Assembly: GCF_000226315.1 (NCBI RefSeq)
Contig: NC_016026.1
Span: 1,674,001 to 1,738,000 of the forward strand
Length of the DNA: 64,000 nucleotides
Direction: 5' to 3'
Origin: Micavibrio aeruginosavorus ARL-13
GTDB taxonomy: Bacteria > Pseudomonadota > Alphaproteobacteria > Micavibrionales > Micavibrionaceae
The stretch's first letter is position 1. Each line of letters begins with the position of its first letter. Under the pieces are notes generated by a model, which was not told where the DNA came from, made no database searches, and saw only the letters and a list, made by a program, of their open reading frames with translations. Position numbers and translations under genes: made by a program. Below, piece after piece: positions 1 through 64,000 of this stretch.

Positions 1-43
1 GCGCATAAAAACCCCAAAAGGGCCGGAACATCATACTCCGGCA

Positions 44-319
44 TTATTTCTTGGGGGCTGACTCGCTCGCGGAAAGACTGGCAATCACCTTCTTTTCCAT
101 CCGCGCCGCCACCCATGACAGAACGATGGCAGGCAGGAACGGGATAATCAACATCAAAACCACGCTGGGCTGGGTCATGGTTGAAAAGAAGCTGCCTTCA
201 AAATTGCTCAGATACAGGCTCACGAAGATGAATACCCCCGTCAACGCAAAAATTAACGCGAACAACCTGTAAAGGCGGGCTTTGGCGAGGGTGACTTTTG
301 CTTGCATTGGCTGGTTCAT
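44..319 (-). CDS. small two-helix membrane protein, unknown function
   Basis: A 91-residue protein with a basic, hydrophilic N-terminus, two hydrophobic segments (about residues 18-37 and 52-70) and a charged, Ser/Ala-rich tail ending in KK. The start ATG follows a GGAG motif by about five bases, which supports it. I recognise no family. It lies downstream of the cytochrome bc1 operon on the same strand, but the petC terminator and about 150 bases separate them, so it is probably its own transcript. The length and codon use look genuine; the function is unknown. Confidence 0.6.
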   Translation of the reverse strand: MNQPMQAKVTLAKARLYRLFALIFALTGVFIFVSLYLSNFEGSFFSTMTQPSVVLMLIIPFLPAIVLSWVAARMEKKVIASLSASESAPKK

Positions 320-413
320 TGGGCTCCAGAGACATTTCGTATTTTACTAATATACCAGACAAATATTAACATTTCATGCCACTTTTAACATTTGGATCAG
401 CTACCTGAAGGAA

Positions 414-443
414 AAAGGGCGGAAGCCTGCGCCCCCGCCCTTT
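414..443 (-). terminator. intrinsic terminator of petABC
   Basis: A nine-base GC-rich inverted repeat (AAAGGGCGG / CCGCCCTTT) lies just past the petC stop. In the minus-strand reading it is followed by a T-rich run. Confidence 0.75.
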
Positions 444-468
444 TAAAATTCTGTTCAAAATAACGATC

Positions 469-1236
469 TTAGTGAACCGAAGACCAGATTTTACGCTTCA
501 CGGCATACGCCACACCGGTAAAGACCAGCAGGAACAGGAACGCTTTCAAACCTGTTTGCTTACGCACTTCCATCTTCGGCTCGGCCGCCCACTCCAGGAA
601 ATGGGCAACGTCCTTGGCATATTGATCCACGGTCTGGTTGGTGCCGTCCTCATACGCCACCTGACCATCGATCAGCGGGGCCGGCATGGCAATGATGTGG
701 CCCGGCATGTACGTGTTCCAATGCTGGCCCGGCAGCAACGTCGTCCCTTCCGGGGCCTCTGCATATCCGGTCAGAATGGCGTGAATATAATCCGGACCAC
801 CTTTACGCGCCTTGGCGATCAAGGACAGGTCAGCAGGCAGCGCACCGTTATTCACCGATTTTGCCGCGTTCTCGTTCGGGTACGGGTTTTTGAAACGATC
901 GCTCGGGCGGCCCGCGCGTTCGAACATTTCACCCTCTTCGTTCGGACCATCGGTAATCATGTAAGATGCGGCAATCGCCTTGATCTCACCTTCGCTGTAT
1001 CCCAGCGCGGCCAGATCACGATAGGACAGGCGGTTCATCCCGTGGCATGCCGAGCATACTTCGCGATAGACCTGAAAACCGCGCTGCAGGGATGCCCGGT
1101 CATAGGTACCGAAAATCCCATTCGACGACCAGTCCACTTTCGGCGGCTCAACCGCCTCGCTCGCCGCCAGAGCCGGGGCCGACACACCCATAACCAAAGC
1201 CGCAAAGCCGGCCAGAATAAATGTTTTACGCATCAT
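469..1236 (-). CDS. petC: cytochrome c1, heme subunit of the bc1 complex
   Basis: This is the membrane-anchored c-type cytochrome of ubiquinol:cytochrome c reductase. It takes electrons from the Rieske protein and passes them to a soluble cytochrome c in the periplasm. The 255-residue product has a cleavable signal peptide ending near APALAA, the heme motif CSACH at about residue 61, and a C-terminal anchor helix (GLKAFLFLLVFTGVAYAV). A conserved MPAPL stretch probably supplies the axial methionine. The start follows GGAGAGAG; a second ATG one codon in is equally possible. It is the third gene of petA-petB-petC, 18 bases after petB, and a terminator follows it. Confidence 0.96.
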   Translation of the reverse strand: MMRKTFILAGFAALVMGVSAPALAASEAVEPPKVDWSSNGIFGTYDRASLQRGFQVYREVCSACHGMNRLSYRDLAALGYSEGEIKAIAASYMITDGPNEEGEMFERAGRPSDRFKNPYPNENAAKSVNNGALPADLSLIAKARKGGPDYIHAILTGYAEAPEGTTLLPGQHWNTYMPGHIIAMPAPLIDGQVAYEDGTNQTVDQYAKDVAHFLEWAAEPKMEVRKQTGLKAFLFLLVFTGVAYAVKRKIWSSVH

Positions 1237-1254
1237 AATTCTCTCTCCAGCCTT

Positions 1255-2526
1255 TTAGTGGGACTGCTTCGCCAGGACGGCTTCGTTAATGCTGTTCGGC
1301 AGATCTTCCGCCACTTCCTTGCGTGACAACCACGGCAGGATGACCAAGAAGAACACGAAGTAGTACGTCGTGCAGATCTGTCCCAGAATGACCCAGATTC
1401 CTTCCGGCAATTGCGCGCCGACGTAACCCAGAACCAGGAACGACACCACCAGCAGCATCAGGAACTTGCGATACAGCGGACGGAAACGCGCGCTGCGGAC
1501 CGGATGGGAATCCAGCCACGGCAGTACGAACAGAACCGCAATCGCACCGAACATTGCAATCACACCACCCAGCTTCGCCTCGATAAAGACAATGTCGGTG
1601 AACGGGATGCCAATATCAAACGTGATCGCACGCAGAATTGCGTAGAACGGCAGGAAGTACCATTCCGGAACAATGTGCGCCGGTGTTTGCATCGGGTTGA
1701 ACGGAATGTAGTGATCCGGGTGCGCCAGCAGGTTCGGTGCAAAGAATGTCACACCGACATAGCACAGCAGGAACACGCCCAGGCCAAACGTATCTTTCGA
1801 TGTGTAATACGGATGGAACGGCAGGGTATCCTGCGGCCCTTTCACATCAATACCCAGCGGGTTGTTCGAACCCGTAACATGCAAAGCCCAAACGTGAATA
1901 CCGACAACGGCAAAAATCACGAACGGCAACAGGTAATGCAGGGCAAAGAAACGGTTCAGGGTCGGGTTATCAACCGTGAAACCACCCAGCAACAAGGTGT
2001 GGATGGAATCACCAACCAGCGGAATGGCAGTGAACAGGCCGGAAATAACCGTCGCGCCCCAACCACCCATCTGTGACCACGGCAGGGTGTAACCCATGAA
2101 CGCCGTCGCCATCATCAACAGGAAGATTATAACGCCGAGAATCCACAGCAGCTCGCGCGGCTTCTTGTACGACCCGTAATACATGCCACGGAAAATGTGA
2201 ATGTACACGGCGATGAAGAAGAAGGATGCACCGTTCATGTGCAGGTAACGCAACATCCAGCCCCAGTTCACGTCACGCATGATGCGCTCAACGCTGCTGA
2301 ATGCGTGGTCCTGGTGCGGGGTGTATTGCATGGCCAGGAAAATCCCGGTCAGGATCATGGTGACCAGCATCACCATGGCAATCGCACCAAAGTTCCAGAA
2401 ATAGTTGAAGTTCTTCGGTGTCGGGAAAACGCCGTATTCCTTATTCATGATCGTGAAGATCGGAAGACGGGAATCAACCCACTCAATAACCGGATTTTCA
2501 AACGGGGCGCGGTGTCCGCTGGCCAT
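1255..2526 (-). CDS. petB: cytochrome b subunit of the bc1 complex
   Basis: This is the integral-membrane, di-heme quinol-oxidising core of complex III. The 423-residue protein has the full set of transmembrane helices. The heme-ligand histidine pairs fall in the second and fourth helices (motifs [13 protein letters not shown] and [17 protein letters not shown]), and the Qo-site motif PEWY is present ([17 protein letters not shown]). It is a full-length mitochondrial-type cytochrome b, not split as in the b6/subunit IV arrangement. It lies 30 bases after petA and 18 before petC, as in the fbcFBC operons of alphaproteobacteria. Confidence 0.97.
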
Positions 2527-2556
2527 GATGTTTACTCCATGCTCTCTTTTAAATTA

Positions 2557-3114
2557 TTAACCGATGCGAATGAGGGTGTCGGACAGGAACGTATATTCCG
2601 GGACAACCATGTTCTTAGGCGCGGGGCCCTTGCGAATACGACCGGACTGGTCATAGTGCGAACCATGGCACGGGCAGAACCATCCGCCGAACTCGCCATG
2701 CGGGTCGGTTTTCTTCTGGCCCAGCGGCACGCAACCCAGGTGCGTACAGATCCCGACAATCACCAGCCATTCCGGCTTTGTCGCACGATCTTCGTCCGTT
2801 TGCGGATCGCGCAAGGACGACACATCCACCGCGCGCGCGGCTTCAATTTCTTCTGCCGTACGGTGACGAATGAACACCGGCGTACCACGCCACGTCACGG
2901 TGATGGATTGCCCCACTTCAACCGGGGACAAATCCACTTCCGTGCTGGCCATCGCCAGCGTGTCCGCTGCCGGGTTCATCGAGTCGATAAACGGCCAGGA
3001 GAAGATCCCCGCCCCCACCGCGCCGAATGCTCCGGCGGTCAGGAACAGGAAGTCGCGGCGTGTGCCGCCTTTTGAATCTTTATCTGAAGGATGCGTCGCG
3101 CTGTGTGTACTCAT
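2557..3114 (-). CDS. petA: Rieske iron-sulfur subunit of the bc1 complex
   Basis: This subunit carries the mobile [2Fe-2S] cluster that moves electrons from ubiquinol to cytochrome c1. The 185-residue product has a twin-arginine-like N-terminus ([10 protein letters not shown]) followed by one hydrophobic helix, which serves as an uncleaved anchor exported by Tat. Both cluster-binding loops are intact: CTHLGC and CPCHGS. The length is normal for the family. It is the first gene of petABC. The operon promoter must lie in the 154-base region shared with the divergent trmL. Confidence 0.97.
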
Positions 3115-3268
3115 GGCCTACGGGTCCGAAAATTGATGGGTCTAGACGTCTTTTTTTGAATAGTTTCAATCGTGAAACCATCCAGCGATTTACCTTTTAT
3201 AGCGGCCGGATGCAAGCCCCCTTCCATCCCCTCTGGACGGTTATGCAACATACTCTTATATAGGGAAC

Positions 3269-3757
3269 ATGATCCGCATCGCCCTGTACCAACCCGATAT
3301 TCCGCAAAATACTGGCGCCATGATGCGCCTGGCCGCCTGTATGGGGGTTGGGCTGGACGTCATCGAACCCACCGCTTTCCCTTGGGATGAGCGGAAAATC
3401 CGCCGTGGCGCGCTGGATTATATTGATCATATCGACCTGACCCGGCACGGGGACTGGACCGCCTTTTTAAAACATTATGAAAATCAAAACCGTCGCATTG
3501 TCCTGATGACCACCAAGGGCGCCATTCCCTACACCGCCCACGAATTTCGCGCCGATGACATCTTATTGGCCGGGTCGGAAAGCTCCGGCGTGCCCGACCA
3601 CGTCCATGACCGCGCCGATTCCCGAATCATCATCCCGATGCGCCCGGGCCTGCGCTCGCTCAACGTGGTCAACGCCACGTCGATGATTTTGGGCGAGGCG
3701 TTGCGGCAGACAAACAACGTCTTCATTGAAGAACGCCCCACCGTACAGAGTGAATGA
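3269..3757 (+). CDS. trmL: tRNA (cytidine/uridine-34-2'-O)-methyltransferase, SPOUT family
   Basis: This enzyme methylates the ribose of the wobble base of certain tRNA-Leu isoacceptors, using S-adenosylmethionine. The 162-residue protein begins with the family signature IALYQPDIPQNTG and ends with the knotted SAM-binding region. That region contains GSESSGVP and the terminal motif SLNVVNA, where SPOUT proteins usually read SLNVAxA. It is divergent from petA and the neighbour of hemF. No operon partner is evident: 62 bases separate it from hemF, so read-through is possible. Confidence 0.92.
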   Translation: MIRIALYQPDIPQNTGAMMRLAACMGVGLDVIEPTAFPWDERKIRRGALDYIDHIDLTRHGDWTAFLKHYENQNRRIVLMTTKGAIPYTAHEFRADDILLAGSESSGVPDHVHDRADSRIIIPMRPGLRSLNVVNATSMILGEALRQTNNVFIEERPTVQSE

Positions 3758-3819
3758 CAATAAGTTGCAATACCATAATGCATCTTGAAATCACACTGCT
3801 GCGGGCGTAGGTTTTGCGC

Positions 3820-4752
3820 ATGATGAAAACAGCTTCCGCCACGACAGAAAACCATTCCCAAATCGAACAACGCAAGGCCGCCGCCGCCGCGTGGTTTGAA
3901 AGCTTGCGTGATCAAATTTGCGCCGCGTTTGAATCGATTGAAGATGATTGCGCCTTCCCCGATGCCAACCGCGCACCCGGCCGGTTTGAACGCAAACCAT
4001 GGGACCGCATGAACGATGACGGTACACCCGGCGGGCGTGGCGAAATGTCCATCATGCGTGGCCGCGTATTTGAAAAAGTTGGTGTGAATATTTCCACCGT
4101 GCACGGTCACTTCTCGGAACAATTCCGTGCGCAGATTCCCGGTGCCGCAAACAATGACGGCGCGTTCTGGGCCAGCGGCATTTCATTGGTTGCCCATATG
4201 CAGAACCCGCATGTGCCCGCCGTCCACATGAACACCCGCATGATCGTCACATCGAAAAGCTGGTTCGGCGGTGGCGCGGATTTGACGCCGATGTTTTTTG
4301 AAAACCATGCGTCCGATGGCGCGGATTTTCATGCCGCGTTCAAAACGTGCTGCGATAAACACGATCCCGCCTACTATCCGAAATTCAAGGAATGGTGCGA
4401 CGAATATTTCTTCCTGCCTCACCGCAACGAACCGCGCGGATTGGGCGGCATCTTCTATGACTACCTCAACAGCGGCACAGTAGATGGCAACATCATTCGC
4501 GATTCATGGGAGGAAGACTTTTCCTTTACCCGTGATGTGGGCCAGACCTTCCTGTCCATCTATCCGCAAATTGTCCGCCGTCATATGAACACGCCATGGA
4601 CCCCCGCCGACCGCGAACACCAACGCATGCGTCGGGGCCGTTACGTGGAATTCAATTTGCTGTATGATCGCGGCACGCAATTCGGGCTGAAGACCAATGG
4701 CAATACCGAAGCCATTTTGATGTCCCTGCCCCCCGATGTAACCTGGCCTTGA
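3820..4752 (+). CDS. hemF: oxygen-dependent coproporphyrinogen III oxidase
   Basis: This enzyme oxidatively decarboxylates two propionates of coproporphyrinogen III to give protoporphyrinogen IX in aerobic heme synthesis. It has the family blocks in order: [10 protein letters not shown], the FGGGADLTP loop, [17 protein letters not shown], and a C-terminus ending [10 protein letters not shown]. This resembles the short alphaproteobacterial form. The ATG at 3820 gives 310 residues; an in-frame TTG lies two codons upstream. Placing a heme enzyme beside the bc1 operon makes sense, but it is on the opposite strand. An inverted pair of dispersed repeats follows it. Confidence 0.95.
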
Positions 4753-4759
4753 GTAAATC

Positions 4760-4827
4760 GTCATCCCGGCGAAGGCCGGGATCTTCCAGCCAGAAGGGAA
4801 AAAGACCCCGGCCTTCGCCGGGGTGAC
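4760..4827. repeat. inverted pair of a dispersed hairpin repeat
   Basis: Two 24-base copies, at 4760-4783 and 4804-4827, face each other. They are reverse complements apart from two positions (TCATCCCGGCGAAGGCCGGGAT against its complement). Each copy is itself a hairpin with a GCGAAGGC-type turn. Related short hairpins lie at 19453-19470 and 56048-56071. Such elements are common between genes in proteobacteria. Here it may also end hemF transcription. Confidence 0.8.
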
Positions 4828-4857
4828 GCCAAAACAGAAAGAGAAGAGGACCACACC

Positions 4858-5580
4858 ATGCGCACCGCCATTATGACATTACTCTCCGCCAGCGTCTTTG
4901 CCGTATCCGTCGGCTTCGCTGGCCATGCCGTGCAGCAGGGGTTGAAACAATTCCGTCAGGCGGATCGTTACGTCACGGTGAAGGGACTGTCCGAACGGAA
5001 TGTCGTGGCCGATGTGGCCGTCTGGCCCCTGCCCATTCTGGCAACGGGCGATGATCTGGCTGCGGTACAAGCCAACATTGACGATGCGACGACCAAGGCC
5101 CGTACATTCCTGATCACACAGGGTTTTGATGAATCGGAAATCAAAATCCAGAAAACCGAAGTGACCGATTTGCTGGCGCAGGCCTATCGCTCTGGCGATA
5201 CGGGACAGGCCCGTTACATCATTCGCCAGTCGCTGGCCGTTGAAACGCCGAAAATCGCCGCCGTTCTGGCTGCGCAAGGCAAAATCGGCGAATTGTTCAA
5301 ACAAGGCGTTGTCGTTGAATCGTCACAGGCGAAATATGTCTATAAAGGCCTGAACAGCATCAAGCCGGAAATGATCGCCGAAGCCACCCAAAACGCCCGT
5401 CAGGGGGCCGAACAATTCGCCAAGGATTCCCAAGCGACATTGGGCGGGATCAAAACGGCATCGCAAGGCCAGTTCCAGATCATGCCCGCCGATTCCGAAT
5501 TCCAGTATGAAGAAGGTCAAAGCCCGAACAAAAAAATCCGCGTCGTAACCACGGTGCAGTACGATTTGTTCCAGAAGTAA
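4858..5580 (+). CDS. SIMPL-domain (DUF541) periplasmic protein
   Basis: The 240-residue protein has an N-terminal signal or anchor helix (about residues 5-25). A SIMPL/DUF541 domain follows, with the characteristic opening DRYVTVKGLSERNVVADVA and the later IRQSLAVET and VVTTVQYDLFQK strands. The family is exported and has poorly defined roles; some members are linked to stress responses. The start is supported by an A/G-rich leader (AGAAGAGGACC). It stands alone between hemF and the convergent cca gene. Confidence 0.8.
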   Translation: MRTAIMTLLSASVFAVSVGFAGHAVQQGLKQFRQADRYVTVKGLSERNVVADVAVWPLPILATGDDLAAVQANIDDATTKARTFLITQGFDESEIKIQKTEVTDLLAQAYRSGDTGQARYIIRQSLAVETPKIAAVLAAQGKIGELFKQGVVVESSQAKYVYKGLNSIKPEMIAEATQNARQGAEQFAKDSQATLGGIKTASQGQFQIMPADSEFQYEEGQSPNKKIRVVTTVQYDLFQK

Positions 5581-5602
5581 GCCTTAGGGAAACTCCCGGC
5601 GA

Positions 5603-6835
5603 TTAGAGCTTCGCCGCCTCATCCTTCACCCGGGCGCGGCAGGCGGATTCGTTCGGGCGGAAATCTTCTGCAATCCACCATTCTTCGATGGTTTTCAGAA
5701 TGCGGCCCACATCCGGCCCGCGTTCAACACCCGCCTTCATCACATCGTCACCCGTGATCGGCAAAGTTGGCGCACGCCAATTTTTCAGAACGTCAACATC
5801 CGACGCTGCGGGTTCCGTCCCCGCCATGGCGTGGTGGACCAGATGGGCCTGTAACGCCGCGCGGTTGCCGAAGCGATAGATGACCTCGTGCGCCTTCATG
5901 TTCGCCGCAGCCGCCAAAACCTTTAGAATCAGAATCAAATCACCGCGCAAAGCATTTGAAAACACAATATATTTATCGAATTGGTCAACCCAGTTTGGCT
6001 GAGCATTTGCGGCCACAGCCATGCGCGCCGCCAGATCGGGGGCCGCATACATATTTTGTAATTTTGCCAAGGCATTAAGGCGCAAAGCCTGATATTCCGG
6101 ATGCACGAAATCCCGCATCACGCCGTTTTCAAACATCAAGCCCAGAATGCCCGCCGGATGATCGACCATCAGGATGCGAACCATCTCCTGTGTGATGCGT
6201 TCGCGGGACAAGGTGCCGATTTTATCCGTCCCCCCACGACACGCGGCCAACGCCGCCGCATCGGGCGAAGTCCCCGCCCCATAAAGCGCATAAAACCTGA
6301 AGAAACGAAGGATTCGCAAATGATCTTCCGCTACACGCTGGCTCGCATCACCCACAAATACGATCCGGTGCGTTTCGAGGTCAGAGAGCCCTTTTCCCGT
6401 CGGGTCGTAGATATTCCCGTCCGCATCGGCCAGCAATGTGTTGATGGTAAAATCACGCCGCGCGGCGTCTTCGCGCCAATCATCGGTGAAGGCCACCACC
6501 GCCCGCCGACCATCCGTTTCAACATCCCGGCGCAACGTGGTGATTTCAAAAGGCTTTCCGTCCACCACAGCCGTCACGGTGCCATGATCAATCCCCGTCG
6601 GGATCACGCGCACGCCTTGCGCCTCTAACCGGCGAGTCACGGCCTCCGGTTTATGCACAGTGGCCAGATCCATATCCCCCGGGGGCAAGCCAAGCAACGT
6701 ATTACGGACACACCCGCCGACGAACAACACTTGCGGGTCCACCGCGCCCGTATCGGTCAGCGCATGGAAAACAACCTGCACGGCCCGGTCTTTCATCCAG
6801 GCGGTCGGCGGAATGGTGCGTTCAGGATTAAGCAT
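5603..6835 (-). CDS. cca: CCA tRNA nucleotidyltransferase (class II)
   Basis: This enzyme adds or repairs the 3' CCA of tRNAs using CTP and ATP, without a template. The 410-residue protein has the polymerase-beta-like head with VGGCVRN, the metal-binding DMDLA, the RRDFTINTL motif and the EDHLRILRFFRF block that recognises incoming nucleotides. The C-terminal half is the helical tRNA-binding region; I see no HD phosphohydrolase motif. It lies eight bases after the DUF1285 gene on the same strand, a pairing seen in other alphaproteobacteria. Confidence 0.93.
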   Translation of the reverse strand: MLNPERTIPPTAWMKDRAVQVVFHALTDTGAVDPQVLFVGGCVRNTLLGLPPGDMDLATVHKPEAVTRRLEAQGVRVIPTGIDHGTVTAVVDGKPFEITTLRRDVETDGRRAVVAFTDDWREDAARRDFTINTLLADADGNIYDPTGKGLSDLETHRIVFVGDASQRVAEDHLRILRFFRFYALYGAGTSPDAAALAACRGGTDKIGTLSRERITQEMVRILMVDHPAGILGLMFENGVMRDFVHPEYQALRLNALAKLQNMYAAPDLAARMAVAANAQPNWVDQFDKYIVFSNALRGDLILILKVLAAAANMKAHEVIYRFGNRAALQAHLVHHAMAGTEPAASDVDVLKNWRAPTLPITGDDVMKAGVERGPDVGRILKTIEEWWIAEDFRPNESACRARVKDEAAKL

Positions 6836-6843
6836 AAGATTCT

Positions 6844-7326
6844 CTAGATTGTTCCCAAAACATGATCGACCCCGCCGCTGCGGATGATCAAATGACCATC
6901 CCGCTCCACCGCCAGATCAACGAAGGCATAATACACGGCCCGGTCCAGCCGCGCCATCAGGCCGTCACGCACCATAATATAGGGCACGATCGCCCCGGCC
7001 AACGGTTCGGGACGCAGTTCAAGCGGATGATCCGCCCCCATCACCACCACATCCCCCATATTAGTCGTCAGCGTTATGACATCGCCCTGTATGTCATAAC
7101 CAACAATGAGGAACGGCACATCCTCAACCTCAACCGGATATTTTTCAAACGGGGTCCGCAGCCAATATCGCCCCTTGTCATCCAGTTTCAGCGCCCGGTC
7201 GGAAAACAGCCGGGCCAGTGCCGCGCGGCGGATTTCCGCCCCATCATGGAACCACCGCCCGTCATAGGCGATACGGAACAAAGGCCGCCCGTCATTATCG
7301 TAAAATGCTGATTTTTCTGTGCTCAT
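6844..7326 (-). CDS. DUF1285 family protein
   Basis: The 160-residue soluble protein matches DUF1285 by its opening (LFRIAYDGRWFHDGAEIRR) and by the block RYWLRTPFEKYPVEVEDVPF. No catalytic motif or signal peptide is visible, and the family has no assigned function. It is the first gene of a two-gene unit with cca (eight-base gap), so a tie to tRNA metabolism is possible but unproven. Upstream it is divergent from the MoxR operon. Confidence 0.78.
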   Translation of the reverse strand: MSTEKSAFYDNDGRPLFRIAYDGRWFHDGAEIRRAALARLFSDRALKLDDKGRYWLRTPFEKYPVEVEDVPFLIVGYDIQGDVITLTTNMGDVVVMGADHPLELRPEPLAGAIVPYIMVRDGLMARLDRAVYYAFVDLAVERDGHLIIRSGGVDHVLGTI

Positions 7327-7466
7327 TCCGGGATTTAGCGCGTGGCCGCCTTTTTTTTGCCCCGCCGGGGGATTACAATGGAATCAATCCTTTGAAACAG
7401 AATTATAGCCTTAAGCCGCCCCGGATCAAAACCCGGGCCTTTTGACCCAAGCCATGGAGCCATGCC

Positions 7467-8462
7467 GTGAGTGAGATCGCAACCGCCCGCCCGAACATCG
7501 ACAAAGATCTGGACGATGCCGCCCGCCGTTTGAAGGACGCGAAACGCGAAATCGGGTCCGTGATTTACGGGCAGGAAAACGTCATCGATAAAATCCTGAT
7601 CACGATTTTGTCCGGTGGTCACGTGCTGCTGATCGGTGTGCCGGGTCTGGCCAAAACATTGATGGTCGATACGGTCGCCCGCGTGATGGGTTTGGATTCC
7701 GCCCGTATTCAATGTACGCCCGATTTGATGCCGTCGGACATTCTGGGGTCCGAGGTGTTGGAGGAAGACGAGGACGGAAAACGCCATTTCCGCTTTATCG
7801 AAGGTCCGGTCTTTACCCAGTTCCTGATGGCCGACGAAATCAACCGCGCGTCCCCGCGCACGCAATCGGCGTTGTTGCAGGCGATGCAGGAAAAATCGGT
7901 CACCGTTGCCGGTAAACCCCATAAACTGCCCCACCCGTTCCACGTTCTGGCGACCCAGAACCCGATTGAACAGGAAGGCACCTACCCCCTGCCGGAAGCA
8001 CAGTTGGACCGCTTCCTGATGCAGATCGATGTGGATTACCCCGGCCTGGCCGCCGAACGGGAAATGTTGCTGGCCACCACATCGAACCGCCGCGCCGAAG
8101 CCAAAGCCGTGTTCGAACCCGCCGATCTGGAAGATTTGCAAAAACTGGTGCGTGATATGCCCGTGGGCGAAAGCGTGGTTGAGGCCATTCTGACCCTCGT
8201 CCGCCGTGGCCGCCCCGGCGATGGCGCGCCGGATCTGGTGAATGAATATGTCGCATGGGCACCGGGTCCGCGCGCGGCACAATCATTGATGCTCGCTTGC
8301 CGCGCGCGCGCGTTGCTGGATGGGCGCAGCGCGCCGTCGGTTGATGATGTCATCGATCTGGCCGGACCGATTTTGAAACACCGCATGGCCCTGAATTATC
8401 AAGCCCGCGCCAACGGTGTTACATTGTGGACCATCATCGATAAAATGACCGAAGGCCTGTAA
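7467..8462 (+). CDS. MoxR-type AAA+ ATPase
   Basis: The 331-residue ATPase has Walker A GVPGLAKT (about residue 51), Walker B/sensor region LMADEINRASPRTQSALLQAMQE, and the sensor-1 motif VLATQNPIEQEGTYPLPEAQLDRF, all typical of MoxR. MoxR proteins act as chaperones that mature or activate proteins bearing von Willebrand factor A domains. Here the next genes are a DUF58 protein and two large VWA/BatA-like membrane proteins, the usual clients. It is the first gene of a four-gene operon with gaps of 5, -4 and 1 bases. Confidence 0.93.
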   Translation: MSEIATARPNIDKDLDDAARRLKDAKREIGSVIYGQENVIDKILITILSGGHVLLIGVPGLAKTLMVDTVARVMGLDSARIQCTPDLMPSDILGSEVLEEDEDGKRHFRFIEGPVFTQFLMADEINRASPRTQSALLQAMQEKSVTVAGKPHKLPHPFHVLATQNPIEQEGTYPLPEAQLDRFLMQIDVDYPGLAAEREMLLATTSNRRAEAKAVFEPADLEDLQKLVRDMPVGESVVEAILTLVRRGRPGDGAPDLVNEYVAWAPGPRAAQSLMLACRARALLDGRSAPSVDDVIDLAGPILKHRMALNYQARANGVTLWTIIDKMTEGL

Positions 8463-8467
8463 CACCC

Positions 8468-9439
8468 ATGGCCAACCCCGCCAGCCCCTCCACGCCCGAT
8501 AAAAAGCGCGCGACATCCGCCACCGTGCGTGGGCGTGATCTGCTGACCTTGCTACAAAAATTGCGGCAACGGGGGGAAGACGCCTCCGAAGCCCTGCCCG
8601 CGTTGATCGCCGCCGCCGAACGCGCGACGGCCAGCCTGATCGGTGGTGAACACCGCCAGCGCCGCGCCGGGTCCGGTGAAAATTTCTGGCAGTTCCGCGA
8701 ATACCAATCCAACGACCGCCCGCAAGACATTGACTGGCGCCAGACGGCCAAGGGCGAACGCGTGTTCGTCCGGCAAAAGGAATGGCAAACGGCGCAGACC
8801 GTTTTATTCTGGGTCCAGAATGATGCCGGGATGCATTTCCGGTCATCCATCAACCTGCCCAGCAAATTTGAATCCGCTGTGACGCTCTGCCTCGGCCTTG
8901 GCATGATGCTGACCAAGTCCGGGGAGCAAATTGGCCCGCTGGACGGGTCGATCCGCGTGGGGCGCGGGGAACAGGGCGTGCAATCGCTCGGCCTGGCCCT
9001 GCTCGCGGAAAAACGCCGTGCCGCCGAACATGCCTTGCCCCACCCGGACACGGTCACGCCCAACGCATCCATTGTTCTGTGCGGTGATTTTCTGGGTGAT
9101 CCCGATGAACTGGACCGCAATTTAACGGCCATCGCCGGGCAACAACGCCACGGCGTTTTGGTGCAGGTACTGGACAATGCCGAACGCACATTGCCATGGA
9201 CGGGCCGCGTGATTTTCACCGGCATGGGCGATGACGCGCTCGAAACCATCGAAAATGTCGACAGCATTCGCGAAGAATACCGCACGCGGCTGGACAATCA
9301 TCTGGATGCGGTGCGCCGCGTGGCCCGCCGCCACGGCTTTGAATGGGTGTTGCACGACACATCCCTGCCCGCATCGACCACATTGGCACAAATCTGGGGC
9401 GCATTATCCCCCCACGGTGATACGGAGCGTATGGTATGA
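8468..9439 (+). CDS. DUF58 domain protein of the MoxR operon
   Basis: The 323-residue soluble protein contains the DUF58 signature: GSGENFWQFREYQSNDRPQDIDW followed by the basic RVFVRQKEW strand at about residues 70-105. The remainder resembles a VWA fold in which the MIDAS is not obvious. DUF58 genes nearly always follow moxR and are thought to be MoxR partners. It starts five bases after moxR, and its stop overlaps the next start by four bases (ATGA), which implies translational coupling. Confidence 0.85.
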   Translation: MANPASPSTPDKKRATSATVRGRDLLTLLQKLRQRGEDASEALPALIAAAERATASLIGGEHRQRRAGSGENFWQFREYQSNDRPQDIDWRQTAKGERVFVRQKEWQTAQTVLFWVQNDAGMHFRSSINLPSKFESAVTLCLGLGMMLTKSGEQIGPLDGSIRVGRGEQGVQSLGLALLAEKRRAAEHALPHPDTVTPNASIVLCGDFLGDPDELDRNLTAIAGQQRHGVLVQVLDNAERTLPWTGRVIFTGMGDDALETIENVDSIREEYRTRLDNHLDAVRRVARRHGFEWVLHDTSLPASTTLAQIWGALSPHGDTERMV

Positions 9440-12165
9440 GCGCATGGCTGTCCGCACTCTCCGGCCTGACCTTTATCAACCCGTGGATTTTGGCGGGGCT
9501 GGCGGCGTTGCCCGTTTTGTGGTTCCTGTTGCGCGTTATTCCGCCGTCCCCGAAAATTGTCCGCCTGCCCACCGTGCGGTTTATGGCGGGGCTGAACCCC
9601 AGCGACCGCGTATCGGCCCACACGCCGTGGTGGATTTTGTTATTGCGCTTAATGATCGCCGCCTTGGTTTTGCTGGCGCTGGCGCGGCCCGTTCTGAACC
9701 CGGCGGAAAGTTTGAACCAATCCGGCATTATCCGCATTGTCATGGATAATGGCTGGGCCGCCGCCCAGACATGGACCGCGCAACAGGCCTCGGCCGAACA
9801 AATTCTGGACCGCGCGGCGCGCGACCGCCTGCCCGTGATTGTCATGACCACCGCGCCCGACCCGGGCAAGGTCCGCATTGGCATGTTGGGCCCCATGCCC
9901 GCCGGGGAGGCCCGCAATATGGTGCGCGGCCTGCACACCCGTCCATGGCCCGCCGATTATGCGGCCGTGGCCACCGCCGTGCGTGATGGCACAAAAACCA
10001 AGGACGCCATTCACACATATTGGATTGGGCACGGGTTGAATGATGGCACGCCCGCCAATGCCACCGCCCTGGCCCGCACATTGCAGGGCAATGGCAGCCT
10101 GACCTATCTGGAACCCGAGGCCGCCGCGCGCCCCGCCTTGCTCGTCTCGCATTTAAAACCGGGGCAGGATTTATCCGTATCCATTTCCACCGCCGCCGGA
10201 ACCCCGGCGGGATTGCCCATGGCCGTTGATGCCTTGGGCGGTGATGGCCGGGTGTTGGAACGGGTCGATGTTTTAAGCGGCGATACGACCAGCACGGATG
10301 TGACCATTAAAATCCCGGAATCTTTACGGTCCCAAGTCGCCCGGATTCATCTGTCTGGCCGCCATGGTGCGGGTGGTTTGATTTTGCTGGATGATCAATT
10401 TGAACGCCGTATGGTCGGACTGGCCACAACGAAAGATGAAGGCACACGCGCGCCGTTGACCGATGCACCCTATTACCTGACCCGCGCTATCGAACCCTAT
10501 GTCGAATTAAAAACCGGATCGATTGATGAACTGATCCAGGCCAACCCATCGGCCATTATCCTGCCCGATGTTGGCGCGATCCCGCCGGAAACATTGAATA
10601 CGCTGGAAAACTGGGTAAAGGCTGGCGGGTTGTTGTTGCGCTTTGCCGGGCCGAATATGACGCAAGGTGAATCCTTCCTCACCCCCGCGCCGTTGATGCG
10701 TGGTGGGCGCGCGATGGATGGCGGGCTGACATGGGACAAGCCGCAAACATTGGCTCCGTTTGGTGATGAAAGCCCGTTCTACGGCCTCGATCTGCCCGCC
10801 GATATTGAAGTGCGCCGCCAGATTTTGTCCGCACCAGGGACAAGCGACGCCGTACGCGTCTGGGCCGCGTTGACGGATGGCACACCGCTGGTGACGGCGG
10901 CGTCACTGGATAACGGATTGCTGGTGATGGTGCACACAACGGCGTCACCGGAATGGTCCAATCTGGCCTTGTCCGGTTTGTATGTGCAAATGCTGCGCCG
11001 GGTGATTGCGCTGGCCGGAACGCCGATTACCAACACCCATGCCGACGGCACGCTGGAGCCGTTGCAAATTCTGGACGGTGATGGCCGTTTGCAAGCCCCG
11101 GACAGCACGGCGGAGCCGATTGACGCCCGCGCTTTTGATAAACAAATGCCCGATGCGCGCCACCCGCCGGGATATTACGGCCACGCCGGGGCAAAACGCG
11201 CATTGAATGTTGGCGAACGGGTTGGCCGCGTCGCGGCCATGCCGTCATTCCCCAACGGTGTCGTGCGTGGAACATTCACCGGCGGTACGGAAACCGACCT
11301 GATGCCCGCCTTGTTGGCCACGGCGCTGCTGCTGTTCCTGGCGGACTGGATCATCATGATGATTTTACAATCGCCGTTGATGATCGGCCTCAGCCGTATG
11401 GCGCGCAGTGGTGGCACGGCCATGATCATTCTGGGATTATCCTTCACCGCCACGCCTGCCCGTGCGCAAACAGCGATGGACTTCGCCAATGGCACATGGT
11501 TGGCCCATGTGCGCAGCGGCGACCCCACCCTCGACGCAGTCGCACGCAAGGGGCTGGAGAATATGGATTTCGTTTTGACCAACCGCACATCGGTGGAACC
11601 CGCAGGCGTGGTGATGGTTGACCCGGAGAAGGACGATTTGGCCTTCTTCCCCTTGCTATACTGGCCCATTGCCCCCTCCGCCCCGCCCGTATCGGACAAG
11701 GCGTTGAAGGCCATTCAATATTATCTGGATCACGGCGGAATCATCCTGTTCGACACGCGGGATCAGGGGGCCACCGTCGCCCTGCCCACGGGCGTTCCGG
11801 GCCGGAACCAGATTATCCTGCGCAATATGGTCGCGGGATTGAACGTGCCGCCGTTATCCATTGCGCCAGAGGATCATGTTCTGAAACGCTCCTTCTACCT
11901 GCTCGAATCCTTCCCCGGACGATACGACAGCAAGAATTTATGGGTTGAAGAACAAACCGCCATCGGCCGCGATGGCGTGTCATCCGTCATCGTCGGCGGA
12001 AATGACTGGGCCGCCATGTGGGCCGAGGGCGATCCCGAACGACCGACCATGTCCCAGGAAATGTCATACCGCTTCGGCGTCAATTTGATGATGTATGCGT
12101 TGACCGGCAACTATAAAGCCGATCAGGTTCACCTGCCCCATATTCTCGAACGGTTGGGGCAATGA
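9436..12165 (+). CDS. BatA-like / DUF4159 fused membrane protein
   Basis: A 909-residue protein. It opens with the BatA-type N-terminus: a helix at about 18-38 containing LAGLAALPVLWFLLRVIPP, then a second helix at about 68-88 (LLLRLMIAALVLLALARPV). A long extracytoplasmic region follows. Another pair of hydrophobic stretches lies near residues 620-675. The last 220 residues match DUF4159 (motifs MDFVLTNRTSVEPAG, YYLDHGGIILFDTRDQG, MMYALTGNYKADQVH). It is the probable client of the upstream MoxR/DUF58 pair at the inner membrane. Its role is unknown; in other bacteria related Bat operons affect stress tolerance and cell-envelope physiology. Confidence 0.82.
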   Translation: MSAWLSALSGLTFINPWILAGLAALPVLWFLLRVIPPSPKIVRLPTVRFMAGLNPSDRVSAHTPWWILLLRLMIAALVLLALARPVLNPAESLNQSGIIRIVMDNGWAAAQTWTAQQASAEQILDRAARDRLPVIVMTTAPDPGKVRIGMLGPMPAGEARNMVRGLHTRPWPADYAAVATAVRDGTKTKDAIHTYWIGHGLNDGTPANATALARTLQGNGSLTYLEPEAAARPALLVSHLKPGQDLSVSISTAAGTPAGLPMAVDALGGDGRVLERVDVLSGDTTSTDVTIKIPESLRSQVARIHLSGRHGAGGLILLDDQFERRMVGLATTKDEGTRAPLTDAPYYLTRAIEPYVELKTGSIDELIQANPSAIILPDVGAIPPETLNTLENWVKAGGLLLRFAGPNMTQGESFLTPAPLMRGGRAMDGGLTWDKPQTLAPFGDESPFYGLDLPADIEVRRQILSAPGTSDAVRVWAALTDGTPLVTAASLDNGLLVMVHTTASPEWSNLALSGLYVQMLRRVIALAGTPITNTHADGTLEPLQILDGDGRLQAPDSTAEPIDARAFDKQMPDARHPPGYYGHAGAKRALNVGERVGRVAAMPSFPNGVVRGTFTGGTETDLMPALLATALLLFLADWIIMMILQSPLMIGLSRMARSGGTAMIILGLSFTATPARAQTAMDFANGTWLAHVRSGDPTLDAVARKGLENMDFVLTNRTSVEPAGVVMVDPEKDDLAFFPLLYWPIAPSAPPVSDKALKAIQYYLDHGGIILFDTRDQGATVALPTGVPGRNQIILRNMVAGLNVPPLSIAPEDHVLKRSFYLLESFPGRYDSKNLWVEEQTAIGRDGVSSVIVGGNDWAAMWAEGDPERPTMSQEMSYRFGVNLMMYALTGNYKADQVHLPHILERLGQ

Positions 12166-12166
12166 T

Positions 12167-14257
12167 ATGAACCAGAGCGCATTGACCCTGCATTTCGCCC
12201 CCCTCCTGCCCGAACCCATCGTCTGGACTTTGGCCGGGTTGGTGGCGTTGTGCGTATTGGCCTCCATCTTCGTCTTCCGTCGTGGGCTAATCTGGCGCGG
12301 GCTGTGCGCCGGGGCGTTTGTTCTGGCCCTGCTCAACCCCGCCATGCTGGAAGAACAACGCGAAGCCGTACCCGATACGGTCGTGATCGTGGCCGATAAA
12401 TCCGCCAGCCAGAATTTCAACAACCGCGCCGAGGTTACCAATGACGCGCTGGCCGGGCTGGACCAGTTTTTCAAGAATTACAGCGACATTGACGTACGGA
12501 TCGTATCCGCCGGAAATGAACGCGACCGCGACACACGCCTGTTCTCCACGATTGATCAGGCATTGTCCGATATTCCGGTTCAGCGCCGTGCCGGGGTGAT
12601 TATCCTGAGCGACGGGCAAATTCACGATGCCCCGCGTGACAACTCGCGCATCAAGGCCTTTGGCCCTGTCCACACACTCCTGACCGGATCGCGTGGCGAA
12701 CGGGATCGGCAATTACAGATTATCGAAGCCCCGTCCTATGGCATCGTCGGCCAGACCGTGACCGTGAAGTTCCGCGTCACCGACAGCGGCGCCACGCCGT
12801 CCGACAATGAATATGCCACCCTGCTGATCCGCGCGAATGATGAAAAACCGGATATGCAGATGGTACCGGTCAATACGGATCAAACCGTGACGTTTAACGT
12901 CGCCCATGCGGGGCAGAATATTCTGGATCTAGAAGTGTCCCCCCTGCCCAGTGAAATCACGGCGGCCAATAACCGTATTCCGTTGATCGTCAATGGCGTG
13001 CGGGATCGGTTGCGCGTGTTGCTGGTGTCCGGGTATCCCTATGCCGGGGAACGGACATGGCGGGATTTTCTGACCTCCGACCCCGGTGTCGATCTGGTCC
13101 ACTTCACTATTCTGCGTGAACCGCAGAAGCTGGACATGACGCCGCAACATGAAATGTCGCTGATTGCATTCCCGTTCCGGGAATTGTTTGAACTAAAACT
13201 CTATAATTTCGACCTGATCATTTTTGACCAGTACACGATGAACAAGGTCCTGCCGAATTTCTATTTCGCCAATATTGCGCGGTACGTGCAGGAAGGTGGC
13301 GCAGTGCTGGAGGCCAGCGGCCCATCCTTCGCCGGAGAGAACTCGCTCTATCAAAGCGTTCTGAACACGATCCTGCCCGGTGAACCGACGGGGCGTGTGA
13401 TTGAGAAGGAATTTACCCCCGGCCTGACCGATCTGGGTCTGCGCCATCCTGTTACCCAGCATTTGCTGGACAATAAGGATGCAAAGGAAACGCCGTGGGG
13501 CCCGTGGATGCGCCAGACGGAGCTGAAACCCAAAAGCGGCGATGTCCTGATGAACGGGGCCAATAATTCGCCCCTGCTGATCCTCGACCGCGTCGGTAAA
13601 GGACGCGTGGCGCATCTGGCCAGTGAACAGATCTGGCTGTGGTCGCGTGGCTTTATGGGCGGCGGACCCCATGCGGATCTGCTGCGCCGTTTGGCCCACT
13701 GGCTGATGAAGGAACCGGATCTGGAAGAAAACGCATTGGTGATTACCGCCGATGGCGGCGACGTCGTCATTCAGCGTCGCAATCTGCACAACGCCCTGAA
13801 CACCGTCACGTTGCGCCACCCGGATGGCAAAGCCGAAGACGTGACATTGAAACAGGGTGAAGATGGATGGTTGTCCGCCCGTGTCACGGCCAGCCAACCG
13901 GGCGTTTACAGCGCCGAAGATGAAACGCAAAAACGCTTCGCCGTGATTGGTGAATTAAACCCGCCGGAAATGCGCGCCGTGGTCACCACGGATGACATCA
14001 TGCGCCCCGTCGCCGAAACATCCGGCGGCACGGTGCAGTGGTTAAGCAGTGATGCCGGGAACATGCCCGATATCCGCTTCGTCGGGCCGGGCCGCAGTGC
14101 CGGGGGCAATGGGTGGATTGGTTTGCGCGACAACAACGCCTTCACCATCACGGGCGCACGGGACGTGCCGTTCCTGCCCGGTTGGGCCTATGCGCTTGGC
14201 CTGCTCGCACTGGCCATCGCATCATGGTGGATGGAAGGACGCAGATCCAAGAAGTAA
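12167..14257 (+). CDS. VWA / glutamine-amidotransferase-like membrane protein of the MoxR operon
   Basis: The 696-residue protein has two N-terminal hydrophobic segments (about 18-58) and then a VWA-like fold. Its MIDAS-like motif DKSAS (VVIVADKSASQNF) lies near residue 75, and IILSDGQIHD follows. The middle (about 280-520) looks like the class I glutamine-amidotransferase-like module found in such proteins (LLVSGYPYAGERTW, YVQEGGAVLEASGP). A C-terminal helix (FLPGWAYALGLLALAIASW) returns it to the membrane. It starts one base after the DUF4159 gene, so it is the last gene of the operon. Confidence 0.8.
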   Translation: MNQSALTLHFAPLLPEPIVWTLAGLVALCVLASIFVFRRGLIWRGLCAGAFVLALLNPAMLEEQREAVPDTVVIVADKSASQNFNNRAEVTNDALAGLDQFFKNYSDIDVRIVSAGNERDRDTRLFSTIDQALSDIPVQRRAGVIILSDGQIHDAPRDNSRIKAFGPVHTLLTGSRGERDRQLQIIEAPSYGIVGQTVTVKFRVTDSGATPSDNEYATLLIRANDEKPDMQMVPVNTDQTVTFNVAHAGQNILDLEVSPLPSEITAANNRIPLIVNGVRDRLRVLLVSGYPYAGERTWRDFLTSDPGVDLVHFTILREPQKLDMTPQHEMSLIAFPFRELFELKLYNFDLIIFDQYTMNKVLPNFYFANIARYVQEGGAVLEASGPSFAGENSLYQSVLNTILPGEPTGRVIEKEFTPGLTDLGLRHPVTQHLLDNKDAKETPWGPWMRQTELKPKSGDVLMNGANNSPLLILDRVGKGRVAHLASEQIWLWSRGFMGGGPHADLLRRLAHWLMKEPDLEENALVITADGGDVVIQRRNLHNALNTVTLRHPDGKAEDVTLKQGEDGWLSARVTASQPGVYSAEDETQKRFAVIGELNPPEMRAVVTTDDIMRPVAETSGGTVQWLSSDAGNMPDIRFVGPGRSAGGNGWIGLRDNNAFTITGARDVPFLPGWAYALGLLALAIASWWMEGRRSKK

Positions 14258-14260
14258 AAA

Positions 14261-14941
14261 TCAATGGATATGGTTGTGCTCGGCAGCAGCCGCCTGCTGC
14301 GCCAGAATTACGGCCTGGGTCCGATTGGTTGCGCCCAGCTTGCGGCAAATACCGCGCACGTGCAACTTCACCGTCACGACCTGTAGATCCAGCGCACGGG
14401 CAATATCCTTGTTCGTGGCCCCCTGCATCAGATACCCCAGAACTTCGCGCTCGCGCGGGGTCAGATTTTTATCTTCCGGAATGGCCGGAGCATCGGGTCT
14501 GGATTGTTCAGAAGATACGCCATGGTCATGCGACGCCATGATCATATTCGTATTGTGATCAACCGGAACGAATATTTCACCGCCGACGATTTTGCGGATC
14601 GCCTGCATCACGGCTGTGCCCGGTAATGTTTTTGGCAAATACCCGCGCGCGCCGATGGACAGCGCTTCCTCTATATCCGCCTGTTCGGCCAGACCGGACA
14701 CAATGGCGACCGGAATTCTCGGGCGCAGGGCAATGGTTTTTTCCAATCCCTTTAAGCCCGACATGCCCGGCATTTTCAAATCGAGCAGGATCAGGTCGAC
14801 ATCATTGTTTGTTTGTAAATGCTCCATGACCCCATGCAAATCGTGCGCGGGCAGAACCTCCACCGAGGGGTCGGCCTGCAATATATAATGGGTCAAGGCA
14901 TCGCGAAAAAGCGTATGGTCATCAGCAAAAATAATCTTCAT
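14261..14941 (-). CDS. NarL/LuxR-type response regulator
   Basis: The 226-residue protein has a receiver domain with the acidic pair ADDH (residues 6-9), the phospho-acceptor Asp in LILLDLKMPG (about 57) and the conserved Lys in LPKTLPG (about 105). A LuxR-type helix-turn-helix follows at about 160-215, with the signature LTPREREVLGYLMQGATNKDIA. No histidine kinase gene is adjacent, so its partner is encoded elsewhere. The convergent MoxR operon ends four bases away. Its targets are not predictable from this window. Confidence 0.92.
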   Translation of the reverse strand: MKIIFADDHTLFRDALTHYILQADPSVEVLPAHDLHGVMEHLQTNNDVDLILLDLKMPGMSGLKGLEKTIALRPRIPVAIVSGLAEQADIEEALSIGARGYLPKTLPGTAVMQAIRKIVGGEIFVPVDHNTNMIMASHDHGVSSEQSRPDAPAIPEDKNLTPREREVLGYLMQGATNKDIARALDLQVVTVKLHVRGICRKLGATNRTQAVILAQQAAAAEHNHIH

Positions 14942-15081
14942 TCAATCATTTCCCAACAAGGGCACAATGTACTCTGTGCGGTCTATACCCAGGGATATGG
15001 GTCACTATGCATCCATTATCCCATACGAAAGATATAGAATGCGTTTATATTTCCTCAAGACCATGAAAAAAACTTGCTGGT

Positions 15082-17169
15082 TTAGCGTGTTACGCGTCCG
15101 CTTTCCGCCCCGTTCAACGGCTGTAAGTAGCTGATATGAATAGGCGCATTCGATGTTTTTTGCACTTTGGCAAATTTGTGGCGGTACACAAAAACACCCT
15201 CCATCACCCGTTGTATATAATTGCGCGTTTCGGCCACCGGAATGATTTCGATCCAGTCCAGCATGTCAATTTCGCCTTTGCGTGGGTCGCCAAATTCCAC
15301 CAGCCACTGGCTCACGCGGCCCGGACCGGCGTTATACGCGGCAATCGCCAACGGGTAGTGCCCATCATACCGGCGCAACATCTGGTCGATATAAAGCGCC
15401 CCCAGCTTGACGTTATGATCCGGGCGCGCCGTCAGCCAATCGGTCTGGTGCGACATGCCAGCCTTCTTCGCCGTTTCCTTGGCTGTGGCGGGCATCAATT
15501 GCATCAAACCACGAGCTCCGGCGGGGCTTTGCGCTTTGGTATCAAACGCGCTTTCCTGTTTGATAATCCCGTGCACCAGCGCCCATTCCGTATCCACGTT
15601 CTTCATCCGCGACAACATCGTCGGGAAGGCGAAATCAGCCAGAACATATCCCTTCTTCTGCGCTTCCTTGGCCACGGCCAGCGCCGTATCCGGCTGGCTG
15701 AATTCCGTTGCCAGATCGGCGGCCAGATGAAAATCATCATGCGTTTTCGCCTGGACCGCAAAAGCCCGCAGGAACGATGATGAATAATCATTCAAGCCCG
15801 CCCGTTTAAACAAACGCGCCGCCTGCACCATGTCGTGTTTTTCAAACGCCGTGCGCGCCTGCATCGTTAAATCCGGCATGGCGGTGACCAGCGTGTCATC
15901 CCGCCCCAACTTGCCCAGAGCCATCTGGCCATAGAAGGTGGTGGAATATACCGCGCCCGCTTCGTACCATTTGCGGGCAATGTCCTTGTGCCCTAAAGCC
16001 TCACTGGCCATCCCCGCCCAGAATGCGGCGCGGCCGCGCGTGATCGGCATGGCGGAATTGTGATAGAGCCGTTCAAAATGTTCAAACGCCTCCCACGGGC
16101 GCTTCACGAAGCGCAAGGCCAGCCAACCCGCAACAAATTCCGCATCGGCAAAGGACGCGCCCTGTTTGGTGCCATGTTTGGCCGCCAGCAGATAGGCGCT
16201 CTCATACTGTTTCCGCTCGATCAAGCGGCGCACCATGATGTGCCGTTCCCGCCACCACGCATCCGGGTCCGGTTGCGTGTATGCGGCCGGCGCACTATGC
16301 AGGATTTCAATCGCCTTGAAATCCATATCTTTCTTGCGGCGCCAGCGCAGGCGCTCCAGCATCAGTCCCGGATCATTTTGCAAATTGGCAGGCACACGGG
16401 CCACGACACCGTCCACACCCGGTGACATCGCGGCCAGCGCGATGCGCGCCTCAGCCAATTGCGGATAACCACGCCCCAGAATATTGGCAATCCCACGGGC
16501 CGCCGACTGGTAATCCCGCGACAGCAACATATTCAAACGTTTGATATGCGCCTCACGCGTGATGGTTTTTCCCCATGTCCGTAAAAATTTGTCCTGCGAT
16601 TCCGGTCCGAACGCCGTTTCCGCCCACCACGTGTTCAGGATTGCGGGAATGTCCTTGTTGGCTCCGGCCGCGCGCAAAGCGGACAGATACAACATCATTC
16701 CATCCGCCGTTTGCGGTTTGTAGGTGTTGAACCATTCGACAACATCCTGAATCGGCGTATCGGATGATGCGGATTTTTCAGCGCTCAGACGCAAGGCCCC
16801 CTGACGCGGCCAATTCGGAATTTGCCCGACAAAGGTTGAAATGCGGCGGAAGTTATGCGGGGCCGCCTTCTGCGTGTAATACATCCAGTAATAAATGCGG
16901 GCTGCCAGCGGATCACGCGTTTGCGCGATCAGGCTTTCGGCATAGGACCAGCTCCCCTGCGCCGCCGCCTGCAACGCCTTGACGGTCAGGGCGGCATCAT
17001 TGGCCGACATCCCCACGACGGGGGCCGATTTGGCCGCAAAGGCCATAGACGGGCCCCACTTGATCCCCTGCGCCGCACCATACGGCCCGGATTGCGGCAC
17101 AAAAGTCGCCAAAATCAGGGCCAAAACCCCCGCATACGCAGCTTTCTTGAACACACGGCCCGTTGGCAT
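15082..17169 (-). CDS. slt: soluble lytic murein transglycosylase
   Basis: A periplasmic enzyme that cleaves the MurNAc-GlcNAc bond with formation of 1,6-anhydroMurNAc. The ATG at 17169 gives 695 residues with a signal peptide (FKKAAYAGVLALILATFVP). An upstream in-frame extension would run through the divergent dapA gene and is not credible. The long alpha-helical superhelix (about 80-520) precedes the GH23 catalytic domain. That domain has catalytic Glu in IIKQESAFD, then SPAGARGLMQLMP and the AYNAGPGRV motif. It shares a 69-base divergent promoter region with dapA. Confidence 0.92.
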   Translation of the reverse strand: MPTGRVFKKAAYAGVLALILATFVPQSGPYGAAQGIKWGPSMAFAAKSAPVVGMSANDAALTVKALQAAAQGSWSYAESLIAQTRDPLAARIYYWMYYTQKAAPHNFRRISTFVGQIPNWPRQGALRLSAEKSASSDTPIQDVVEWFNTYKPQTADGMMLYLSALRAAGANKDIPAILNTWWAETAFGPESQDKFLRTWGKTITREAHIKRLNMLLSRDYQSAARGIANILGRGYPQLAEARIALAAMSPGVDGVVARVPANLQNDPGLMLERLRWRRKKDMDFKAIEILHSAPAAYTQPDPDAWWRERHIMVRRLIERKQYESAYLLAAKHGTKQGASFADAEFVAGWLALRFVKRPWEAFEHFERLYHNSAMPITRGRAAFWAGMASEALGHKDIARKWYEAGAVYSTTFYGQMALGKLGRDDTLVTAMPDLTMQARTAFEKHDMVQAARLFKRAGLNDYSSSFLRAFAVQAKTHDDFHLAADLATEFSQPDTALAVAKEAQKKGYVLADFAFPTMLSRMKNVDTEWALVHGIIKQESAFDTKAQSPAGARGLMQLMPATAKETAKKAGMSHQTDWLTARPDHNVKLGALYIDQMLRRYDGHYPLAIAAYNAGPGRVSQWLVEFGDPRKGEIDMLDWIEIIPVAETRNYIQRVMEGVFVYRHKFAKVQKTSNAPIHISYLQPLNGAESGRVTR

Positions 17170-17238
17170 TAGAGTAAGGGCGTTTTTAGACAACAGGCCA
17201 CTCAACGCTTGGCCAAACGGCGCGCGCGCCAAAAGGAT

Positions 17239-18165
17239 ATGACCATGCCCAACATTCGTTTCCGCGGCGCGATGACCGCGCTGATCACCCCCTTCGTCAA
17301 CAATGCGGTTGACTGGAAGGCGTATGATGATCTGGTTGAATGGCAGGTTGAGCAGGGCATTCATGGTGTTGTCGCCTGTGGTACCACGGGTGAATCGCCG
17401 ACTTTGACGAAAGATGAACATAAATCCATTGTCGAACGCACCGTTGCCGTGGTCAAGGGGCGCGTGCCGGTCATTGCCGGAACGGGCAGTTACTCCACAG
17501 ATTTAAGCATCGAAACTACCCTGTTTGCCCAGAATGCCGGGGCCGATGCCGCCCTGGTCGTCACACCTTATTATAACAAACCGACCCAGGACGGGCTGTT
17601 CGCCCATTTCAAGGCGATCCATGACGCCACCAATATCCCGATTCTGATTTACAACATCCCGGGCCGCAGCGTTGTGGACATGACCAACGACACCATGGTC
17701 CGCCTGGCCGAACTGCCGCGTATTGCCGGGGTCAAAGATGCCACCGGGCAACTGGACCGCCCGACATTGATCAAGGCCCGGGTGAAGGATGATTTCTGCC
17801 TGATCTCTGGCGATGACGGCTCGGCCCCCGGCTATCTGGCCCAGGGCGGGCACGGCGTGATTTCGGTGATTTCCAACCTCGCCCCGCGCGACAGCGCCGC
17901 AATGCAGGACGCATGGGTTGCGGGTGATTTGAAAACATTCGCCGCCTTGCGCGATAAGCTGGCCCCGCTCTGCCGTGCCACCATGATTGAGACATCCCCG
18001 GCCCCGGTGAAATACGGCGCGGCCCGCATGGGGCTGTGCCGGGATGAGGTGCGCCTGCCCCTGGTTCCCGCAACCACCAATGCCCGCGCCGTGATGGACG
18101 AGGCGATGGAAAAGGCCGGCTTGATTTCCGCCGGAAGTGGCACCATAGTGCGGGCCCATGGCTAA
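17239..18165 (+). CDS. dapA: 4-hydroxy-tetrahydrodipicolinate synthase
   Basis: This enzyme condenses pyruvate with aspartate semialdehyde at the branch to lysine and meso-diaminopimelate, and so feeds peptidoglycan synthesis. The 308-residue TIM-barrel enzyme has the CGTTGESPTL loop, the catalytic Tyr in TPYYNKPTQ, and the Schiff-base Lys in IAGVKDATG. The start at 17239 follows AAAAGGA; longer in-frame starts lack this. Its last eight bases overlap the smpB start, so the two are co-translated. Confidence 0.95.
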   Translation: MTMPNIRFRGAMTALITPFVNNAVDWKAYDDLVEWQVEQGIHGVVACGTTGESPTLTKDEHKSIVERTVAVVKGRVPVIAGTGSYSTDLSIETTLFAQNAGADAALVVTPYYNKPTQDGLFAHFKAIHDATNIPILIYNIPGRSVVDMTNDTMVRLAELPRIAGVKDATGQLDRPTLIKARVKDDFCLISGDDGSAPGYLAQGGHGVISVISNLAPRDSAAMQDAWVAGDLKTFAALRDKLAPLCRATMIETSPAPVKYGAARMGLCRDEVRLPLVPATTNARAVMDEAMEKAGLISAGSGTIVRAHG

Positions 18166-18649
18166 GAAAGACAAGAAAACAGGCTTAATTTCTGTCAACC
18201 AGACGGTTACCGATAACCGCCGGGCGCGATTTGACTACCATCTGGAAGAAAAATTCGATGCCGGAATTGAATTGACCGGAACCGAAGTCAAATCCCTGCG
18301 CCATGGGCAATGCAGCCTGAACGAAGCCTTTGCCGGCGATCATGACGGTGAAATCTGGTTGTATAATTGCTATATCGCCGAATATCAGCAAGCGGGCACC
18401 CATTTACAACACGCCCCGCGCCGTCCCCGTCGTCTTCTGCTGAAAAAGAAGGAAATCCACCGTTTGATGGGGGCCGTCACCCGTGATGGCTATACCATTG
18501 TGCCCGTGAAGCTGTATTTCAACGCAAAAGGTCTGGCCAAGGTTGAAATCGCACTGGCCAAGGGCAAGAAACAATACGACAAACGCGAGACCAGCAAAGA
18601 ACGTGACTGGGGTCGCCAGAAACAGCGCCTGCTCAAGTCCCGGGAATAG
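18158..18649 (+). CDS. smpB: SsrA-binding protein SmpB
   Basis: This protein binds tmRNA and delivers it to stalled ribosomes for trans-translation. The 163-residue protein has the OB-fold signature FDYHLEEKFDAGIELTGTEVKSLR. It also has the conserved C-terminal basic tail (KGKKQYDKRETSKERDW) that enters the decoding centre. The start overlaps the dapA stop by eight bases. No tmRNA gene is visible nearby. Confidence 0.96.
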   Translation: MAKKDKKTGLISVNQTVTDNRRARFDYHLEEKFDAGIELTGTEVKSLRHGQCSLNEAFAGDHDGEIWLYNCYIAEYQQAGTHLQHAPRRPRRLLLKKKEIHRLMGAVTRDGYTIVPVKLYFNAKGLAKVEIALAKGKKQYDKRETSKERDWGRQKQRLLKSRE

Positions 18650-18706
18650 CCCCCACCCCCAATTTTTGTTACACTATACGTTCGAAATTTAGAACGGAGG
18701 ATTGGT

Positions 18707-19429
18707 GTGGCATTTTTTCGGACTCTGACATTGGTACTGTGCGTTGGTTGCGCGTTTGGTTTTTCAATCCCCTCTTATGCGACCAATACGACGGCCCCGA
18801 CATCACCGGCAGAGGCCGCACCCGCAAAACCGGAAACGCCGATTGATGTTGCCAATGAAATGGCACGGCGATTGCGCGCATGTAAGGACATTCAGCTGTC
18901 GATGACACGGCTGCGCTGTTACGACGATACGCTGGCCGATTATAATTTACAGAGCCTGACATTGGCCGATCTGGGCCAGGATATTGGCAAGTGGGATATC
19001 ATCAACGAAAAATCCAGCATTTCCGGGCGGCATAACATCATGCTCAGCCTGAAAGCCAACGCCCCGATCATGACACCCAGAGAGGGGAATGTGTGGCCCA
19101 CGCTGGTCATGCGGTGCCGCGATGGCCAGACGGAATCCTATCTGGTGTTTCACGTCAACCTGGCCGATAAAAGCAAAAACACCCGCCCCCGCACCGCCGT
19201 TACCACACGATTTGATGGCGGAAAACCGACAACGGTGATGTGGGATTTATCGCAGGACAATCTGGGTGCCTTTGCCCCCGATGCCAGCGCATTGATTGAA
19301 TCCGCTTTGGCAAGCGAGCGTTTGTACACTCAGGTCACCCCGCCAACAAAAAGCATGATCGAATCCACCTTCGACCTGCGCGGGCTGGACAAAGCGATCG
19401 TGCCCCTGAAAAACGCGTGCGCGCAGTAA
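18707..19429 (+). CDS. exported VasI-like protein
   Basis: The 240-residue protein starts with GTG, preceded by an excellent AACGGAGGA ribosome site. It has a signal peptide ending near SYA (about residue 25), then a low-complexity Ala/Pro/Thr linker. Two features match the VasI/TagP group associated with type VI secretion: an early LRCYD element (about residue 65) in a helix with an upstream Cys, and the C-terminal block STFDLRGLDKAIVPLKNAC. No type VI genes occur here, so a general periplasmic role is also possible. Confidence 0.65.
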   Translation: MAFFRTLTLVLCVGCAFGFSIPSYATNTTAPTSPAEAAPAKPETPIDVANEMARRLRACKDIQLSMTRLRCYDDTLADYNLQSLTLADLGQDIGKWDIINEKSSISGRHNIMLSLKANAPIMTPREGNVWPTLVMRCRDGQTESYLVFHVNLADKSKNTRPRTAVTTRFDGGKPTTVMWDLSQDNLGAFAPDASALIESALASERLYTQVTPPTKSMIESTFDLRGLDKAIVPLKNACAQ

Positions 19430-19452
19430 AAATGTCTCAAACCTAAATAGCG

Positions 19453-19470
19453 TTCCCGCGAAAGCGGGAA
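19453..19470. repeat. dispersed GNRA-loop hairpin
   Basis: A seven-base stem (TTCCCGC / GCGGGAA) closes a GAAA loop, inside the wider unit CGTTCCCGCGAAAGCGGGAATG. It is related to the hairpin at 56048-56071 and, more distantly, to the pair at 4760-4827. Confidence 0.7.
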
Positions 19471-19508
19471 TGCTCGTGTAAAGAAAACGTGGCCTCTCCG
19501 AATAAAAA

Positions 19509-19534
19509 AGCCCGCCGGGGGAGATCGGCGGGCT
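19509..19534 (-). terminator. recA intrinsic terminator
   Basis: An eight-base stem (AGCCCGCC / GGCGGGCT) lies about 40 bases past the recA stop. In the minus-strand direction it is followed by TTTTTATT. It probably also ends the convergent gene upstream. Confidence 0.8.
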
Positions 19535-19575
19535 TCTTTTCCTTGGTGCTGAAACCAAACTTTTATTGCAGGTGA

Positions 19576-20742
19576 TTAGCTTGCCTTGCGGCCACGCTTC
19601 GGTGCTGCATCATCATCGGACGCATCAACGGTGTCATTCACCGCATCCATTGTGGCGTCCGAGGCTTCTTCAGCGCTGTCCGGGCCCACCAGCATGGCAT
19701 CGGCAACAACACCGGCCTTGGTGCGGATTTCATTTTCCAACTTCGCGGCCACTTCCGGGTTATCACGCATGAATTGCTTGGCGTTTTCACGGCCCTGCCC
19801 GATGCGTTGCCCGTCATAGGAGAACCAAGCGCCGGATTTTTCAACCAGGTTGCCTTGAACACCCAGATCGATCAATTCACCCATTTTCGAAATGCCTTCG
19901 CCGAACATGATATCGAATTCGACCTGACGGAACGGTGGGGCCATTTTGTTTTTCACGACCTTCACGCGCGTCTGGTTCCCGACCGGGTTTTCCTTGTCCT
20001 TGATCGTACCGATGCGGCGGATGTCCAGACGGACGGACGCGTAGAATTTCAGCGCGTTCCCACCCGTTGTGGTTTCCGGTGAACCGAACATCACACCGAT
20101 TTTCATACGGATCTGGTTGATGAAGATCACGATGGTGCGGGACCGGGAGATTGAGCCCGTGATTTTACGCAAAGCCTGCGACATCAGGCGGGCCTGCAAA
20201 CCAACGTGGGAATCGCCCATCTCGCCTTCCAATTCCGCACGCGGAACCAACGCAGCCACCGAGTCAATCACCAGAACATCCAGCGCACCGGAGCGCACCA
20301 GCGTATCGGCAATTTCCAGCGCCTGTTCGCCCGTATCCGGCTGGGAGATCAGCAGGTCATCAATATTCACGCCCAATTTCTTCGCATAGGACGGGTCCAG
20401 CGCGTGTTCCGCGTCAACGATGGCGCATGTGCCGCCCGCCTTTTGCGCCTCGGCAATAACCTGCAGCGCCAGTGTGGTTTTACCCGACGATTCCGGACCG
20501 AACACTTCGATAATCCGGCCACGCGGCAGACCGCCAATACCCAGCGCGATATCCAGCCCCAGCGAACCGGTCGAAACGGCTTCAACCTGCATCGGGTTGG
20601 AATCACCCGTCAGTTTCATGATCGAGCCCTTGCCAAAAGCACGTTCGATTTGAGCCAGAGCGGCATCCAGTGCCTTTGTCTTTTCGGCGTTGCTGCGTTG
20701 TTCCATAGCGGTTTCTGCCTTGTTCATAGAAGTGACGGTCAT
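19576..20742 (-). CDS. recA: RecA recombinase
   Basis: RecA forms the ATP-dependent strand-exchange filament and acts as co-protease for LexA autocleavage. It has P-loop [12 protein letters not shown], the Walker B region [18 protein letters not shown], loop L1/L2 motifs ([21 protein letters not shown] and [18 protein letters not shown]) and an acidic C-terminal tail with many Asp. The start at 20742 follows an AGGGGA site and gives 388 residues; longer in-frame readings have no such site. A palindrome lies about 100 bases upstream. Confidence 0.97.
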
Positions 20743-20834
20743 TTGATATCCCCTGATTTTGCATGGTCGGACCGGGTTTGCAACGCAAGTCCCGGTCGTT
20801 TTCGATTCTGTCCTCTGATTGCAACTGTACCGCA

Positions 20835-20876
20835 TTTGTTCTCTTTGTAAAGCGCAAAAGAGAACAAAATAAAAAC
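20835..20876 (-). promoter_or_regulatory. candidate recA operator (palindrome plus degenerate SOS-like box)
   Basis: A perfect 12-base inverted repeat, TTTGTTCTCTTT at 20835-20846 and AAAGAGAACAAA at 20857-20868, has a 10-base spacer. Beside it, at 20862-20876, the minus strand reads GTTT-N7-GTTC. This is one base from the GTTC-N7-GTTC LexA box of alphaproteobacteria. The location, about 95-135 bases upstream of the recA start, is right for an operator. Which element LexA would use cannot be decided from the sequence. Confidence 0.55.
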
Positions 20877-20915
20877 ATTTGAGGATAAGGTGGATTTGTA
20901 CTCTAATTCAAAGGA

Positions 20916-21380
20916 TTAGACAGCACGAAGCGCCGCAAGCGCGAAGCGGGTTGATTGCCACATATCGGCCGCGCCCCGGCACGTCACGCGCCACCCCAGC
21001 GCCAGCGCACGCACAGAATCGGCCTGCGACCGATCCGCAGAGGGGCGGATAAAATCCGTATAATTTTCCACCAGAACGGGCGGGCGAACCGCGGCTGCAA
21101 AGCTGCTGCGTAATGCTTTTGACCCCGGCAGGGCCGGAATGGCCGCATAAAGTCCAGTCAGCGCAACCAGCACCGTGCTGCCCCCCGGAACGGGAAGCGG
21201 TGTTGTCAGACAAATCAGATAGGTCATGAAGAAAGGGTAGAGCCACGGGCGTTTTTTCGTGCCGTCGCGCACCATGCCCGACAGGCTTTCGGCCAGCGCC
21301 GCGCTGCGCAGGCTGTTCCGTCCCCAGAACGACAGCCGGTTAAACCGGGCCGTCAGGCTTTCATCATACGCAGATCCCAT
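20916..21380 (-). CDS. hypothetical small membrane-associated protein
   Basis: A 154-residue product with a polar N-terminal third rich in Arg and Ser. A hydrophobic segment lies at about 48-83 (FFMTYLICLTTPLPVPGGSTVLVALTGL...), probably one or two helices. A mixed, Trp-containing C-terminus follows. The start ATG follows AGGGG at about ten bases. It lies on the same strand as recA and upstream of it, with 173 bases between. I recognise no family; the codon use looks real. Confidence 0.5.
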   Translation of the reverse strand: MGSAYDESLTARFNRLSFWGRNSLRSAALAESLSGMVRDGTKKRPWLYPFFMTYLICLTTPLPVPGGSTVLVALTGLYAAIPALPGSKALRSSFAAAVRPPVLVENYTDFIRPSADRSQADSVRALALGWRVTCRGAADMWQSTRFALAALRAV

Positions 21381-21574
21381 TCATTGCCCCTGCCCCTCCT
21401 GCCTTATGTTTTTTACGCCTTATTCTGTGTGTTTTCTGGCGTTTTGTTCCCACCAGTCTACACAAAAAAACAACGCGTTAGAAGGAGGCTGGCTGTGGGA
21501 CAAAAAACTTGCACAATTTTCCATATCTTTATACGATCCCCCCGTAAAAAGATGCCAGAAAGCAGGAGGCGCCC

Positions 21575-22180
21575 ATGAACGGGACACGGCCAAAAATGCA
21601 AAGAAACGCCACGGGAATCGCCAGCGCCCTGACATTGGGTTGCGCCCTTGCGTTTAACACGGCCAGCGCCGCAGCGGCGGAACAATCCCTGCACCTGCAC
21701 AACCTTCACACCAAGGAAACAATCAACGTTGTTTACAAACGGGACGGGAAATACGTTCCCGCTGGATTGAAACAGATCAATCACCTCCTGCGCGATCATC
21801 GCCGGAACGAAGAAACACAGATCAACCCCAAAACGCTCGACCGCCTCTACGACATTGGTCAGACGGTCAAACGCAATTACCCCAGCATTGCGATCAAATT
21901 TGAAATTATTTCCGGCTACCGCGCCCTGCAAACCAATAACGCATTGATCGCCGCTGGCGGATCACAGGGGAAAGATTCCCAGCACACGCATGGCAACGCC
22001 ATTGATTTCCGCATCCCCGGCGTACGCACCGAAACATCACGCGATGTGGCGTGGTGCACAGGGTCCGGCGGTGTTGGATATTATAAACAAGACGGTTTCG
22101 TTCATATCGACACAGCCCGAAAACGCTTCTGGCCCGCCAACTGGAACCCGGCGCACGTGAATTGCGCAAAGTTTAAGTAA
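21575..22180 (+). CDS. DUF882 / M15-like murein peptidase-fold protein
   Basis: The 201-residue exported protein has a signal peptide ending near ASAAAA and a DUF882 (YcbK-like) domain. The domain carries the metal-binding signature HTHGNAIDFRIPGV, a KIEIISGYRALQTN-like strand and a late GFVHIDTARKRFW. Proteins of this fold resemble D-Ala-D-Ala carboxypeptidases of the M15 family and probably act on peptidoglycan stems in the periplasm. A strong AGGAGG lies six bases before the start. It is convergent with cckA (eight-base gap). Confidence 0.85.
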   Translation: MNGTRPKMQRNATGIASALTLGCALAFNTASAAAAEQSLHLHNLHTKETINVVYKRDGKYVPAGLKQINHLLRDHRRNEETQINPKTLDRLYDIGQTVKRNYPSIAIKFEIISGYRALQTNNALIAAGGSQGKDSQHTHGNAIDFRIPGVRTETSRDVAWCTGSGGVGYYKQDGFVHIDTARKRFWPANWNPAHVNCAKFK

Positions 22181-22188
22181 GGGCGCCC

Positions 22189-24723
22189 CTACTCCTCCAG
22201 CGCTTCCTTCACCTTCGCGGCCAGCTGTTTCAACGTGAACGGCTTGGGCAGGAACCAGATATTTTCACCCATATGTTCTTTCAACTTCTCCTCCGTATAA
22301 CCGGAGACGAAGATGATTTTCAGGTTTGGGTTTTCCTGGCGCAGGCGACGGGCCAGGGTTGGGCCATCCATATTCGGCATGATCACATCGGTCACGACCA
22401 GATCAACCGGCATGGTGCCGCCATGTTTTTCCTTCAAGGATTCAATGACAGCCAAAGCCGCCTCGCCGCTTTCGGCATCCAGAACCTCGTACCCCTTGTT
22501 GGTCAAAGCGCGGGTGGAGAAGGTCCGCACGGCATCTTCATCCTCGACCAGCAGGATGCGTGCGGTCCCGGTCAGGTCGCGTGTCGTATCTTCTTCAACA
22601 TCCTTGTGGTCGTCATGTTCGATTTCGGTATCGGACAGGCGCGGCAGATAGATGGTAAAGGTCGTGCCCTCGCCCACCACGCTGTCGATGCCCAGATATC
22701 CGCCCGTTTGCCGCACGATCCCGTAAACGGTGGCCAGCCCCAGACCGGTGCCCTGCCCCACTTCCTTCGTCGTGAAGAACGGTTCCAGAATGCGGGCCAT
22801 GTTTTCCGGCGGAATACCGCACCCGGTATCGGTGACCGCAATGGCCACCCAATCGCCCGCCGGCATTTCATCGGTGCCACAGGTCATCGGTTTATCATTG
22901 CGGAACGCGCGTGTTTCAACGGTCAATTGTCCGCCGCCATCCATGGCATCGCGCGCATTCACGGCCAGGTTAATCAGCACCTGTTCCATCTGGCCCACAT
23001 CGACCCGCACCAGACCAAGATCCGAACCATGCACAACATCCAGATCAATGTTCGCACCAATCAAACGGCGCAGCAGGTGTGAAATTTCCGTGAGAATATC
23101 GGTGATGTCCTGCACCTTCGGGCGCAAGGTCTGCTGCCGTGAAAACGCCAGCAACTGGCGCACGAGGTTCGCGGCGCGGTTGGCGTTTTGTTTGATCTGC
23201 ATAATGTCCGAAAACGACGGATCGCCCGGCTTGTGCCGCAGCAGCAACAGATCGCAGAACCCGATCATCGCGGTCAGCAGGTTATTAAAGTCGTGCGCCA
23301 CGCCGCCGGCCAGTTGCCCGATGGCCTGCATCTTCTGCGACTGGACGAACTGGGCTTCCAGCGCTTTCTGGCGGCTCAAATCAATGAAGTGCAAAACCAC
23401 GCCATCGCTGCCCCGGAACCGGCGCGCGAACATTTGCGTGGTGACATTGCCCTCAAGCCCGAGGAGTGTGACCTCCATCGGCGCGGGCATGGCGGCCACG
23501 CCCTTTTGCGGAGCATGGACGATTTTATCCAGCGCATCCATCACGGCGGCGCGGTCGTCTTCGTGGATCAATCCTTCGAAATGGCGGCCTTCGAATGTTT
23601 CAACCTGACCATCCAGCATGGAGGCCAGCGCATGGTTGACGTCACCCAGAACGCCGTCGGCATTCAGCATGGCAATGCCCAACGGCGCCTCTTCGAAGAA
23701 CCGCTGGAAGCGGTCTTCGGACGCTTTCAAGGCCTGCTTCATCGCACGTTCGGCGGTCAGATCGTGCACAACGCCCCGCGTCCGCACCGCGCCATCGGCT
23801 TCGTTCACAACGGCTTGAGAAATGGATGCGGTGAAGGTCTTGCCCGCCGGGCCCTTCATCAGCAATTCAACAACCTGCTTCGCCCCGCCGCCCTCGACGA
23901 CATCATACGGGTGTGCATCACTGGGCGGCTGGTCCAGATAGGTGTGCAGATGCCCGTGCGCCAGCAAATTTTCAATATCTTCACCCAACCAGCGCGCCAG
24001 CGTCGCGTTCACGAACACGAATTTCCCGGTTTCATCGACCGAAAAGAACCCCACCGGGGCATTGTCGGTAAAGTCGATCAGCTTTTCACGCTCTTCACGC
24101 ACGGCGCGGTCGTTCGCGCGCTGTTCGCTGATATCATCAATGCGCCAGTGGATATACCCCGCCCACCCGGCAATCGGCTGGGCCGTGACGATAAACCAGT
24201 AATCGGAATCACCACGCACGCTGTGCAGTTCGATGGAATCCGTCAGCCCGCGATGCGCCTGATCCGCCAGAAGGCGGAAATGCATGGCGGCTTCGTCGTC
24301 ATCGGTGAAAAATTGCGCCAGCGTTTGTAAATTGGGCGCACCAATGCCGTCACATAATTCGGAAAAACGCTGGTTGAAATAAATGCTGTTATCCGCACCA
24401 TCGGTGATCAGGCGCGCCCCACGGCTGCCCTCAAGCACCTCACGCAGAAGCGCACGTTCCTTTTCCTGTTTGGCGTGCAGTTTAAACCCGCGCTGCATCA
24501 AAAACGCCACACCCGTGGCCAGCAGGAACGCCGCCCCGGCCACCGCGACACTTTCCCGCGGCACATCCATAAACATGGCCACACCCGTACACACCGCGGC
24601 ATAGGCCACAATCGCACCCGACGCCATCAACAAACGGCGGCGGCTGCTCGGCGCAGGGACTTCGCCCACGCCTTGGGCGGAACGGTGATGACGGGCAATA
24701 AATTCAGAATGATCGGTGCGCAT
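22189..24723 (-). CDS. cckA: CckA-type hybrid histidine kinase/phosphatase
   Basis: In alphaproteobacteria CckA phosphorylates ChpT, which passes phosphate to the master cell-cycle and motility regulator CtrA. This product has two N-terminal helices (about 30-75) and three PAS-like regions (about 90-455). The HisKA block HDFNNLLTAMIGFCDLLLLR has its His near 475. The ATPase domain has N-box NLAVNARDAM and the GTGLGLATVYG lid. A C-terminal receiver carries phospho-acceptor LVVTDVIMPNMDGP. The ATG at 24723 gives 844 residues; an ATG 11 codons earlier is also possible. It lies directly downstream of flhB on the same strand. Confidence 0.93.
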   Translation of the reverse strand: MRTDHSEFIARHHRSAQGVGEVPAPSSRRRLLMASGAIVAYAAVCTGVAMFMDVPRESVAVAGAAFLLATGVAFLMQRGFKLHAKQEKERALLREVLEGSRGARLITDGADNSIYFNQRFSELCDGIGAPNLQTLAQFFTDDDEAAMHFRLLADQAHRGLTDSIELHSVRGDSDYWFIVTAQPIAGWAGYIHWRIDDISEQRANDRAVREEREKLIDFTDNAPVGFFSVDETGKFVFVNATLARWLGEDIENLLAHGHLHTYLDQPPSDAHPYDVVEGGGAKQVVELLMKGPAGKTFTASISQAVVNEADGAVRTRGVVHDLTAERAMKQALKASEDRFQRFFEEAPLGIAMLNADGVLGDVNHALASMLDGQVETFEGRHFEGLIHEDDRAAVMDALDKIVHAPQKGVAAMPAPMEVTLLGLEGNVTTQMFARRFRGSDGVVLHFIDLSRQKALEAQFVQSQKMQAIGQLAGGVAHDFNNLLTAMIGFCDLLLLRHKPGDPSFSDIMQIKQNANRAANLVRQLLAFSRQQTLRPKVQDITDILTEISHLLRRLIGANIDLDVVHGSDLGLVRVDVGQMEQVLINLAVNARDAMDGGGQLTVETRAFRNDKPMTCGTDEMPAGDWVAIAVTDTGCGIPPENMARILEPFFTTKEVGQGTGLGLATVYGIVRQTGGYLGIDSVVGEGTTFTIYLPRLSDTEIEHDDHKDVEEDTTRDLTGTARILLVEDEDAVRTFSTRALTNKGYEVLDAESGEAALAVIESLKEKHGGTMPVDLVVTDVIMPNMDGPTLARRLRQENPNLKIIFVSGYTEEKLKEHMGENIWFLPKPFTLKQLAAKVKEALEE

Positions 24724-24774
24724 AGTCCAAAGAATATGCCATATCGAACAAGGCATTAACAGGGGGAAATAGGC

Positions 24775-25845
24775 TTATTTCAGCTTGCCCTTTTGACGGA
24801 AGACGAAGGAGATAATTTCGGCCACGGCCTTGTAATGCTCCGCCGGAATCACTTCATCCACCTCGACCGTGTCATACAAACTGCGGGCCAATGGCGGGTT
24901 TTCGTGGATGGTGATTTTGTGTTCCTTGGCCAGTTCCCGGATACGCAGGGCCACCTGATCCATACCTTTGGCCACACACAACGGCGCTTCCATTTTTTCC
25001 GGGTCATATTGCAGGGCCACGGCAAAGTGGGTCGGGTTGGTGATAACCACATCGGCCTTGGGCACGTTGGCCATCATGCGCTGACGCGCTTTTTCCGCAC
25101 GCAACTGGCGCAGCTTCGCCTTGACCATCGGGTCCCCTTCGGTCTGGCGGTATTCGTCTTTCAATTCCTGTTTCGACATGCGCAGTTTTTTCATGTGGTC
25201 CTGGCGCTGGTACACCACATCAATCACGGTCAAAACGACCAGCGCCATCAGCACGCCCATCATCAGACGGATAATCAGATCCTCGGTTTCGTGCATAATG
25301 TCGTACATTTCCAGTCCGACGGTATGCTCAACACTGCCGTAATACGGCATCAGCAAGACCGTACCCACCGCGCCGACAATGCCGAATTTCAAAAGCCCTT
25401 TAAAAAACTCCATCAGCGACCGTTTCGAAAACAGCCGCTGAAATCCTTTTTTGATGGAAATTTTACTGATATCCGGTTTGATCACTTCCGGGGCAAGCAA
25501 CGGCCCCACCTGAATAAACCCACCGATAAAGGCGATAAACATAAACGCCACCAGGGGAATGCCAATCGCCCCCATCACCATCCAGAATGAATCACCCAGC
25601 AGCGACGAAATCATCCCCGGCCCGGTCGAGGCCTGCCCGGCCATTTCGATATAGGACCGCAAATTGATGGTCAGCTTTTCCATCAACGGCCCGGCAAAGG
25701 CCATGATCATAATGGTCCCGGCCAATAACATGACAAAATTATTGACCTCGCGGCTCATCGGGACTTGGCCGCGACGCCTGGCATCCTCCAATTTTTTCTG
25801 GGAAGGGTCTTCTGTTTTAGAGGAATCGTCTTCTTCATCTGACAT
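24775..25845 (-). CDS. flhB: flagellar export switch protein FlhB
   Basis: An inner-membrane component of the flagellar type III export gate that changes substrate specificity from rod/hook to filament. The 356-residue protein has a charged N-terminus (EDPSQKKLEDARRRGQVPMS), four transmembrane helices, and a cytoplasmic domain carrying the autocleavage motif NPTH (VVITNPTHFAVALQYDP, about residue 269). The C-terminal block GVALRI..PPLARSLYDTVEVDEVIPAEHYKAVAEIISFV is typical. It follows fliR by five bases. Confidence 0.97.
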   Translation of the reverse strand: MSDEEDDSSKTEDPSQKKLEDARRRGQVPMSREVNNFVMLLAGTIMIMAFAGPLMEKLTINLRSYIEMAGQASTGPGMISSLLGDSFWMVMGAIGIPLVAFMFIAFIGGFIQVGPLLAPEVIKPDISKISIKKGFQRLFSKRSLMEFFKGLLKFGIVGAVGTVLLMPYYGSVEHTVGLEMYDIMHETEDLIIRLMMGVLMALVVLTVIDVVYQRQDHMKKLRMSKQELKDEYRQTEGDPMVKAKLRQLRAEKARQRMMANVPKADVVITNPTHFAVALQYDPEKMEAPLCVAKGMDQVALRIRELAKEHKITIHENPPLARSLYDTVEVDEVIPAEHYKAVAEIISFVFRQKGKLK

Positions 25846-25850
25846 CGGGT

Positions 25851-26627
25851 TTATCCTCCCGATGACATGAGGAAGAACACCATGCCTTCCTCAAACTGGT
25901 GCAGCCAGAACAACATCCCCGCCGACAAGATCAGCGCGAGCGTCATCAGCGAAATCAAAATCTGCACCGGAATGGCGATCATAAAAACCTGGATTTGCGG
26001 CATCAGGCGCGACAACACGCCCATGCCGATATAAATCATCAACCCCACAACAATGAACGGGGCCGACACCTGCACGCCGATGCGGAAACTGGCGGAAATG
26101 GCCTGACCAATCATATCCGCCATACCACCAACATCGGGCAACGATCCCACCGGAAACATATTGTATGAATCCGCGACCCCCATCAGCAGCAGATGGTGCA
26201 GGTTCGTACTGAAAATCAGCACCATCCCCATGACGGACAGAAACGCGCCCAGAATTGACCCCTGCGTCGAAAACGCCGGGTTGAACAATTGCGCGTTGCC
26301 CAGACCGGATTGCATTGACATGATCATGCCCGCCGTATCCAGCGCCGCCATCAGGATACGCGACACCGTGCCGATAAACATGCCGATGATAAATTCCATG
26401 ACAATCAGGCTCAGCAACATGGTCGTACCCGGTATCGGGTCCGGCATATGCGGGGCCACGACCGGCGCCATCACCAGCGCCAAGGCCAGCGCCAAATGCA
26501 GGCGCACATTCTGCGGTGTAAAGGAATCGCCCAATCCCGGCATAATCATCAACGCCGTCCCCACCCGTACAAAGGTCAGGATAAAGGCAAACACGCCAGT
26601 GGTGATGAAATGCTGAAGCGTTTCCAT
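25851..26627 (-). CDS. fliR: flagellar export gate protein FliR
   Basis: Part of the FliPQR export pore. The 258-residue, highly hydrophobic protein has about six helices and the family pattern: FVRVGTALMIMPGLGD at residues 19-34, then LALALALVMAPVV, and a late MPQIQVFMIAIPVQILISL. It sits one base after fliQ and five before flhB, the usual fliQ-fliR-flhB order. Confidence 0.96.
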   Translation of the reverse strand: METLQHFITTGVFAFILTFVRVGTALMIMPGLGDSFTPQNVRLHLALALALVMAPVVAPHMPDPIPGTTMLLSLIVMEFIIGMFIGTVSRILMAALDTAGMIMSMQSGLGNAQLFNPAFSTQGSILGAFLSVMGMVLIFSTNLHHLLLMGVADSYNMFPVGSLPDVGGMADMIGQAISASFRIGVQVSAPFIVVGLMIYIGMGVLSRLMPQIQVFMIAIPVQILISLMTLALILSAGMLFWLHQFEEGMVFFLMSSGG

Positions 26628-26628
26628 C

Positions 26629-26895
26629 TTACTGAATCGCGATCATGCGATCCGCCAGAGTTTCCATGAAGGCAATCAACGCCGTCGCCATGCCCGGCAG
26701 GAAGATAAACAGCGCAATAAAGATCGCCAGAATTTTGGGAACGAACACCAGTGTAATTTCCTGAATCTGGGTCAGCGCCTGAACCAGCGCAATCGACACC
26801 CCCACAACCAACCCGACCATAAGCGTCGGGGTGCTGAGCTCGATGGTCAGCATGATGGCTTCACGGGCAACTTCGATGATTTCTTCTTCGTTCAT
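26629..26895 (-). CDS. fliQ: flagellar export gate protein FliQ
   Basis: The 88-residue, two-helix subunit of the FliPQR pore. It matches FliQ over its length: EVAREAIMLTIELSTPTLMVGLVVGVSIALVQALTQIQE, then the second helix LAIFIALFIFLPGMA. It is first in fliQ-fliR-flhB. A terminator-like hairpin separates it from fliE upstream, so it probably has its own promoter in the 100 bases before it. Confidence 0.95.
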   Translation of the reverse strand: MNEEEIIEVAREAIMLTIELSTPTLMVGLVVGVSIALVQALTQIQEITLVFVPKILAIFIALFIFLPGMATALIAFMETLADRMIAIQ

Positions 26896-26994
26896 AATTC
26901 AATTATACGGGATCAGCCATGCCACGCGATACCCGTTTTGGGGGTGAATACGATTATCCTCTGGAAATTGAAGTATTTTATCGGAAAATGAAAA

Positions 26995-27011
26995 GGCCAC
27001 CCAAGGTGGCC
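26995..27011 (-). terminator. terminator-like hairpin after fliE
   Basis: A seven-base stem (GGCCACC / GGTGGCC) with a CAA loop is followed on the minus strand by CTTTTCATTTT. It divides flgB-flgC-fliE from fliQ-fliR-flhB. Confidence 0.6.
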
Positions 27012-27029
27012 CATCCATTCATTATCCGA

Positions 27030-27344
27030 TTAAATCGGCATCCGCATAATTTCCTGATATGCGTTGATCATCCGGTCGCGGACGGCGACGACGGATTGCA
27101 GGGTCAGTTCGGCGGCGGTGACCGCTTCGACCACGTCGGCTAGGCCGGCTTTGCCGATAATCGCCTGGGCCTGCACCGTTTCGGCGTTTTTCATGGTGGC
27201 GATGGATTCGGTCGCAGCCTTTTCAATCAGGGAACCGAACGACACCGCACCATCTTCGGCGGCCACACCGGCGCCGGATGCGGTTTTGGCCATATTGGCG
27301 TAGGCGTTGGCGGCCATTGCGGGACTTGCGACTGAATTTACCAT
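27030..27344 (-). CDS. fliE: flagellar hook-basal body adaptor FliE
   Basis: FliE joins the MS ring and export gate to the proximal rod. The 104-residue protein shows the C-terminal signature KAGLADVVEAVTAAELTLQSVVAVRDRMINAYQEIMRMPI, which matches FliE closely. The N-terminal part is the usual variable Ala/Gly-rich segment. It is third in flgB-flgC-fliE. Confidence 0.94.
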   Translation of the reverse strand: MVNSVASPAMAANAYANMAKTASGAGVAAEDGAVSFGSLIEKAATESIATMKNAETVQAQAIIGKAGLADVVEAVTAAELTLQSVVAVRDRMINAYQEIMRMPI

Positions 27345-27391
27345 GGCTTTAAACCTTAATTGTTACACCCTGTTATTATACCATAAAACCG

Positions 27392-27811
27392 TTATTGGCG
27401 CAGAAGATTTATTGTCTGCATCATCATGGTCCGGGATTGTTCGATCATCCCCAGATTGGCCTCGTATGACCGCTGGGCTTCGCGCATATCCATCATTTCC
27501 ACGATCGAGTCGATGTTCGGCATTTTCACATAGCCTTTATCGTCAGCAGCCGGGTGGTCCGGTTGGTATTTCAGGACGAACGGGGTTTTCTTGTCCGTGC
27601 CGATTTTGGACACTTCCACCATTTCGGCCCCGGTTGCGCGGTCCAGTTCATTTTTGAACGTGACCGTCTGGCGGCGATACGGGTCGGCCCCCGGCGTTGT
27701 GCCCGTGGAATCCGCGTTGGCCATGTTTTCGGCCACCACGCGCACGCGCGTGCTTTGGGCGCGCATGCCTGCGGCGGAAACCGATAACGCTGTGAACATA
27801 TCATCTGCCAT
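27392..27811 (-). CDS. flgC: proximal rod protein FlgC
   Basis: A component of the flagellar rod, exported by the type III system. The 139-residue protein has the N-terminal rod-family motif SAAGMRAQSTRVRVVAENMANADST and the C-terminal MDMREAQRSYEANLGMIEQSRTMM, both matching FlgC. A Shine-Dalgarno-like AAGGGG precedes the start. It lies between flgB and fliE. Confidence 0.95.
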   Translation of the reverse strand: MADDMFTALSVSAAGMRAQSTRVRVVAENMANADSTGTTPGADPYRRQTVTFKNELDRATGAEMVEVSKIGTDKKTPFVLKYQPDHPAADDKGYVKMPNIDSIVEMMDMREAQRSYEANLGMIEQSRTMMMQTINLLRQ

Positions 27812-27849
27812 TTTAAACCCCTTTTATTCCTTGTCCTGTGCTTACTTGC

Positions 27850-28260
27850 TTATCGACCGACGCCCAATGCGGTGCGGATCATGCTGACGTTCTTCTGGTA
27901 CATGCTGGTCATCAAATTGTAATCGATCTGGTTTTTGTTGGCGTTGACCATCTGCTCTTCCAACACAACCGCATCGCCTGTCGGCGCCACGTCATAAACC
28001 TTTTTCATTTCCGGGCTGCGGGCCGTTTCGACCTCGTTCGGGGCCGGCATATGGCGCGGATCGGTGGTCACCGGGCGGACCACGTTTTCCTTGGTCACGT
28101 TTTTCAATACGGTGCCGAAATCGACCTTTTCCAGATCATGCGGGCGGTAGCCCGGCGTATCGGCGTTGGCCACGTTCTGGGCCAAAACGTTCTGGCGCTG
28201 GTCCAGATAGTTCATTTTTGCGCCGATTGCTTTGAACAATCCTATATTTTGTGTTGTCAT
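27850..28260 (-). CDS. flgB: proximal rod protein FlgB
   Basis: The start at 28260 gives 136 residues, the usual FlgB size; an upstream in-frame ATG adds 12 unlikely residues. The N-terminus IGAKMNYLDQRQNVLAQNVANADTPGYRP and C-terminus LMTSMYQKNVSMIRTALG are typical of FlgB. It is first in flgB-flgC-fliE. Its promoter must lie in the 65 bases shared with the divergent FlhB-like gene, where I find no sigma-54 element. Confidence 0.95.
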   Translation of the reverse strand: MTTQNIGLFKAIGAKMNYLDQRQNVLAQNVANADTPGYRPHDLEKVDFGTVLKNVTKENVVRPVTTDPRHMPAPNEVETARSPEMKKVYDVAPTGDAVVLEEQMVNANKNQIDYNLMTSMYQKNVSMIRTALGVGR

Positions 28261-28325
28261 GGCGTTTGGGCCTTTTTGTTCGTTAAACCGTACCAACCGC
28301 TAAAAGCTTTGCAGGATCTGTGCCA

Positions 28326-28715
28326 ATGGCCGATTATACCGAAAATGGCGGGAAAAAGCCCGGGGGCGATCCACTTAAGCCACTGAATTTAAAAGAAAAA
28401 ACAAATAAACGCGCGGCCGCCGTGGCGATTTCCGCCACCGGCGAACCCGGGGATATGCCGACCATTTCTGCCGCCGGACGGGGCAAAATTGCCGAGCAAA
28501 TATTACAGCTCGCCTTCGCCAACGGCGTCCGCGTGCGTGAAGACAGCGCCCTGGCCGAAATGCTGGTGGCGCTGGAAGTCGACAGCCCCATCCCCACCGA
28601 GGCCATTATGGCCGTGGCGGAGGTGCTGTGTTATGTCTATCGCGCCAACGGGGAACCAAACCCCTTTGACGCCATTCTGCAAGACGATATGCAGGAACCG
28701 GGCCAAGACGATTAA
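28326..28715 (+). CDS. stand-alone FlhB C-terminal-domain homologue (FhlB-like)
   Basis: This 129-residue soluble protein aligns with the cleaved C-terminal cytoplasmic subdomain of FlhB. It has AVAIS...ISAAGRGKIAEQILQLAFANGVRVREDSALAEML..LEVDSPIPTEAIMAVAEVLCYVY. It has no transmembrane part and no NPTH motif. Such free FlhB-like proteins (FhlB, YlqH) occur in several flagellated bacteria and can stand in for the FlhB C-fragment. The ATG at 28326 lies nine bases after AGGA. It diverges from flgB, in a flagellar context; a regulatory or backup role in export is inferred. Confidence 0.8.
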   Translation: MADYTENGGKKPGGDPLKPLNLKEKTNKRAAAVAISATGEPGDMPTISAAGRGKIAEQILQLAFANGVRVREDSALAEMLVALEVDSPIPTEAIMAVAEVLCYVYRANGEPNPFDAILQDDMQEPGQDD

Positions 28716-28852
28716 AAGCCCACCTTTTCCATCCTTTGCACCGCAATACAGATTTTCTGTAAAGTCAAAAAATCCCCCTTGTCCATAATCCCGATTTTCT
28801 GCTTATGTGTCCCCAATCAATAAAAATACCAACGCACGACAGGGACATGGCT

Positions 28853-29857
28853 ATGGGTGACCTTACGAAATCACGCCGCAATTTTCTAAAAACCACCGCA
28901 ATCGGTCTGGGCGCTTTATTCCTGAGCAGCCTGACCCCGCATTTTGCCGAAGCCGCACGATCGAACGACATTCGTCCCGTCGCCCGCGCGCAAAGCAACA
29001 TCGTCATTGACGTGAACACCGGCCGCATGTTGAGCGGCCACAATGTTGATGGCCTGCGCTATGCCGCATCGCTCACCAAAATGATGACGGCCCTGCTGGT
29101 CTTCGACGCGTTGCGTGCTGGCGATGTGACATTGCAGGAACCCGTCACTTTTTCCACCCGTTCACAAAACGTCGAACATTGGCGTTTGAATGTTGGCGCT
29201 GGCAATACGCTGTCCGTCAATGACTGCCTGATTGCGCTGCTGACCCGTTCCAGCAACGATGTTGCCGTAGCATTGGCGGAACATATCAGCGGCAGCGAAG
29301 CGAATTTTGTTGAAGCCATGAACCGCAAGGCCCGCCGTTTGGGCATGACAAACACGCGGTTTTATGATGCGTCTGGATTGAACAACCAGTATCAGCGCAC
29401 AACCGCCCGTGATATGGCCACGCTGGGCCGGCATATTGTGCTGACCTATCCAACACGGCTGGACTTTTTTGCCCATGCGGAATTTTCGTATCACACGGAT
29501 CGCACGCTGGGTCGCCGCCCGTATAATGTGAACCGTCTGGTCCGCGATACAACCATGCCGCAATCGCAGGCGCGTCTCCAACTGGATCGCATTGGTCTGA
29601 CCCCGATGGGAATGAAAACCGGATTTATCCGTAATTCATGGCACAACCTGGTCGCGTTGGCCGGCGATGCCAATGGCAACAAAGTTCTGGCCGTTGGATT
29701 TGGCGGGCAATCACAACCCGCTTTGGCCAACACACTGGCCGGATTGATGGTTCAGGGATACAACGCCCTGCGCCAGGAACATGGCATCCCGCTCAACCGC
29801 CCCCTGCCCGCCCGGGCCCCGGCGCAGTATCGCGATCCGCGGTTGAATCTGTTCTAA
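28853..29857 (+). CDS. Tat-exported D-alanyl-D-alanine carboxypeptidase (S11)
   Basis: A penicillin-binding-protein-like serine peptidase of family S11. All three active-site motifs are present: SLTK (AASLTKMMTALLV), SSN (LTRSSNDVAVAL) and KTG (GMKTGFIRN). The N-terminus is a twin-arginine signal (KSRRNFLKTTA), then a hydrophobic stretch ending near AEA. Such Tat export of S11 enzymes is less common than Sec. The ATG at 28853 lies seven bases after AGGGA; another ATG two codons upstream is too close. It trims pentapeptide stems in the periplasm. It lies within the flagellar region, with no obvious operon partner. Confidence 0.9.
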   Translation: MGDLTKSRRNFLKTTAIGLGALFLSSLTPHFAEAARSNDIRPVARAQSNIVIDVNTGRMLSGHNVDGLRYAASLTKMMTALLVFDALRAGDVTLQEPVTFSTRSQNVEHWRLNVGAGNTLSVNDCLIALLTRSSNDVAVALAEHISGSEANFVEAMNRKARRLGMTNTRFYDASGLNNQYQRTTARDMATLGRHIVLTYPTRLDFFAHAEFSYHTDRTLGRRPYNVNRLVRDTTMPQSQARLQLDRIGLTPMGMKTGFIRNSWHNLVALAGDANGNKVLAVGFGGQSQPALANTLAGLMVQGYNALRQEHGIPLNRPLPARAPAQYRDPRLNLF

Positions 29858-29951
29858 AACCACATCATCCGCTTAAAATCTGTGCATCCCCGGGCATCCG
29901 GGGGTGCGCGGAATTGACTCACGCCCCCCATACGGCCATGCTGGACCCGCT

Positions 29952-30257
29952 ATGGAATTGTTATCTTTGACAGATTTTGCCCGTTTTGCCGCCGCCCTGA
30001 TCTTCGTTCTGGCGTTGATGGGGGGATTGAGCCTGATTATGCGCCGGATCAATGCCGGGCGCCTGCCCGTCACCGGGACCAACCGGCAAATGCGTGTGGT
30101 TGAAGTTTTGCCGCTGGATGCGCGCCGCCGCGCCATCTTGCTCCAGCGTGGACGCGGCAGCGATGCGCGCCAGCATCTGGTCATTCTCGGCCCCAACGGG
30201 GAAACAATCGTTGAAACAGGAATAGTGGTAAGCGATGACACAGCCAAAAACGGATAA
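29952..30257 (+). CDS. fliO: flagellar export assembly protein FliO
   Basis: FliO assists assembly of the FliP ring. The ATG at 29952 gives 101 residues: one N-terminal membrane helix (FARFAAALIFVLALMGGLSLIM), then the cytoplasmic domain with MRVVEVLPLDARRRAILLQRG and HLVILGPNGETIVETGI, which are typical FliO strands. It overlaps the fliP start by 23 bases, so the two are coupled. Confidence 0.88.
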   Translation: MELLSLTDFARFAAALIFVLALMGGLSLIMRRINAGRLPVTGTNRQMRVVEVLPLDARRRAILLQRGRGSDARQHLVILGPNGETIVETGIVVSDDTAKNG

Positions 30258-31113
30258 TGCCCCCCGCCGCATTGTGAAGAACAAAGTCGCCCTGTGGGGA
30301 TTGGCGTTGTCCGCCATATCCATGGTCATCCTGATGATCCTGATCAACACGCCCGCCTTTGCACAAAGCGTGACACTGGACATGGGTGCCGGCGCACAGG
30401 ACGGCACGGTCAGTGGCCGCGTTGTTCAGTTGGTTGCGTTACTGACCATTCTGTCGCTGGCGCCATCTATCCTGATCATGATGACGTCGTTCACGCGGAT
30501 TATTGTGGTGCTGTCCTTCCTGCGGACCGCCATCGGGATTCAGCAGACGCCGCCAAACACGGTGATGATTTCACTGGCCATCTTCCTGACCTTCTTCATC
30601 ATGGCTCCGACGTTCCAGACCGCGTATCAGGCGGGCGTCGTCCCGTTGATCGAAGAACAGATTGACGAAGTCGAAGCCTTCAAACGCACCGTTGAACCGT
30701 TCCGCGAATTCATGGTCAAGCATGTGCGGGAAACCGACCTGGCCCTGTTCGCGCAAATGAACCAGTCCGAACCCTTCCCCAGCCCGGAAGCCGTACCGCT
30801 GCAGGTATTGATTCCGGCCTTTATGATTTCGGAATTGCGCCGGGCTTTTGAAATCGGGTTTATGCTGTTCCTGCCCTTCGTGATTATCGACATGGTCACG
30901 GCGTCCATCCTGATGTCCATGGGTATGATGATGCTGCCGCCTGTGATGATCTCACTGCCGTTCAAAATCGTATTCTTTGTTCTGGTGGATGGCTGGCACC
31001 TGCTGGCCGGAACATTGGTGCAAAGTTTCGATGTCGGCGCCGTTCCGATCAATATGCCCGCCCCGGCGTTGATCCCTGATGTTCCGGCAGAAGCGATCGG
31101 AACCGTACCTTAA
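30235..31113 (+). CDS. fliP: flagellar export gate protein FliP
   Basis: The core pore subunit of the flagellar export gate. The 292-residue protein has an N-terminal helix likely used as a signal peptide, then LLTILSLAPSILIMMTSFTRIIVVLSFLRTAIG. It continues with the periplasmic loop (EPFREFMVKHVRETDLALF) and the closing block FLPFVIIDMVTASILMSMGMMMLPPVMISLPFKI..FVLVDGW. These are diagnostic FliP motifs. It is coupled to fliO; the next gene is convergent. Confidence 0.97.
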   Translation: MTQPKTDNAPRRIVKNKVALWGLALSAISMVILMILINTPAFAQSVTLDMGAGAQDGTVSGRVVQLVALLTILSLAPSILIMMTSFTRIIVVLSFLRTAIGIQQTPPNTVMISLAIFLTFFIMAPTFQTAYQAGVVPLIEEQIDEVEAFKRTVEPFREFMVKHVRETDLALFAQMNQSEPFPSPEAVPLQVLIPAFMISELRRAFEIGFMLFLPFVIIDMVTASILMSMGMMMLPPVMISLPFKIVFFVLVDGWHLLAGTLVQSFDVGAVPINMPAPALIPDVPAEAIGTVP

Positions 31114-31604
31114 GCTTTCAGCAGATCATCAAGGTCAAGCGCCTCACTTTTCATCGCCAGTTCACCTTCGGGCGTGAACGGCCAGTGATCGCGCGGTTTA
31201 TCCCAATATAACTCAACCCCGTTTTGATCCGGGTCCCGCAGATATAGGGCCTCGCTGACACCGTGATCGGCGGCACCATCCAGCGGAATGCCCGCAGCCA
31301 TGACACGCCGCAACGCGTCAGCCAGCAAACTCCGCGTCGGATACAGGATCGCCGTATGATACAGCCCCGTCGTACCCGGTGCAGGCGGCGCCCCATTCAG
31401 GCTTTCCCATGTGTTCAGTGCAATATGATGGTGGTAATCACCCGACGCCAGAAAGACCGCCCCGCGCCCATAACGCTGGGTGATCCTGAACCCTAAAACG
31501 CCGTGGTAGAAGGCCAGCGCCCGGTCGATATTGGCCACTTTTAAATGGACATGCCCGATCCGCACGCCATCGGCCACTGGAGAAAAATCATTCATGAAAG
31601 CCAT
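31110..31604 (-). CDS. glyoxalase/dioxygenase-superfamily (VOC) protein
   Basis: A 164-residue member of the vicinal oxygen chelate fold. The opening IGHVHLKVANIDRALAFYHGVLGFRI contains the first metal His, and GDYHHHIALNTW and LYLRDPDQNGVELYWDKP follow, resembling catechol-2,3-dioxygenase-like proteins. The real substrate is unknown. The start could be the ATG at 31604 or 31595. Its stop overlaps the convergent fliP stop region by four bases; it is not part of the flagellar operon. Confidence 0.83.
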   Translation of the reverse strand: MAFMNDFSPVADGVRIGHVHLKVANIDRALAFYHGVLGFRITQRYGRGAVFLASGDYHHHIALNTWESLNGAPPAPGTTGLYHTAILYPTRSLLADALRRVMAAGIPLDGAADHGVSEALYLRDPDQNGVELYWDKPRDHWPFTPEGELAMKSEALDLDDLLKA

Positions 31605-31670
31605 CCGGACACAACGTTACAGCCATCATGGTATGTAGATGGCGTTACCTTGCAATCAACCCCGTTAATG

Positions 31671-34664
31671 TCAGTTAGAAGGCTGGTCCGATGCGCGGTA
31701 GGTGTCCAGAAAATCCTTGAACAAATCAACTTCGGACACCAGGGCCGCGATACTTTCGCGGTCCGAAGCCAATGTGGACGTGCGGGACCGCGTCACAACA
31801 TCAAACAATTTTGACCGCGATGTTTTCATCATCTGATCGCCGAAGCGTTCACGCATATTGGCCAAAGCCACACGGTCGCCCGCCAGATTAAGCGCCACAG
31901 CACGGTTCAGGATAATATCGGCCTGTGCCTGCGTCAGCGGACGTTCCGCCACAATCGCCTGATCCACAATCAAATCCTGCAATGCAATCGCCGCATCCTG
32001 CCAGCGCCCGGAATTCCACGCAATATCAGCGCGCAGGCGATTGATGTCGGGGGACGGCGGATAGGTATTCAAAATCGCCAGAGATTCGTCCACGCGCTTG
32101 AGTTCAGACAAAGCCCGCGCCCGCAACATGGCCGCTTCGCGCAATTTTTGGTTCACGCTATCGTCCTTGGGCAATCCGGCATAGGTCGTCGTGGCCTTGT
32201 CCAGAACACGCAAGACCGGATTCGGATTATCGCTGAGCAGGTAAATGGCGGCCAAACGCAATGACGTATCCGCCGCTTCGCGACCTTGCAGGCGATAATC
32301 GACCTGATACTGCAACAAGGTCGCGGCACGGCCCAGCAGGTCGGCGTCGACCAGACGTTCGGCCAGACGGCGGATCAAACGGTTGCCATCATCCCCATCG
32401 GGCGTCAGTTCGCGAAATTCCTCGTAGACTGTAATCGCATCAACCGGACTCATCTTGTCCAGCGCGTCGCTGAGGAACAGATTTTTGAATGAATCCGTCA
32501 TCATATACGCGATGTCGTTGGAAATGTCGGTCCCCGGGCTCATCGCCACGGCATCGCGCAGGATGCTGAACCCCTTCATATAACGGGCCTGATCCAGATA
32601 GAGTTTTCCCAGACGGGAATTGATCTGGGCCTCCAGCTCGTCACCGCGCCACATATAGCGCAAGCCTTCCAGGCGATCGACCGCCTCCTCCAGCTTGATC
32701 GTCCCCTGATCCAGTTGCAACATGGTCAGCGCCAACCCGGCCTTGGCCCGGTACAGATCATCTTTTCCCGTCAGCAACGGTTTCCAGTATTCTTCGGCTT
32801 TTGTATATTCCTTGTTCTGGCGGTGCGCCTCGCCGCGCAGATAATCCATCGTGGCGACCGTCCATGGCTGCAGATGTTTCTGTTCTTTCTGCAACATGCC
32901 CAGCATGGATTCCGCCGCCTTCACCTCACCCGACCGCAGGGCGATTTCGGCCAGACGCAACAGCATCCGCTCCTGTAACCGACGCGGATATTCGGACACA
33001 ATCGTCATATCGGCCGGCAATAATTTCTTCGCCTGTTGCCAGTCTTCCAAACCGGCGGCGGCATAAGCGCGCCAGTAATCCAGTTCTGGGTAATCTTTTA
33101 ACGCCGGAGTGTTCAGGTCACGGAAACCATCTTCGAACATGCTGGCCATGCTAAGCGCGACACCGCGCAGGGCCAAAAATTCAGGGCTTTCTTTGATATC
33201 CGGCATTTCGTTTTCAGCAAAACGCAACAGACCAACGGCCTCCTGCCCACGGTCATTGGCCATGTTCATTTTCGCCATCATCAACAAATCCTGCACCCGG
33301 CCAGATTTGTCTTTCTCCGCCATACCGGCCAGCAGGATGTGCTGGTTATCATGCAGGGCGTTCAGCCCCCCCATCATCCAGCGGTTGAAATCGAACATAC
33401 GCGGCGTTTTTGTGGGGTCCGTTGCCGCCGGATTTTCGGTTTCACCGGTCGTTTTCTGTTCGATAATCCGCTGCGTTACATCGCGCATCCGCGACAGCGC
33501 CAATCCACCCGGGCGCGTTACCGCGATGCCGCCAGCGCGCTTTTCAAACTTCACATCATCGGCCTTGGGCACAATCGCCAGACCGATAGAGGAATTCAAT
33601 TGTTCGAAATCGACGAAATTCCGTTCCGTGCCCGCAAACTGATCCGCGGCATCGACCGTGGCGACCAAAATCGTGTCGCCAACATCGGGGTCAACAATGC
33701 TAATATTTTTCGTGACCAACGGCATCGACCATACCATCGCCCCACCACGAATATCATCGCCCGTTTTAAATTCGCGCGTTGGCGATGTCGGCTCGACCGC
33801 TTTATCCTTCGGCGATACAATCACGCGCCAGATCAAGCCGCCGCCCTCACCCTCAATCGTCGCCGCCCCTGGCATACGTGTGCGATAAGCCACGGCACCT
33901 TCGGATGTTGCTACTTTTTCAAACGGTGTAAAATCTTCTTTCTTCGGCCCATTGATCTGGGGCAACACCGACAGAGATGGGCGGTCAATCACCAGCCATA
34001 AATATCCGTTACGTTCAAACGCGGCCAAGCCCATTTCCTCGGTCGAGGACACGGTAATGACGTGCGGGTCCGCGATGCGGGCCGCCTCCTGCTCCAGAAC
34101 GCTTGGCCCCTGCTCCACCGGAGCGACGGGTGCAGCCACAGCAACAGGGGCAGGTTCAGTCACAGGTGATGGCGGAACAACGTCCGCCGCCGGTTTTTCA
34201 GCTGCCGGCTTTGCCGCTGGCGTTGGGGCCTTTGCGGCCTGTACGGGTTTCTCTTCCGCTGGTTTGGGCGGCACCGGAGCCTCGGCGGCCTTCGCCCCGC
34301 TGGCGGAATTGTAAACATCAACCACCACGCGATCACCGATCAGAAAGTGGCGATATTTGCTGTCCGCCGGAATGCGAATGCGGATTTTTAAATTTTCATC
34401 ATCGGCGGATAGTTTTTCAACCGATGACACGTTGGGCAATTTTTCAACCGCCGTTAAATCCGGTACCGCATTTTTGCGGAAGGTCAGGTCAAGAACACCC
34501 GGTTCCGTTTGTTTCAAATCATATGGAGCGGACGTTCCCCAATCGAACACCACGCGCGCATAATCGTCATGTGTTCCGGTGCGAATGGACACACGGTCCT
34601 GGGCCCATGCCATGGGCATGAGCGCCGTCAAACAAACGCCGGTGAGCAGAAACAGACGCACCAT
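31671..34664 (-). CDS. 997-residue exported helical-repeat protein of the motor operon
   Basis: A signal peptide (LFLLTGVCLTALMPMAWA) is followed by a beta-rich domain at about 20-125 (RVSIRTGTHDDYARVVFDW). Next comes a Pro/Ala/Lys-rich linker (about 130-205), then a second beta-rich region. From about residue 420 to the end lie many 35-40-residue helical repeats of the tetratricopeptide type (for example AYAAAGLEDWQQAKKLL, RGEAHRQNKEYTKAEEYW). It is the last gene of fliL-fliM-DUF6468-MotE-like-MotB-like-MotB-like. A periplasmic scaffold for the stator or motor is a reasonable inference; no family name can be given with certainty. Confidence 0.72.
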   Translation of the reverse strand: MVRLFLLTGVCLTALMPMAWAQDRVSIRTGTHDDYARVVFDWGTSAPYDLKQTEPGVLDLTFRKNAVPDLTAVEKLPNVSSVEKLSADDENLKIRIRIPADSKYRHFLIGDRVVVDVYNSASGAKAAEAPVPPKPAEEKPVQAAKAPTPAAKPAAEKPAADVVPPSPVTEPAPVAVAAPVAPVEQGPSVLEQEAARIADPHVITVSSTEEMGLAAFERNGYLWLVIDRPSLSVLPQINGPKKEDFTPFEKVATSEGAVAYRTRMPGAATIEGEGGGLIWRVIVSPKDKAVEPTSPTREFKTGDDIRGGAMVWSMPLVTKNISIVDPDVGDTILVATVDAADQFAGTERNFVDFEQLNSSIGLAIVPKADDVKFEKRAGGIAVTRPGGLALSRMRDVTQRIIEQKTTGETENPAATDPTKTPRMFDFNRWMMGGLNALHDNQHILLAGMAEKDKSGRVQDLLMMAKMNMANDRGQEAVGLLRFAENEMPDIKESPEFLALRGVALSMASMFEDGFRDLNTPALKDYPELDYWRAYAAAGLEDWQQAKKLLPADMTIVSEYPRRLQERMLLRLAEIALRSGEVKAAESMLGMLQKEQKHLQPWTVATMDYLRGEAHRQNKEYTKAEEYWKPLLTGKDDLYRAKAGLALTMLQLDQGTIKLEEAVDRLEGLRYMWRGDELEAQINSRLGKLYLDQARYMKGFSILRDAVAMSPGTDISNDIAYMMTDSFKNLFLSDALDKMSPVDAITVYEEFRELTPDGDDGNRLIRRLAERLVDADLLGRAATLLQYQVDYRLQGREAADTSLRLAAIYLLSDNPNPVLRVLDKATTTYAGLPKDDSVNQKLREAAMLRARALSELKRVDESLAILNTYPPSPDINRLRADIAWNSGRWQDAAIALQDLIVDQAIVAERPLTQAQADIILNRAVALNLAGDRVALANMRERFGDQMMKTSRSKLFDVVTRSRTSTLASDRESIAALVSEVDLFKDFLDTYRASDQPSN

Positions 34665-34702
34665 TCAATAATCCGGATTATTCCCCAAAGGACACAGTAA
34701 AT

Positions 34703-35533
34703 TTATGGAAAGGCAGAGTCGGGATACACGCGCTCCGCCCGCCAATCGTAGTTCATTATAACAATATCCACGCGTCTGGACAGGTCCAGTCTGCGGTCTT
34801 CGGGCAAAGACGTGCCAATATCGTCATACCGGCCCCGCCCTGCGCCCTGAATGGTTACGGGATAGGTGTAACCGACATTGTCCAATATCGCCGCAACGGC
34901 CGCCGCCCGCGCCATCGACACATCCCAATTTGTCGTAAAACCGAAATTCTTCGCCACATCCACAGCACTCGGGTCAGCATGCCCGACCAGCGTGATTTTA
35001 TTTTTAATCCGCGCCAGAGTGGCCGCAAGGCTGTACAACGCCTTTCCGCCCTCGTCCTTCACGCTGGCCTGTCCCGGTTCGAACAACAAATCTTCCGACA
35101 GGGATATGATCAACGAATCATAACGCGGGATCAGAACAACGCGGCCGGCCAAATCGGCATGACGGTCAATCACCGATTGGATCAAGGCCTGCAGGTAGCG
35201 GATATCCAGCGCCTGATCAAAATTGATTTTGGCGATATTGATTGTTTCTTCCGGCCCGGCGTTCATTTGCGCGCCATAAAAACGGTTGAATTCCTGTTGC
35301 AGGGCGGATGTAATTTCAGAGAATGATTTTTTCTCCGGTTCCGACATGGCGAACAGCAAGACGAAGAAAGTCAACATCAACGCCATCACATCCGTGAAGG
35401 TCGTCAACCACAAAAACGGATTACCATCGGCCGCCGCATCACCCATACGGCGATTATTCCGCCGCGGCATTTTTTTGGGCGCACCCGCAACATCAAAGGC
35501 ATGCTTGGCCGTGCGTTTAGGGGGCGTTGCCAT
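34703..35533 (-). CDS. MotB/OmpA-family stator-like protein with the conserved Asp
   Basis: A MotB-like protein with a basic N-terminus, one membrane helix bearing the ion-binding Asp (TFTDVMALMLTFFVLLFAMS) and a C-terminal OmpA-type peptidoglycan-binding domain. That domain has LLFEPGQASV, LVGHADPSAV, SMARAAAVAAIL and LSRRVDIVI. Stators need a MotA partner, which is not in this window. ATG at 35533 (276 residues) follows GGAGG; earlier in-frame ATGs overlap the ribosome site. The gene begins inside the end of the Asp-lacking paralogue upstream, so their translation is coupled. Confidence 0.87.
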   Translation of the reverse strand: MATPPKRTAKHAFDVAGAPKKMPRRNNRRMGDAAADGNPFLWLTTFTDVMALMLTFFVLLFAMSEPEKKSFSEITSALQQEFNRFYGAQMNAGPEETINIAKINFDQALDIRYLQALIQSVIDRHADLAGRVVLIPRYDSLIISLSEDLLFEPGQASVKDEGGKALYSLAATLARIKNKITLVGHADPSAVDVAKNFGFTTNWDVSMARAAAVAAILDNVGYTYPVTIQGAGRGRYDDIGTSLPEDRRLDLSRRVDIVIMNYDWRAERVYPDSAFP

Positions 35534-36290
35534 CATCGCCTCCACGGTCTACGGGGGCTGGTTCATTATTCCCGGGAACGATGATTTTCGATGCATCCAT
35601 TTTTTCGTAGCGCAGGAAAAATAAATCAACCATCGCCGCATCACCCTGTTGCACCGATGCCGTAATTTGCTTGGCGGGCAAGCCTGCTTTCTCAATCGTT
35701 TCCGCCATGGCATCGACGGCACGGATTGTCTCTTGCAAAGCCTGTGGCGCCAGCCGCTGCATCCGCGCCGGATTTTCGACAACGTTATAAGTAATTTCCA
35801 TGCGGAAGGGTTGGCCCCGGTCTTCGGACCGCAACATCACAACCAAGGTCGGCAGGAAATAATTCTGAAAGGCGGACTCCTTGTTCGTTCCCGCCGGGGC
35901 CACGCGCTGGCCAATCGCGGTCACGGCCCGCTCGAACGCATCACGCGGAACGCGCACGTGCATCATGCCGCGTTCCTTGTTCATCACCACTTCATAAGAC
36001 GGAATTTGCGCCTGGAACAGGCCACTCACGCGGTCCAGCGTATCGCCGTCATAAATGGACGTTTCAATGGATTTCGTGACCGACGGGCGCATATCACCGC
36101 GCTGGATAATTTTGGACGCAAACGTGAATTCCAGGCTTTCCATCACGTTGCGGGCCTTTAATTCCTCAAACGTGGAAATGGAATTCAGAACGATAAAAAA
36201 CGCCAGCAACATAATGAACAGCGACAGCCCCAGAAGCTGGGATGCCAGCCCCTGCCCCTGTGGTTCAATATTCTTGCGTCTGCGTTTCAT
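35517..36290 (-). CDS. degenerate MotB-like protein lacking the ion-binding Asp
   Basis: The 257-residue protein has the MotB layout: basic N-terminus (MKRRRKN), one membrane helix (LLGLSLFIMLLAFFIVLN) and a C-terminal domain that looks like a worn OmpA fold (MHVRVPRDAFERAV, LQETIRAVDAMAETIEKAGLP, SVQQGDAAMVDLFF). Aligning the helix on its AFF with the next gene's TFF puts Ser23 where MotB has the essential Asp. It therefore cannot carry ions in the usual way. It overlaps the downstream MotB-like gene and lies 12 bases after the MotE-like gene. Confidence 0.72.
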   Translation of the reverse strand: MKRRRKNIEPQGQGLASQLLGLSLFIMLLAFFIVLNSISTFEELKARNVMESLEFTFASKIIQRGDMRPSVTKSIETSIYDGDTLDRVSGLFQAQIPSYEVVMNKERGMMHVRVPRDAFERAVTAIGQRVAPAGTNKESAFQNYFLPTLVVMLRSEDRGQPFRMEITYNVVENPARMQRLAPQALQETIRAVDAMAETIEKAGLPAKQITASVQQGDAAMVDLFFLRYEKMDASKIIVPGNNEPAPVDRGGDDGNAP

Positions 36291-36302
36291 GGATTCTGCC
36301 GA

Positions 36303-37052
36303 TCAGTTTTGCGGCAACATGGGCATTTTTTTCTGTTCCGCCATCAAAATGGTCACCGTGCGGGCGCGTTCGGCATCCATTTCGGCCAGAATGGGGGCGG
36401 ATTTCCGTTCCGACATACGCGTCATCACCGCGATCAAAACATCCAGATCCAGCGTATTGAAAATGCGCGCGGCGTCCTTTGCCTTCATGCCTTCGTAAAT
36501 TTTAACCAGGCTGGCAATCCGGGCCTCTTCTTCTTCAGACCGCTTTTGCATCAACCCTTCAATCTCGGTCCGCACCGTATTCAGCTCACGCAGTTTTTGA
36601 TCCAGCTCTCGCTCCGCGGCGCTCAGCAACGCTTCGCGCACGGCCATTTCCTTTTCCTTGGCGTCCAGCTGGTCACGGCGTTTGGCCAGATCCTGATAAA
36701 TTTCGGCTTTTACCGATGAATAATCGATATCGGTATCCCCCGCATCTTTCCATTCAACGGATTCAGCATCATCAAATTCGGGTTTCGGCTTGATCTCCTC
36801 ACCCGGCGCATCCAGATCCAGACGGCCCGGAATTTCATCTTCGGCCACAGCCGCCTCACCCTCTTTTGCGGCAGCTTCGGTTGGGGATATGGCCGGGGGT
36901 GCGGCATGTTCGTCCGCGTCCACCTCTTCCTGCGCCATGGCGGAGCCCATATGACCCAGACCATAGGCAAAATCACCCACGCGCACGGCAAACGCCATGC
37001 TGGCCACAAGGACCAGCATAGGCATCATCCGGATTTTACTGCGCAGGTTCAT
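36303..37052 (-). CDS. MotE-like flagellar motor chaperone (MgtE N-domain fold)
   Basis: The 249-residue exported protein has an N-terminal signal or anchor helix and an acidic Glu/Ala/Pro-rich segment (about 40-100). A coiled coil follows (KEMAVREALLSAAERELDQKLRELNTVRTEIEGLM). The C-terminal block KIYEGMKAKDAARIFNTLDLDVLIAVMTRMSERKSAPILAEM is typical of the MgtE N-terminal fold in MotE proteins. In rhizobia MotE stabilises MotC, a periplasmic stator-associated protein. Here it lies between DUF6468 and the MotB-like pair. Confidence 0.82.
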   Translation of the reverse strand: MNLRSKIRMMPMLVLVASMAFAVRVGDFAYGLGHMGSAMAQEEVDADEHAAPPAISPTEAAAKEGEAAVAEDEIPGRLDLDAPGEEIKPKPEFDDAESVEWKDAGDTDIDYSSVKAEIYQDLAKRRDQLDAKEKEMAVREALLSAAERELDQKLRELNTVRTEIEGLMQKRSEEEEARIASLVKIYEGMKAKDAARIFNTLDLDVLIAVMTRMSERKSAPILAEMDAERARTVTILMAEQKKMPMLPQN

Positions 37053-37088
37053 AAAGACTTACCCCAAAGAAATCAGATGGCCCACCGA

Positions 37089-37664
37089 TTAACGGCGGCC
37101 CTTATTGATGGCGGCGAACAATTCGCGTTCGGCTTTGCTGTGGAACAGATCGGCGTCATCGTCGCCGCTGGACAGATCGTCCTCAACCCCGTCGACGCCC
37201 GCATCGTCATCTTCAAATTCACGATCGCGGATATTAAACCCGGCGATGGCCGGTTCTTTCCGCTTCACACTGGCGGCCACAGCGCCCAAACCCGGCGATG
37301 CCGCACCACTTGTATCAATCCGTGCCGCCGTATCCCGGCCACGATCCGCCAGACGTTCCAGACGTGCGGCCAGATTGTCCCCGGCTTCGGTCATGATGTT
37401 CAGTTCATCGGCTTGAATGCGCGCCTTGTTCATGCGCTCCTGCAATTCCGCACCGGCCTCGCGCGAGGCGGATTTCATGCCGGCAATGGCGGCTTCGGCC
37501 CGGTCGATATTGCGCGATAAATCCTGAACCAATTTGTCCAGTTCTTTACGGCTGCTGCGAAACGCCGCCATGTTCGACGACAGGCGCACGGAAAAGAAGA
37601 TCGTCACCGCCAGAAACAGCAGGACAATTCCGTCCAAAATCATACCAATCAATGCGCCGTCCAT
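37089..37664 (-). CDS. DUF6468 membrane protein
   Basis: The 191-residue protein has one N-terminal membrane helix (IGMILDGIVLLFLAVTIFFSVRL) and a long helical region (RSSRKELDKLVQDLSRNIDRAEAAIAGM). An acidic C-terminal part (VDGVEDDLSSGDDDADLF) ends it. The pattern matches DUF6468, which in alphaproteobacteria sits between fliM and motE-like genes. Two bases separate it from fliM. A role next to the C-ring or stator is inferred from this position only. Confidence 0.78.
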   Translation of the reverse strand: MDGALIGMILDGIVLLFLAVTIFFSVRLSSNMAAFRSSRKELDKLVQDLSRNIDRAEAAIAGMKSASREAGAELQERMNKARIQADELNIMTEAGDNLAARLERLADRGRDTAARIDTSGAASPGLGAVAASVKRKEPAIAGFNIRDREFEDDDAGVDGVEDDLSSGDDDADLFHSKAERELFAAINKGRR

Positions 37665-37666
37665 GA

Positions 37667-38776
37667 TTATTGATCATCCTTTTCCGGCGGGATGTAGCGT
37701 TCAACGCGCACGGCAATATTGCCCTGCTTCTGGCCCACAGGCCCGCGGAACATCGGGAAATGGCCGCAGCGCAATTCCAGATCATCATCCACACTTGTAT
37801 TAAAGACCACGCGCGTGCCAACTTTCCAGTTCAGCAGATCGTGCAGCGATACAGTCTTTTCGGCCAGAACCGCCTGCAACTGCACTTCGGTTTTGTACAG
37901 TTCCTGGGTCAAGTGGTTTTCCCAGATGGAGTCACGACCGAATTTTTCACCCATGAACATCTGCAACAGCAGTTCACGGATTGGTTCCAGCGTTGCATAC
38001 GGGATCAGAATTTCAATACGCCCGCCGCGATCACCCATATCCACACGCAGACGGGCCAGAACGCACGCGTTCCCCGATTGCGTAATCGTGGCAAAACGCG
38101 GGTTGGTTTCCATGCGGTCCAGCTGGAAGCTGACCGGGGCCAACGGGTCAAACGCCGTGGACAAATCGCTGAGCGTCACGCCCACCATGCGTTCAACCAG
38201 CTTTGTTTCAATCGTGGTATAGGGGCGCCCTTCGACACGAATGGCGGGCGTGCCCTTACGTCCGCCCAACAACACATCCACCACCGAGTAAATCAGTGCG
38301 GAGTCTGTGACCAGCAAGCCGTTGTTATCCCACTCCTCCGCCTTGAACACCGACAACATGGCGGGCAGCGGGATAGAGTTCATATAATCGCCGAAACGCA
38401 CCGTGGACACCTGGTCCAGCGAGACTTCAACGTTATCGGATGTCAGATTGCGCAAGGATGTCGACATCAAACGCACCAGACGGTCGAACACAATGTCCAA
38501 CATCGGCAGGCGTTCATAGTTCACCATGGCGGAATTGATCAGGGCCATCACGCCCGACATTTCCTCGCCACCCGAAATTTCGTCATCAAAGCCCAGCAGA
38601 GAGTCGATCTCATCCTGGTTCAGAATACGGGTGCCGCCGTCTTCCTCTTCGTCAAAACCGCCATCAAATGACGGCGTGGCGTCGGCCTTCGCCGCGCCAG
38701 AATCGGTACCGTCGCCCCATTCTTCCATCATGGCGCGTTCGGCATCGGTCATTTGTTCCAGTTCGGTATCGCTCAT
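37667..38776 (-). CDS. fliM: flagellar motor switch protein FliM
   Basis: A C-ring protein that binds phospho-CheY and FliG. In the 369-residue product, the middle domain carries YERLPMLDIVFDRLVRLMSTSLRNLTSDNVEVSL and MGDRGGRIEILIPYATLEPIRE. The C-terminal SPOA domain ends GQKQGNIAVRVERYIP. The N-terminal 60 residues are acidic and include LNQDEIDSLLGF, the CheY-binding motif. It lies 89 bases after fliL and two before DUF6468. Confidence 0.96.
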   Translation of the reverse strand: MSDTELEQMTDAERAMMEEWGDGTDSGAAKADATPSFDGGFDEEEDGGTRILNQDEIDSLLGFDDEISGGEEMSGVMALINSAMVNYERLPMLDIVFDRLVRLMSTSLRNLTSDNVEVSLDQVSTVRFGDYMNSIPLPAMLSVFKAEEWDNNGLLVTDSALIYSVVDVLLGGRKGTPAIRVEGRPYTTIETKLVERMVGVTLSDLSTAFDPLAPVSFQLDRMETNPRFATITQSGNACVLARLRVDMGDRGGRIEILIPYATLEPIRELLLQMFMGEKFGRDSIWENHLTQELYKTEVQLQAVLAEKTVSLHDLLNWKVGTRVVFNTSVDDDLELRCGHFPMFRGPVGQKQGNIAVRVERYIPPEKDDQ

Positions 38777-38865
38777 AATCTTTAAAATCTTGGCGCTGGC
38801 CGTTACTCTTTACTGTGTTACGCAGGTGGCTTTGCAAACTTCATGCCACAAAATCCTCTATCCCT

Positions 38866-39462
38866 TTATTGTATCAGGATTTCCTGAAACAGGACATCTT
38901 TGACCTCAACCGGATAGGCCGCCGCGTTCACGCGAGACAGCAATTCCATTTGCAGACGGTAAATGCCCGCAGATCCGCGTAAATCCTTGACGCGCAGCTC
39001 GCGCAAATAGGTCTGGAACTGGTCCACCACGCGCGGCATCACGGCTTGCACCGCAGCCATATCGGCCTGGTTTGCCACTTCCAACTGAACCTTCAAACGC
39101 AGATAGCGTGGCTGTTCATCCGGGCCGGACAGGTTGACCAACATGTTTGGAATTTCAAGGAAAACCGGGCCACCCACAACGCCGCCATGGCCGTCGCTTT
39201 TGCCATGGGCATCCGCTTTTTTGCCGTGACCATCATCAGCGGCCGCATGTTCTTCGGTGGCCTCACCCTTCTTCAAAATTTTGTCGAGTGCGCCGGTGAA
39301 ATACAACCCACCACCCGCGCCGAGCAAAAGAAACAGCGGCACAACGGCGAACAATACAATTTTCTTCGCGTTAAACTTCTTGCCACCACCTTCGGCGGCA
39401 ACGTCTTCGCCTGCGCCGTTTTCGGTGTCGGTGTCATCTGTCTGGTCGGCCATGGAACTCAT
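38866..39462 (-). CDS. fliL: flagellar basal body-associated protein FliL
   Basis: FliL surrounds or supports stator units at the inner membrane. The 198-residue protein has an acidic N-terminus, one membrane helix (VLFAVVPLFLLLGAGGGLYF) and a His/Asp-rich linker (HAAADDGHGKKADAHGKSDGH). The periplasmic FliL domain runs from FLEIPNMLVNLSGP to VKDVLFQEILIQ. It is first in the motor operon, opposite the divergent flgF. Confidence 0.92.
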   Translation of the reverse strand: MSSMADQTDDTDTENGAGEDVAAEGGGKKFNAKKIVLFAVVPLFLLLGAGGGLYFTGALDKILKKGEATEEHAAADDGHGKKADAHGKSDGHGGVVGGPVFLEIPNMLVNLSGPDEQPRYLRLKVQLEVANQADMAAVQAVMPRVVDQFQTYLRELRVKDLRGSAGIYRLQMELLSRVNAAAYPVEVKDVLFQEILIQ

Positions 39463-39823
39463 CCTGTTTGGGTCGGGGCTGAGAGCCTTTCAGATAAAAA
39501 GGCCAGCCCCATGAAATATATAGCGAATCTATTATCAGGCTATCATACCTTGGCGCGCAAGGCCCCCCTTTCATAAATCCGTTACCGAAATTCGTGCCCG
39601 TCGCATGGAAAAAATTGCCCCATGCCGGCGCATTTTTGCCCAATCCGGCAAATAGCCGCCCGCCAAGCCCCCAGCCAGGCGCATGAAAAGCAAGTCAATA
39701 CATTGATAAATAACAATATTTAAAACTGGCACGCCGGGTGCATACCCTTTGGGGGGAAGGCTCAGGCTCGCAAGCCAGAAGTTTTTCGGAAAATAATCGG
39801 GTCAACAAGGGACCAGACAGACA
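39463..39823. promoter_or_regulatory. divergent fliL / flgF control region (361 bases, no gene)
   Basis: This is the only gene-free stretch over 300 bases. On the flgF side it holds a sigma-54 element at 39727-39742. On the same side there are two partial GGCA-N5-TGCC-like sites: 39607-39619 reads GGAAAAAATTGCC and 39628-39640 reads GCGCATTTTTGCC. On the fliL side I find no sigma-54 motif; an A/T-rich block (39508-39530) may hold an ordinary -10 element. No open frame of credible coding quality is present. Confidence 0.7.
39727..39742 (+). promoter_or_regulatory. sigma-54 promoter of flgF-flgG-flgA-flgH
   Basis: TGGCAC-N5-GTGCA has GG and GC exactly ten bases apart, as required for the -24/-12 contacts of RpoN. 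The consensus is TGGCAC-N5-TTGCA, so one base differs. Predicted transcription starts about 70 bases before flgF. Confidence 0.8.
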
Positions 39824-40546
39824 ATGGAAAATTCGATCTACACCGGATTGTCACGTCAGATGGCGCTTCAAAGCGACATGAACACGATTGCGAACAACCT
39901 CGCCAACGTGAACACACCGGGTTATCGCGGCCAGTACATGCTCTTTACAGAATATGTGGAAAAACCGAAGGGGATCGAAGACCCCCTCTCCATGGTCATG
40001 GATTACGGCCAGTTTATCAGCAACAAGCCCGGCCCGATGCAACATACGGGCAACCCGCTGGATGTGGCCATGCAGGGCCCTGGTTTCATCGGCATCACGC
40101 GTGGCGGAGAAACATTCTACACCCGCGCCGGAAATTTCATGCTGGGCGAAGATGGGGCCTTGGTCACGCCGACGGGCGATCGCGTCGCCAGCGCCGGCGG
40201 TTCAGCCATCATCATCCCACAGGATGCCAAGTCGGTCAGTATTGCCGAGGACGGCATGGTTTCGACGGAAAATGGTGCCGTCGGCCAGATCATGATGACC
40301 GAATTTGAGAATATCGATTCACTGGATGCCATCGGCGACAATTTATACAAAGCCAATGCACCGGGTAACCCCGCCACCGATACCCGCATGATCAGCGGCA
40401 TGGTTGAGGGTTCCAACGTTAATCCGATCATGGAAATGACCCGCATGATTGATACGCAGCGCGCGTATCAGTCCGCGGCACGAATGTTGCAGAGTGAACA
40501 TGACCGCCAGCGCACGATGATCCAGCGCTTGAGTCAGACACAGTAA
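39824..40546 (+). CDS. flgF: proximal rod protein FlgF
   Basis: The 240-residue protein has the N-terminal motif YTGLSRQMALQSDMNTIANNLANVNTPGYRG and the C-terminal motif GSNVNPIMEMTRMIDTQRAYQSAARML, both typical of the FlgF rod protein. It is exported by the flagellar type III system. It is first in flgF-flgG-flgA-flgH, 36 bases ahead of flgG, and is driven by the sigma-54 element just upstream. Confidence 0.95.
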   Translation: MENSIYTGLSRQMALQSDMNTIANNLANVNTPGYRGQYMLFTEYVEKPKGIEDPLSMVMDYGQFISNKPGPMQHTGNPLDVAMQGPGFIGITRGGETFYTRAGNFMLGEDGALVTPTGDRVASAGGSAIIIPQDAKSVSIAEDGMVSTENGAVGQIMMTEFENIDSLDAIGDNLYKANAPGNPATDTRMISGMVEGSNVNPIMEMTRMIDTQRAYQSAARMLQSEHDRQRTMIQRLSQTQ

Positions 40547-40582
40547 TTTAACGGGATACACGGGTAAAGGGAGCACACCATT

Positions 40583-41371
40583 ATGATGCGTTCATTAGAT
40601 ATCGGCGCCACAGGGATGCAGGCACAACAGATGAATGTTGATGTCATCTCCCAGAACATCGCGAACATGACCACAACGGGTTATAAACGCCGCCGTGCCG
40701 ATTTTAAGGATCTGATGTATCAAAACATCACCCGCCCCGGCACAACATCGTCCGATGCTGGCACGATTGTTCCCGCCGGTTTGCAGATGGGTCTGGGCGT
40801 GCGCGCTGCTGGTGTGTACCGCATTCACGAACAAGGCACATTGAAAGTCACGGAAAACCCGCTGGACCTGGCAATCAACGGCGATGGTTTCTTCCAGATT
40901 GAATTACCGAGTGGTGAAACCGCCTACACCCGCGACGGCGTGTTTCAGGTCAACCAGGACGGTGAACTGGTCACCGGCATGGGTTACCTGCTGCAGCCAG
41001 GCATCGTCATCCCCCAAGACACGACAGACATTGAAATTAACGAAAGCGGCCAAGTTTTCGTGAAAATACAAAACCAAACCAACATGCAGGAAGTCGGCCA
41101 GATTGAACTGAGCAGCTTCGTCAACCCGGCTGGTCTGGATGCGATTGGCGACAACCTGCTGCTGGAAACCGAAGCATCGGGAGCGCCCGTGAACGGCAAC
41201 CCGAACGAAGACAATTTCGGCAGCATTCGCCAGGGCATTCTTGAAAGCTCCAACGTCAACGTGGTTGAAGAAATCACCAACCTGATCAGCGCCCAGCGTG
41301 CGTATGAAATGAACTCCAAGGTCATTTCCGCAAGCGATGAGATGCTGAGCACCGTGGTTCAATTGCGCTAA
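40583..41371 (+). CDS. flgG: distal rod protein FlgG
   Basis: The 262-residue protein opens MRSLDIGATGMQAQQMNVDVISQNIANMTTTGYKRRRADF. It closes SSNVNVVEEITNLISAQRAYEMNSKVISASDEML. Both ends are diagnostic of FlgG, which forms the rod passing through the P and L rings. The first two codons are both ATG, and either may be used. It is 19 bases ahead of flgA. Confidence 0.97.
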   Translation: MMRSLDIGATGMQAQQMNVDVISQNIANMTTTGYKRRRADFKDLMYQNITRPGTTSSDAGTIVPAGLQMGLGVRAAGVYRIHEQGTLKVTENPLDLAINGDGFFQIELPSGETAYTRDGVFQVNQDGELVTGMGYLLQPGIVIPQDTTDIEINESGQVFVKIQNQTNMQEVGQIELSSFVNPAGLDAIGDNLLLETEASGAPVNGNPNEDNFGSIRQGILESSNVNVVEEITNLISAQRAYEMNSKVISASDEMLSTVVQLR

Positions 41372-41390
41372 TTGATAAGGGAATAAAACA

Positions 41391-42362
41391 ATGAAACAGA
41401 CCATTCTGACATCATTGGATATGGCAGCCCGCATTTCGGTGCTGGCTCTGGCCCTTGTTCTGGCGGCCTTTATCGCCGTGGCCGGGGCCCGCACAGCCCA
41501 CGCCGCATCGTTGAAACAGGACGTGGTTCTGGATCAAGGCGCGCTGACCGTCGGCCATCTGTTCGACAATGCCGGTCGCAATGCTGCTTATATCCTCGGA
41601 CCTGGCCCAAATGCCGGCGAAACGCTGACCCTGAATGCGTCATCCCTGCTCCGCATCGCCATGGCGCTGGATCTGGACTGGCGTCCGGCCAGCCCGACCG
41701 ACAAAATTACGGTCACCCGTGCCGCCACGATCATTCCGACCAGCGATATCGAATCCGCACTGGAAGAAAAATTGAGCGAACATGGTCTGACCGGAAATTT
41801 CTCGGCCTATATCAACGGCACGAACCACGACATCATTCTGCCCGTGGATCAGGCGGCAACGGTTGAAATCGATGAAATGCGTTATGACCCGCGCACATCC
41901 ACCTTTACGGCCACCGTGTACGCGCCGTCCCGTGACAAATCAACGGTGAAACTGCCGGTATCCGGCCAGGTGCGCCAGATGATTTCCGTTCCGGTCCTGA
42001 AATCTGCCCTGCGCAATGGTGATTTGATCGGCATGAATGATCTGGATTTCATTGAAATGTATGTGAAAGACATTGGTTCCGACGTTATCACTGACGCCCA
42101 GAAACTGATCAACATGACCCCGCGCCGTGTCGCCATCGCTGGCCAACCCGTCCGCGCCATGGATATTCAACGCCCGGAATTGGTCAGCCGTGGCAAGAAC
42201 GTCACCATTATCTTCAAAACGGGTCCGATGATGCTGACCGCGACAGGCCGCGCCCTGCAAAACGGTGCAAATGGCGATTTGGTCCGCGTGACCAATCTGG
42301 CCAGCAACATTCAGGTTGATGCGGTTGTCACCGGATCACATGAAGTCACCGTTACAGAATAA
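41391..42362 (+). CDS. flgA: P-ring chaperone FlgA
   Basis: FlgA helps assemble the FlgI P ring in the periplasm. The 323-residue protein has a long hydrophobic signal (LALALVLAAFIAVAGARTAHA). The C-terminal SAF-like domain carries VPVLKSALRNGDLIGMNDLDFIEM, TPRRVAIAGQPVRAMDIQRPELVSRGKNVTIIF and GDLVRVTNLASNIQVDAVVTG, all typical. The N-terminal half is less conserved, as usual for alphaproteobacteria. Confidence 0.92.
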   Translation: MKQTILTSLDMAARISVLALALVLAAFIAVAGARTAHAASLKQDVVLDQGALTVGHLFDNAGRNAAYILGPGPNAGETLTLNASSLLRIAMALDLDWRPASPTDKITVTRAATIIPTSDIESALEEKLSEHGLTGNFSAYINGTNHDIILPVDQAATVEIDEMRYDPRTSTFTATVYAPSRDKSTVKLPVSGQVRQMISVPVLKSALRNGDLIGMNDLDFIEMYVKDIGSDVITDAQKLINMTPRRVAIAGQPVRAMDIQRPELVSRGKNVTIIFKTGPMMLTATGRALQNGANGDLVRVTNLASNIQVDAVVTGSHEVTVTE

Positions 42363-42406
42363 AAAACAATAAAAGCATACGACAAGGGAAAGTAAGGAGA
42401 AGTACA

Positions 42407-43171
42407 ATGATTGCAACAACACAGAAAAACCGCGCCAGCCGTTTTGCTCTGGTCCTGTTGATGGGCGTATCGTTGAGCGCATGCGGCGCAGGTGAGCGCC
42501 TGTCCAATGTCGGCCAGGCCCCTGGCATGAGCCCGATCGTCAACCCGCAAACACAGCCGGATTATAAACCGATCAGCATGCCGATGCCTGCGCCGGAAGT
42601 GGCGATGCAACAGCCAAACTCTCTGTGGCAATCCAACCGCAAGAGCTTCTTTAAGGACCAGCGCGCCAGCAATATCGGCGACATCCTGACCGTTGTCATC
42701 GATATCAATGATGAAGCCGATTTGGAAAACAAAACGGACCGGACCCGCAGCTCCAGCGAAAATGCCGGACTGAACAATTTGTTGGGATACGAAGCCTCGC
42801 TGGGCCAAATCCTGCCGGATGCCATCGACAACGCCAACCTGGTCGGTGCTGATGCCGATTCCAGCCATGCTGGCAGCGGTAAAATCGAGCGTGAAGAAGA
42901 AATCACGATGAAGGTCGCCGCCATCATCACCCAAATCTTGCCCAACGGAAACATGGTGATCCAGGGCAATCAGGAAGTCCGCGTGAACTTTGAAAAACGC
43001 ATTCTGAACGTCGCCGGCGTGATCCGCCCGGAAGACATTGCGATCGACAACTCGATCTCATACGAAAAAATTGCCGAAGCCCGTATCATTTACGGTGGTG
43101 AAGGACAAATTACCGATGTCCAGCAACCGCGTTACGGACAGCAGGTTTACGATATTCTGTTCCCCTTCTAA
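42407..43171 (+). CDS. flgH: L-ring lipoprotein FlgH
   Basis: The outer-membrane ring protein of the basal body. The 254-residue protein has a lipobox LSAC at about residues 22-25, so it is lipidated. It matches FlgH in SLWQSNRKSFFKDQRASNIGDILTVVIDI and in GNMVIQGNQEVRVNFEKRILNVAGVIRPEDI. The product ends DVQQPRYGQQVYDILFPF, as typical. It is the last gene of the operon; a terminator follows at 43346. Confidence 0.96.
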   Translation: MIATTQKNRASRFALVLLMGVSLSACGAGERLSNVGQAPGMSPIVNPQTQPDYKPISMPMPAPEVAMQQPNSLWQSNRKSFFKDQRASNIGDILTVVIDINDEADLENKTDRTRSSSENAGLNNLLGYEASLGQILPDAIDNANLVGADADSSHAGSGKIEREEEITMKVAAIITQILPNGNMVIQGNQEVRVNFEKRILNVAGVIRPEDIAIDNSISYEKIAEARIIYGGEGQITDVQQPRYGQQVYDILFPF

Positions 43172-43239
43172 CCCCAGACCCGACCGTCGGCCTTTCTCGT
43201 ACCCCCGAAAAGGCCATGGAAGGAGAACAGATAAGGCGC

Positions 43240-43320
43240 GTCCCCTTGCCACCCAACCCCTTCCCCCCTTCCGCTCTGGGGGTAAGGGGGCCGCCGCCCC
43301 CCTTCCGCTGTAGGACCCCA
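43240..43320. repeat. GC-rich intergenic repeat-like block
   Basis: C-runs and G-runs pair into a low-complexity hairpin-rich block (CCCCTTCCCCCCTTCCGCTC, GGGGGTAAGGGGG). A similar block lies at 58988-59110. These resemble the C/G-rich intergenic palindromes common in proteobacteria. I see no coding content. Confidence 0.5.
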
Positions 43321-43345
43321 ACAGCGACCCAACCCTTGTTACCTC

Positions 43346-43374
43346 AACCGGCTCTTCCCCAAGAGCCGGTTTTT
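43346..43374 (+). terminator. flgH operon terminator
   Basis: A perfect 11-base stem (AACCGGCTCTT / AAGAGCCGGTT) around a CCCC loop is followed by TTTCTTTTTC. It is a strong intrinsic terminator for flgF-flgG-flgA-flgH. Confidence 0.88.
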
Positions 43375-43385
43375 CTTTTTCAAAC

Positions 43386-43772
43386 TTAGCTGACAATTGC
43401 ACCCTTGAGATTCATCCAGAGTAATCCGTCGCAATACATGAATGTATTGCTGCGATAATCAATGGCACCCACTTTTGAACACAGCGCCAACGTCGGCAAC
43501 CCGATCAACGTGATCCAGACCGTGCCATTGCACAACCGGTATGTATTTAAGATACCGTCAAATTCCATGGTTCCTTCGGATGAGGACGGACACCCCCCCA
43601 ACCCCAGCCCGAGGCCAAAACCGTACCAGTTCACGCCGTCGTAAAATTCCATGTTTTTGATCGTGCTGTTATAGCGCATCGACCCCGCCGGTTGCGCATG
43701 AGCCGAATTGGCAAAACAAACGATGCAAATTGTCATGATGTTTGCGAAAAACCACCGTACCCGCATAGTCAT
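43386..43772 (-). CDS. small secreted protein of three G...W repeats
   Basis: From the ATG at 43772 the product has 128 residues, with a signal peptide ending at AHA (about 26). Three repeats follow, each beginning with Gly and ending in Trp: residues 30-49, 67-86 and 102-119. They share the pattern G-x-hydrophobic-x-aromatic ... N-x-hydrophobic-x-[FLY]-[YC]-[DN]-G-x-x-W. Cysteines at 61, 81, 98 and 114 could form disulfides. Between repeats one and two lies a Gly/Leu run. Similar repeats occur in bacterial surface and tail-fibre-like proteins, but I cannot assign a family. It is isolated, between two terminators. Confidence 0.68.
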   Translation of the reverse strand: MTMRVRWFFANIMTICIVCFANSAHAQPAGSMRYNSTIKNMEFYDGVNWYGFGLGLGLGGCPSSSEGTMEFDGILNTYRLCNGTVWITLIGLPTLALCSKVGAIDYRSNTFMYCDGLLWMNLKGAIVS

Positions 43773-43894
43773 TTCCCCCGAAATCCGCCGTTTTCTAAAG
43801 CCCACAACGGAAGACGTGGCAACGGATATGCCAGCACACATGTGCATTGGCGAGGCGATCTATTCGCAAAATGAAAACAGAAAAACCAAACAAA

Positions 43895-43920
43895 AAACCC
43901 GGGCCTTTCGGACCGGGTTT
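43895..43920 (-). terminator. dksA terminator
   Basis: An eight-base stem (AAACCCGG / CCGGGTTT) lies about 25 bases past the dksA stop. In the minus direction it runs into TTTTTTG. Confidence 0.75.
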
Positions 43921-43943
43921 TTAAAAGACGATAAAACGTCCAC

Positions 43944-44402
43944 CTATTCGTCGCGGTGCGTGCGTTCCATGCGCTCATGACGTTCCTGAGCTTCAAGGCT
44001 CAGCGTTGCATTCGGGCGGGCTTCCAGACGGGCAACAGAAATCGGCTCACCCGTTTCTTCGCAATACCCATAGGAGCCATCCTCGATCCGCAACAATGCT
44101 TCATTGATTTTTGAAATCAATTTGCGTTCGCGGTCGCGGGTGCGCAGTTCCAGCGCATGATCGGTTTCCGCTGACGCGCGGTCCGCCATGTCCGGCTTTT
44201 GCAATTCTGTGCTTTGCAACGTGTTGTGAATGGTCTCGGACGATTCACGCAACAATTCTTCGCGCCATGCAATCAACTTGCGGCGGAAATATTCCAGCAT
44301 CAGGGGATTCATAAAATCGCCCTTGTCCTTTTTCGGATCATAATCCGGCGGCAGGATGGTGGAGGTGCTATCGGTATTCTTTGCTTTTGTTTTTGTGGCC
44401 AT
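43944..44402 (-). CDS. dksA: DksA-family RNA polymerase regulator, zinc-less form
   Basis: DksA binds the RNA polymerase secondary channel and works with ppGpp to tune rRNA and amino-acid promoters. The start at 44402 follows AGGA and gives 152 residues. The coiled coil is present (LMLEYFRRKLIAWREELLRESSETI...) with the following RADHALELRTRDRERKLISKI-like helix. At the zinc-finger site only the first Cys remains (YGYCEETGEPISVARLEARP); the other three positions read Ser, Leu or Ala. Zinc-free DksA variants are known and are common in alphaproteobacteria. Confidence 0.92.
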   Translation of the reverse strand: MATKTKAKNTDSTSTILPPDYDPKKDKGDFMNPLMLEYFRRKLIAWREELLRESSETIHNTLQSTELQKPDMADRASAETDHALELRTRDRERKLISKINEALLRIEDGSYGYCEETGEPISVARLEARPNATLSLEAQERHERMERTHRDE

Positions 44403-44525
44403 GGCCCCATTCCTATGCTCTGAGGGGGTGTACATTAAACAGATTCAAATATATGGATTTCCGCCCCTCTCAGGCAAGCGGTAAAAATCCTTTGAATTCA
44501 ATGATAAACAGATCTTTGCCGCTTT

Positions 44526-44978
44526 TCACGCTCCGGGATGGGGATCGGACCCGCCCAGCGCCATGCGCATCTTGGCGATTTCGATCTGCGCGCGCAGGTC
44601 AATTTCATCCAGAATCGCGGTCAAACCGGGGTCCTGGATACGCTCCCGGTGTTGCGCCACAACATCGGCAATGTTCAAAACATCCCCAACCGTCAACGTT
44701 CCGGTCAACAATCCCAGGCGAATAGCCTCCAACTGATCCAGAACATTATCCGCTCGGCCCACCATACGGCGGCGTGCGGCACGGGCGGCGGGATCTTCGA
44801 CCTCCTGCGCGGCCAGCAGGGCATCCACCTGGGCAATCGCCCGGGCCGTTGCCGGGGCGGCGGTTTCCGCTGTCCCCCCCGTCATAAAATCACCAAAAGA
44901 CGCCCCCGTCGCACCGGCCTTGTCTTTCGACCGGGTGGAGCTGGTTTGGGATGTTTTATTCGGGCCTTCAATCTTCAT
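44526..44978 (-). CDS. fliX: flagellar assembly regulator FliX
   Basis: In Caulobacter FliX binds the sigma-54 activator FlbD and ties class III flagellar transcription to assembly of the class II structure. The 150-residue protein has a disordered Ser/Thr/Ala N-terminus. The helical C-terminal domain reads RRMVGRADNVLDQLEAIRLGLLTGTLTVGDVLNIADVVAQHRERIQDPGLTAILDEIDLRAQIEIAKM, matching FliX. It diverges from flgI, as in Caulobacter. This agrees with the sigma-54 elements upstream of flgI and flgF. Confidence 0.92.
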   Translation of the reverse strand: MKIEGPNKTSQTSSTRSKDKAGATGASFGDFMTGGTAETAAPATARAIAQVDALLAAQEVEDPAARAARRRMVGRADNVLDQLEAIRLGLLTGTLTVGDVLNIADVVAQHRERIQDPGLTAILDEIDLRAQIEIAKMRMALGGSDPHPGA

Positions 44979-45073
44979 GGCAATACCAGTGACTTAAGGG
45001 AATAGTGAGGAAACGCGCGGGGGAAACACCCCCATTCCTTTCAGGATACCATTTTTATACGCAGCGCGGCACA

Positions 45074-45116
45074 GGCAATTTTTGCCGCTCTGCACGATCC
45101 AAAGGCAGGCTTTGCC
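45074..45116. promoter_or_regulatory. two candidate enhancer sites (FlbD-type) upstream of flgI
   Basis: Two 13-base inverted repeats of form GGCA-N5-TGCC occur at 45074-45086 (GGCAATTTTTGCC) and 45104-45116 (GGCAGGCTTTGCC), 30 bases apart. They lie about 75-130 bases upstream of the sigma-54 promoter at 45191. This is the position and style of Caulobacter ftr enhancers bound by FlbD. The activator itself is not in this window. Confidence 0.6.
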
Positions 45117-45190
45117 CCAAACGCGCCCTTTCGCGCCCTCGCGCCATCATTAACACATTGTTTTTAAATAATAATTTTTAAGACACCCTC

Positions 45191-45206
45191 TGGCACGCCC
45201 CCTGCA
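45191..45206 (+). promoter_or_regulatory. sigma-54 promoter of the flgI operon
   Basis: TGGCAC-N5-CTGCA with GG and GC ten bases apart matches the RpoN consensus except one base. The start would fall near 45216, about 24 bases ahead of flgI. Confidence 0.82.
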
Positions 45207-45239
45207 TCTATAGACCCGGAATAATAGCGTTCTCGGCTT

Positions 45240-46400
45240 ATGGGAAGAATGATGCAAACAACGACATATAATATGCGAGCTTTGGTGCGCGGCCTGACCC
45301 TGGTGGGCCTGACCGTCATTTTGGGGGCCGTCATGGCCACCCCCGCTTTCACTAAAACCACCCGGATCAAGGACATCATCAATATTGAAGGCGTCCGTGA
45401 CAACCAGCTGGTTGGATACGGTCTGGTCGTTGGCTTGAACGGCACGGGCGATTCGCTGAACAACGCCCCGTTCACCCGCCAATCCCTGACCGCCATGCTG
45501 GAACGTCTGGGCGTCAATGTTAAAGACGAAAAGCTGAACACCGGCAACATCGCCGCCGTTATGGTCACCGCGACCCTGCCCCCCTTTACCAACCAAGGTG
45601 GCCGCATTGATGTGACCGTGTCCGCCATGGGCGATGCCGACAGCCTGCAGGGCGGGACCTTGCTGGTCACGCCGTTGCTGGGCGCTGACAGCGAAGTCTA
45701 TGCCGTGGCCCAAGGCCCGGTGAACATTGCAGGCTTTGCCGCCACCGGTGCCGCCGAAACCGTCACACAAAACACGCCGACCGCCGGTCGCATTCCGGGT
45801 GGCGCGATTGTTGAACGCGAACTGGATTTCCAACTGGCCGATTACACGCAAGTGCGTCTGGCCCTGCGTAACCCGGATTTCACGACCGCCCGTCGTATCG
45901 CCAGCGCCATTAACGGCTTCACCGCCACCAATGTGGCCACCGCCGAAAATGCTGCCAGCGTCGTCCTGAAAAAACCGTCCGGTTACAAAGGCTCGATCGT
46001 TGATCTGATCACTGATGTTGAACAACTGCCCGTACAGCCGGACCAGATCGCCCGCGTCGTGATTGACGAACGCAGCGGCGTGATTGTGATGGGGTCAGAA
46101 GTACGCATCAACACCGTTGCGATTGCCCAAGGCAACCTGACCATCAAAATCACGGAAACGCCGCAGGTATCTCAACCGAACCCGTTCGCGGAGCAAGGTG
46201 AAACCGTGGTCGTCCCGCGTACCGATGTTGAAGTCAATAATGGCGCGGATGTTCGCCTGGGCGTTCTGGACAGCGGCGTAACGTTGCAGGACCTGGTGAC
46301 CGGCCTGAACCGCCTGGGCGTATCCCCCCGCGACATGATCACCATTCTACAGGCGATCAAAGCGGCCGGTGCCCTGCAAGCCGAAATCGACACACTGTAA
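45240..46400 (+). CDS. flgI: P-ring protein FlgI
   Basis: The periplasmic P ring surrounds the rod. The 386-residue protein has a signal peptide (LVRGLTLVGLTVILGAVMATPAF) and then TTRIKDIINIEGVRDNQLVGYGLVVGLNGTGDSL. It continues with NVKDEKLNTGNIAAVMVTATLPPF and the C-terminal LDSGVTLQDLVTGLNRLGVSPRDMITILQAIKAAGALQAEI. These are diagnostic. The start could also be one of the ATGs at 45249 or 45252. It is first in flgI-flgJ-flgN-like-fliK-flgD-flgE-flagellin. Confidence 0.96.
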   Translation: MGRMMQTTTYNMRALVRGLTLVGLTVILGAVMATPAFTKTTRIKDIINIEGVRDNQLVGYGLVVGLNGTGDSLNNAPFTRQSLTAMLERLGVNVKDEKLNTGNIAAVMVTATLPPFTNQGGRIDVTVSAMGDADSLQGGTLLVTPLLGADSEVYAVAQGPVNIAGFAATGAAETVTQNTPTAGRIPGGAIVERELDFQLADYTQVRLALRNPDFTTARRIASAINGFTATNVATAENAASVVLKKPSGYKGSIVDLITDVEQLPVQPDQIARVVIDERSGVIVMGSEVRINTVAIAQGNLTIKITETPQVSQPNPFAEQGETVVVPRTDVEVNNGADVRLGVLDSGVTLQDLVTGLNRLGVSPRDMITILQAIKAAGALQAEIDTL

Positions 46401-46413
46401 GGAGGGATAAGCC

Positions 46414-46767
46414 ATGAACAGTTTGATGACATCCCTGACCACCACCGACGCCCAGATCGCCATGGTTCGCAGCCAGGCCGAACAGGCCAAGCAAATGGCC
46501 GAAGCCATGAAAGCCAAGGGCATTAATATCGAGAAAATCGACGCCGCCGCGCGTGATTTCGAAGCCGTGTTCATCGCATCCATGATGAAACCGATGTTCG
46601 AGGGAATCGAGCCCGATCCCCTCTTCGGCGGTGGCAATGGTGAAGCGATTTTTAACGATTTGATGATCGATGAGTACGGCAAGAACATGGCCGCCAATGG
46701 TGGCCTGGGGATTGCCGATATGGTTCGCGCGGAAATGATCCGCCAGCAAGAAGGAGCTGTACAATGA
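46414..46767 (+). CDS. flgJ: rod-binding protein FlgJ, N-domain only
   Basis: The 117-residue protein has the rod cap/scaffold domain only: AARDFEAVFIASMMKPMFEGI..DPLFGGGNGEAIFNDLMIDEYGKNMAANGGLGIADMVRAEMIRQ. The C-terminal glycosidase domain of enterobacterial FlgJ is absent, as usual for alphaproteobacteria, so the muralytic function must come from another enzyme. The Slt-like enzyme at 15.1 kb is one candidate. Four bases overlap the next start. Confidence 0.92.
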   Translation: MNSLMTSLTTTDAQIAMVRSQAEQAKQMAEAMKAKGINIEKIDAAARDFEAVFIASMMKPMFEGIEPDPLFGGGNGEAIFNDLMIDEYGKNMAANGGLGIADMVRAEMIRQQEGAVQ

Positions 46768-47240
46768 GCACACAATCGAAAAATTTTGAACCCGCAATCA
46801 CCCTGCCCGCCGACCCGGCCCGCGCCATGCAGGAAATGATGGAAACCATCGACAGCCTGCGCGCTGTTTACGTCGAGGAAAATGAAGCCCTGAACGCCGC
46901 GCGCACGCGCGATTTCATGGCCTTGCAACCACGCAAACTGGAAACCACTCGCGCCTATCACGACGGCATCAGCCAGATGATCGCACGCAAGAATGATTTC
47001 CTGAACGTTCATCCGGATTTGAAAAGCCTGTTCCGTCAGAAACAGGAAGCCTTCACCGTCGTGGCCGAAGAAAACATGGAAGCACTGGACCGTATGCGCC
47101 GCAGCGTGAACCGCCTGAATGAACGCATCATGGCGGCAGCCCGCAAATCGATGGAACGTGACGGCGTGAATTACGGTGCCCACGGCAAGATGAAGGGTTA
47201 CCAGAGCACCGCCCCAATGACCCTGAACGAATCTGCGTAA
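46764..47240 (+). CDS. FlgN-like export chaperone (putative)
   Basis: The 158-residue, almost entirely helical protein includes MMETIDSLRAVYVEENEALNAARTRDFMALQPRKLETTRAYHDGISQMIARKNDF and MEALDRMRRSVNRLNERIMAAARKSMERDG. This size and pattern fit FlgN-type chaperones, which deliver hook-associated proteins. It lies between flgJ and fliK, a position where alphaproteobacteria often carry such a gene. The assignment rests on shape and context. Confidence 0.65.
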   Translation: MSTQSKNFEPAITLPADPARAMQEMMETIDSLRAVYVEENEALNAARTRDFMALQPRKLETTRAYHDGISQMIARKNDFLNVHPDLKSLFRQKQEAFTVVAEENMEALDRMRRSVNRLNERIMAAARKSMERDGVNYGAHGKMKGYQSTAPMTLNESA

Positions 47241-47288
47241 TCGTCACCGCACACACCATACGGGCAGAAGGCCAGAAAAGGACAGATC

Positions 47289-48983
47289 ATGACGACAGAG
47301 ATCAGTATGCAGATAACCCCACAAGCCAGACAATCCGCCCTGACGGGTGCGGGACTGACTGGCTCTGGCTTGGCTGGCAACGGCATGGGCGGCGCGCTGT
47401 CTTTTATCGACCTGATTTTTACGCAGATTAGCCCGGACGGTGGCATGGCCTTAACGCAGGAAAGCCAGAAGCAAAACGCACAAAACATCCAAGACGGCAT
47501 GATTGATGCCCAAACCGTTTTGCTCGACACGTCCGCCACCACCATCATCAACACACGTCCGACGCAAATCAACGCCGATACAACACTGAATACGGATCAG
47601 GGCGATGACGTCATCGGGATGCTGGTAAACGACGCCCCGTTGAGCGAGGAAGCCGCAGCCTTTCTGGAAACACTGGCTCAGGCTCTGCGCCAGAATAATC
47701 CTGACGCGCCACCATCCAATGATATCCCACGGATTACAGAGCTGACCCCGGAGTCGCGAAAAACCCTGCTCTCCCGTCTGGAAACGCTGATTCAAGGACT
47801 GCCGCTGGATGATCAGACCATCACACTGCCGAAAACATCCAGTGATACGCTCAGCATCGATGCCCAGACAATTGCCGATGCGCAGCAGGCGCTGATCGCC
47901 ACCGGATTGACACCGGAAGATATTACAAAAATTGTACAGGACATCCATGATGGCCGCGATCTGACCAATGAAACGGAAGGCGCAGCCCTGCTGTCCGTCA
48001 TTATCAACATCCTGCCGCCGCAATCCGGATCCTCCGCGCGCAAGGCGCAGGATATTGTGATTATGCCGCGCTCCGGCAATCCGGTGACCAACACGACAAC
48101 GCCGCCCAAATCCACAGGCACCAATACCAACGCTGGCGAACCGACCGTACAATCTTCGCTCAATGATCTTCTGGTCAATCCGGAGGAAACAACCTTCGTT
48201 GAAGATGATGGCCTGGTCGCAGGTGGAAAAACCAAAGGATTTGACGAAATTCTGCGCCTGATGGAAGCCGCGCAGAGCAACGGCAATACGAAAATGGCCG
48301 CAGGGCTTGAAAAAGCCCTGGCCGCCGTACAATCCGGCACATCCCCCTCCGCCGCACTCAGCGCCCAGGGCATGGATTTCATGAACGGCCTGGGCAGCCT
48401 GATCAATGACGGCTCTCTGGACGGTGTATTTCCGGATGGCGCGGAATGGGCCCGCAACCTGAATGGCCTCAGCGGCCTGAGCATTACGGGAACGGCAAGT
48501 TTGACCTCTCTGGTCACCAGCTCGGCAAATCCTGCCGCCCCGCACCCGGCAACACAGGCCGTCGCCATCGCGATTACGAAAACCGCCCAAGCCAACAGCG
48601 ACAGCACCCTGTCCATGCGTCTGGACCCGCCAGACCTTGGAAAGCTTGAGGTTCACGTGCGTTTTTCGAAGGACAAGTCGATGAAAGCGCACATGGTTAT
48701 CGAAAAACCGGAAACTTTTTTGATGCTGCAACGCGATTCCAGCGTTCTGGAACGATCCTTGCAAGAGGCAGGTATAGACACCGGGAATGGTGGGTTGAGT
48801 TTCGAACTGGCCGACCAATCCCATGACTGGAGCCGAGACGGAAATGGCCGCGGATACGAAGGCGGCGCAGGACGGAACGGCAAAGGCGCGGACGATGGCG
48901 AACAAGAGATCGTTATTGAAAGCACGATGAATTGGTACACCGACGCCGCGACCGGCATGCAGCGTTACGACATTCTGGCTTAA
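47289..48983 (+). CDS. fliK: hook-length control protein FliK
   Basis: FliK measures hook length and triggers the FlhB switch. The 564-residue protein has a long polar, Asn/Thr/Gln-rich N-terminal ruler region (about 1-430). The C-terminal FliK domain reads LSMRLDPPDLGKLEVHVRFSKDKSMKAHMVIEKPETFLMLQRDSSVLERSLQEAG. A Gly/Arg/Asp-rich stretch and an acidic tail follow. It sits 13 bases before flgD, as expected. Confidence 0.9.
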   Translation: MTTEISMQITPQARQSALTGAGLTGSGLAGNGMGGALSFIDLIFTQISPDGGMALTQESQKQNAQNIQDGMIDAQTVLLDTSATTIINTRPTQINADTTLNTDQGDDVIGMLVNDAPLSEEAAAFLETLAQALRQNNPDAPPSNDIPRITELTPESRKTLLSRLETLIQGLPLDDQTITLPKTSSDTLSIDAQTIADAQQALIATGLTPEDITKIVQDIHDGRDLTNETEGAALLSVIINILPPQSGSSARKAQDIVIMPRSGNPVTNTTTPPKSTGTNTNAGEPTVQSSLNDLLVNPEETTFVEDDGLVAGGKTKGFDEILRLMEAAQSNGNTKMAAGLEKALAAVQSGTSPSAALSAQGMDFMNGLGSLINDGSLDGVFPDGAEWARNLNGLSGLSITGTASLTSLVTSSANPAAPHPATQAVAIAITKTAQANSDSTLSMRLDPPDLGKLEVHVRFSKDKSMKAHMVIEKPETFLMLQRDSSVLERSLQEAGIDTGNGGLSFELADQSHDWSRDGNGRGYEGGAGRNGKGADDGEQEIVIESTMNWYTDAATGMQRYDILA

Positions 48984-48996
48984 TGGAGAGCCGCAG

Positions 48997-49755
48997 ATGA
49001 CAAGTGATGTAACATTAACAGGAGCGGCACAGGGCGTTGCGAAAACGCAAACCCAGTCCATTAAACTGGCGGAAGATTTTTCCCAGTTCCTGACCCTGTT
49101 GACCACACAGCTGCAGAACCAAGACCCGATGAACCCGATGGACTCCACCGAGTTCACGAACCAGTTGGTTCAGTTCAGCCAGGTTGAACAGGCCATCAAC
49201 ACCAACCAAAAACTGGATGACCTGCTCTCCTTGCAACTGGGCAGCATTTCCAGCGTTGCATTGGGTTATGTCGGCATGGATGTGACCTACACCAGCGCCG
49301 AAATGAACTGGGACGGCGCAAAACCGGTCGATATTTACTACAACCTGGAATCCGGTGCGAAAGTCGCAAAAGCCAACATCTACAACGAAAATGGTGATTT
49401 GGTCCGCAGCATGGAAATACCGAAAGCCGCTGGCCCGCAACAAGCCACATGGGACGGTAAAGACGATGACGGCAACGCGGTTCCGGAAGGAACATACAGC
49501 CTGAAAATTGATGCCGTTGGCACCGATGATAAACCAATCACCGAAATCGCCACCGCCGTATCCGGCAACGTGCGCGGTATCGAATCTCAAAACGGCGTCA
49601 TCTTCCTGTTGATCGGTCAGCGCGCCGTCGCCCTGAACACCGTGATCCAGGCAAAAACCGCCACCACGCCAGAAGTAACCCCGCCGACGACAACGCCGGA
49701 TGATGGAACGGATACTGGCGACACGGAAGCACCGGATGGGGAGGACACCGCATGA
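48997..49755 (+). CDS. flgD: hook capping protein FlgD
   Basis: FlgD forms the cap that guides hook subunit assembly. The 252-residue product has the N-terminal FSQFLTLLTTQLQNQDPMNPMDSTEFTNQLVQFSQVEQAI. The FlgD Ig-like domain includes GWDG-type repeats (ATWDGKDDDGNAVPEGTYSLKI). The C-terminus is a Thr/Pro/Asp-rich tail not found in most FlgD proteins. It precedes flgE. Confidence 0.95.
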   Translation: MTSDVTLTGAAQGVAKTQTQSIKLAEDFSQFLTLLTTQLQNQDPMNPMDSTEFTNQLVQFSQVEQAINTNQKLDDLLSLQLGSISSVALGYVGMDVTYTSAEMNWDGAKPVDIYYNLESGAKVAKANIYNENGDLVRSMEIPKAAGPQQATWDGKDDDGNAVPEGTYSLKIDAVGTDDKPITEIATAVSGNVRGIESQNGVIFLLIGQRAVALNTVIQAKTATTPEVTPPTTTPDDGTDTGDTEAPDGEDTA

Positions 49756-49844
49756 TCCACCCCATGGCTTAACAAAACAGAATACGAATAAACAAAAACA
49801 AACAGACAGAACAGCAACAGTTAGAGAGTAAAAGGAGACAGAAT

Positions 49845-51899
49845 ATGAGCTTGTTTGGATCCCTTTTCACCGGCGTATCTGGTCTTGGTGCACAATCGCA
49901 ATCCACGGCCATGATCGCCAACAACATCGCCAACGTCAGCACGGTCGGCTTCAAACGCTCCGAAGCCGCGTTCTACAGCTTGGTTACATCCGAAGGCCGT
50001 TCTTCCCGTTATTCACCGGGTACGGTTGCGGTAAACCGCGTACAACGCGTGAACCAACAGGGCCCAATTCAACAAACCGGCTCCACCACGGACGCCGCCA
50101 TCTCCGGTAACGGGATGTTCACTGTAAAACGCGATACCACGGCTGGTCAGGAATTCCTGTACACCCGTTCCGGGTCGTTCAGTGAAGACGCACAGGGGTT
50201 GCTGCGCAACACCGCCGGTTTCGTTATGTATGCATGGCCACTGGATGCCAACGGCAACCTGCCTGCCAACCAGGGGGATTTGACGTCTCTGGTTCCGGCT
50301 GACGTTGCGTTCCTTGGCGGACTGACCCGTCCGACCACGTCCGGTGAAATTTCCCTGACGCTGAACGCGAACGAGATCGATGCCAAACTGGGCAACATCT
50401 CCACCACCCCGGCGGACTTCACCCGCGGCCTGACCGTGTATGACAGCCTCGGTTCCGCACAGGTTCTGACGTTCGAATACACCAAAACCTACGGCCCGCA
50501 AGGGACGTCGGCTGGCACGGTGTCTGACCTGTCCGCGACGGACAATCTGGTCACGGACCTCGGCATGACCGTCGGCAACAGCTTCTCGGTTGCAACGGAT
50601 GCGGGCGGCCCGGCCACGTTTACCGTGACGTCCACATCGACGGTGAATGACATCCTGAACTTCGTCAACGGCATTCCGGGGGCTGAAGCCTTCCTGGGCA
50701 ACGACGGAGAACTGGTGTTCCAACGCACTGAATTTGAAGGTGGTGCGGCCCAAACACTGACCGTTACCAACGTATCCGGTACGCCGTTAACGGCTCTGGG
50801 TATGACAGCCGGAACCTATGCCTCCAACGACCTGACCACGGCGACAGCCATCGCCACGGGCACGGTTGGCGGTCTGGTCGATGGCACACCGGGTCCGGCC
50901 ACCACGCTGGCCTCTCTGGGGCTTGTGACGGGTAACACCTTAACCATCGACCTGGACGGCGCAGGCGCACCGGTAACGTTTACAGTGGATACTGGCGACG
51001 CCAACTTTGATGACGTTCAGGACATTCTGGACTTTATTGACGGTGTAACCGGCGTACCGGGATCGGCGATTATCAACGGCTCCGGCCAATTGGAAATCAC
51101 CCACTCCAACGCATCCCCGAACGACGCCATTATTGGCTTCGGTGGTGTAAACGTCGCTGGCGCACTGGGTTTGAGCACAACGCAAACCTACTTCGCTGCT
51201 GGTTTCGGTAACGGATCTCCGGCGGACTCACCGCCGTACAGTTCCGGTGGCTATCCGGCCATGCAAAGCCTGCCAGGTGATGCGAATTACAACAGCCGCG
51301 GCTGGTGGAACGTTCGCGTTGTTCATCCGAACGGCACGACCCTGTCCAACGGCCTGATGAACTTCAATGGCGACGGTTCGATGAACGCGCTGCCGGACTC
51401 CAACGGCAACATCGACCTGAACCTGACCCAGATCGACTGGGGCAACGGCTCAACCCTGCAGAACATCGACATTGATGTTGAACGCTTCAACAGCTTTGCC
51501 GGCCAGTACAACGTGATCTTCTCCGACCAGAACGGGGCCGAACTGGGCCTGCGGACTGGGGTGGAGCTGACACGGGATGGCTACGTCGTCGCCCGCTTCT
51601 CGAACGGTGCGTCGGCACGCCTGTACAAGGTTCCGCTGGTGACGTTCTCCAACATCAACGGCCTGACCGAAGTATCCGGTACGGCCTACGCGGAAAGCGA
51701 ATTGTCAGGTGAGGAAAACTTGCGTGAAGCCGGAACCGGCGGCGCAGGCTTCCTGGAACCCTCGACAATCGAATCCTCGAACGTTGACCTGGCCGATGAA
51801 TTCGCGAAGCTGATTGTCAGCCAGCGGGCCTTCTCAGCCAACAGCAAAATCATCACCACGGTGGACCAGATGACCGAAGAGCTTCTGAGACTCCGATAA
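49845..51899 (+). CDS. flgE: flagellar hook protein FlgE (large form)
   Basis: The structural hook subunit. Its ends are typical: MSLFGSLFTGVSGLGAQSQSTAMIANNIANVSTVGFKRSEAAF at the N-terminus and STIESSNVDLADEFAKLIVSQRAFSANSKIITTVDQMTEELLRLR at the C-terminus. The 684-residue length exceeds enterobacterial FlgE (about 400). The excess is in the central exposed region (about 200-480), which is rich in Thr, Gly and Ala and includes two similar segments, each with a TFTV strand followed by D(I/F)LNFV- or DILDFIDG-like motifs. Internal duplication is likely. Confidence 0.94.
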   Translation: MSLFGSLFTGVSGLGAQSQSTAMIANNIANVSTVGFKRSEAAFYSLVTSEGRSSRYSPGTVAVNRVQRVNQQGPIQQTGSTTDAAISGNGMFTVKRDTTAGQEFLYTRSGSFSEDAQGLLRNTAGFVMYAWPLDANGNLPANQGDLTSLVPADVAFLGGLTRPTTSGEISLTLNANEIDAKLGNISTTPADFTRGLTVYDSLGSAQVLTFEYTKTYGPQGTSAGTVSDLSATDNLVTDLGMTVGNSFSVATDAGGPATFTVTSTSTVNDILNFVNGIPGAEAFLGNDGELVFQRTEFEGGAAQTLTVTNVSGTPLTALGMTAGTYASNDLTTATAIATGTVGGLVDGTPGPATTLASLGLVTGNTLTIDLDGAGAPVTFTVDTGDANFDDVQDILDFIDGVTGVPGSAIINGSGQLEITHSNASPNDAIIGFGGVNVAGALGLSTTQTYFAAGFGNGSPADSPPYSSGGYPAMQSLPGDANYNSRGWWNVRVVHPNGTTLSNGLMNFNGDGSMNALPDSNGNIDLNLTQIDWGNGSTLQNIDIDVERFNSFAGQYNVIFSDQNGAELGLRTGVELTRDGYVVARFSNGASARLYKVPLVTFSNINGLTEVSGTAYAESELSGEENLREAGTGGAGFLEPSTIESSNVDLADEFAKLIVSQRAFSANSKIITTVDQMTEELLRLR

Positions 51900-51960
51900 T
51901 CCGCCGTAACCAGACATAACCGTTTCAAGAGATAAAAGTACGTAAGAAAGGACTAAAATC

Positions 51961-53673
51961 ATGACCAACGATGTCGTATTGACCGCAGCCTTGCGCACAA
52001 ACCTGCTGTCGCTGCAGAACACGCAAAGCCTGATCGATATTACCCAGAACCGTTTGGCCACGGGGAAGAAGATCAACTCCGCTCTGGATGGCCCGCAAGC
52101 GTTCTTCGCCTCTCAGGCGCTGAACAACCGCGCCAGCGATCTGGGCCGCCTGCTGGACTCCATTGGCCAGTCTATCCAGGTGATTAAAGCCGCCGACAAC
52201 GGCGTCACCGCTTTGACCACCATGGTGGAACAAGCCGACGCCCTGGTCACCAGCGCCCGCGAAGAAGTGGCGAATGCACAAGCAGAAGCGAAAGTGACCG
52301 GAACAAAAGACTTGCGCAATATTGACGATCTGCGCGCCATTGTCGGTTGGCCAGCAGATGCCCTAACCCGTGTATCCTTCACACTCACCACAAAAGAAGG
52401 CATTGCACGACCAACTGGCGAATTCGCAACACCGTTAGTAACTGGCGCAACAACGAACATTGATGTGGCAGCAGGAACGTCCACACAAGAGTTTGTGGCA
52501 CGACTGAACAGCATTGTTGACGCTGACGGCAATCACGTCATCAAGGCCGAGATTGATGCCAAAGGACAGCTGTCCGTTAAAACAACAAACGGCGACAGCT
52601 TAAACCTTAACTTCACAACAACAACAAACGACGATGTGACAAATCTTGGACTGGCAAATGCACTTGGCTTTGGCGATCAAGTCAGAATCATCGATAACGG
52701 CCCCGGTGACACAAACGTCAGCGTAACAGCCATTGCCGATACAGCTCTGCGATCTGTTGCATTGCATACCGGAACCACACCCCCGGTTATCGCTCAACGC
52801 AGTGCGCTGTTGAACGATCTGCGAAATGCATCCGGAACACCACTGTTTGACGTTGACACCACAGATACGTACGACATTGCCATTAACGGAGGTGCCGCAC
52901 AGTCTATCAACCTGAACGGATTGAGCCTGCAAGGCTTCATTGACGCCATTAATAACAACGGCTCTTTGAATACAAAAATCAAAGCTGAATTCGATGAGGA
53001 AACTGGCCAGCTCTCAATTCGTCCAATCGACGGCTCTGTAAAGAGCATTACATTGGGCGCAACTGGTGATGCTGGTGACGGTGTCGAAGCTAACTTTGGC
53101 TTTGGAACGACCGATATTGACATCGGCGCAGCCGGAAGCATCGCAGAGCACATTACGTTCGGTGACTCCGTTGCAACATTGGCCAAGCTGGAAGCCGACT
53201 ACAACAAACTGCGTGAACAGATCGATGCGCTGGTTACAAACGGCGACACGGGCTACCGTGGCACGAACTTGCTGTTCGGGGATGATCTGCTGACCGTCTT
53301 CAACGAAGACCGCACCAGTACTATCACAACCGAAGGTGTGACCTTTACCGCCGATGGCCTGGGTCTGGACGTTGCCGACTTCTCCCGTATCGACACGGTC
53401 GAAGCCAGCATTGAAAACGTTCGCGAAGCGCTGGAAACCGTGCGGAACTTTGGTTCCACACTGGCCAACGATTTGTCGGTTATCCAAGCCCGTCAAACAT
53501 TCACCAGCTCGATGGTTACAACGTTGAAAGAGGGTTCCGCCCTGCTGGTCAACGCGGACCAAAACGAAGAAGGTGCGAAATTGCTGGCACTGCAAACACG
53601 TCAACAGCTGGGCGTTACCGCCCTGTCGCTGGCGTCGCAGTCCCAACAGGCTATCCTGCGTCTGTTCGGTTAA
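51961..53673 (+). CDS. fliC: flagellin
   Basis: The filament subunit. The ends match flagellin: LRTNLLSLQNTQSLIDITQNRLATGKKINSALDGPQAFFASQALNNRASDLGRLLD and, at the C-terminus, VRNFGSTLANDLSVIQARQTFTSSMVTTLKEGSALLVNADQNEEGAKLLALQTRQQLG..ALSLASQSQQAILRLFG. At 570 residues it is about twice the size of Caulobacter flagellins. The middle (about residues 105-405) uses far more A-ending codons (ACA, GCA) than the ends, for example the ACAACAACAACAAAC stretch near 52617. No sigma-54 element lies in the 60 bases after flgE. Confidence 0.93.
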   Translation: MTNDVVLTAALRTNLLSLQNTQSLIDITQNRLATGKKINSALDGPQAFFASQALNNRASDLGRLLDSIGQSIQVIKAADNGVTALTTMVEQADALVTSAREEVANAQAEAKVTGTKDLRNIDDLRAIVGWPADALTRVSFTLTTKEGIARPTGEFATPLVTGATTNIDVAAGTSTQEFVARLNSIVDADGNHVIKAEIDAKGQLSVKTTNGDSLNLNFTTTTNDDVTNLGLANALGFGDQVRIIDNGPGDTNVSVTAIADTALRSVALHTGTTPPVIAQRSALLNDLRNASGTPLFDVDTTDTYDIAINGGAAQSINLNGLSLQGFIDAINNNGSLNTKIKAEFDEETGQLSIRPIDGSVKSITLGATGDAGDGVEANFGFGTTDIDIGAAGSIAEHITFGDSVATLAKLEADYNKLREQIDALVTNGDTGYRGTNLLFGDDLLTVFNEDRTSTITTEGVTFTADGLGLDVADFSRIDTVEASIENVREALETVRNFGSTLANDLSVIQARQTFTSSMVTTLKEGSALLVNADQNEEGAKLLALQTRQQLGVTALSLASQSQQAILRLFG

Positions 53674-53790
53674 TCGCCGACGATACAGGGATAGGACTCT
53701 GGCCTTACGGCGGAGGATGGACTCTAGCCCCCCACCTCCGCGGGCAGAACGCCCCAGTTCAGAACGGATAGTCGTAAGGACCCAGATCAT

Positions 53791-53820
53791 AAGGGTACAC
53801 CGGGAAACCGGTGTACCCTT
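53791..53820 (+). terminator. flagellin terminator
   Basis: A perfect 13-base stem (AAGGGTACACCGG / CCGGTGTACCCTT) closes a GAAA tetraloop and is followed by AATCTTT. It ends the flgI-to-flagellin transcript and may also serve the convergent GNAT gene. Confidence 0.85.
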
Positions 53821-53844
53821 AATCTTTATCTCTCTATAATTTTC

Positions 53845-54360
53845 TTAAAGGTCTTTCACCATCATCAAATTCAAATCATCATCGACGCACACAAACGCAC
53901 CCTCGGCCACGCGGTCCATGTCATAGACCAGACCAAACCCATCCGGCACATACCCGCGCCGGACATACAGGCGTTGGGCTGATCCGAACCCGGCATGAAG
54001 GCCGACGGCCAGTCCGATCATGTCGCAGTTTTCTGATCGCGCATGGTCTTCGCATGATTGCACCAGTTGTTCGCCCACGCCGTCCCGGCGATGGTCGGGC
54101 AGGACGTAGAGATCCTGAATTTCATAAATTCCGGCACTGCGGAAAGGTTGATAGCGCGATTGACGGTTCAGCATGACATACCCGACGATGGTGCCGCCCA
54201 TTTCGGCCACGAACATCACCCGGCGTTCGGCGGCAATTTCGCCCATACATTGTGCGAAATACCGATCATCCCGCACGCGGTCCATGCGCGGGCGCAGGGC
54301 GTTTAAAGCGGCCCCATCGGCATCAACAGCCATACGGATTGTGATTGTTTCGGCCATCAC
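53845..54360 (-). CDS. GNAT-family N-acetyltransferase
   Basis: The 171-residue protein has the GNAT acetyl-CoA loop pattern: IYEIQDLYVLPDHRRDGVGEQLVQSCEDHARSENCDMIGLAV, where DHRRDGVG is motif A. The strand RVMFVAEMGGTIVGYVML and the late RLYVRRGYVPDGFGLVYDM fit the fold. The substrate cannot be read from sequence. It is convergent with the flagellin gene and divergent from glyS. Confidence 0.86.
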   Translation of the reverse strand: MMAETITIRMAVDADGAALNALRPRMDRVRDDRYFAQCMGEIAAERRVMFVAEMGGTIVGYVMLNRQSRYQPFRSAGIYEIQDLYVLPDHRRDGVGEQLVQSCEDHARSENCDMIGLAVGLHAGFGSAQRLYVRRGYVPDGFGLVYDMDRVAEGAFVCVDDDLNLMMVKDL

Positions 54361-54473
54361 CTTGTTTTCCTTATCTTTTCACCCGTTGTGCGGAGCGCAA
54401 ACCCGCTTTACAGGGTTTTCCCGAAACGGTAATGTGTCGGTTCCCAATTTATTGCAAAAACCGCAGGAAAACC

Positions 54474-56024
54474 ATGTCTGTTGCTCAAGAAAAAACAACC
54501 GCAGAAATCGCCAATTCCGTAAAGGATATGAAGGAAATCGTCGCCCTGTGCAAACGCCGTGGCTTCGTCTTCCCCGCATCCGACATTTATGGCGGCCTGA
54601 ACGGTTTTTGGGATTACGGCCCGTTGGGCGTTGAGCTGAAAAACAATTTGCGCGATTTGTGGTGGAAATGGATGGTCACCTGCCCGCCCGTTGGCCCGGA
54701 TGGTCAACCGGTGGACATCGTCGGCATCGATTCCTCCATCATCCAGAACCCGAAAACATGGGAAGCATCCGGCCACGTTGGTGGTTTTTCCGACCCGATG
54801 GTGGATTGCCGCGAAACCAAATTGCGGTATCGCGCCGACCATTTGATCGCATACATGCCGAAAAACGGCGAAGGCAATGGTTATGCCTTCATGGAAAATG
54901 AAGAAGAAGATGTGATCGCCAAGCGCATCAAAAACCTGTCCGGCGGCAAGAGCATTGGCAATTTCGAAGCCACGCCGCTGGTCGACCTGCCGGTTACGGC
55001 CTACGCCACTATCGTTGGTCCGGACACGAAAACACCGGGTACATTGACCGAACCGAAACAATTCAACCTGATGTTCCACACCTTCGTCGGCGCCACGGGC
55101 GGCGATGATAACAAGGCGTATCTGCGCCCGGAAACGGCACAGGGCATCTTCCTGAACTTTAAAAACGTGCTGGATTCCAGCCGCGTGCGCGTGCCGTTTG
55201 GTATTGCGCAAGTGGGCAAGGCCTTCCGCAACGAGGTCAACCCGCGCAACTTCATCTTCCGTTCCCGTGAATTTGAACAGATGGAAATGGAGTGGTTCTG
55301 CCACCCGAGCGAAGCCAAAATGTGGCGCGATTTCTGGTTCGCGGAACGTCAAAAATTCTGGACCGCGATTGGCTTGGTCAGCGAAAACGTCCGCATGCGC
55401 GACCATGATAAAGATGAATTGTCCCACTATGCGAAGGAAGGTCTGGGCACCGCCGATATTGAATATCGCTTCCCCTTCACCGCGCCGGGCTTTGGCGAGT
55501 TGGAGGGCATTGCCCACCGTTGCAATTTCGATTTGACGCAGCACCAGAAACATTCCGGCGTCAAAATGGAATACACGGACCCGATGGACCCGAAAAACAA
55601 ATTCATTCCGGACGTTATTGAGCCGGCCGCCGGCTTGACCCGTGGCGTTCTGGCCCTGCTGTGCGAAGCCTATACCCCGGACCCGAACCGTCCGTCCGGC
55701 GTGTACCTGAACCTGCACCCGGCACTGGCCCCGAAGAAGGCCGCCATCCTGCCGTTGACGGCGAAGGATCAACACCCGGTCATCGCCACGAAACTGTACA
55801 TGGATATCCGCAACGAATTTGCGGTTGATCTGGACATCAAACAAAACATCGGCAAACGCTACGCCCGTCAGGACGAAATCGGCACGCCGTATTGCTTCAC
55901 CATTGATGACCAAACGGTTGCCGATCAGACCGTAACGGTGCGTGAACGCAACACAATGTCGCAGGAACGGATTGGCTTGGACCATGTGGCCGAGTATCTG
56001 CGGAAAAATATCCGCAGCGTTTAA
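54474..56024 (+). CDS. glyS: glycyl-tRNA synthetase, single-chain alpha2 type
   Basis: Charges tRNA-Gly with glycine. The ATG at 54474 follows GCAGGA and gives 516 residues. This is the class II dimeric form, with motif 2 FGIAQVGKAFRNEVNPRNFIFRSREFEQMEMEWF and the motif 3 region EPAAGLTRGVLALLCEAY. The C-terminal anticodon-binding HGTP domain follows (HPALAPKKAAILPLTAKDQHP). Most alphaproteobacteria I know use the tetrameric GlyQ-GlyS; this type is commoner in Bacteroidetes, Actinobacteria and archaea/eukaryotes. No glyQ or glyS-beta gene is present nearby. Confidence 0.94.
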   Translation: MSVAQEKTTAEIANSVKDMKEIVALCKRRGFVFPASDIYGGLNGFWDYGPLGVELKNNLRDLWWKWMVTCPPVGPDGQPVDIVGIDSSIIQNPKTWEASGHVGGFSDPMVDCRETKLRYRADHLIAYMPKNGEGNGYAFMENEEEDVIAKRIKNLSGGKSIGNFEATPLVDLPVTAYATIVGPDTKTPGTLTEPKQFNLMFHTFVGATGGDDNKAYLRPETAQGIFLNFKNVLDSSRVRVPFGIAQVGKAFRNEVNPRNFIFRSREFEQMEMEWFCHPSEAKMWRDFWFAERQKFWTAIGLVSENVRMRDHDKDELSHYAKEGLGTADIEYRFPFTAPGFGELEGIAHRCNFDLTQHQKHSGVKMEYTDPMDPKNKFIPDVIEPAAGLTRGVLALLCEAYTPDPNRPSGVYLNLHPALAPKKAAILPLTAKDQHPVIATKLYMDIRNEFAVDLDIKQNIGKRYARQDEIGTPYCFTIDDQTVADQTVTVRERNTMSQERIGLDHVAEYLRKNIRSV

Positions 56025-56047
56025 GCGCCCCCTACACACCCATTTTG

Positions 56048-56076
56048 GCATCCCCGCGAAAGCGGGGATGCTTTTT
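56048..56076 (+). terminator. glyS terminator / dispersed hairpin
   Basis: A ten-base stem (GCATCCCCGC / GCGGGGATGC) with a GAAA loop and a TTTTT run. The same core occurs at 19453-19470 in shorter form. A second, weaker hairpin follows at 56086-56113. Confidence 0.78.
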
Positions 56077-56211
56077 GGAAAAAACCCGCTCCTATCCCTT
56101 GGAACAGGCGGGTTTCTGCCAATTATTAACCATAACTTCACCCCTTCGCCCCCATAATAGGGCCAGTTCTATACACCAGAACCCGGAATCAGGGGTTTGA
56201 AGGGGGCCGTT

Positions 56212-56622
56212 ATGGCAGAGAGTTTTGAAGAGTATCAGGCCAAAATCGAAAAGGCCGAAGCCTGCGAAGCCACCGAAAACGAAAGCCGCGCCCTGGCCAT
56301 GGGTGAGGTCGACGAAAACGGTTACAGCGCAATCGATAAAAAGATCAACGACCAATACGACACCGACAAATACCAGACCGTGCGCACCGAAGTGGCGAAT
56401 TGCTATGTCGGCATTGAACGTACACCAGGATTTCTGGACGAAATGGTCGGGTTTGCAAAAGATTCATTCGACAAGGCAGCCAACGCCGTGAAGTCGATCG
56501 AGGTTACACCGCAACTGGTCAAAGATGTCGATAGCGCTCTGGATCGCGCCAACACATCGGACAGCGAACAAAACCGTCGCTGGGATCGTCAGATTGCGGA
56601 ATCCACTGGGCCGAGTATGTAA
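56212..56622 (+). CDS. small acidic soluble protein, unknown
   Basis: The ATG at 56212 follows AAGGGGG at eight bases and gives 136 residues. It is acidic and mostly helical (FEEYQAKIEKAEACEATENESRALAMGEVDENG, KDSFDKAANAVKSIEVTPQLVKDVDSALDR). There is no signal peptide, no membrane segment and no motif I recognise. It stands alone, ended by a clean hairpin at 56647. Confidence 0.55.
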   Translation: MAESFEEYQAKIEKAEACEATENESRALAMGEVDENGYSAIDKKINDQYDTDKYQTVRTEVANCYVGIERTPGFLDEMVGFAKDSFDKAANAVKSIEVTPQLVKDVDSALDRANTSDSEQNRRWDRQIAESTGPSM

Positions 56623-56646
56623 GATTTCGGAATCGGAGATAAGATT

Positions 56647-56678
56647 AGAGGGCGATACATATTGTTATCGCCCTCTTT
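56647..56678. terminator. bidirectional terminator
   Basis: A perfect 11-base stem (AGAGGGCGATA / TATCGCCCTCT) with an eight-base loop, followed by TT. It lies between two convergent genes. Confidence 0.78.
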
Positions 56679-56682
56679 CTAT

Positions 56683-57192
56683 TTAAACCACCGGGGACAA
56701 ACCGCAGGGTGTGTGCTCCAACCGATATCGGCTGCGCCCCGTCACAGGTTTCGTTTGCCCGTCATACAAAATGGGCAAAGATGGATAATGTGCCACATGT
56801 AAATCTGGCAAGGCGGGAACAGCGGCGGTGGCCCCTTCGCGTTCAAACTGGGTCAGGGCCAGAATACGGCCCGCGCCCGCCGCGCGGCCAAACATCAGAT
56901 GCACCATCACGCTGCCATGCCCGGCACGTTTTTGCCCCTGACGGGTGCTGACCTGTTGCAGCTTTAAAATATTCTGGGTCGCATGGTCATGGAACGTCGC
57001 CGCCGCAACGATCACACCGTCATCATTGATGCGCAGAGCATAGGACGCCGTTTGATCCATCTGTAACAGCGGCATCGGATCAACCGCCCCGCGTTTGGAT
57101 GCTGGGCGTAAAATAAATTCATTATCCGGATGTTTCGCAACCGCCGCCCTTAACCCATTCGCATCCGTAAAGATATTGGTGAAAAAGGTCAT
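56683..57192 (-). CDS. hypothetical protein, possibly GNAT-fold
   Basis: A 169-residue soluble product. The central part (QGQKRAGHGSVMVHLMFGRAAGAGRILAL) resembles a GNAT acetyl-CoA loop, RxGHGSxM, followed by a helix. The flanking strands are weak and the catalytic pattern is incomplete, so this is only a guess. It follows the S49 peptidase gene by 15 bases on the same strand and may be co-transcribed. Confidence 0.5.
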   Translation of the reverse strand: MTFFTNIFTDANGLRAAVAKHPDNEFILRPASKRGAVDPMPLLQMDQTASYALRINDDGVIVAAATFHDHATQNILKLQQVSTRQGQKRAGHGSVMVHLMFGRAAGAGRILALTQFEREGATAAVPALPDLHVAHYPSLPILYDGQTKPVTGRSRYRLEHTPCGLSPVV

Positions 57193-57207
57193 GGCAGCAT
57201 CCAGCCC

Positions 57208-58176
57208 TTATAATCCGTAGCGGGACCAGAGGGCGCGATCTTCGACCGCAGCTATTGCGCCATCGACCAAAGCGGTTTCATCAAATGCAATCCCACCACT
57301 GCGCGCCGCCAGAAACGCGGGAACGAATGGCGGCTTTGCGGTGGTTTCAATCAATCGCACATCGGGGCCAAATTTTTCGCGCATCACGCCGCGCACATCG
57401 CCGATCCCGTCGATCAGGCCCAGATCGATGGCAGGCCGACCGATCCAGAAGCGGCCTTCGAACAATTCCGGCCCCGACCCGCGGATGGCATCGCCCCGGC
57501 GGGAGCGAACCCAGTCGATAAACTGTTCATGGATGCCCGCCTGAAGGTCTTTCAGACGCTCAACATCCTCTGGCTTTTCTGGGGAAAACGGATCGAGCAT
57601 GGATTTATCCCGTCCCGCCGTGTAAAGGCGACGGGTAATCCCGAATTTGGAAATAAACCGATCCATACCAAAGCCGGCGGAAATCACGCCGATGGACCCG
57701 ACAATCGAACAATCCTGCGCGTAAATTTTATCCCCGGCACAGGCGAGCCAGTACCCGCCCGATGCAGCCACATCCTCGACAAACGCGAAAACGGGAATGT
57801 CCTTTTCATCGGCCAGCTGACGCACCAGCCCGGCGATCAGCGAGGCCTGCGCCGGTGCCCCGCCGGGGGAATTGATGACCAAAGCCACGGCACGAACACC
57901 GCGCACGGCGAACGCCTTCTCCACCGCCTTGGACACCCGGGCATAGGACAGGGTGTTTTTCCGCATCCCGCCCATATCGGTCAGAACGCCGGACAAGCGT
58001 ACAACGGCCACACGTGGCCCCTTATCGAAAATCCTGGCCAGAAGCGGCCCGATGACGGGCAAGCCTTCGGCCTTCTTCACATTGATCATTGGGGGATCGT
58101 CGCGGCCATTGTCGCGTTCAAAATCCCCATGGTCATCCCGGTCAAAATCATCATGTGCGTTCATGTTTCGATTCAT
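57208..58176 (-). CDS. S49-family serine peptidase (SppA/SohB-like)
   Basis: The 322-residue protein has the catalytic Ser in EDVAASGGYWLACAG and the following VGSIGVISAGFGMDRF. It also has the lysine-bearing TAGRDKSMLDPFSPEKPEDVERL that fits the Ser-Lys dyad of this family. The N-terminus is charged (HDDFDRDDHGDFERD) and I see no clear membrane segment, so it may be cytoplasmic. The usual roles are clearing of signal peptides and membrane-protein turnover. It is first of a possible pair with the next minus-strand gene. Confidence 0.88.
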   Translation of the reverse strand: MNRNMNAHDDFDRDDHGDFERDNGRDDPPMINVKKAEGLPVIGPLLARIFDKGPRVAVVRLSGVLTDMGGMRKNTLSYARVSKAVEKAFAVRGVRAVALVINSPGGAPAQASLIAGLVRQLADEKDIPVFAFVEDVAASGGYWLACAGDKIYAQDCSIVGSIGVISAGFGMDRFISKFGITRRLYTAGRDKSMLDPFSPEKPEDVERLKDLQAGIHEQFIDWVRSRRGDAIRGSGPELFEGRFWIGRPAIDLGLIDGIGDVRGVMREKFGPDVRLIETTAKPPFVPAFLAARSGGIAFDETALVDGAIAAVEDRALWSRYGL

Positions 58177-58206
58177 ACCAGATTCGCCCTCCCCCCTAAA
58201 CAGGCA

Positions 58207-58968
58207 TCAGAATAACCGTTCACCGTTTCGTAACACGGCGTCCGCTTTTTCCGTATACTCACCATTGGCTTCGTGCAGGACCAACCCGGCATGCAGGGTT
58301 GCCGGGGTCTTCCGATCCTTGACCGCCCGGATGACGACCCGCTTGGCCGCCTGCCCCATGCGTGGCCAGAGGGGGAAAATTTCCACCGCGCCGAACCGCC
58401 GGTTGCCCGTCCGCCCACACATGGCCTGAATGATTTCATCGGTCCGGTCGGCGCGGTGGATGATGGTCATCGACCCGCCGGATTTCAAATTCCGGAACGC
58501 GCAATCCACCCACACGCCGATATCCAGATCAAAATCCGCATGGCCCAGCGCCGTGGCGCGGCCCGTATCGGGCGATGGAGTCCACGTTCCCGCCTCCATA
58601 AAAGGTGGGTTGAAGATCACATGGTCAAATCGTTGTTTTGGATCAGAAACTTCGAATTCAGCAATATTGCCATGAATAAATTCGCACCGATCCGTATTGT
58701 TATTCAGGGCCGCATTTTTTCGTGCCAATTCAACATATTCATCCTGAATCTCAATCCCGCAGCCAAACACACCGGCCAAGCGTTTGAGAACACAGAAAAT
58801 CGCTCCACCAACCCCGCATCCAAGGTCCAGCACCCGGTCGCCCGCCTTCGCCGGACACGCAGCGGCCAGCATCACGGAATCCAAAGACGTGCGGAACCCA
58901 CCCTCACCCGGTTGCAACAGACGGACGGATTGGTTGAGGACATAAATCTCTTCAGGTGCGGCTTTCAT
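58207..58968 (-). CDS. TrmN6-like adenine N6-methyltransferase
   Basis: A class I SAM-dependent methyltransferase of 253 residues. It has the SAM-binding VLDLGCGVGGAIFCVL at about 45 and the adenine-N6 catalytic motif NPPF (HVIFNPPFMEAG). It shows the E. coli YfiC/TrmN6 pattern LLQPGEGGFRTSLDSVML at the N-terminus. YfiC methylates A37 of tRNA-Val. The tRNA target here is inferred. It is 30 bases ahead of the S49 gene. Confidence 0.85.
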   Translation of the reverse strand: MKAAPEEIYVLNQSVRLLQPGEGGFRTSLDSVMLAAACPAKAGDRVLDLGCGVGGAIFCVLKRLAGVFGCGIEIQDEYVELARKNAALNNNTDRCEFIHGNIAEFEVSDPKQRFDHVIFNPPFMEAGTWTPSPDTGRATALGHADFDLDIGVWVDCAFRNLKSGGSMTIIHRADRTDEIIQAMCGRTGNRRFGAVEIFPLWPRMGQAAKRVVIRAVKDRKTPATLHAGLVLHEANGEYTEKADAVLRNGERLF

Positions 58969-58987
58969 GCCTTCACTATAAAACGAG

Positions 58988-59110
58988 CCCTTCCCCCTTG
59001 GAAAGGGGGGAGGGTTGGGTGGGGGGATAGAGCGCCCTCACCCAGCTCCGGCTAAGGCGTACCGCCTAAGCCGCCGCATCCCTCTCCCCCTTGACAGGGG
59101 GCGAGGGGTT
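58988..59110. repeat. GC-rich intergenic repeat block
   Basis: C-rich and G-rich runs form nested hairpins (CCCTTCCCCCTTGGAAAGGGGGGA and CTCCCCCTTGACAGGGGGCG). The stretch CTAAGGCGTACCGCCTAAG is an imperfect palindrome. It resembles the block at 43240-43320. No credible coding frame. Confidence 0.5.
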
Positions 59111-59146
59111 TGTTTTTTGAGGAGCATAAAGGGACACCTGAAAACC

Positions 59147-59713
59147 ATGCACACACTGAAAACTCTCTTCACCGGAAAATCCCTCCGCGCCTGGTTGATC
59201 ATGGCGGCGGTTATTTTCGTACCCTTTATTCTGTGCTTCGCCTTTCAGGCCCCGCAAGTCGCCAAGGCCGCCACCACCGAAGCCGGAGCGGTGAAGGCCT
59301 TCATGCTGGACGGCACCAAGATGGCCCTGCTGACCAGTCTGGGCATTCTGGCCCTGCTCTGTTGCGGCCCGGCGGGTTATTTACATAGAAAAGACAGAAC
59401 CACACTGGACAACCATGTCGGCACCACCACCCTCTGGACCGCGATCCTCAGCACCCTCCTCGGCATCGCCGCAGCCGCTTACGATATGACGACCGGGAAC
59501 GGTGCCTGGCTGATGGGATTTTTGGCGACGACAGCGGTGACCTTTATCACCGTGATTATCCCGGCACTGATGGCCATGATCGGTTATTGGTTTCTGGCGG
59601 TCCGCACCAAGGATGGCCAGGCCGCTGCCCCGGCCTTTTCCATCCTTCTGGTTTTATGGAACATTGAGTGTTTCCTGATCGCCACCGGGCAAGCCGTACA
59701 GGCCGGTACCTGA
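59147..59713 (+). CDS. four-helix integral membrane protein, unknown
   Basis: From the ATG at 59147 the product has 188 residues with hydrophobic segments at about 16-36, 55-75, 85-108 and 120-175 (the last perhaps two helices). Between the first two lies the polar AAPQVAKAATTEAGAVKAF-like loop. I recognise no family or motif. It precedes the polyprenyl synthase by 58 bases; a link is not evident. Confidence 0.6.
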   Translation: MHTLKTLFTGKSLRAWLIMAAVIFVPFILCFAFQAPQVAKAATTEAGAVKAFMLDGTKMALLTSLGILALLCCGPAGYLHRKDRTTLDNHVGTTTLWTAILSTLLGIAAAAYDMTTGNGAWLMGFLATTAVTFITVIIPALMAMIGYWFLAVRTKDGQAAAPAFSILLVLWNIECFLIATGQAVQAGT

Positions 59714-59771
59714 TAAATAATCAGGCTGGCCCAGCTTGATTAAACGCACCCCATCCATTAACACTTTGGGC

Positions 59772-60794
59772 ATGATGATGACACCGCAAGCCGCCGCCAA
59801 GCCAAGCACCGAAACGATCCATCCGCTGGATCGGTTGTCGTCGTTGCTGGGGGATGATCTGGCCAAGGTCAATGATCTGATCATCGCGCGCATGGATTCA
59901 CATGTGGCCCTGATCCCGCAATTGGCGGCATGGTTGATCGCCGCGGGCGGCAAGCGCATTCGCCCCCTGCTCACACTCGGCTGCACGCGCCTTTACGGTT
60001 ACACCGGCGACCGTCCGTTTGGATTGTCGGCCGCCGTTGAATTTATCCATACCGCCACCCTGCTGCACGATGATGTCGTGGATGAAAGCATCGAACGCCG
60101 GGGCAAGCCATCGGCCAACATGGTGTTTGGCAATCAGGCCAGCGTTCTGGTCGGTGATTTCCTGTTCTGCCGTTCATTCCAGTTGATGGTGGATGACGGA
60201 TCGATTGATGTGTTGCGCATCCTGTCCGACGCATCGGCCACCATTGCGGAGGGCGAGGTTCTGCAACTCTCCGCCGCGAATGATTTGTCCACGGGCATGG
60301 AAAAATATACGGCGATTATCGAAGCCAAAACCGCCGCTCTGTTCGCCGCCGCGTGCGAAGTCGGCCCGATTATTGCGGGCGCTGATGCAACGGCGCAAAA
60401 AGCCATGCGCGATTTCGGGTATTACCTCGGCATGGCGTTCCAGATCGCGGATGATGTTCTGGATTACAGCGCCAACCGCGAAAAATTGGGCAAGACTGTC
60501 GGCGATGATTTCCGCGAAGGAAAATTGACCGCGCCCGTGCTCATGGCACTGGAACGCGCCGATGAAACCGAACGCGAATTTTGGGCCCGCACCATGGAAC
60601 GCCGCGAACAGACGGACGCCGATCTGGCCACCGCGCAAGCCTTGCTGGTCAAGCATGATGCCTTAAATCGTGGCCTGGCACTGGCCCGTGAATACGAAGC
60701 CAAGGCGCGCACCGCCCTGCACACCGCCCCGAAAAACGCCGTCCGCGATGCGCTGGATGACGTTTTGTCATTTGCCGTTGGGCGCGATCACTGA
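59772..60794 (+). CDS. ispB: polyprenyl diphosphate synthase (octaprenyl/decaprenyl type)
   Basis: Elongates an allylic diphosphate with isopentenyl diphosphate to make the ubiquinone side chain. The first Asp-rich motif is in LLHDDVVDES with the preceding AAWLIAAGGKRIRPLLTL, and the second in QIADDVLDYSANREKLGKTVGDD. Helix motifs VLVGDFLFCRSFQLM and GEVLQLSAAND agree. The start is one of three consecutive ATGs, giving about 340 residues, normal for the family. Chain length, probably C50 in alphaproteobacteria, is not readable from sequence. Confidence 0.92.
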   Translation: MMMTPQAAAKPSTETIHPLDRLSSLLGDDLAKVNDLIIARMDSHVALIPQLAAWLIAAGGKRIRPLLTLGCTRLYGYTGDRPFGLSAAVEFIHTATLLHDDVVDESIERRGKPSANMVFGNQASVLVGDFLFCRSFQLMVDDGSIDVLRILSDASATIAEGEVLQLSAANDLSTGMEKYTAIIEAKTAALFAAACEVGPIIAGADATAQKAMRDFGYYLGMAFQIADDVLDYSANREKLGKTVGDDFREGKLTAPVLMALERADETEREFWARTMERREQTDADLATAQALLVKHDALNRGLALAREYEAKARTALHTAPKNAVRDALDDVLSFAVGRDH

Positions 60795-61001
60795 TTGCCG
60801 GGTTGCGCCCGGCCCACCCCGGCCCTCTTTTGCACCGCCCCGGCCACACAACACGCACTCTATGCCAAAGGCTAGGATTGGCGGATTTCCTCATTTTTTT
60901 GATATTTTTCTAGCCCAAACCCCGCAAAGCCCCTAAAAACGCTTGCGGTGAACAAAAATATGGATTATGTTAAACAAAATTTCTGATAGAGGGTGCGTAT
61001 T

Positions 61002-61277
61002 ATGAGCGTAAACAAAAAACTGATCGGTGCCACATCCGCCTTTGCCTTGGCCTGTGGTCTGGTGGCCTGTGGAGACAGCGAAATCTCCGCGGATAAAGCC
61101 TTCTGCCAGATTGATGAAGGTGCCAAATACCCGGTGCAGATTATCAGCGCATTTGATGGCGCCCTGGTCCGCGAAGGCACGGAAAAAGCCTTCCCGGTCG
61201 ACCGCGAAGCCGGCACCTGCTCTGTTCCGCAGGACAATAAAAGCGGGTCTTATTTCATCTACCAGCTGAAACACTAA
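61002..61277 (+). CDS. small lipoprotein, unknown
   Basis: A 91-residue product with a lipoprotein signal (LIGATSAFALACGLVAC) whose lipobox is LVAC at about residues 21-24. The mature part is about 65 residues with two further cysteines and a final SYFIYQLKH. AGAGGG lies seven bases before the ATG. No family recognised. A terminator follows at 61313. It is probably a standalone gene. Confidence 0.62.
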   Translation: MSVNKKLIGATSAFALACGLVACGDSEISADKAFCQIDEGAKYPVQIISAFDGALVREGTEKAFPVDREAGTCSVPQDNKSGSYFIYQLKH

Positions 61278-61312
61278 GCCCACAGGGTGTAACACCCCGA
61301 CCAAAACCGACA

Positions 61313-61337
61313 AAGCCCCCGGATCAGGGGGGTTTTT
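61313..61337 (+). terminator. lipoprotein-gene terminator
   Basis: CCCCC and GGGGGG runs pair around GGATCA and are followed by TTTTT. Confidence 0.7.
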
Positions 61338-61418
61338 CATGGTCTTTTTCGCCTGTTTTTCAATAAGCCAATTGACAGCCCGGCCCGATTTACGCTACCT
61401 CTCTGGCCTTGCTTGGAT

Positions 61419-61495
<77 letters not shown>

Positions 61496-61503
61496 TTTAA
61501 ATA

Positions 61504-61528
61504 AAAGCCCCCGTTTGGGGGCTTTTTT
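61504..61528 (+). terminator. tRNA-Pro terminator
   Basis: A seven-base stem (AGCCCCC / GGGGGCT) with a GTTT loop and a run of six T, just past the tRNA CCA end. Confidence 0.85.
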
Positions 61529-61594
61529 ATTCCCCCACTCTGCCGCGTATCTGCGTATTCAAAAAAAGGAATTGTTGCCTCATTGAAAAAAAAT

Positions 61595-61614
61595 TAGTAA
61601 GTTTTAACTTACTA
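61595..61614. promoter_or_regulatory. 20-base perfect palindrome, likely toxin-antitoxin operator
   Basis: TAGTAAGTT-TT-AACTTACTA is an exact inverted repeat, 17 bases ahead of the toxin gene, in AT-rich DNA. Antitoxin helix-turn-helix proteins usually bind such a site to autoregulate the operon. Confidence 0.72.
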
Positions 61615-61630
61615 TTAGGAAAATAAGCAG

Positions 61631-61981
61631 ATGATTAAACTGTTAGTCTATAGAACAGAACACGGCGTTGAACCCTACAAAGAGTTTCTGCAACGTATCA
61701 AAGACCCCAAAGCCAAATCAGCCGTCGTCATGGCTCAATTAAACATGGAGCGCGGCCTACCTGGCGACGTCAAATCACTTGGTGGGGGTTTAAAAGAAAA
61801 ACGCATTCAGGCTGGAGCCGGTTATCGCATTTACTTCTATAACGATGGACAGGACATCATCATATTGCTTGGAGGAAGCAGCAAAAAAGATCAGCAAAGG
61901 GAAATTGAAAACGCAAAGTCTTACCTCAAAGACTATAAACGGCAAAAAAATGCCTTGAGTAAAAAGGAAGACATATCATGA
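61631..61981 (+). CDS. RelE/ParE-superfamily toxin (addiction-module killer type)
   Basis: The 116-residue protein has the COG3657-type pattern: EPYKEFLQRIKDPKAKSAVVMAQLNMERGLPGDVKSLGGGLKEKRIQAGAGYRIYFYNDG, then IIILLGGSSKKDQQREIENAKSYLKDYK. Such toxins are small mRNA interferases or gyrase poisons; the exact target is not inferable. AGGA precedes the start. The next gene starts four bases inside its stop (ATGA), so the two are co-translated. The pair is AT-richer than its surroundings, suggesting acquisition. Confidence 0.85.
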   Translation: MIKLLVYRTEHGVEPYKEFLQRIKDPKAKSAVVMAQLNMERGLPGDVKSLGGGLKEKRIQAGAGYRIYFYNDGQDIIILLGGSSKKDQQREIENAKSYLKDYKRQKNALSKKEDIS

Positions 61982-62301
61982 GATACGCAAATGAAGTGAT
62001 CGTAGAAGAGTTACGTAATGACAGGGAGTTTTTAAAAGCTCATCTGGCGAACGCGATTCTTTGCTTGTTCAACCGTCAATTACCGCTTGCCTGCATCATG
62101 CTGCGCGACATTGTAAATGCAACGATCGGGTTTCCAGGATTGGCTGAAAAATTCGGCCGCACTGACAAGGGTAAGGGACTGATGCAAATGCTGACAGAAA
62201 AGTCCAACCCGACGTCCGAAAATCTTTTTAGAATTATTGCGGAGATCATGGAGCACGAAGGCTTATCATTCTCAGGTGCCGATATTAAGGACGCCGCATA
62301 A
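61978..62301 (+). CDS. XRE-type antitoxin of the addiction module
   Basis: The 107-residue protein begins EELRNDREFLKAHLANAILCLFNRQLPLACIMLRDIVNATIGF and continues LAEKFGRTDKGKGLMQMLTEKSNPTSENLFRIIAEIMEHEGL. That second half is the helix-turn-helix seen in COG3636 antidotes, which usually read LSRESLYRALSPEGNPT. Here an insert replaces part of the usual turn. The coupling to the toxin and the palindrome upstream support this function. Confidence 0.8.
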   Translation: MRYANEVIVEELRNDREFLKAHLANAILCLFNRQLPLACIMLRDIVNATIGFPGLAEKFGRTDKGKGLMQMLTEKSNPTSENLFRIIAEIMEHEGLSFSGADIKDAA

Positions 62302-62307
62302 TCAAAG

Positions 62308-62334
62308 AACAAGCCCCGTTATAACGGGGCTTGT
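62308..62334. terminator. toxin-antitoxin terminator
   Basis: A perfect palindrome (CAAGCCCCGTTA / TAACGGGGCTTG) followed by TTTTCTA. Confidence 0.85.
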
Positions 62335-62568
62335 TTTCTATGCCCACGGCCGCATTCAAACGCATTTAAATTAAATTCAAACATCGAGCACATACACGCC
62401 ATATACCGCAGAAATCTGCGCTATGTTCATTAGCTAATTTGAAAAACGCAACAACCGCGCAATAAACCTATCCCCCAAAATATTATCCTTAAGGTTTCCC
62501 TGTAGACTGAATGTACTACCCTTAATGGTCGATATCAGGTGTACACCGAAGATCGAAAGGATAAAAAA

Positions 62569-63204
62569 ATGTTTAGACCATCTTATATTTTGCCCGGTGT
62601 GGCGGCGGTGATGCTGTTGGCATCGACGGCGGCGCATGCGGCCGGATATGAATGGAAACGCGTTGATTACCAATACCTGCAAAGCGTTTCCGAAAAAGAG
62701 CGCGGCATGTTGCGTATTTATAAAGATTACGAAGAACGCGAGCCGTGCCAAAATTACCGCGAGCTTCCGCCCGAGGTAAAATACGTGGATTGTAAATTGT
62801 ATCACCGCGTAGCAATCCCAGATCCACCACCCCCACCCGCTCCGCCACCGGCTCCCGAGCCTCCGAAAGTTGTGTCCAGCTATGAAATCTTCTTCCCACT
62901 GGACAGCACGGCTCTGGATCTGCAGGCCAATGCCATGGTTGATAAAGCCGCTGCCGACATTGCGCTGTATCAACCCAGCACCGTGATTGTGGCCGGGTAT
63001 ACCGACACGTCCGGCGCGGCGGATTATAATGACCAGTTGTCTGCCAACCGGGCCATGGCGGTGTCTGCCGCGTTGAGCCAGCGTGGCATCCCGAACACGG
63101 CGATGGACCTGGAGGCTCACGGTCAGAATGACCTGAAAGTGCCGACAGCGGACGATGTTCACGAGCCGCAAAACCGCCGCACGGTCATTCATTTCATGAA
63201 ATAG
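62569..63204 (+). CDS. OmpA-family outer-membrane or periplasmic protein
   Basis: From the ATG at 62569 (GAAAGG ribosome site nine bases ahead) the protein has 211 residues and a signal peptide ending near AHA. A short polar domain has a Cys pair (CQNYRE...YVDCKLY). A proline hinge (PPPPPAPPPAPEPP) leads to a C-terminal OmpA peptidoglycan-binding domain: IFFPLDSTALD, VAGYTDTSGAADYNDQLSANRAMAV, LEAHGQND, QNRRTVIHF. It probably tethers the outer membrane to the cell wall. Confidence 0.88.
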   Translation: MFRPSYILPGVAAVMLLASTAAHAAGYEWKRVDYQYLQSVSEKERGMLRIYKDYEEREPCQNYRELPPEVKYVDCKLYHRVAIPDPPPPPAPPPAPEPPKVVSSYEIFFPLDSTALDLQANAMVDKAAADIALYQPSTVIVAGYTDTSGAADYNDQLSANRAMAVSAALSQRGIPNTAMDLEAHGQNDLKVPTADDVHEPQNRRTVIHFMK

Positions 63205-63227
63205 GCGACGGCAACACATCGGCCTGC

Positions 63228-63257
63228 AAAGCCCCCGGTTTATAGCCGGGGGCTTTT
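63228..63257 (+). terminator. OmpA-like gene terminator
   Basis: An 11-base stem (AAAGCCCCCGG / CCGGGGGCTTT) with a TTTATAG loop and a run of T. Confidence 0.85.
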
Positions 63258-63265
63258 TTGGCCTT

Positions 63266-63313
63266 ATACCCTGCAGGGGTACTTGACGAAGATACCCCCA
63301 CAGGGTATATAAT
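63266..63313 (+). promoter_or_regulatory. promoter and CsoR-type operators of the repressor-permease operon
   Basis: -35 TTGACG (63283-63288) and -10 TATAAT (63308-63313) are 19 bases apart. Two G/C-tract inverted repeats frame them: ATACCCTGCAGGGGTA at 63266-63281 and ATACCCCCACAGGGTAT at 63292-63308. The second lies between -35 and -10, where a bound repressor would block RNA polymerase. Both are in the style of CsoR/RcnR-family operators. Confidence 0.8.
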
Positions 63314-63333
63314 GGGGTATATGGAGACAGAAC

Positions 63334-63633
63334 ATGACTGAAACTGCGCACCCGCACGAACACGCCGCCCACACGGACCAGATTCCGCGCCTGAACCGCA
63401 TTGCCGGACAGGTTGAAGGGGTGAAGAAGATGATTACCGAGGAGCGTTATTGCCCCGACATCATCACCCAATTGCGCGCCATTCGCGCCGCGATCAAAAC
63501 CATCGAGGCCAATATTCTGGAACGCCATCTGCATTCCTGCGTTGCCGGCACAATTGCCAGCGGCGACAAAGACGAAGCCGCCACAATGATCGAAGAGATC
63601 AAAGATCTGTTTAAGCGTTTTGAACTGGATTAA
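63334..63633 (+). CDS. metal-sensing repressor of the CsoR/RcnR (DUF156) family
   Basis: The 99-residue, all-helical repressor has the family core QIPRLNRIAGQVEGVKKMI, the metal-ligand Cys in EERYCPDIITQLRAI and the later HLHSCV, giving the Cys-His-Cys pattern of copper-sensing CsoR. The N-terminus is His-rich (HPHEHAAHTDQ), which could add nickel- or cobalt-type ligands, so the metal is uncertain. GGAGA precedes the start by six bases. The permease gene begins three bases after its stop. Confidence 0.9.
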   Translation: MTETAHPHEHAAHTDQIPRLNRIAGQVEGVKKMITEERYCPDIITQLRAIRAAIKTIEANILERHLHSCVAGTIASGDKDEAATMIEEIKDLFKRFELD

Positions 63634-63636
63634 ATC

Positions 63637-64000
63637 ATGAAGAATTGCTGTTCCGGAAAAGATGTCTTCGCCCCTACGCCGGCCCCCGCCACTGCGGGTC
63701 ATGTTCATGGGCACGGGCATGATCATGGCGGCACGACGGATATGTCTGGCTGTTGCGCGATGCCGTCGGAAAAACAACGCCCGGATTACCTGCTCTGGGG
63801 ATCTGGTTCTATTATTATTGCCGGCGTGTCTGCACACCTGATTTGCAACAGCCTGGATATTACCGCACCGCTGGTTCATCATTTTGGCCATGCCGTTCTC
63901 GATCTGGTCAGCATGATGTGGTGGGGCGTTATTCTCGGACTTGTCGTCGTTGGTTTAATGAGCCGCGTACCGCGTGAATATTTCACGGCGATGCTGGGGC
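63637..64000 (+). CDS. predicted permease (COG0701-like), 5' part
   Basis: Only the first 121 residues are present; the gene continues beyond the window. The start MKNCCSGKDVF is followed by a His-rich tract (GHVHGHGHDHGG) and a second CC (MSGCCAMP), all likely metal-binding. The first hydrophobic segment (YLLWGSGSIIIAGVSAHLI) and a second (SMMWWGVILGLVVVGLMS) follow. It is operonic with the CsoR-type repressor. Metal export or resistance is inferred; the transport family is assigned from its N-terminal half only. Confidence 0.72.
   Translation, partial: MKNCCSGKDVFAPTPAPATAGHVHGHGHDHGGTTDMSGCCAMPSEKQRPDYLLWGSGSIIIAGVSAHLICNSLDITAPLVHHFGHAVLDLVSMMWWGVILGLVVVGLMSRVPREYFTAMLG

Follow-up and report, generated by a model that had tools for sequence, protein, structure and literature searches.

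The window analysed here is a stretch of 64,000 nucleotides from the genome of Micavibrio aeruginosavorus ARL-13, which consists of one contig of 2.48 Mb. It contains a flagellar operon on the minus strand in the order fliL, fliM, a DUF6468 gene, a MotE/FlbB-like gene, two motB-like genes (here B' and B) and a gene for an AMIN-TPR protein. The genes fliL (38866..39462) and DUF6468 (37089..37664) were assigned by homology matches, and fliM (37667..38776) by a PF02154 match at G000:C1:1711967-1712542. The product of 36303..37052, here called MotE-like, has weak matches to the MgtE_N and FlbB models, both under cut-off. B' (35517..36290, 257 aa) is identified from its ORF, homology and predicted fold as a MotB paralogue without the ion-binding Asp, and B (34703..35545, open from a GTG at 35545) from its ORF, Pfam matches and alignment as a MotB/PomB-type stator subunit with the Asp and an OmpA domain. 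The last gene (31671..34664, 997 aa) encodes an AMIN-like/TPR protein that is a candidate periplasmic stator scaffold, based on weak AMIN-like and TPR matches, a structure model and a Foldseek search. Beyond the operon, a minus-strand ORF of 164 aa (31110-31604) reads like a glyoxalase/VOC-type protein, and it overlaps by 4 nt the end of a plus-strand ORF (30235-31113) that reads like fliP.

The two MotB-like ORFs lie side by side and overlap, as the original prediction had it. Counted from the GTG at 35545, B is 280 aa long; this start was set aside because a GGAGG lies directly beside it. The GGAGG (35539..35543, minus strand), a probable ribosome-binding site of B, stands within the 3' end of B' and is followed by two ATGs of B. 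Given the GGAGG at 35543..35539, the ATG at 35533 is the likelier start. With the ATG starts the gene overlap is about 17-20 nt, compared to 29 nt from the GTG, and therefore B' and B are probably translated together.

The original prediction held that the downstream protein keeps the stator Asp and that the upstream paralogue has a Ser at the same helix position. Both statements were borne out by alignment. B has the Asp (Asp52 in GTG numbering, codon 35390..35392, minus strand), the FF motif and the OmpA domain. B' also has a single N-terminal helix with an FF motif and a plug region, and alignment on this motif places Ser23 (codon 36222..36224, minus strand) where MotB has its Asp, so that the ion-binding Asp is absent from B' in the window. 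The MotB_plug model PF13677 gives B 51 bits and B' 19.9 bits (cut-off 24); at E-values up to 0.1 it matches 28 of 29 B' members, the window B' itself being below the Pfam cut-off. HHalign comparison of B' with B gives E-values of 1e-7 with narrow sequence sets and 5e-16 over 180 columns with wide sets.

The state of the Asp column was then read from alignments. Among near relatives (27 of 30 B' sequences aligned, including the window copy, L007; L012, L023 and L031 were dropped for a late start, N runs or a contig edge), B' has Ser in 20, Ala in 5, Gly in 1 and Cys in 1, and B has Asp in 25 of 25 (25 of 29 aligned; L016, L019, L020 and L023 dropped). Thus neither the window B' nor its near relatives carry an Asp or Glu at the ion position or a helix of an unrelated family. 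Such residues do occur farther off, as Asp in 3 of 73 B' proteins across the class and as Glu in 13 of 15 altered upstream proteins outside Alphaproteobacteria. The class-wide B' column reads Ser 43, Gly 17, Ala 10 and Asp 3, two of the three Asp-bearing proteins being unaligned in the helix column count and read directly. The class-wide partners B have both Asp and Trp in 71 of 71 aligned sequences. The three Asp-bearing B' proteins (L225, L227 and L236) combine the Asp and a MotB-type helix with a B'-type periplasmic domain, and they stand apart from each other in trees, near Asp-less relatives. Gene conversion of their helix from B was considered and rejected, as the helices of L225 and L227 are no closer to their own partner than to the best other partner.

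The columns of the B' helix were counted as well. At the Asp place (position 0) a Ser, Gly or Ala is found in 70 of 73 proteins, and small residues recur at +7 (58 of 73), +14 (58 of 73) and +16 (70 of 73). Small residues are found in 8 and 10 of 71 proteins at -4 and -3, and in at most 3 of 71-73 at -2, -1 and +1 to +6. The Phe residues at +8 and +9 are kept in 72 and 69 of the 73 proteins. These counts are partly selected, because the B' profile itself favours helices of such kind; as far as columns can tell, the pattern is that of a tightly packed helix with a stripe of small residues. A mere membrane anchor would presumably not need such a signature, and we infer that the B' helix may still lie in the MotA pore beside the active B.

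The OmpA-like domain of B' had been described as weakened; in the Pfam search, PF00691 matches B (34.6 bits) and has no match in the window B'. The predicted structure of B' has a mean pLDDT of 73.7 (79-94 for residues 81-120, 53-79 for 121-160 and 90-95 for 161-230). In this model the periplasmic part aligns with 6jfw (Z 9.6, 3.3 Å, 121 residues), with the MotB-like structure 3khn (Z 9.4, 4.1 Å, 124 residues) and with MotS 9ljl (Z 8.3, 3.9 Å, 118 residues); Foldseek E-values are modest (4.4e-4 for 3khn, and 3.9e-5 for the best match, 5jir). By predicted fold, B' thus has an OmpA-like periplasmic domain. Peptidoglycan-binding motifs of the GHTD type and the RRV[DE] type were not seen in the window B'. 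A pattern search of the 73 B' proteins found a GHxD-type motif in 5 and an RRV-type motif in 4, with both together in none; NRRVDI is present in the B' of L240 and L243. Several distant B proteins also seem to be without parts of these motifs: where letters are available (some sequences are partial), the motif Asp is present in 38 of 61 and the second Arg in 48 of 49.

A tree was built with 77 rows selected out of 148; in it, 45 B' proteins fall on one side of a branch with SH-aLRT support of 100, and 29 B proteins fall on another with support of 95. When the helix was removed (66 rows, six long rows left out), 22 B' proteins grouped with support of 98 and 20 B proteins with 97, and three changes of the Asp state were needed among B'. 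Both trees are quick and long-branched, and their deep order is unsure. With the split between B' and B kept, B' looks like one old MotB paralogue that went through several changes of the Asp state. Taken together, the results give good support to reading B' as an ion-dead paralogue of MotB, encoded alongside an active MotB.

The pair is conserved far beyond this genome. A single-sequence query found B' in 44 of 58 genomes of a draw of relatives (own genome included), and B is the next gene after B' in 29 of the 30 loci retrieved from this draw; the remaining one (L035), near a contig end, shows none. Across the class, a narrow B' profile matched 72 of 289 genomes, of which two (G059 and G104) proved on reading to have single Asp-bearing MotBs. 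A broader profile matched 137 of 289 at E 0.001, its weaker matches including B itself and other OmpA-type proteins. The B'-bearing class genomes number 74, and 73 were read (all but G343) in 78 loci, five of which are comparison or second places. B was found in the same fetched stretch as B' in 71 of 73 class-wide loci, the exceptions being L046, at a contig end, and L234. In the genome of the latter (G190; L234 and L253), about 6 kb separates B' from B and the two are on opposite strands, an arrangement seen at no other of the 73 loci.

A further set of named loci, the best 80 of 175 matches, came from a search pattern that required Ser, Ala or Gly and did not select the neighbour. Among these best 80, B follows B' in 80 and has the Asp in 79, with one gap. 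Relatives of the other operon genes are frequent in the same best 80 of 175, some of which are cut by contig ends: TPR in 78, MotE in 72, DUF6468 in 68, FliM in 67 and FliL in 65. A CheZ-like gene is found in 51 of them, lies between the MotE-like gene and B' in the conserved operon where present, and was confirmed by Pfam for the L016 copy. The named carriers include Thalassospira, Tistrella mobilis, Caenispirillum, Sneathiella, Roseospira, Rhodospira, Kiloniella, Azospirillum halopraeferens and Kordiimonas. Accordingly, the operon comparison that had been proposed for Micavibrio-like genomes shows an arrangement that is not specific to them. These results show that the B'-B pair is not due to chance and is widespread in the class.

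Evolutionary distances were correlated for 51 of the 80 named loci, after 12 Thalassospira near-copies and the loci lacking one of seven genes were dropped. The partial correlation of B' with B is 0.23, and none of 999 permutations was as high; the pair is not singled out, however, as B' gives 0.39 with FliM and 0.31 with the TPR protein. Co-evolution was thus rejected as a proof of contact between B' and B, because it does not discriminate.

The absence of a motA from the window, noted in the original prediction, was confirmed: all three MotA/ExbB-type genes of the genome lie elsewhere. One (L001) was read as TolQ/ExbB-like, one is a classic MotA (L003), and one, here MotA2 (L002), has PomA as its best NCBIfam model (213 bits, under the cut-off of 341). 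The MotB_plug matches of the genome are the classic MotB, B and B'. The classic MotAB was rejected as the partner of B' and B, as it is itself a complete pair with TIGR03818 and NF006548 both over their cut-offs. MotA2 is an orphan (G000:C1:754994-758332) with no motB adjoining; it lies directly behind two ORFs that look like fliH and fliN. The 30 best MotA2 loci all have a fliN relative ahead of MotA2 on the same strand and also contain a fliH relative, and no MotB match was found in them within 1.5 kb on either side.

MotA2 and B' occur together. The scores of the MotA2 profile have a gap between 250 and 224 bits, and 73 of the 289 class genomes lie above it. Both MotA2 and B' are present in 69 genomes, B' only in 5, MotA2 only in 4 and neither in 211, in counts uncorrected for relatedness. 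The B'-only genomes (G089, G116, G126, G179 and G181) are drafts of 78-95% completeness, with no MotA2 shown in G089 (84% complete); the MotA2-only genomes are G088, G101, G325 and G337. Since FliM is found in 160 of the 289 genomes, at least 82 of the FliM-bearing genomes lack both B' and MotA2, so the pairing does not simply reflect being flagellated. In the relatives draw (n = 58, single-sequence queries), both were found in 41 genomes, B' only in 3, MotA2 only in 4 and neither in 10. Six genomes of this draw (G012, G020, G032, G044, G053 and G056) have no B' match and a best MotA2 match that is only 27-33% identical, which suggests that one stator type may have taken the place of another inside the order.

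A Pfam check of 19 chosen genomes found a further MotB_plug gene besides B and B' in 14, so that a further stator is the usual case. In G263 (99% complete) and G140 (97% complete), B and B' are the only MotB_plug matches, and the MotA/ExbB matches are MotA2 and one protein read by score as TolQ-type, together with a weak 25.6-bit match in G140. Hence, with Pfam models, MotA2-B'-B is the only stator found in these two genomes; G105 and G230 give a similar picture and are 81-84% complete. MotA2 is a candidate MotA-type partner for B, in view of the co-occurrence and of the sole stator found in two near-complete genomes.

Altered MotB pairs were also found outside Alphaproteobacteria. In a draw from the phylum, matches at 1e-10 occur in 74 of 398 genomes, and 64 of these do not belong to the class. 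Of the 27 loci that we read, 23 come from outside the class; many were chosen for tandem matches, so that the counts are not a rate. In 15 of the 23 (L264-L272, L274, L275 and L280-L283), a MotA2-like gene is followed on the same strand by an altered upstream MotB and then by an Asp-bearing MotB. The upstream protein has Glu at the Asp place in 13 and Gln in 2, and its peptidoglycan motifs are kept in 15 of 15. The MotA2-like gene scores 172-248 bits, under the class threshold of 250, some copies being cut by the stretch. Most of these 15 genomes are, at a guess, Zetaproteobacteria. The other loci read outside the class comprise one with two tandem Asp-bearing MotBs (G352), six single Asp-bearing MotBs and one cut locus. 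At L273, two tandem MotBs with near-identical helices, both with the Asp, stand behind a MotA2-like gene, much as reported for Aquifex. A common origin of the alphaproteobacterial B' and the non-alpha upstream protein is not claimed, as its support is 93 with the helix and only 39 without it.

The neighbouring TPR protein was modelled from 28 sequences (mean pLDDT 83.5) and shows an N-terminal helix, then two beta domains separated by a disordered linker, and finally a TPR superhelix. Its top Foldseek match among 350,542 chains is 9hmf_K (E 2.7e-10 over 873 columns; next match 9.2e-9), a chain of the Campylobacter motor periplasmic scaffold; which protein chain K represents is not given by the tool. 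The TM-scores of this match are 0.24 and 0.29 with an rmsd of 28.8, and 9hmf_K is not among the best 50 VIA-align rows, which are filled by other TPR proteins. For both of these reasons, membership of the PflA family is not claimed. In the part of PMC12222027 available, Campylobacter PflA (a beta-sandwich, a linker and 16 TPRs), PflB and FliL are described as holding the stators. The TPR protein resembles the C. jejuni PflA/PflB scaffold described there in its beta domain, disordered linker and TPR superhelix, and differs from PflA in its second beta domain before the TPRs. The operon may carry its own stator scaffold, to which B' could bind via its altered domain.

Three functional readings had been offered in the original prediction: a mixed dimer, a brace like MotC and a gate of the stator. 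The indirect evidence speaks best for the mixed dimer, and the other two keep a lower probability. We lean towards a model in which a single stator axle is made of two unlike chains, B' and B, as a heterodimer inside a MotA2 pentamer. The complex, stoichiometry, ion count and scaffold contact that we infer are as follows. A PomA-like MotA2 pentamer, encoded elsewhere behind fliN, would surround the B'-B heterodimer. B would give the only ion-binding Asp and the peptidoglycan anchor, and the second helix in the pore would come from B', whose residue at the Asp place is small. The periplasmic domain of B', lacking peptidoglycan-binding motifs, may contact the co-encoded scaffold (FliL and the AMIN-TPR protein). 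One turn of MotA would then move about five ions, not ten. This model is favoured because B' keeps the MotB helix signature with a small residue at the Asp place and co-occurs with one MotA type, because two genomes have no other stator found, and because a row of A-B'-B genes occurs in another lineage. The structure predictions are of single chains only, and the three B' proteins that keep the Asp among the 73 speak against the heterodimer. Tandem MotBs also need not heterodimerise, because each Aquifex MotB chimera worked with MotA without the other; and with another stator usually present, MotA2-B homodimers with a separate B' are possible.

The brace role ascribed to MotC, MotY or FliL could instead belong to B', as a separate periplasmic scaffold subunit that dimerises with itself, uses its helix merely as an anchor and positions MotA2-B2 stators. 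The absence of peptidoglycan motifs from B', the operon shared with FliL and a scaffold-like TPR protein, and the evolutionary distances of B', which follow those of TPR and FliM more than those of B, are all consistent with such a role. We nevertheless regard it as rather unlikely, as the B' helix keeps the MotB signature and, in 70 of 73 proteins, has a small residue precisely where the Asp would stand. In addition, three B' proteins carry a full MotB-type helix with the Trp and the Asp, so the B' helix can be of the pore type. That MotA2 is encoded far from B would suit an assembly or targeting factor, in which B' fills orphan MotA2 pentamers before B takes its place, or holds the channel closed ahead of assembly; as a placeholder in the pore, an ion-dead MotB would be safe. 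However, the MotA2-like gene, altered MotB and MotB stand in a row outside Alphaproteobacteria, where no separate need for targeting is apparent, and the altered protein there has Glu in 13 of 15; this makes the assembly role improbable. It is highly improbable that B' acts as a brake or clutch, with its homodimers forming ion-dead MotA2 stators at motor sites. Leaving the Asp aside, B' does keep all that a pore helix requires, but it is without the peptidoglycan motifs by which a stator is held in position, and it adjoins B in nearly all loci read (the exceptions being G190 and contig ends), where separate regulation would be expected of a brake.

Compared to known systems, the heterodimeric stator proposed here would have its nearest precedents in AglRQS of Myxococcus xanthus and motA-motB1-motB2 of Aquifex aeolicus. 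The original prediction knew of no described stator with this built-in asymmetry in such an operon context; the combination of one MotA with two MotB-like proteins has in fact been described in both of these organisms. AglRQS has one MotA and two MotB homologues, as do MotA2, B and B' here beside a separate classic MotAB, and a heterodimer has been raised and not decided in the available parts of PMC9120999 and PMC9389320. According to those parts, AglQ and AglS both have the membrane Asp (PMC9389320), have TolR-like domains and drive gliding, whereas B' is without the Asp, and the domains here are OmpA-like and encoded in a flagellar operon. The Aquifex genes form a flagellar operon with tandem motB genes of differing periplasmic parts; the two MotBs share 97% identity in the helix and N-terminal regions, and either of them, as a chimera, works with MotA, as far as the excerpts of PMC4525482 go. 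They likewise combine one motA-type gene with two tandem motB genes; a loss of the Asp is not mentioned for Aquifex in those excerpts. With respect to PomAB and MotAB, B is of the ordinary MotB/PomB type and MotA2 scores best with PomA, but the known B subunits are taken as homodimers with two Asp residues, and here an ion-dead paralogue is encoded with B. The MotB Asp is called 'universally conserved' in the available text of PMC7787011, and no description of an Asp-less MotB paired with a MotB was recognised in the open-licence PMC literature as far as its accessible text extends, which is not proof of absence.

As a tentative proposal, to which we would give somewhat less than an even chance, there may be an alphaproteobacterial class of stators with a fixed asymmetric axle, composed of a MotA2 pentamer, an ion-active, peptidoglycan-bound B and an ion-dead, scaffold-bound B'; a further lineage of the phylum would have relatives of it or parallels to it. 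In the 5:2 rotary stator model, as set out in the available part of PMC9389320, each ion transit is predicted to drive one 36-degree step that carries the B dimer from one of its two equivalent states to the other. If the proposal is true, MotA would rotate by about 72 degrees per ion, compared to 36, with a different gear ratio, and a natural motor would let a single Asp be examined by itself. A natural and widespread stator minus one Asp would test the need for alternation and what sets the number of ions per turn. The series Asp/Asp, Glu/Asp, Gln/Asp and Ser-Gly-Ala/Asp would offer ready-made natural variants, and such a stator would show that its two legs can split ion binding and anchoring between them.
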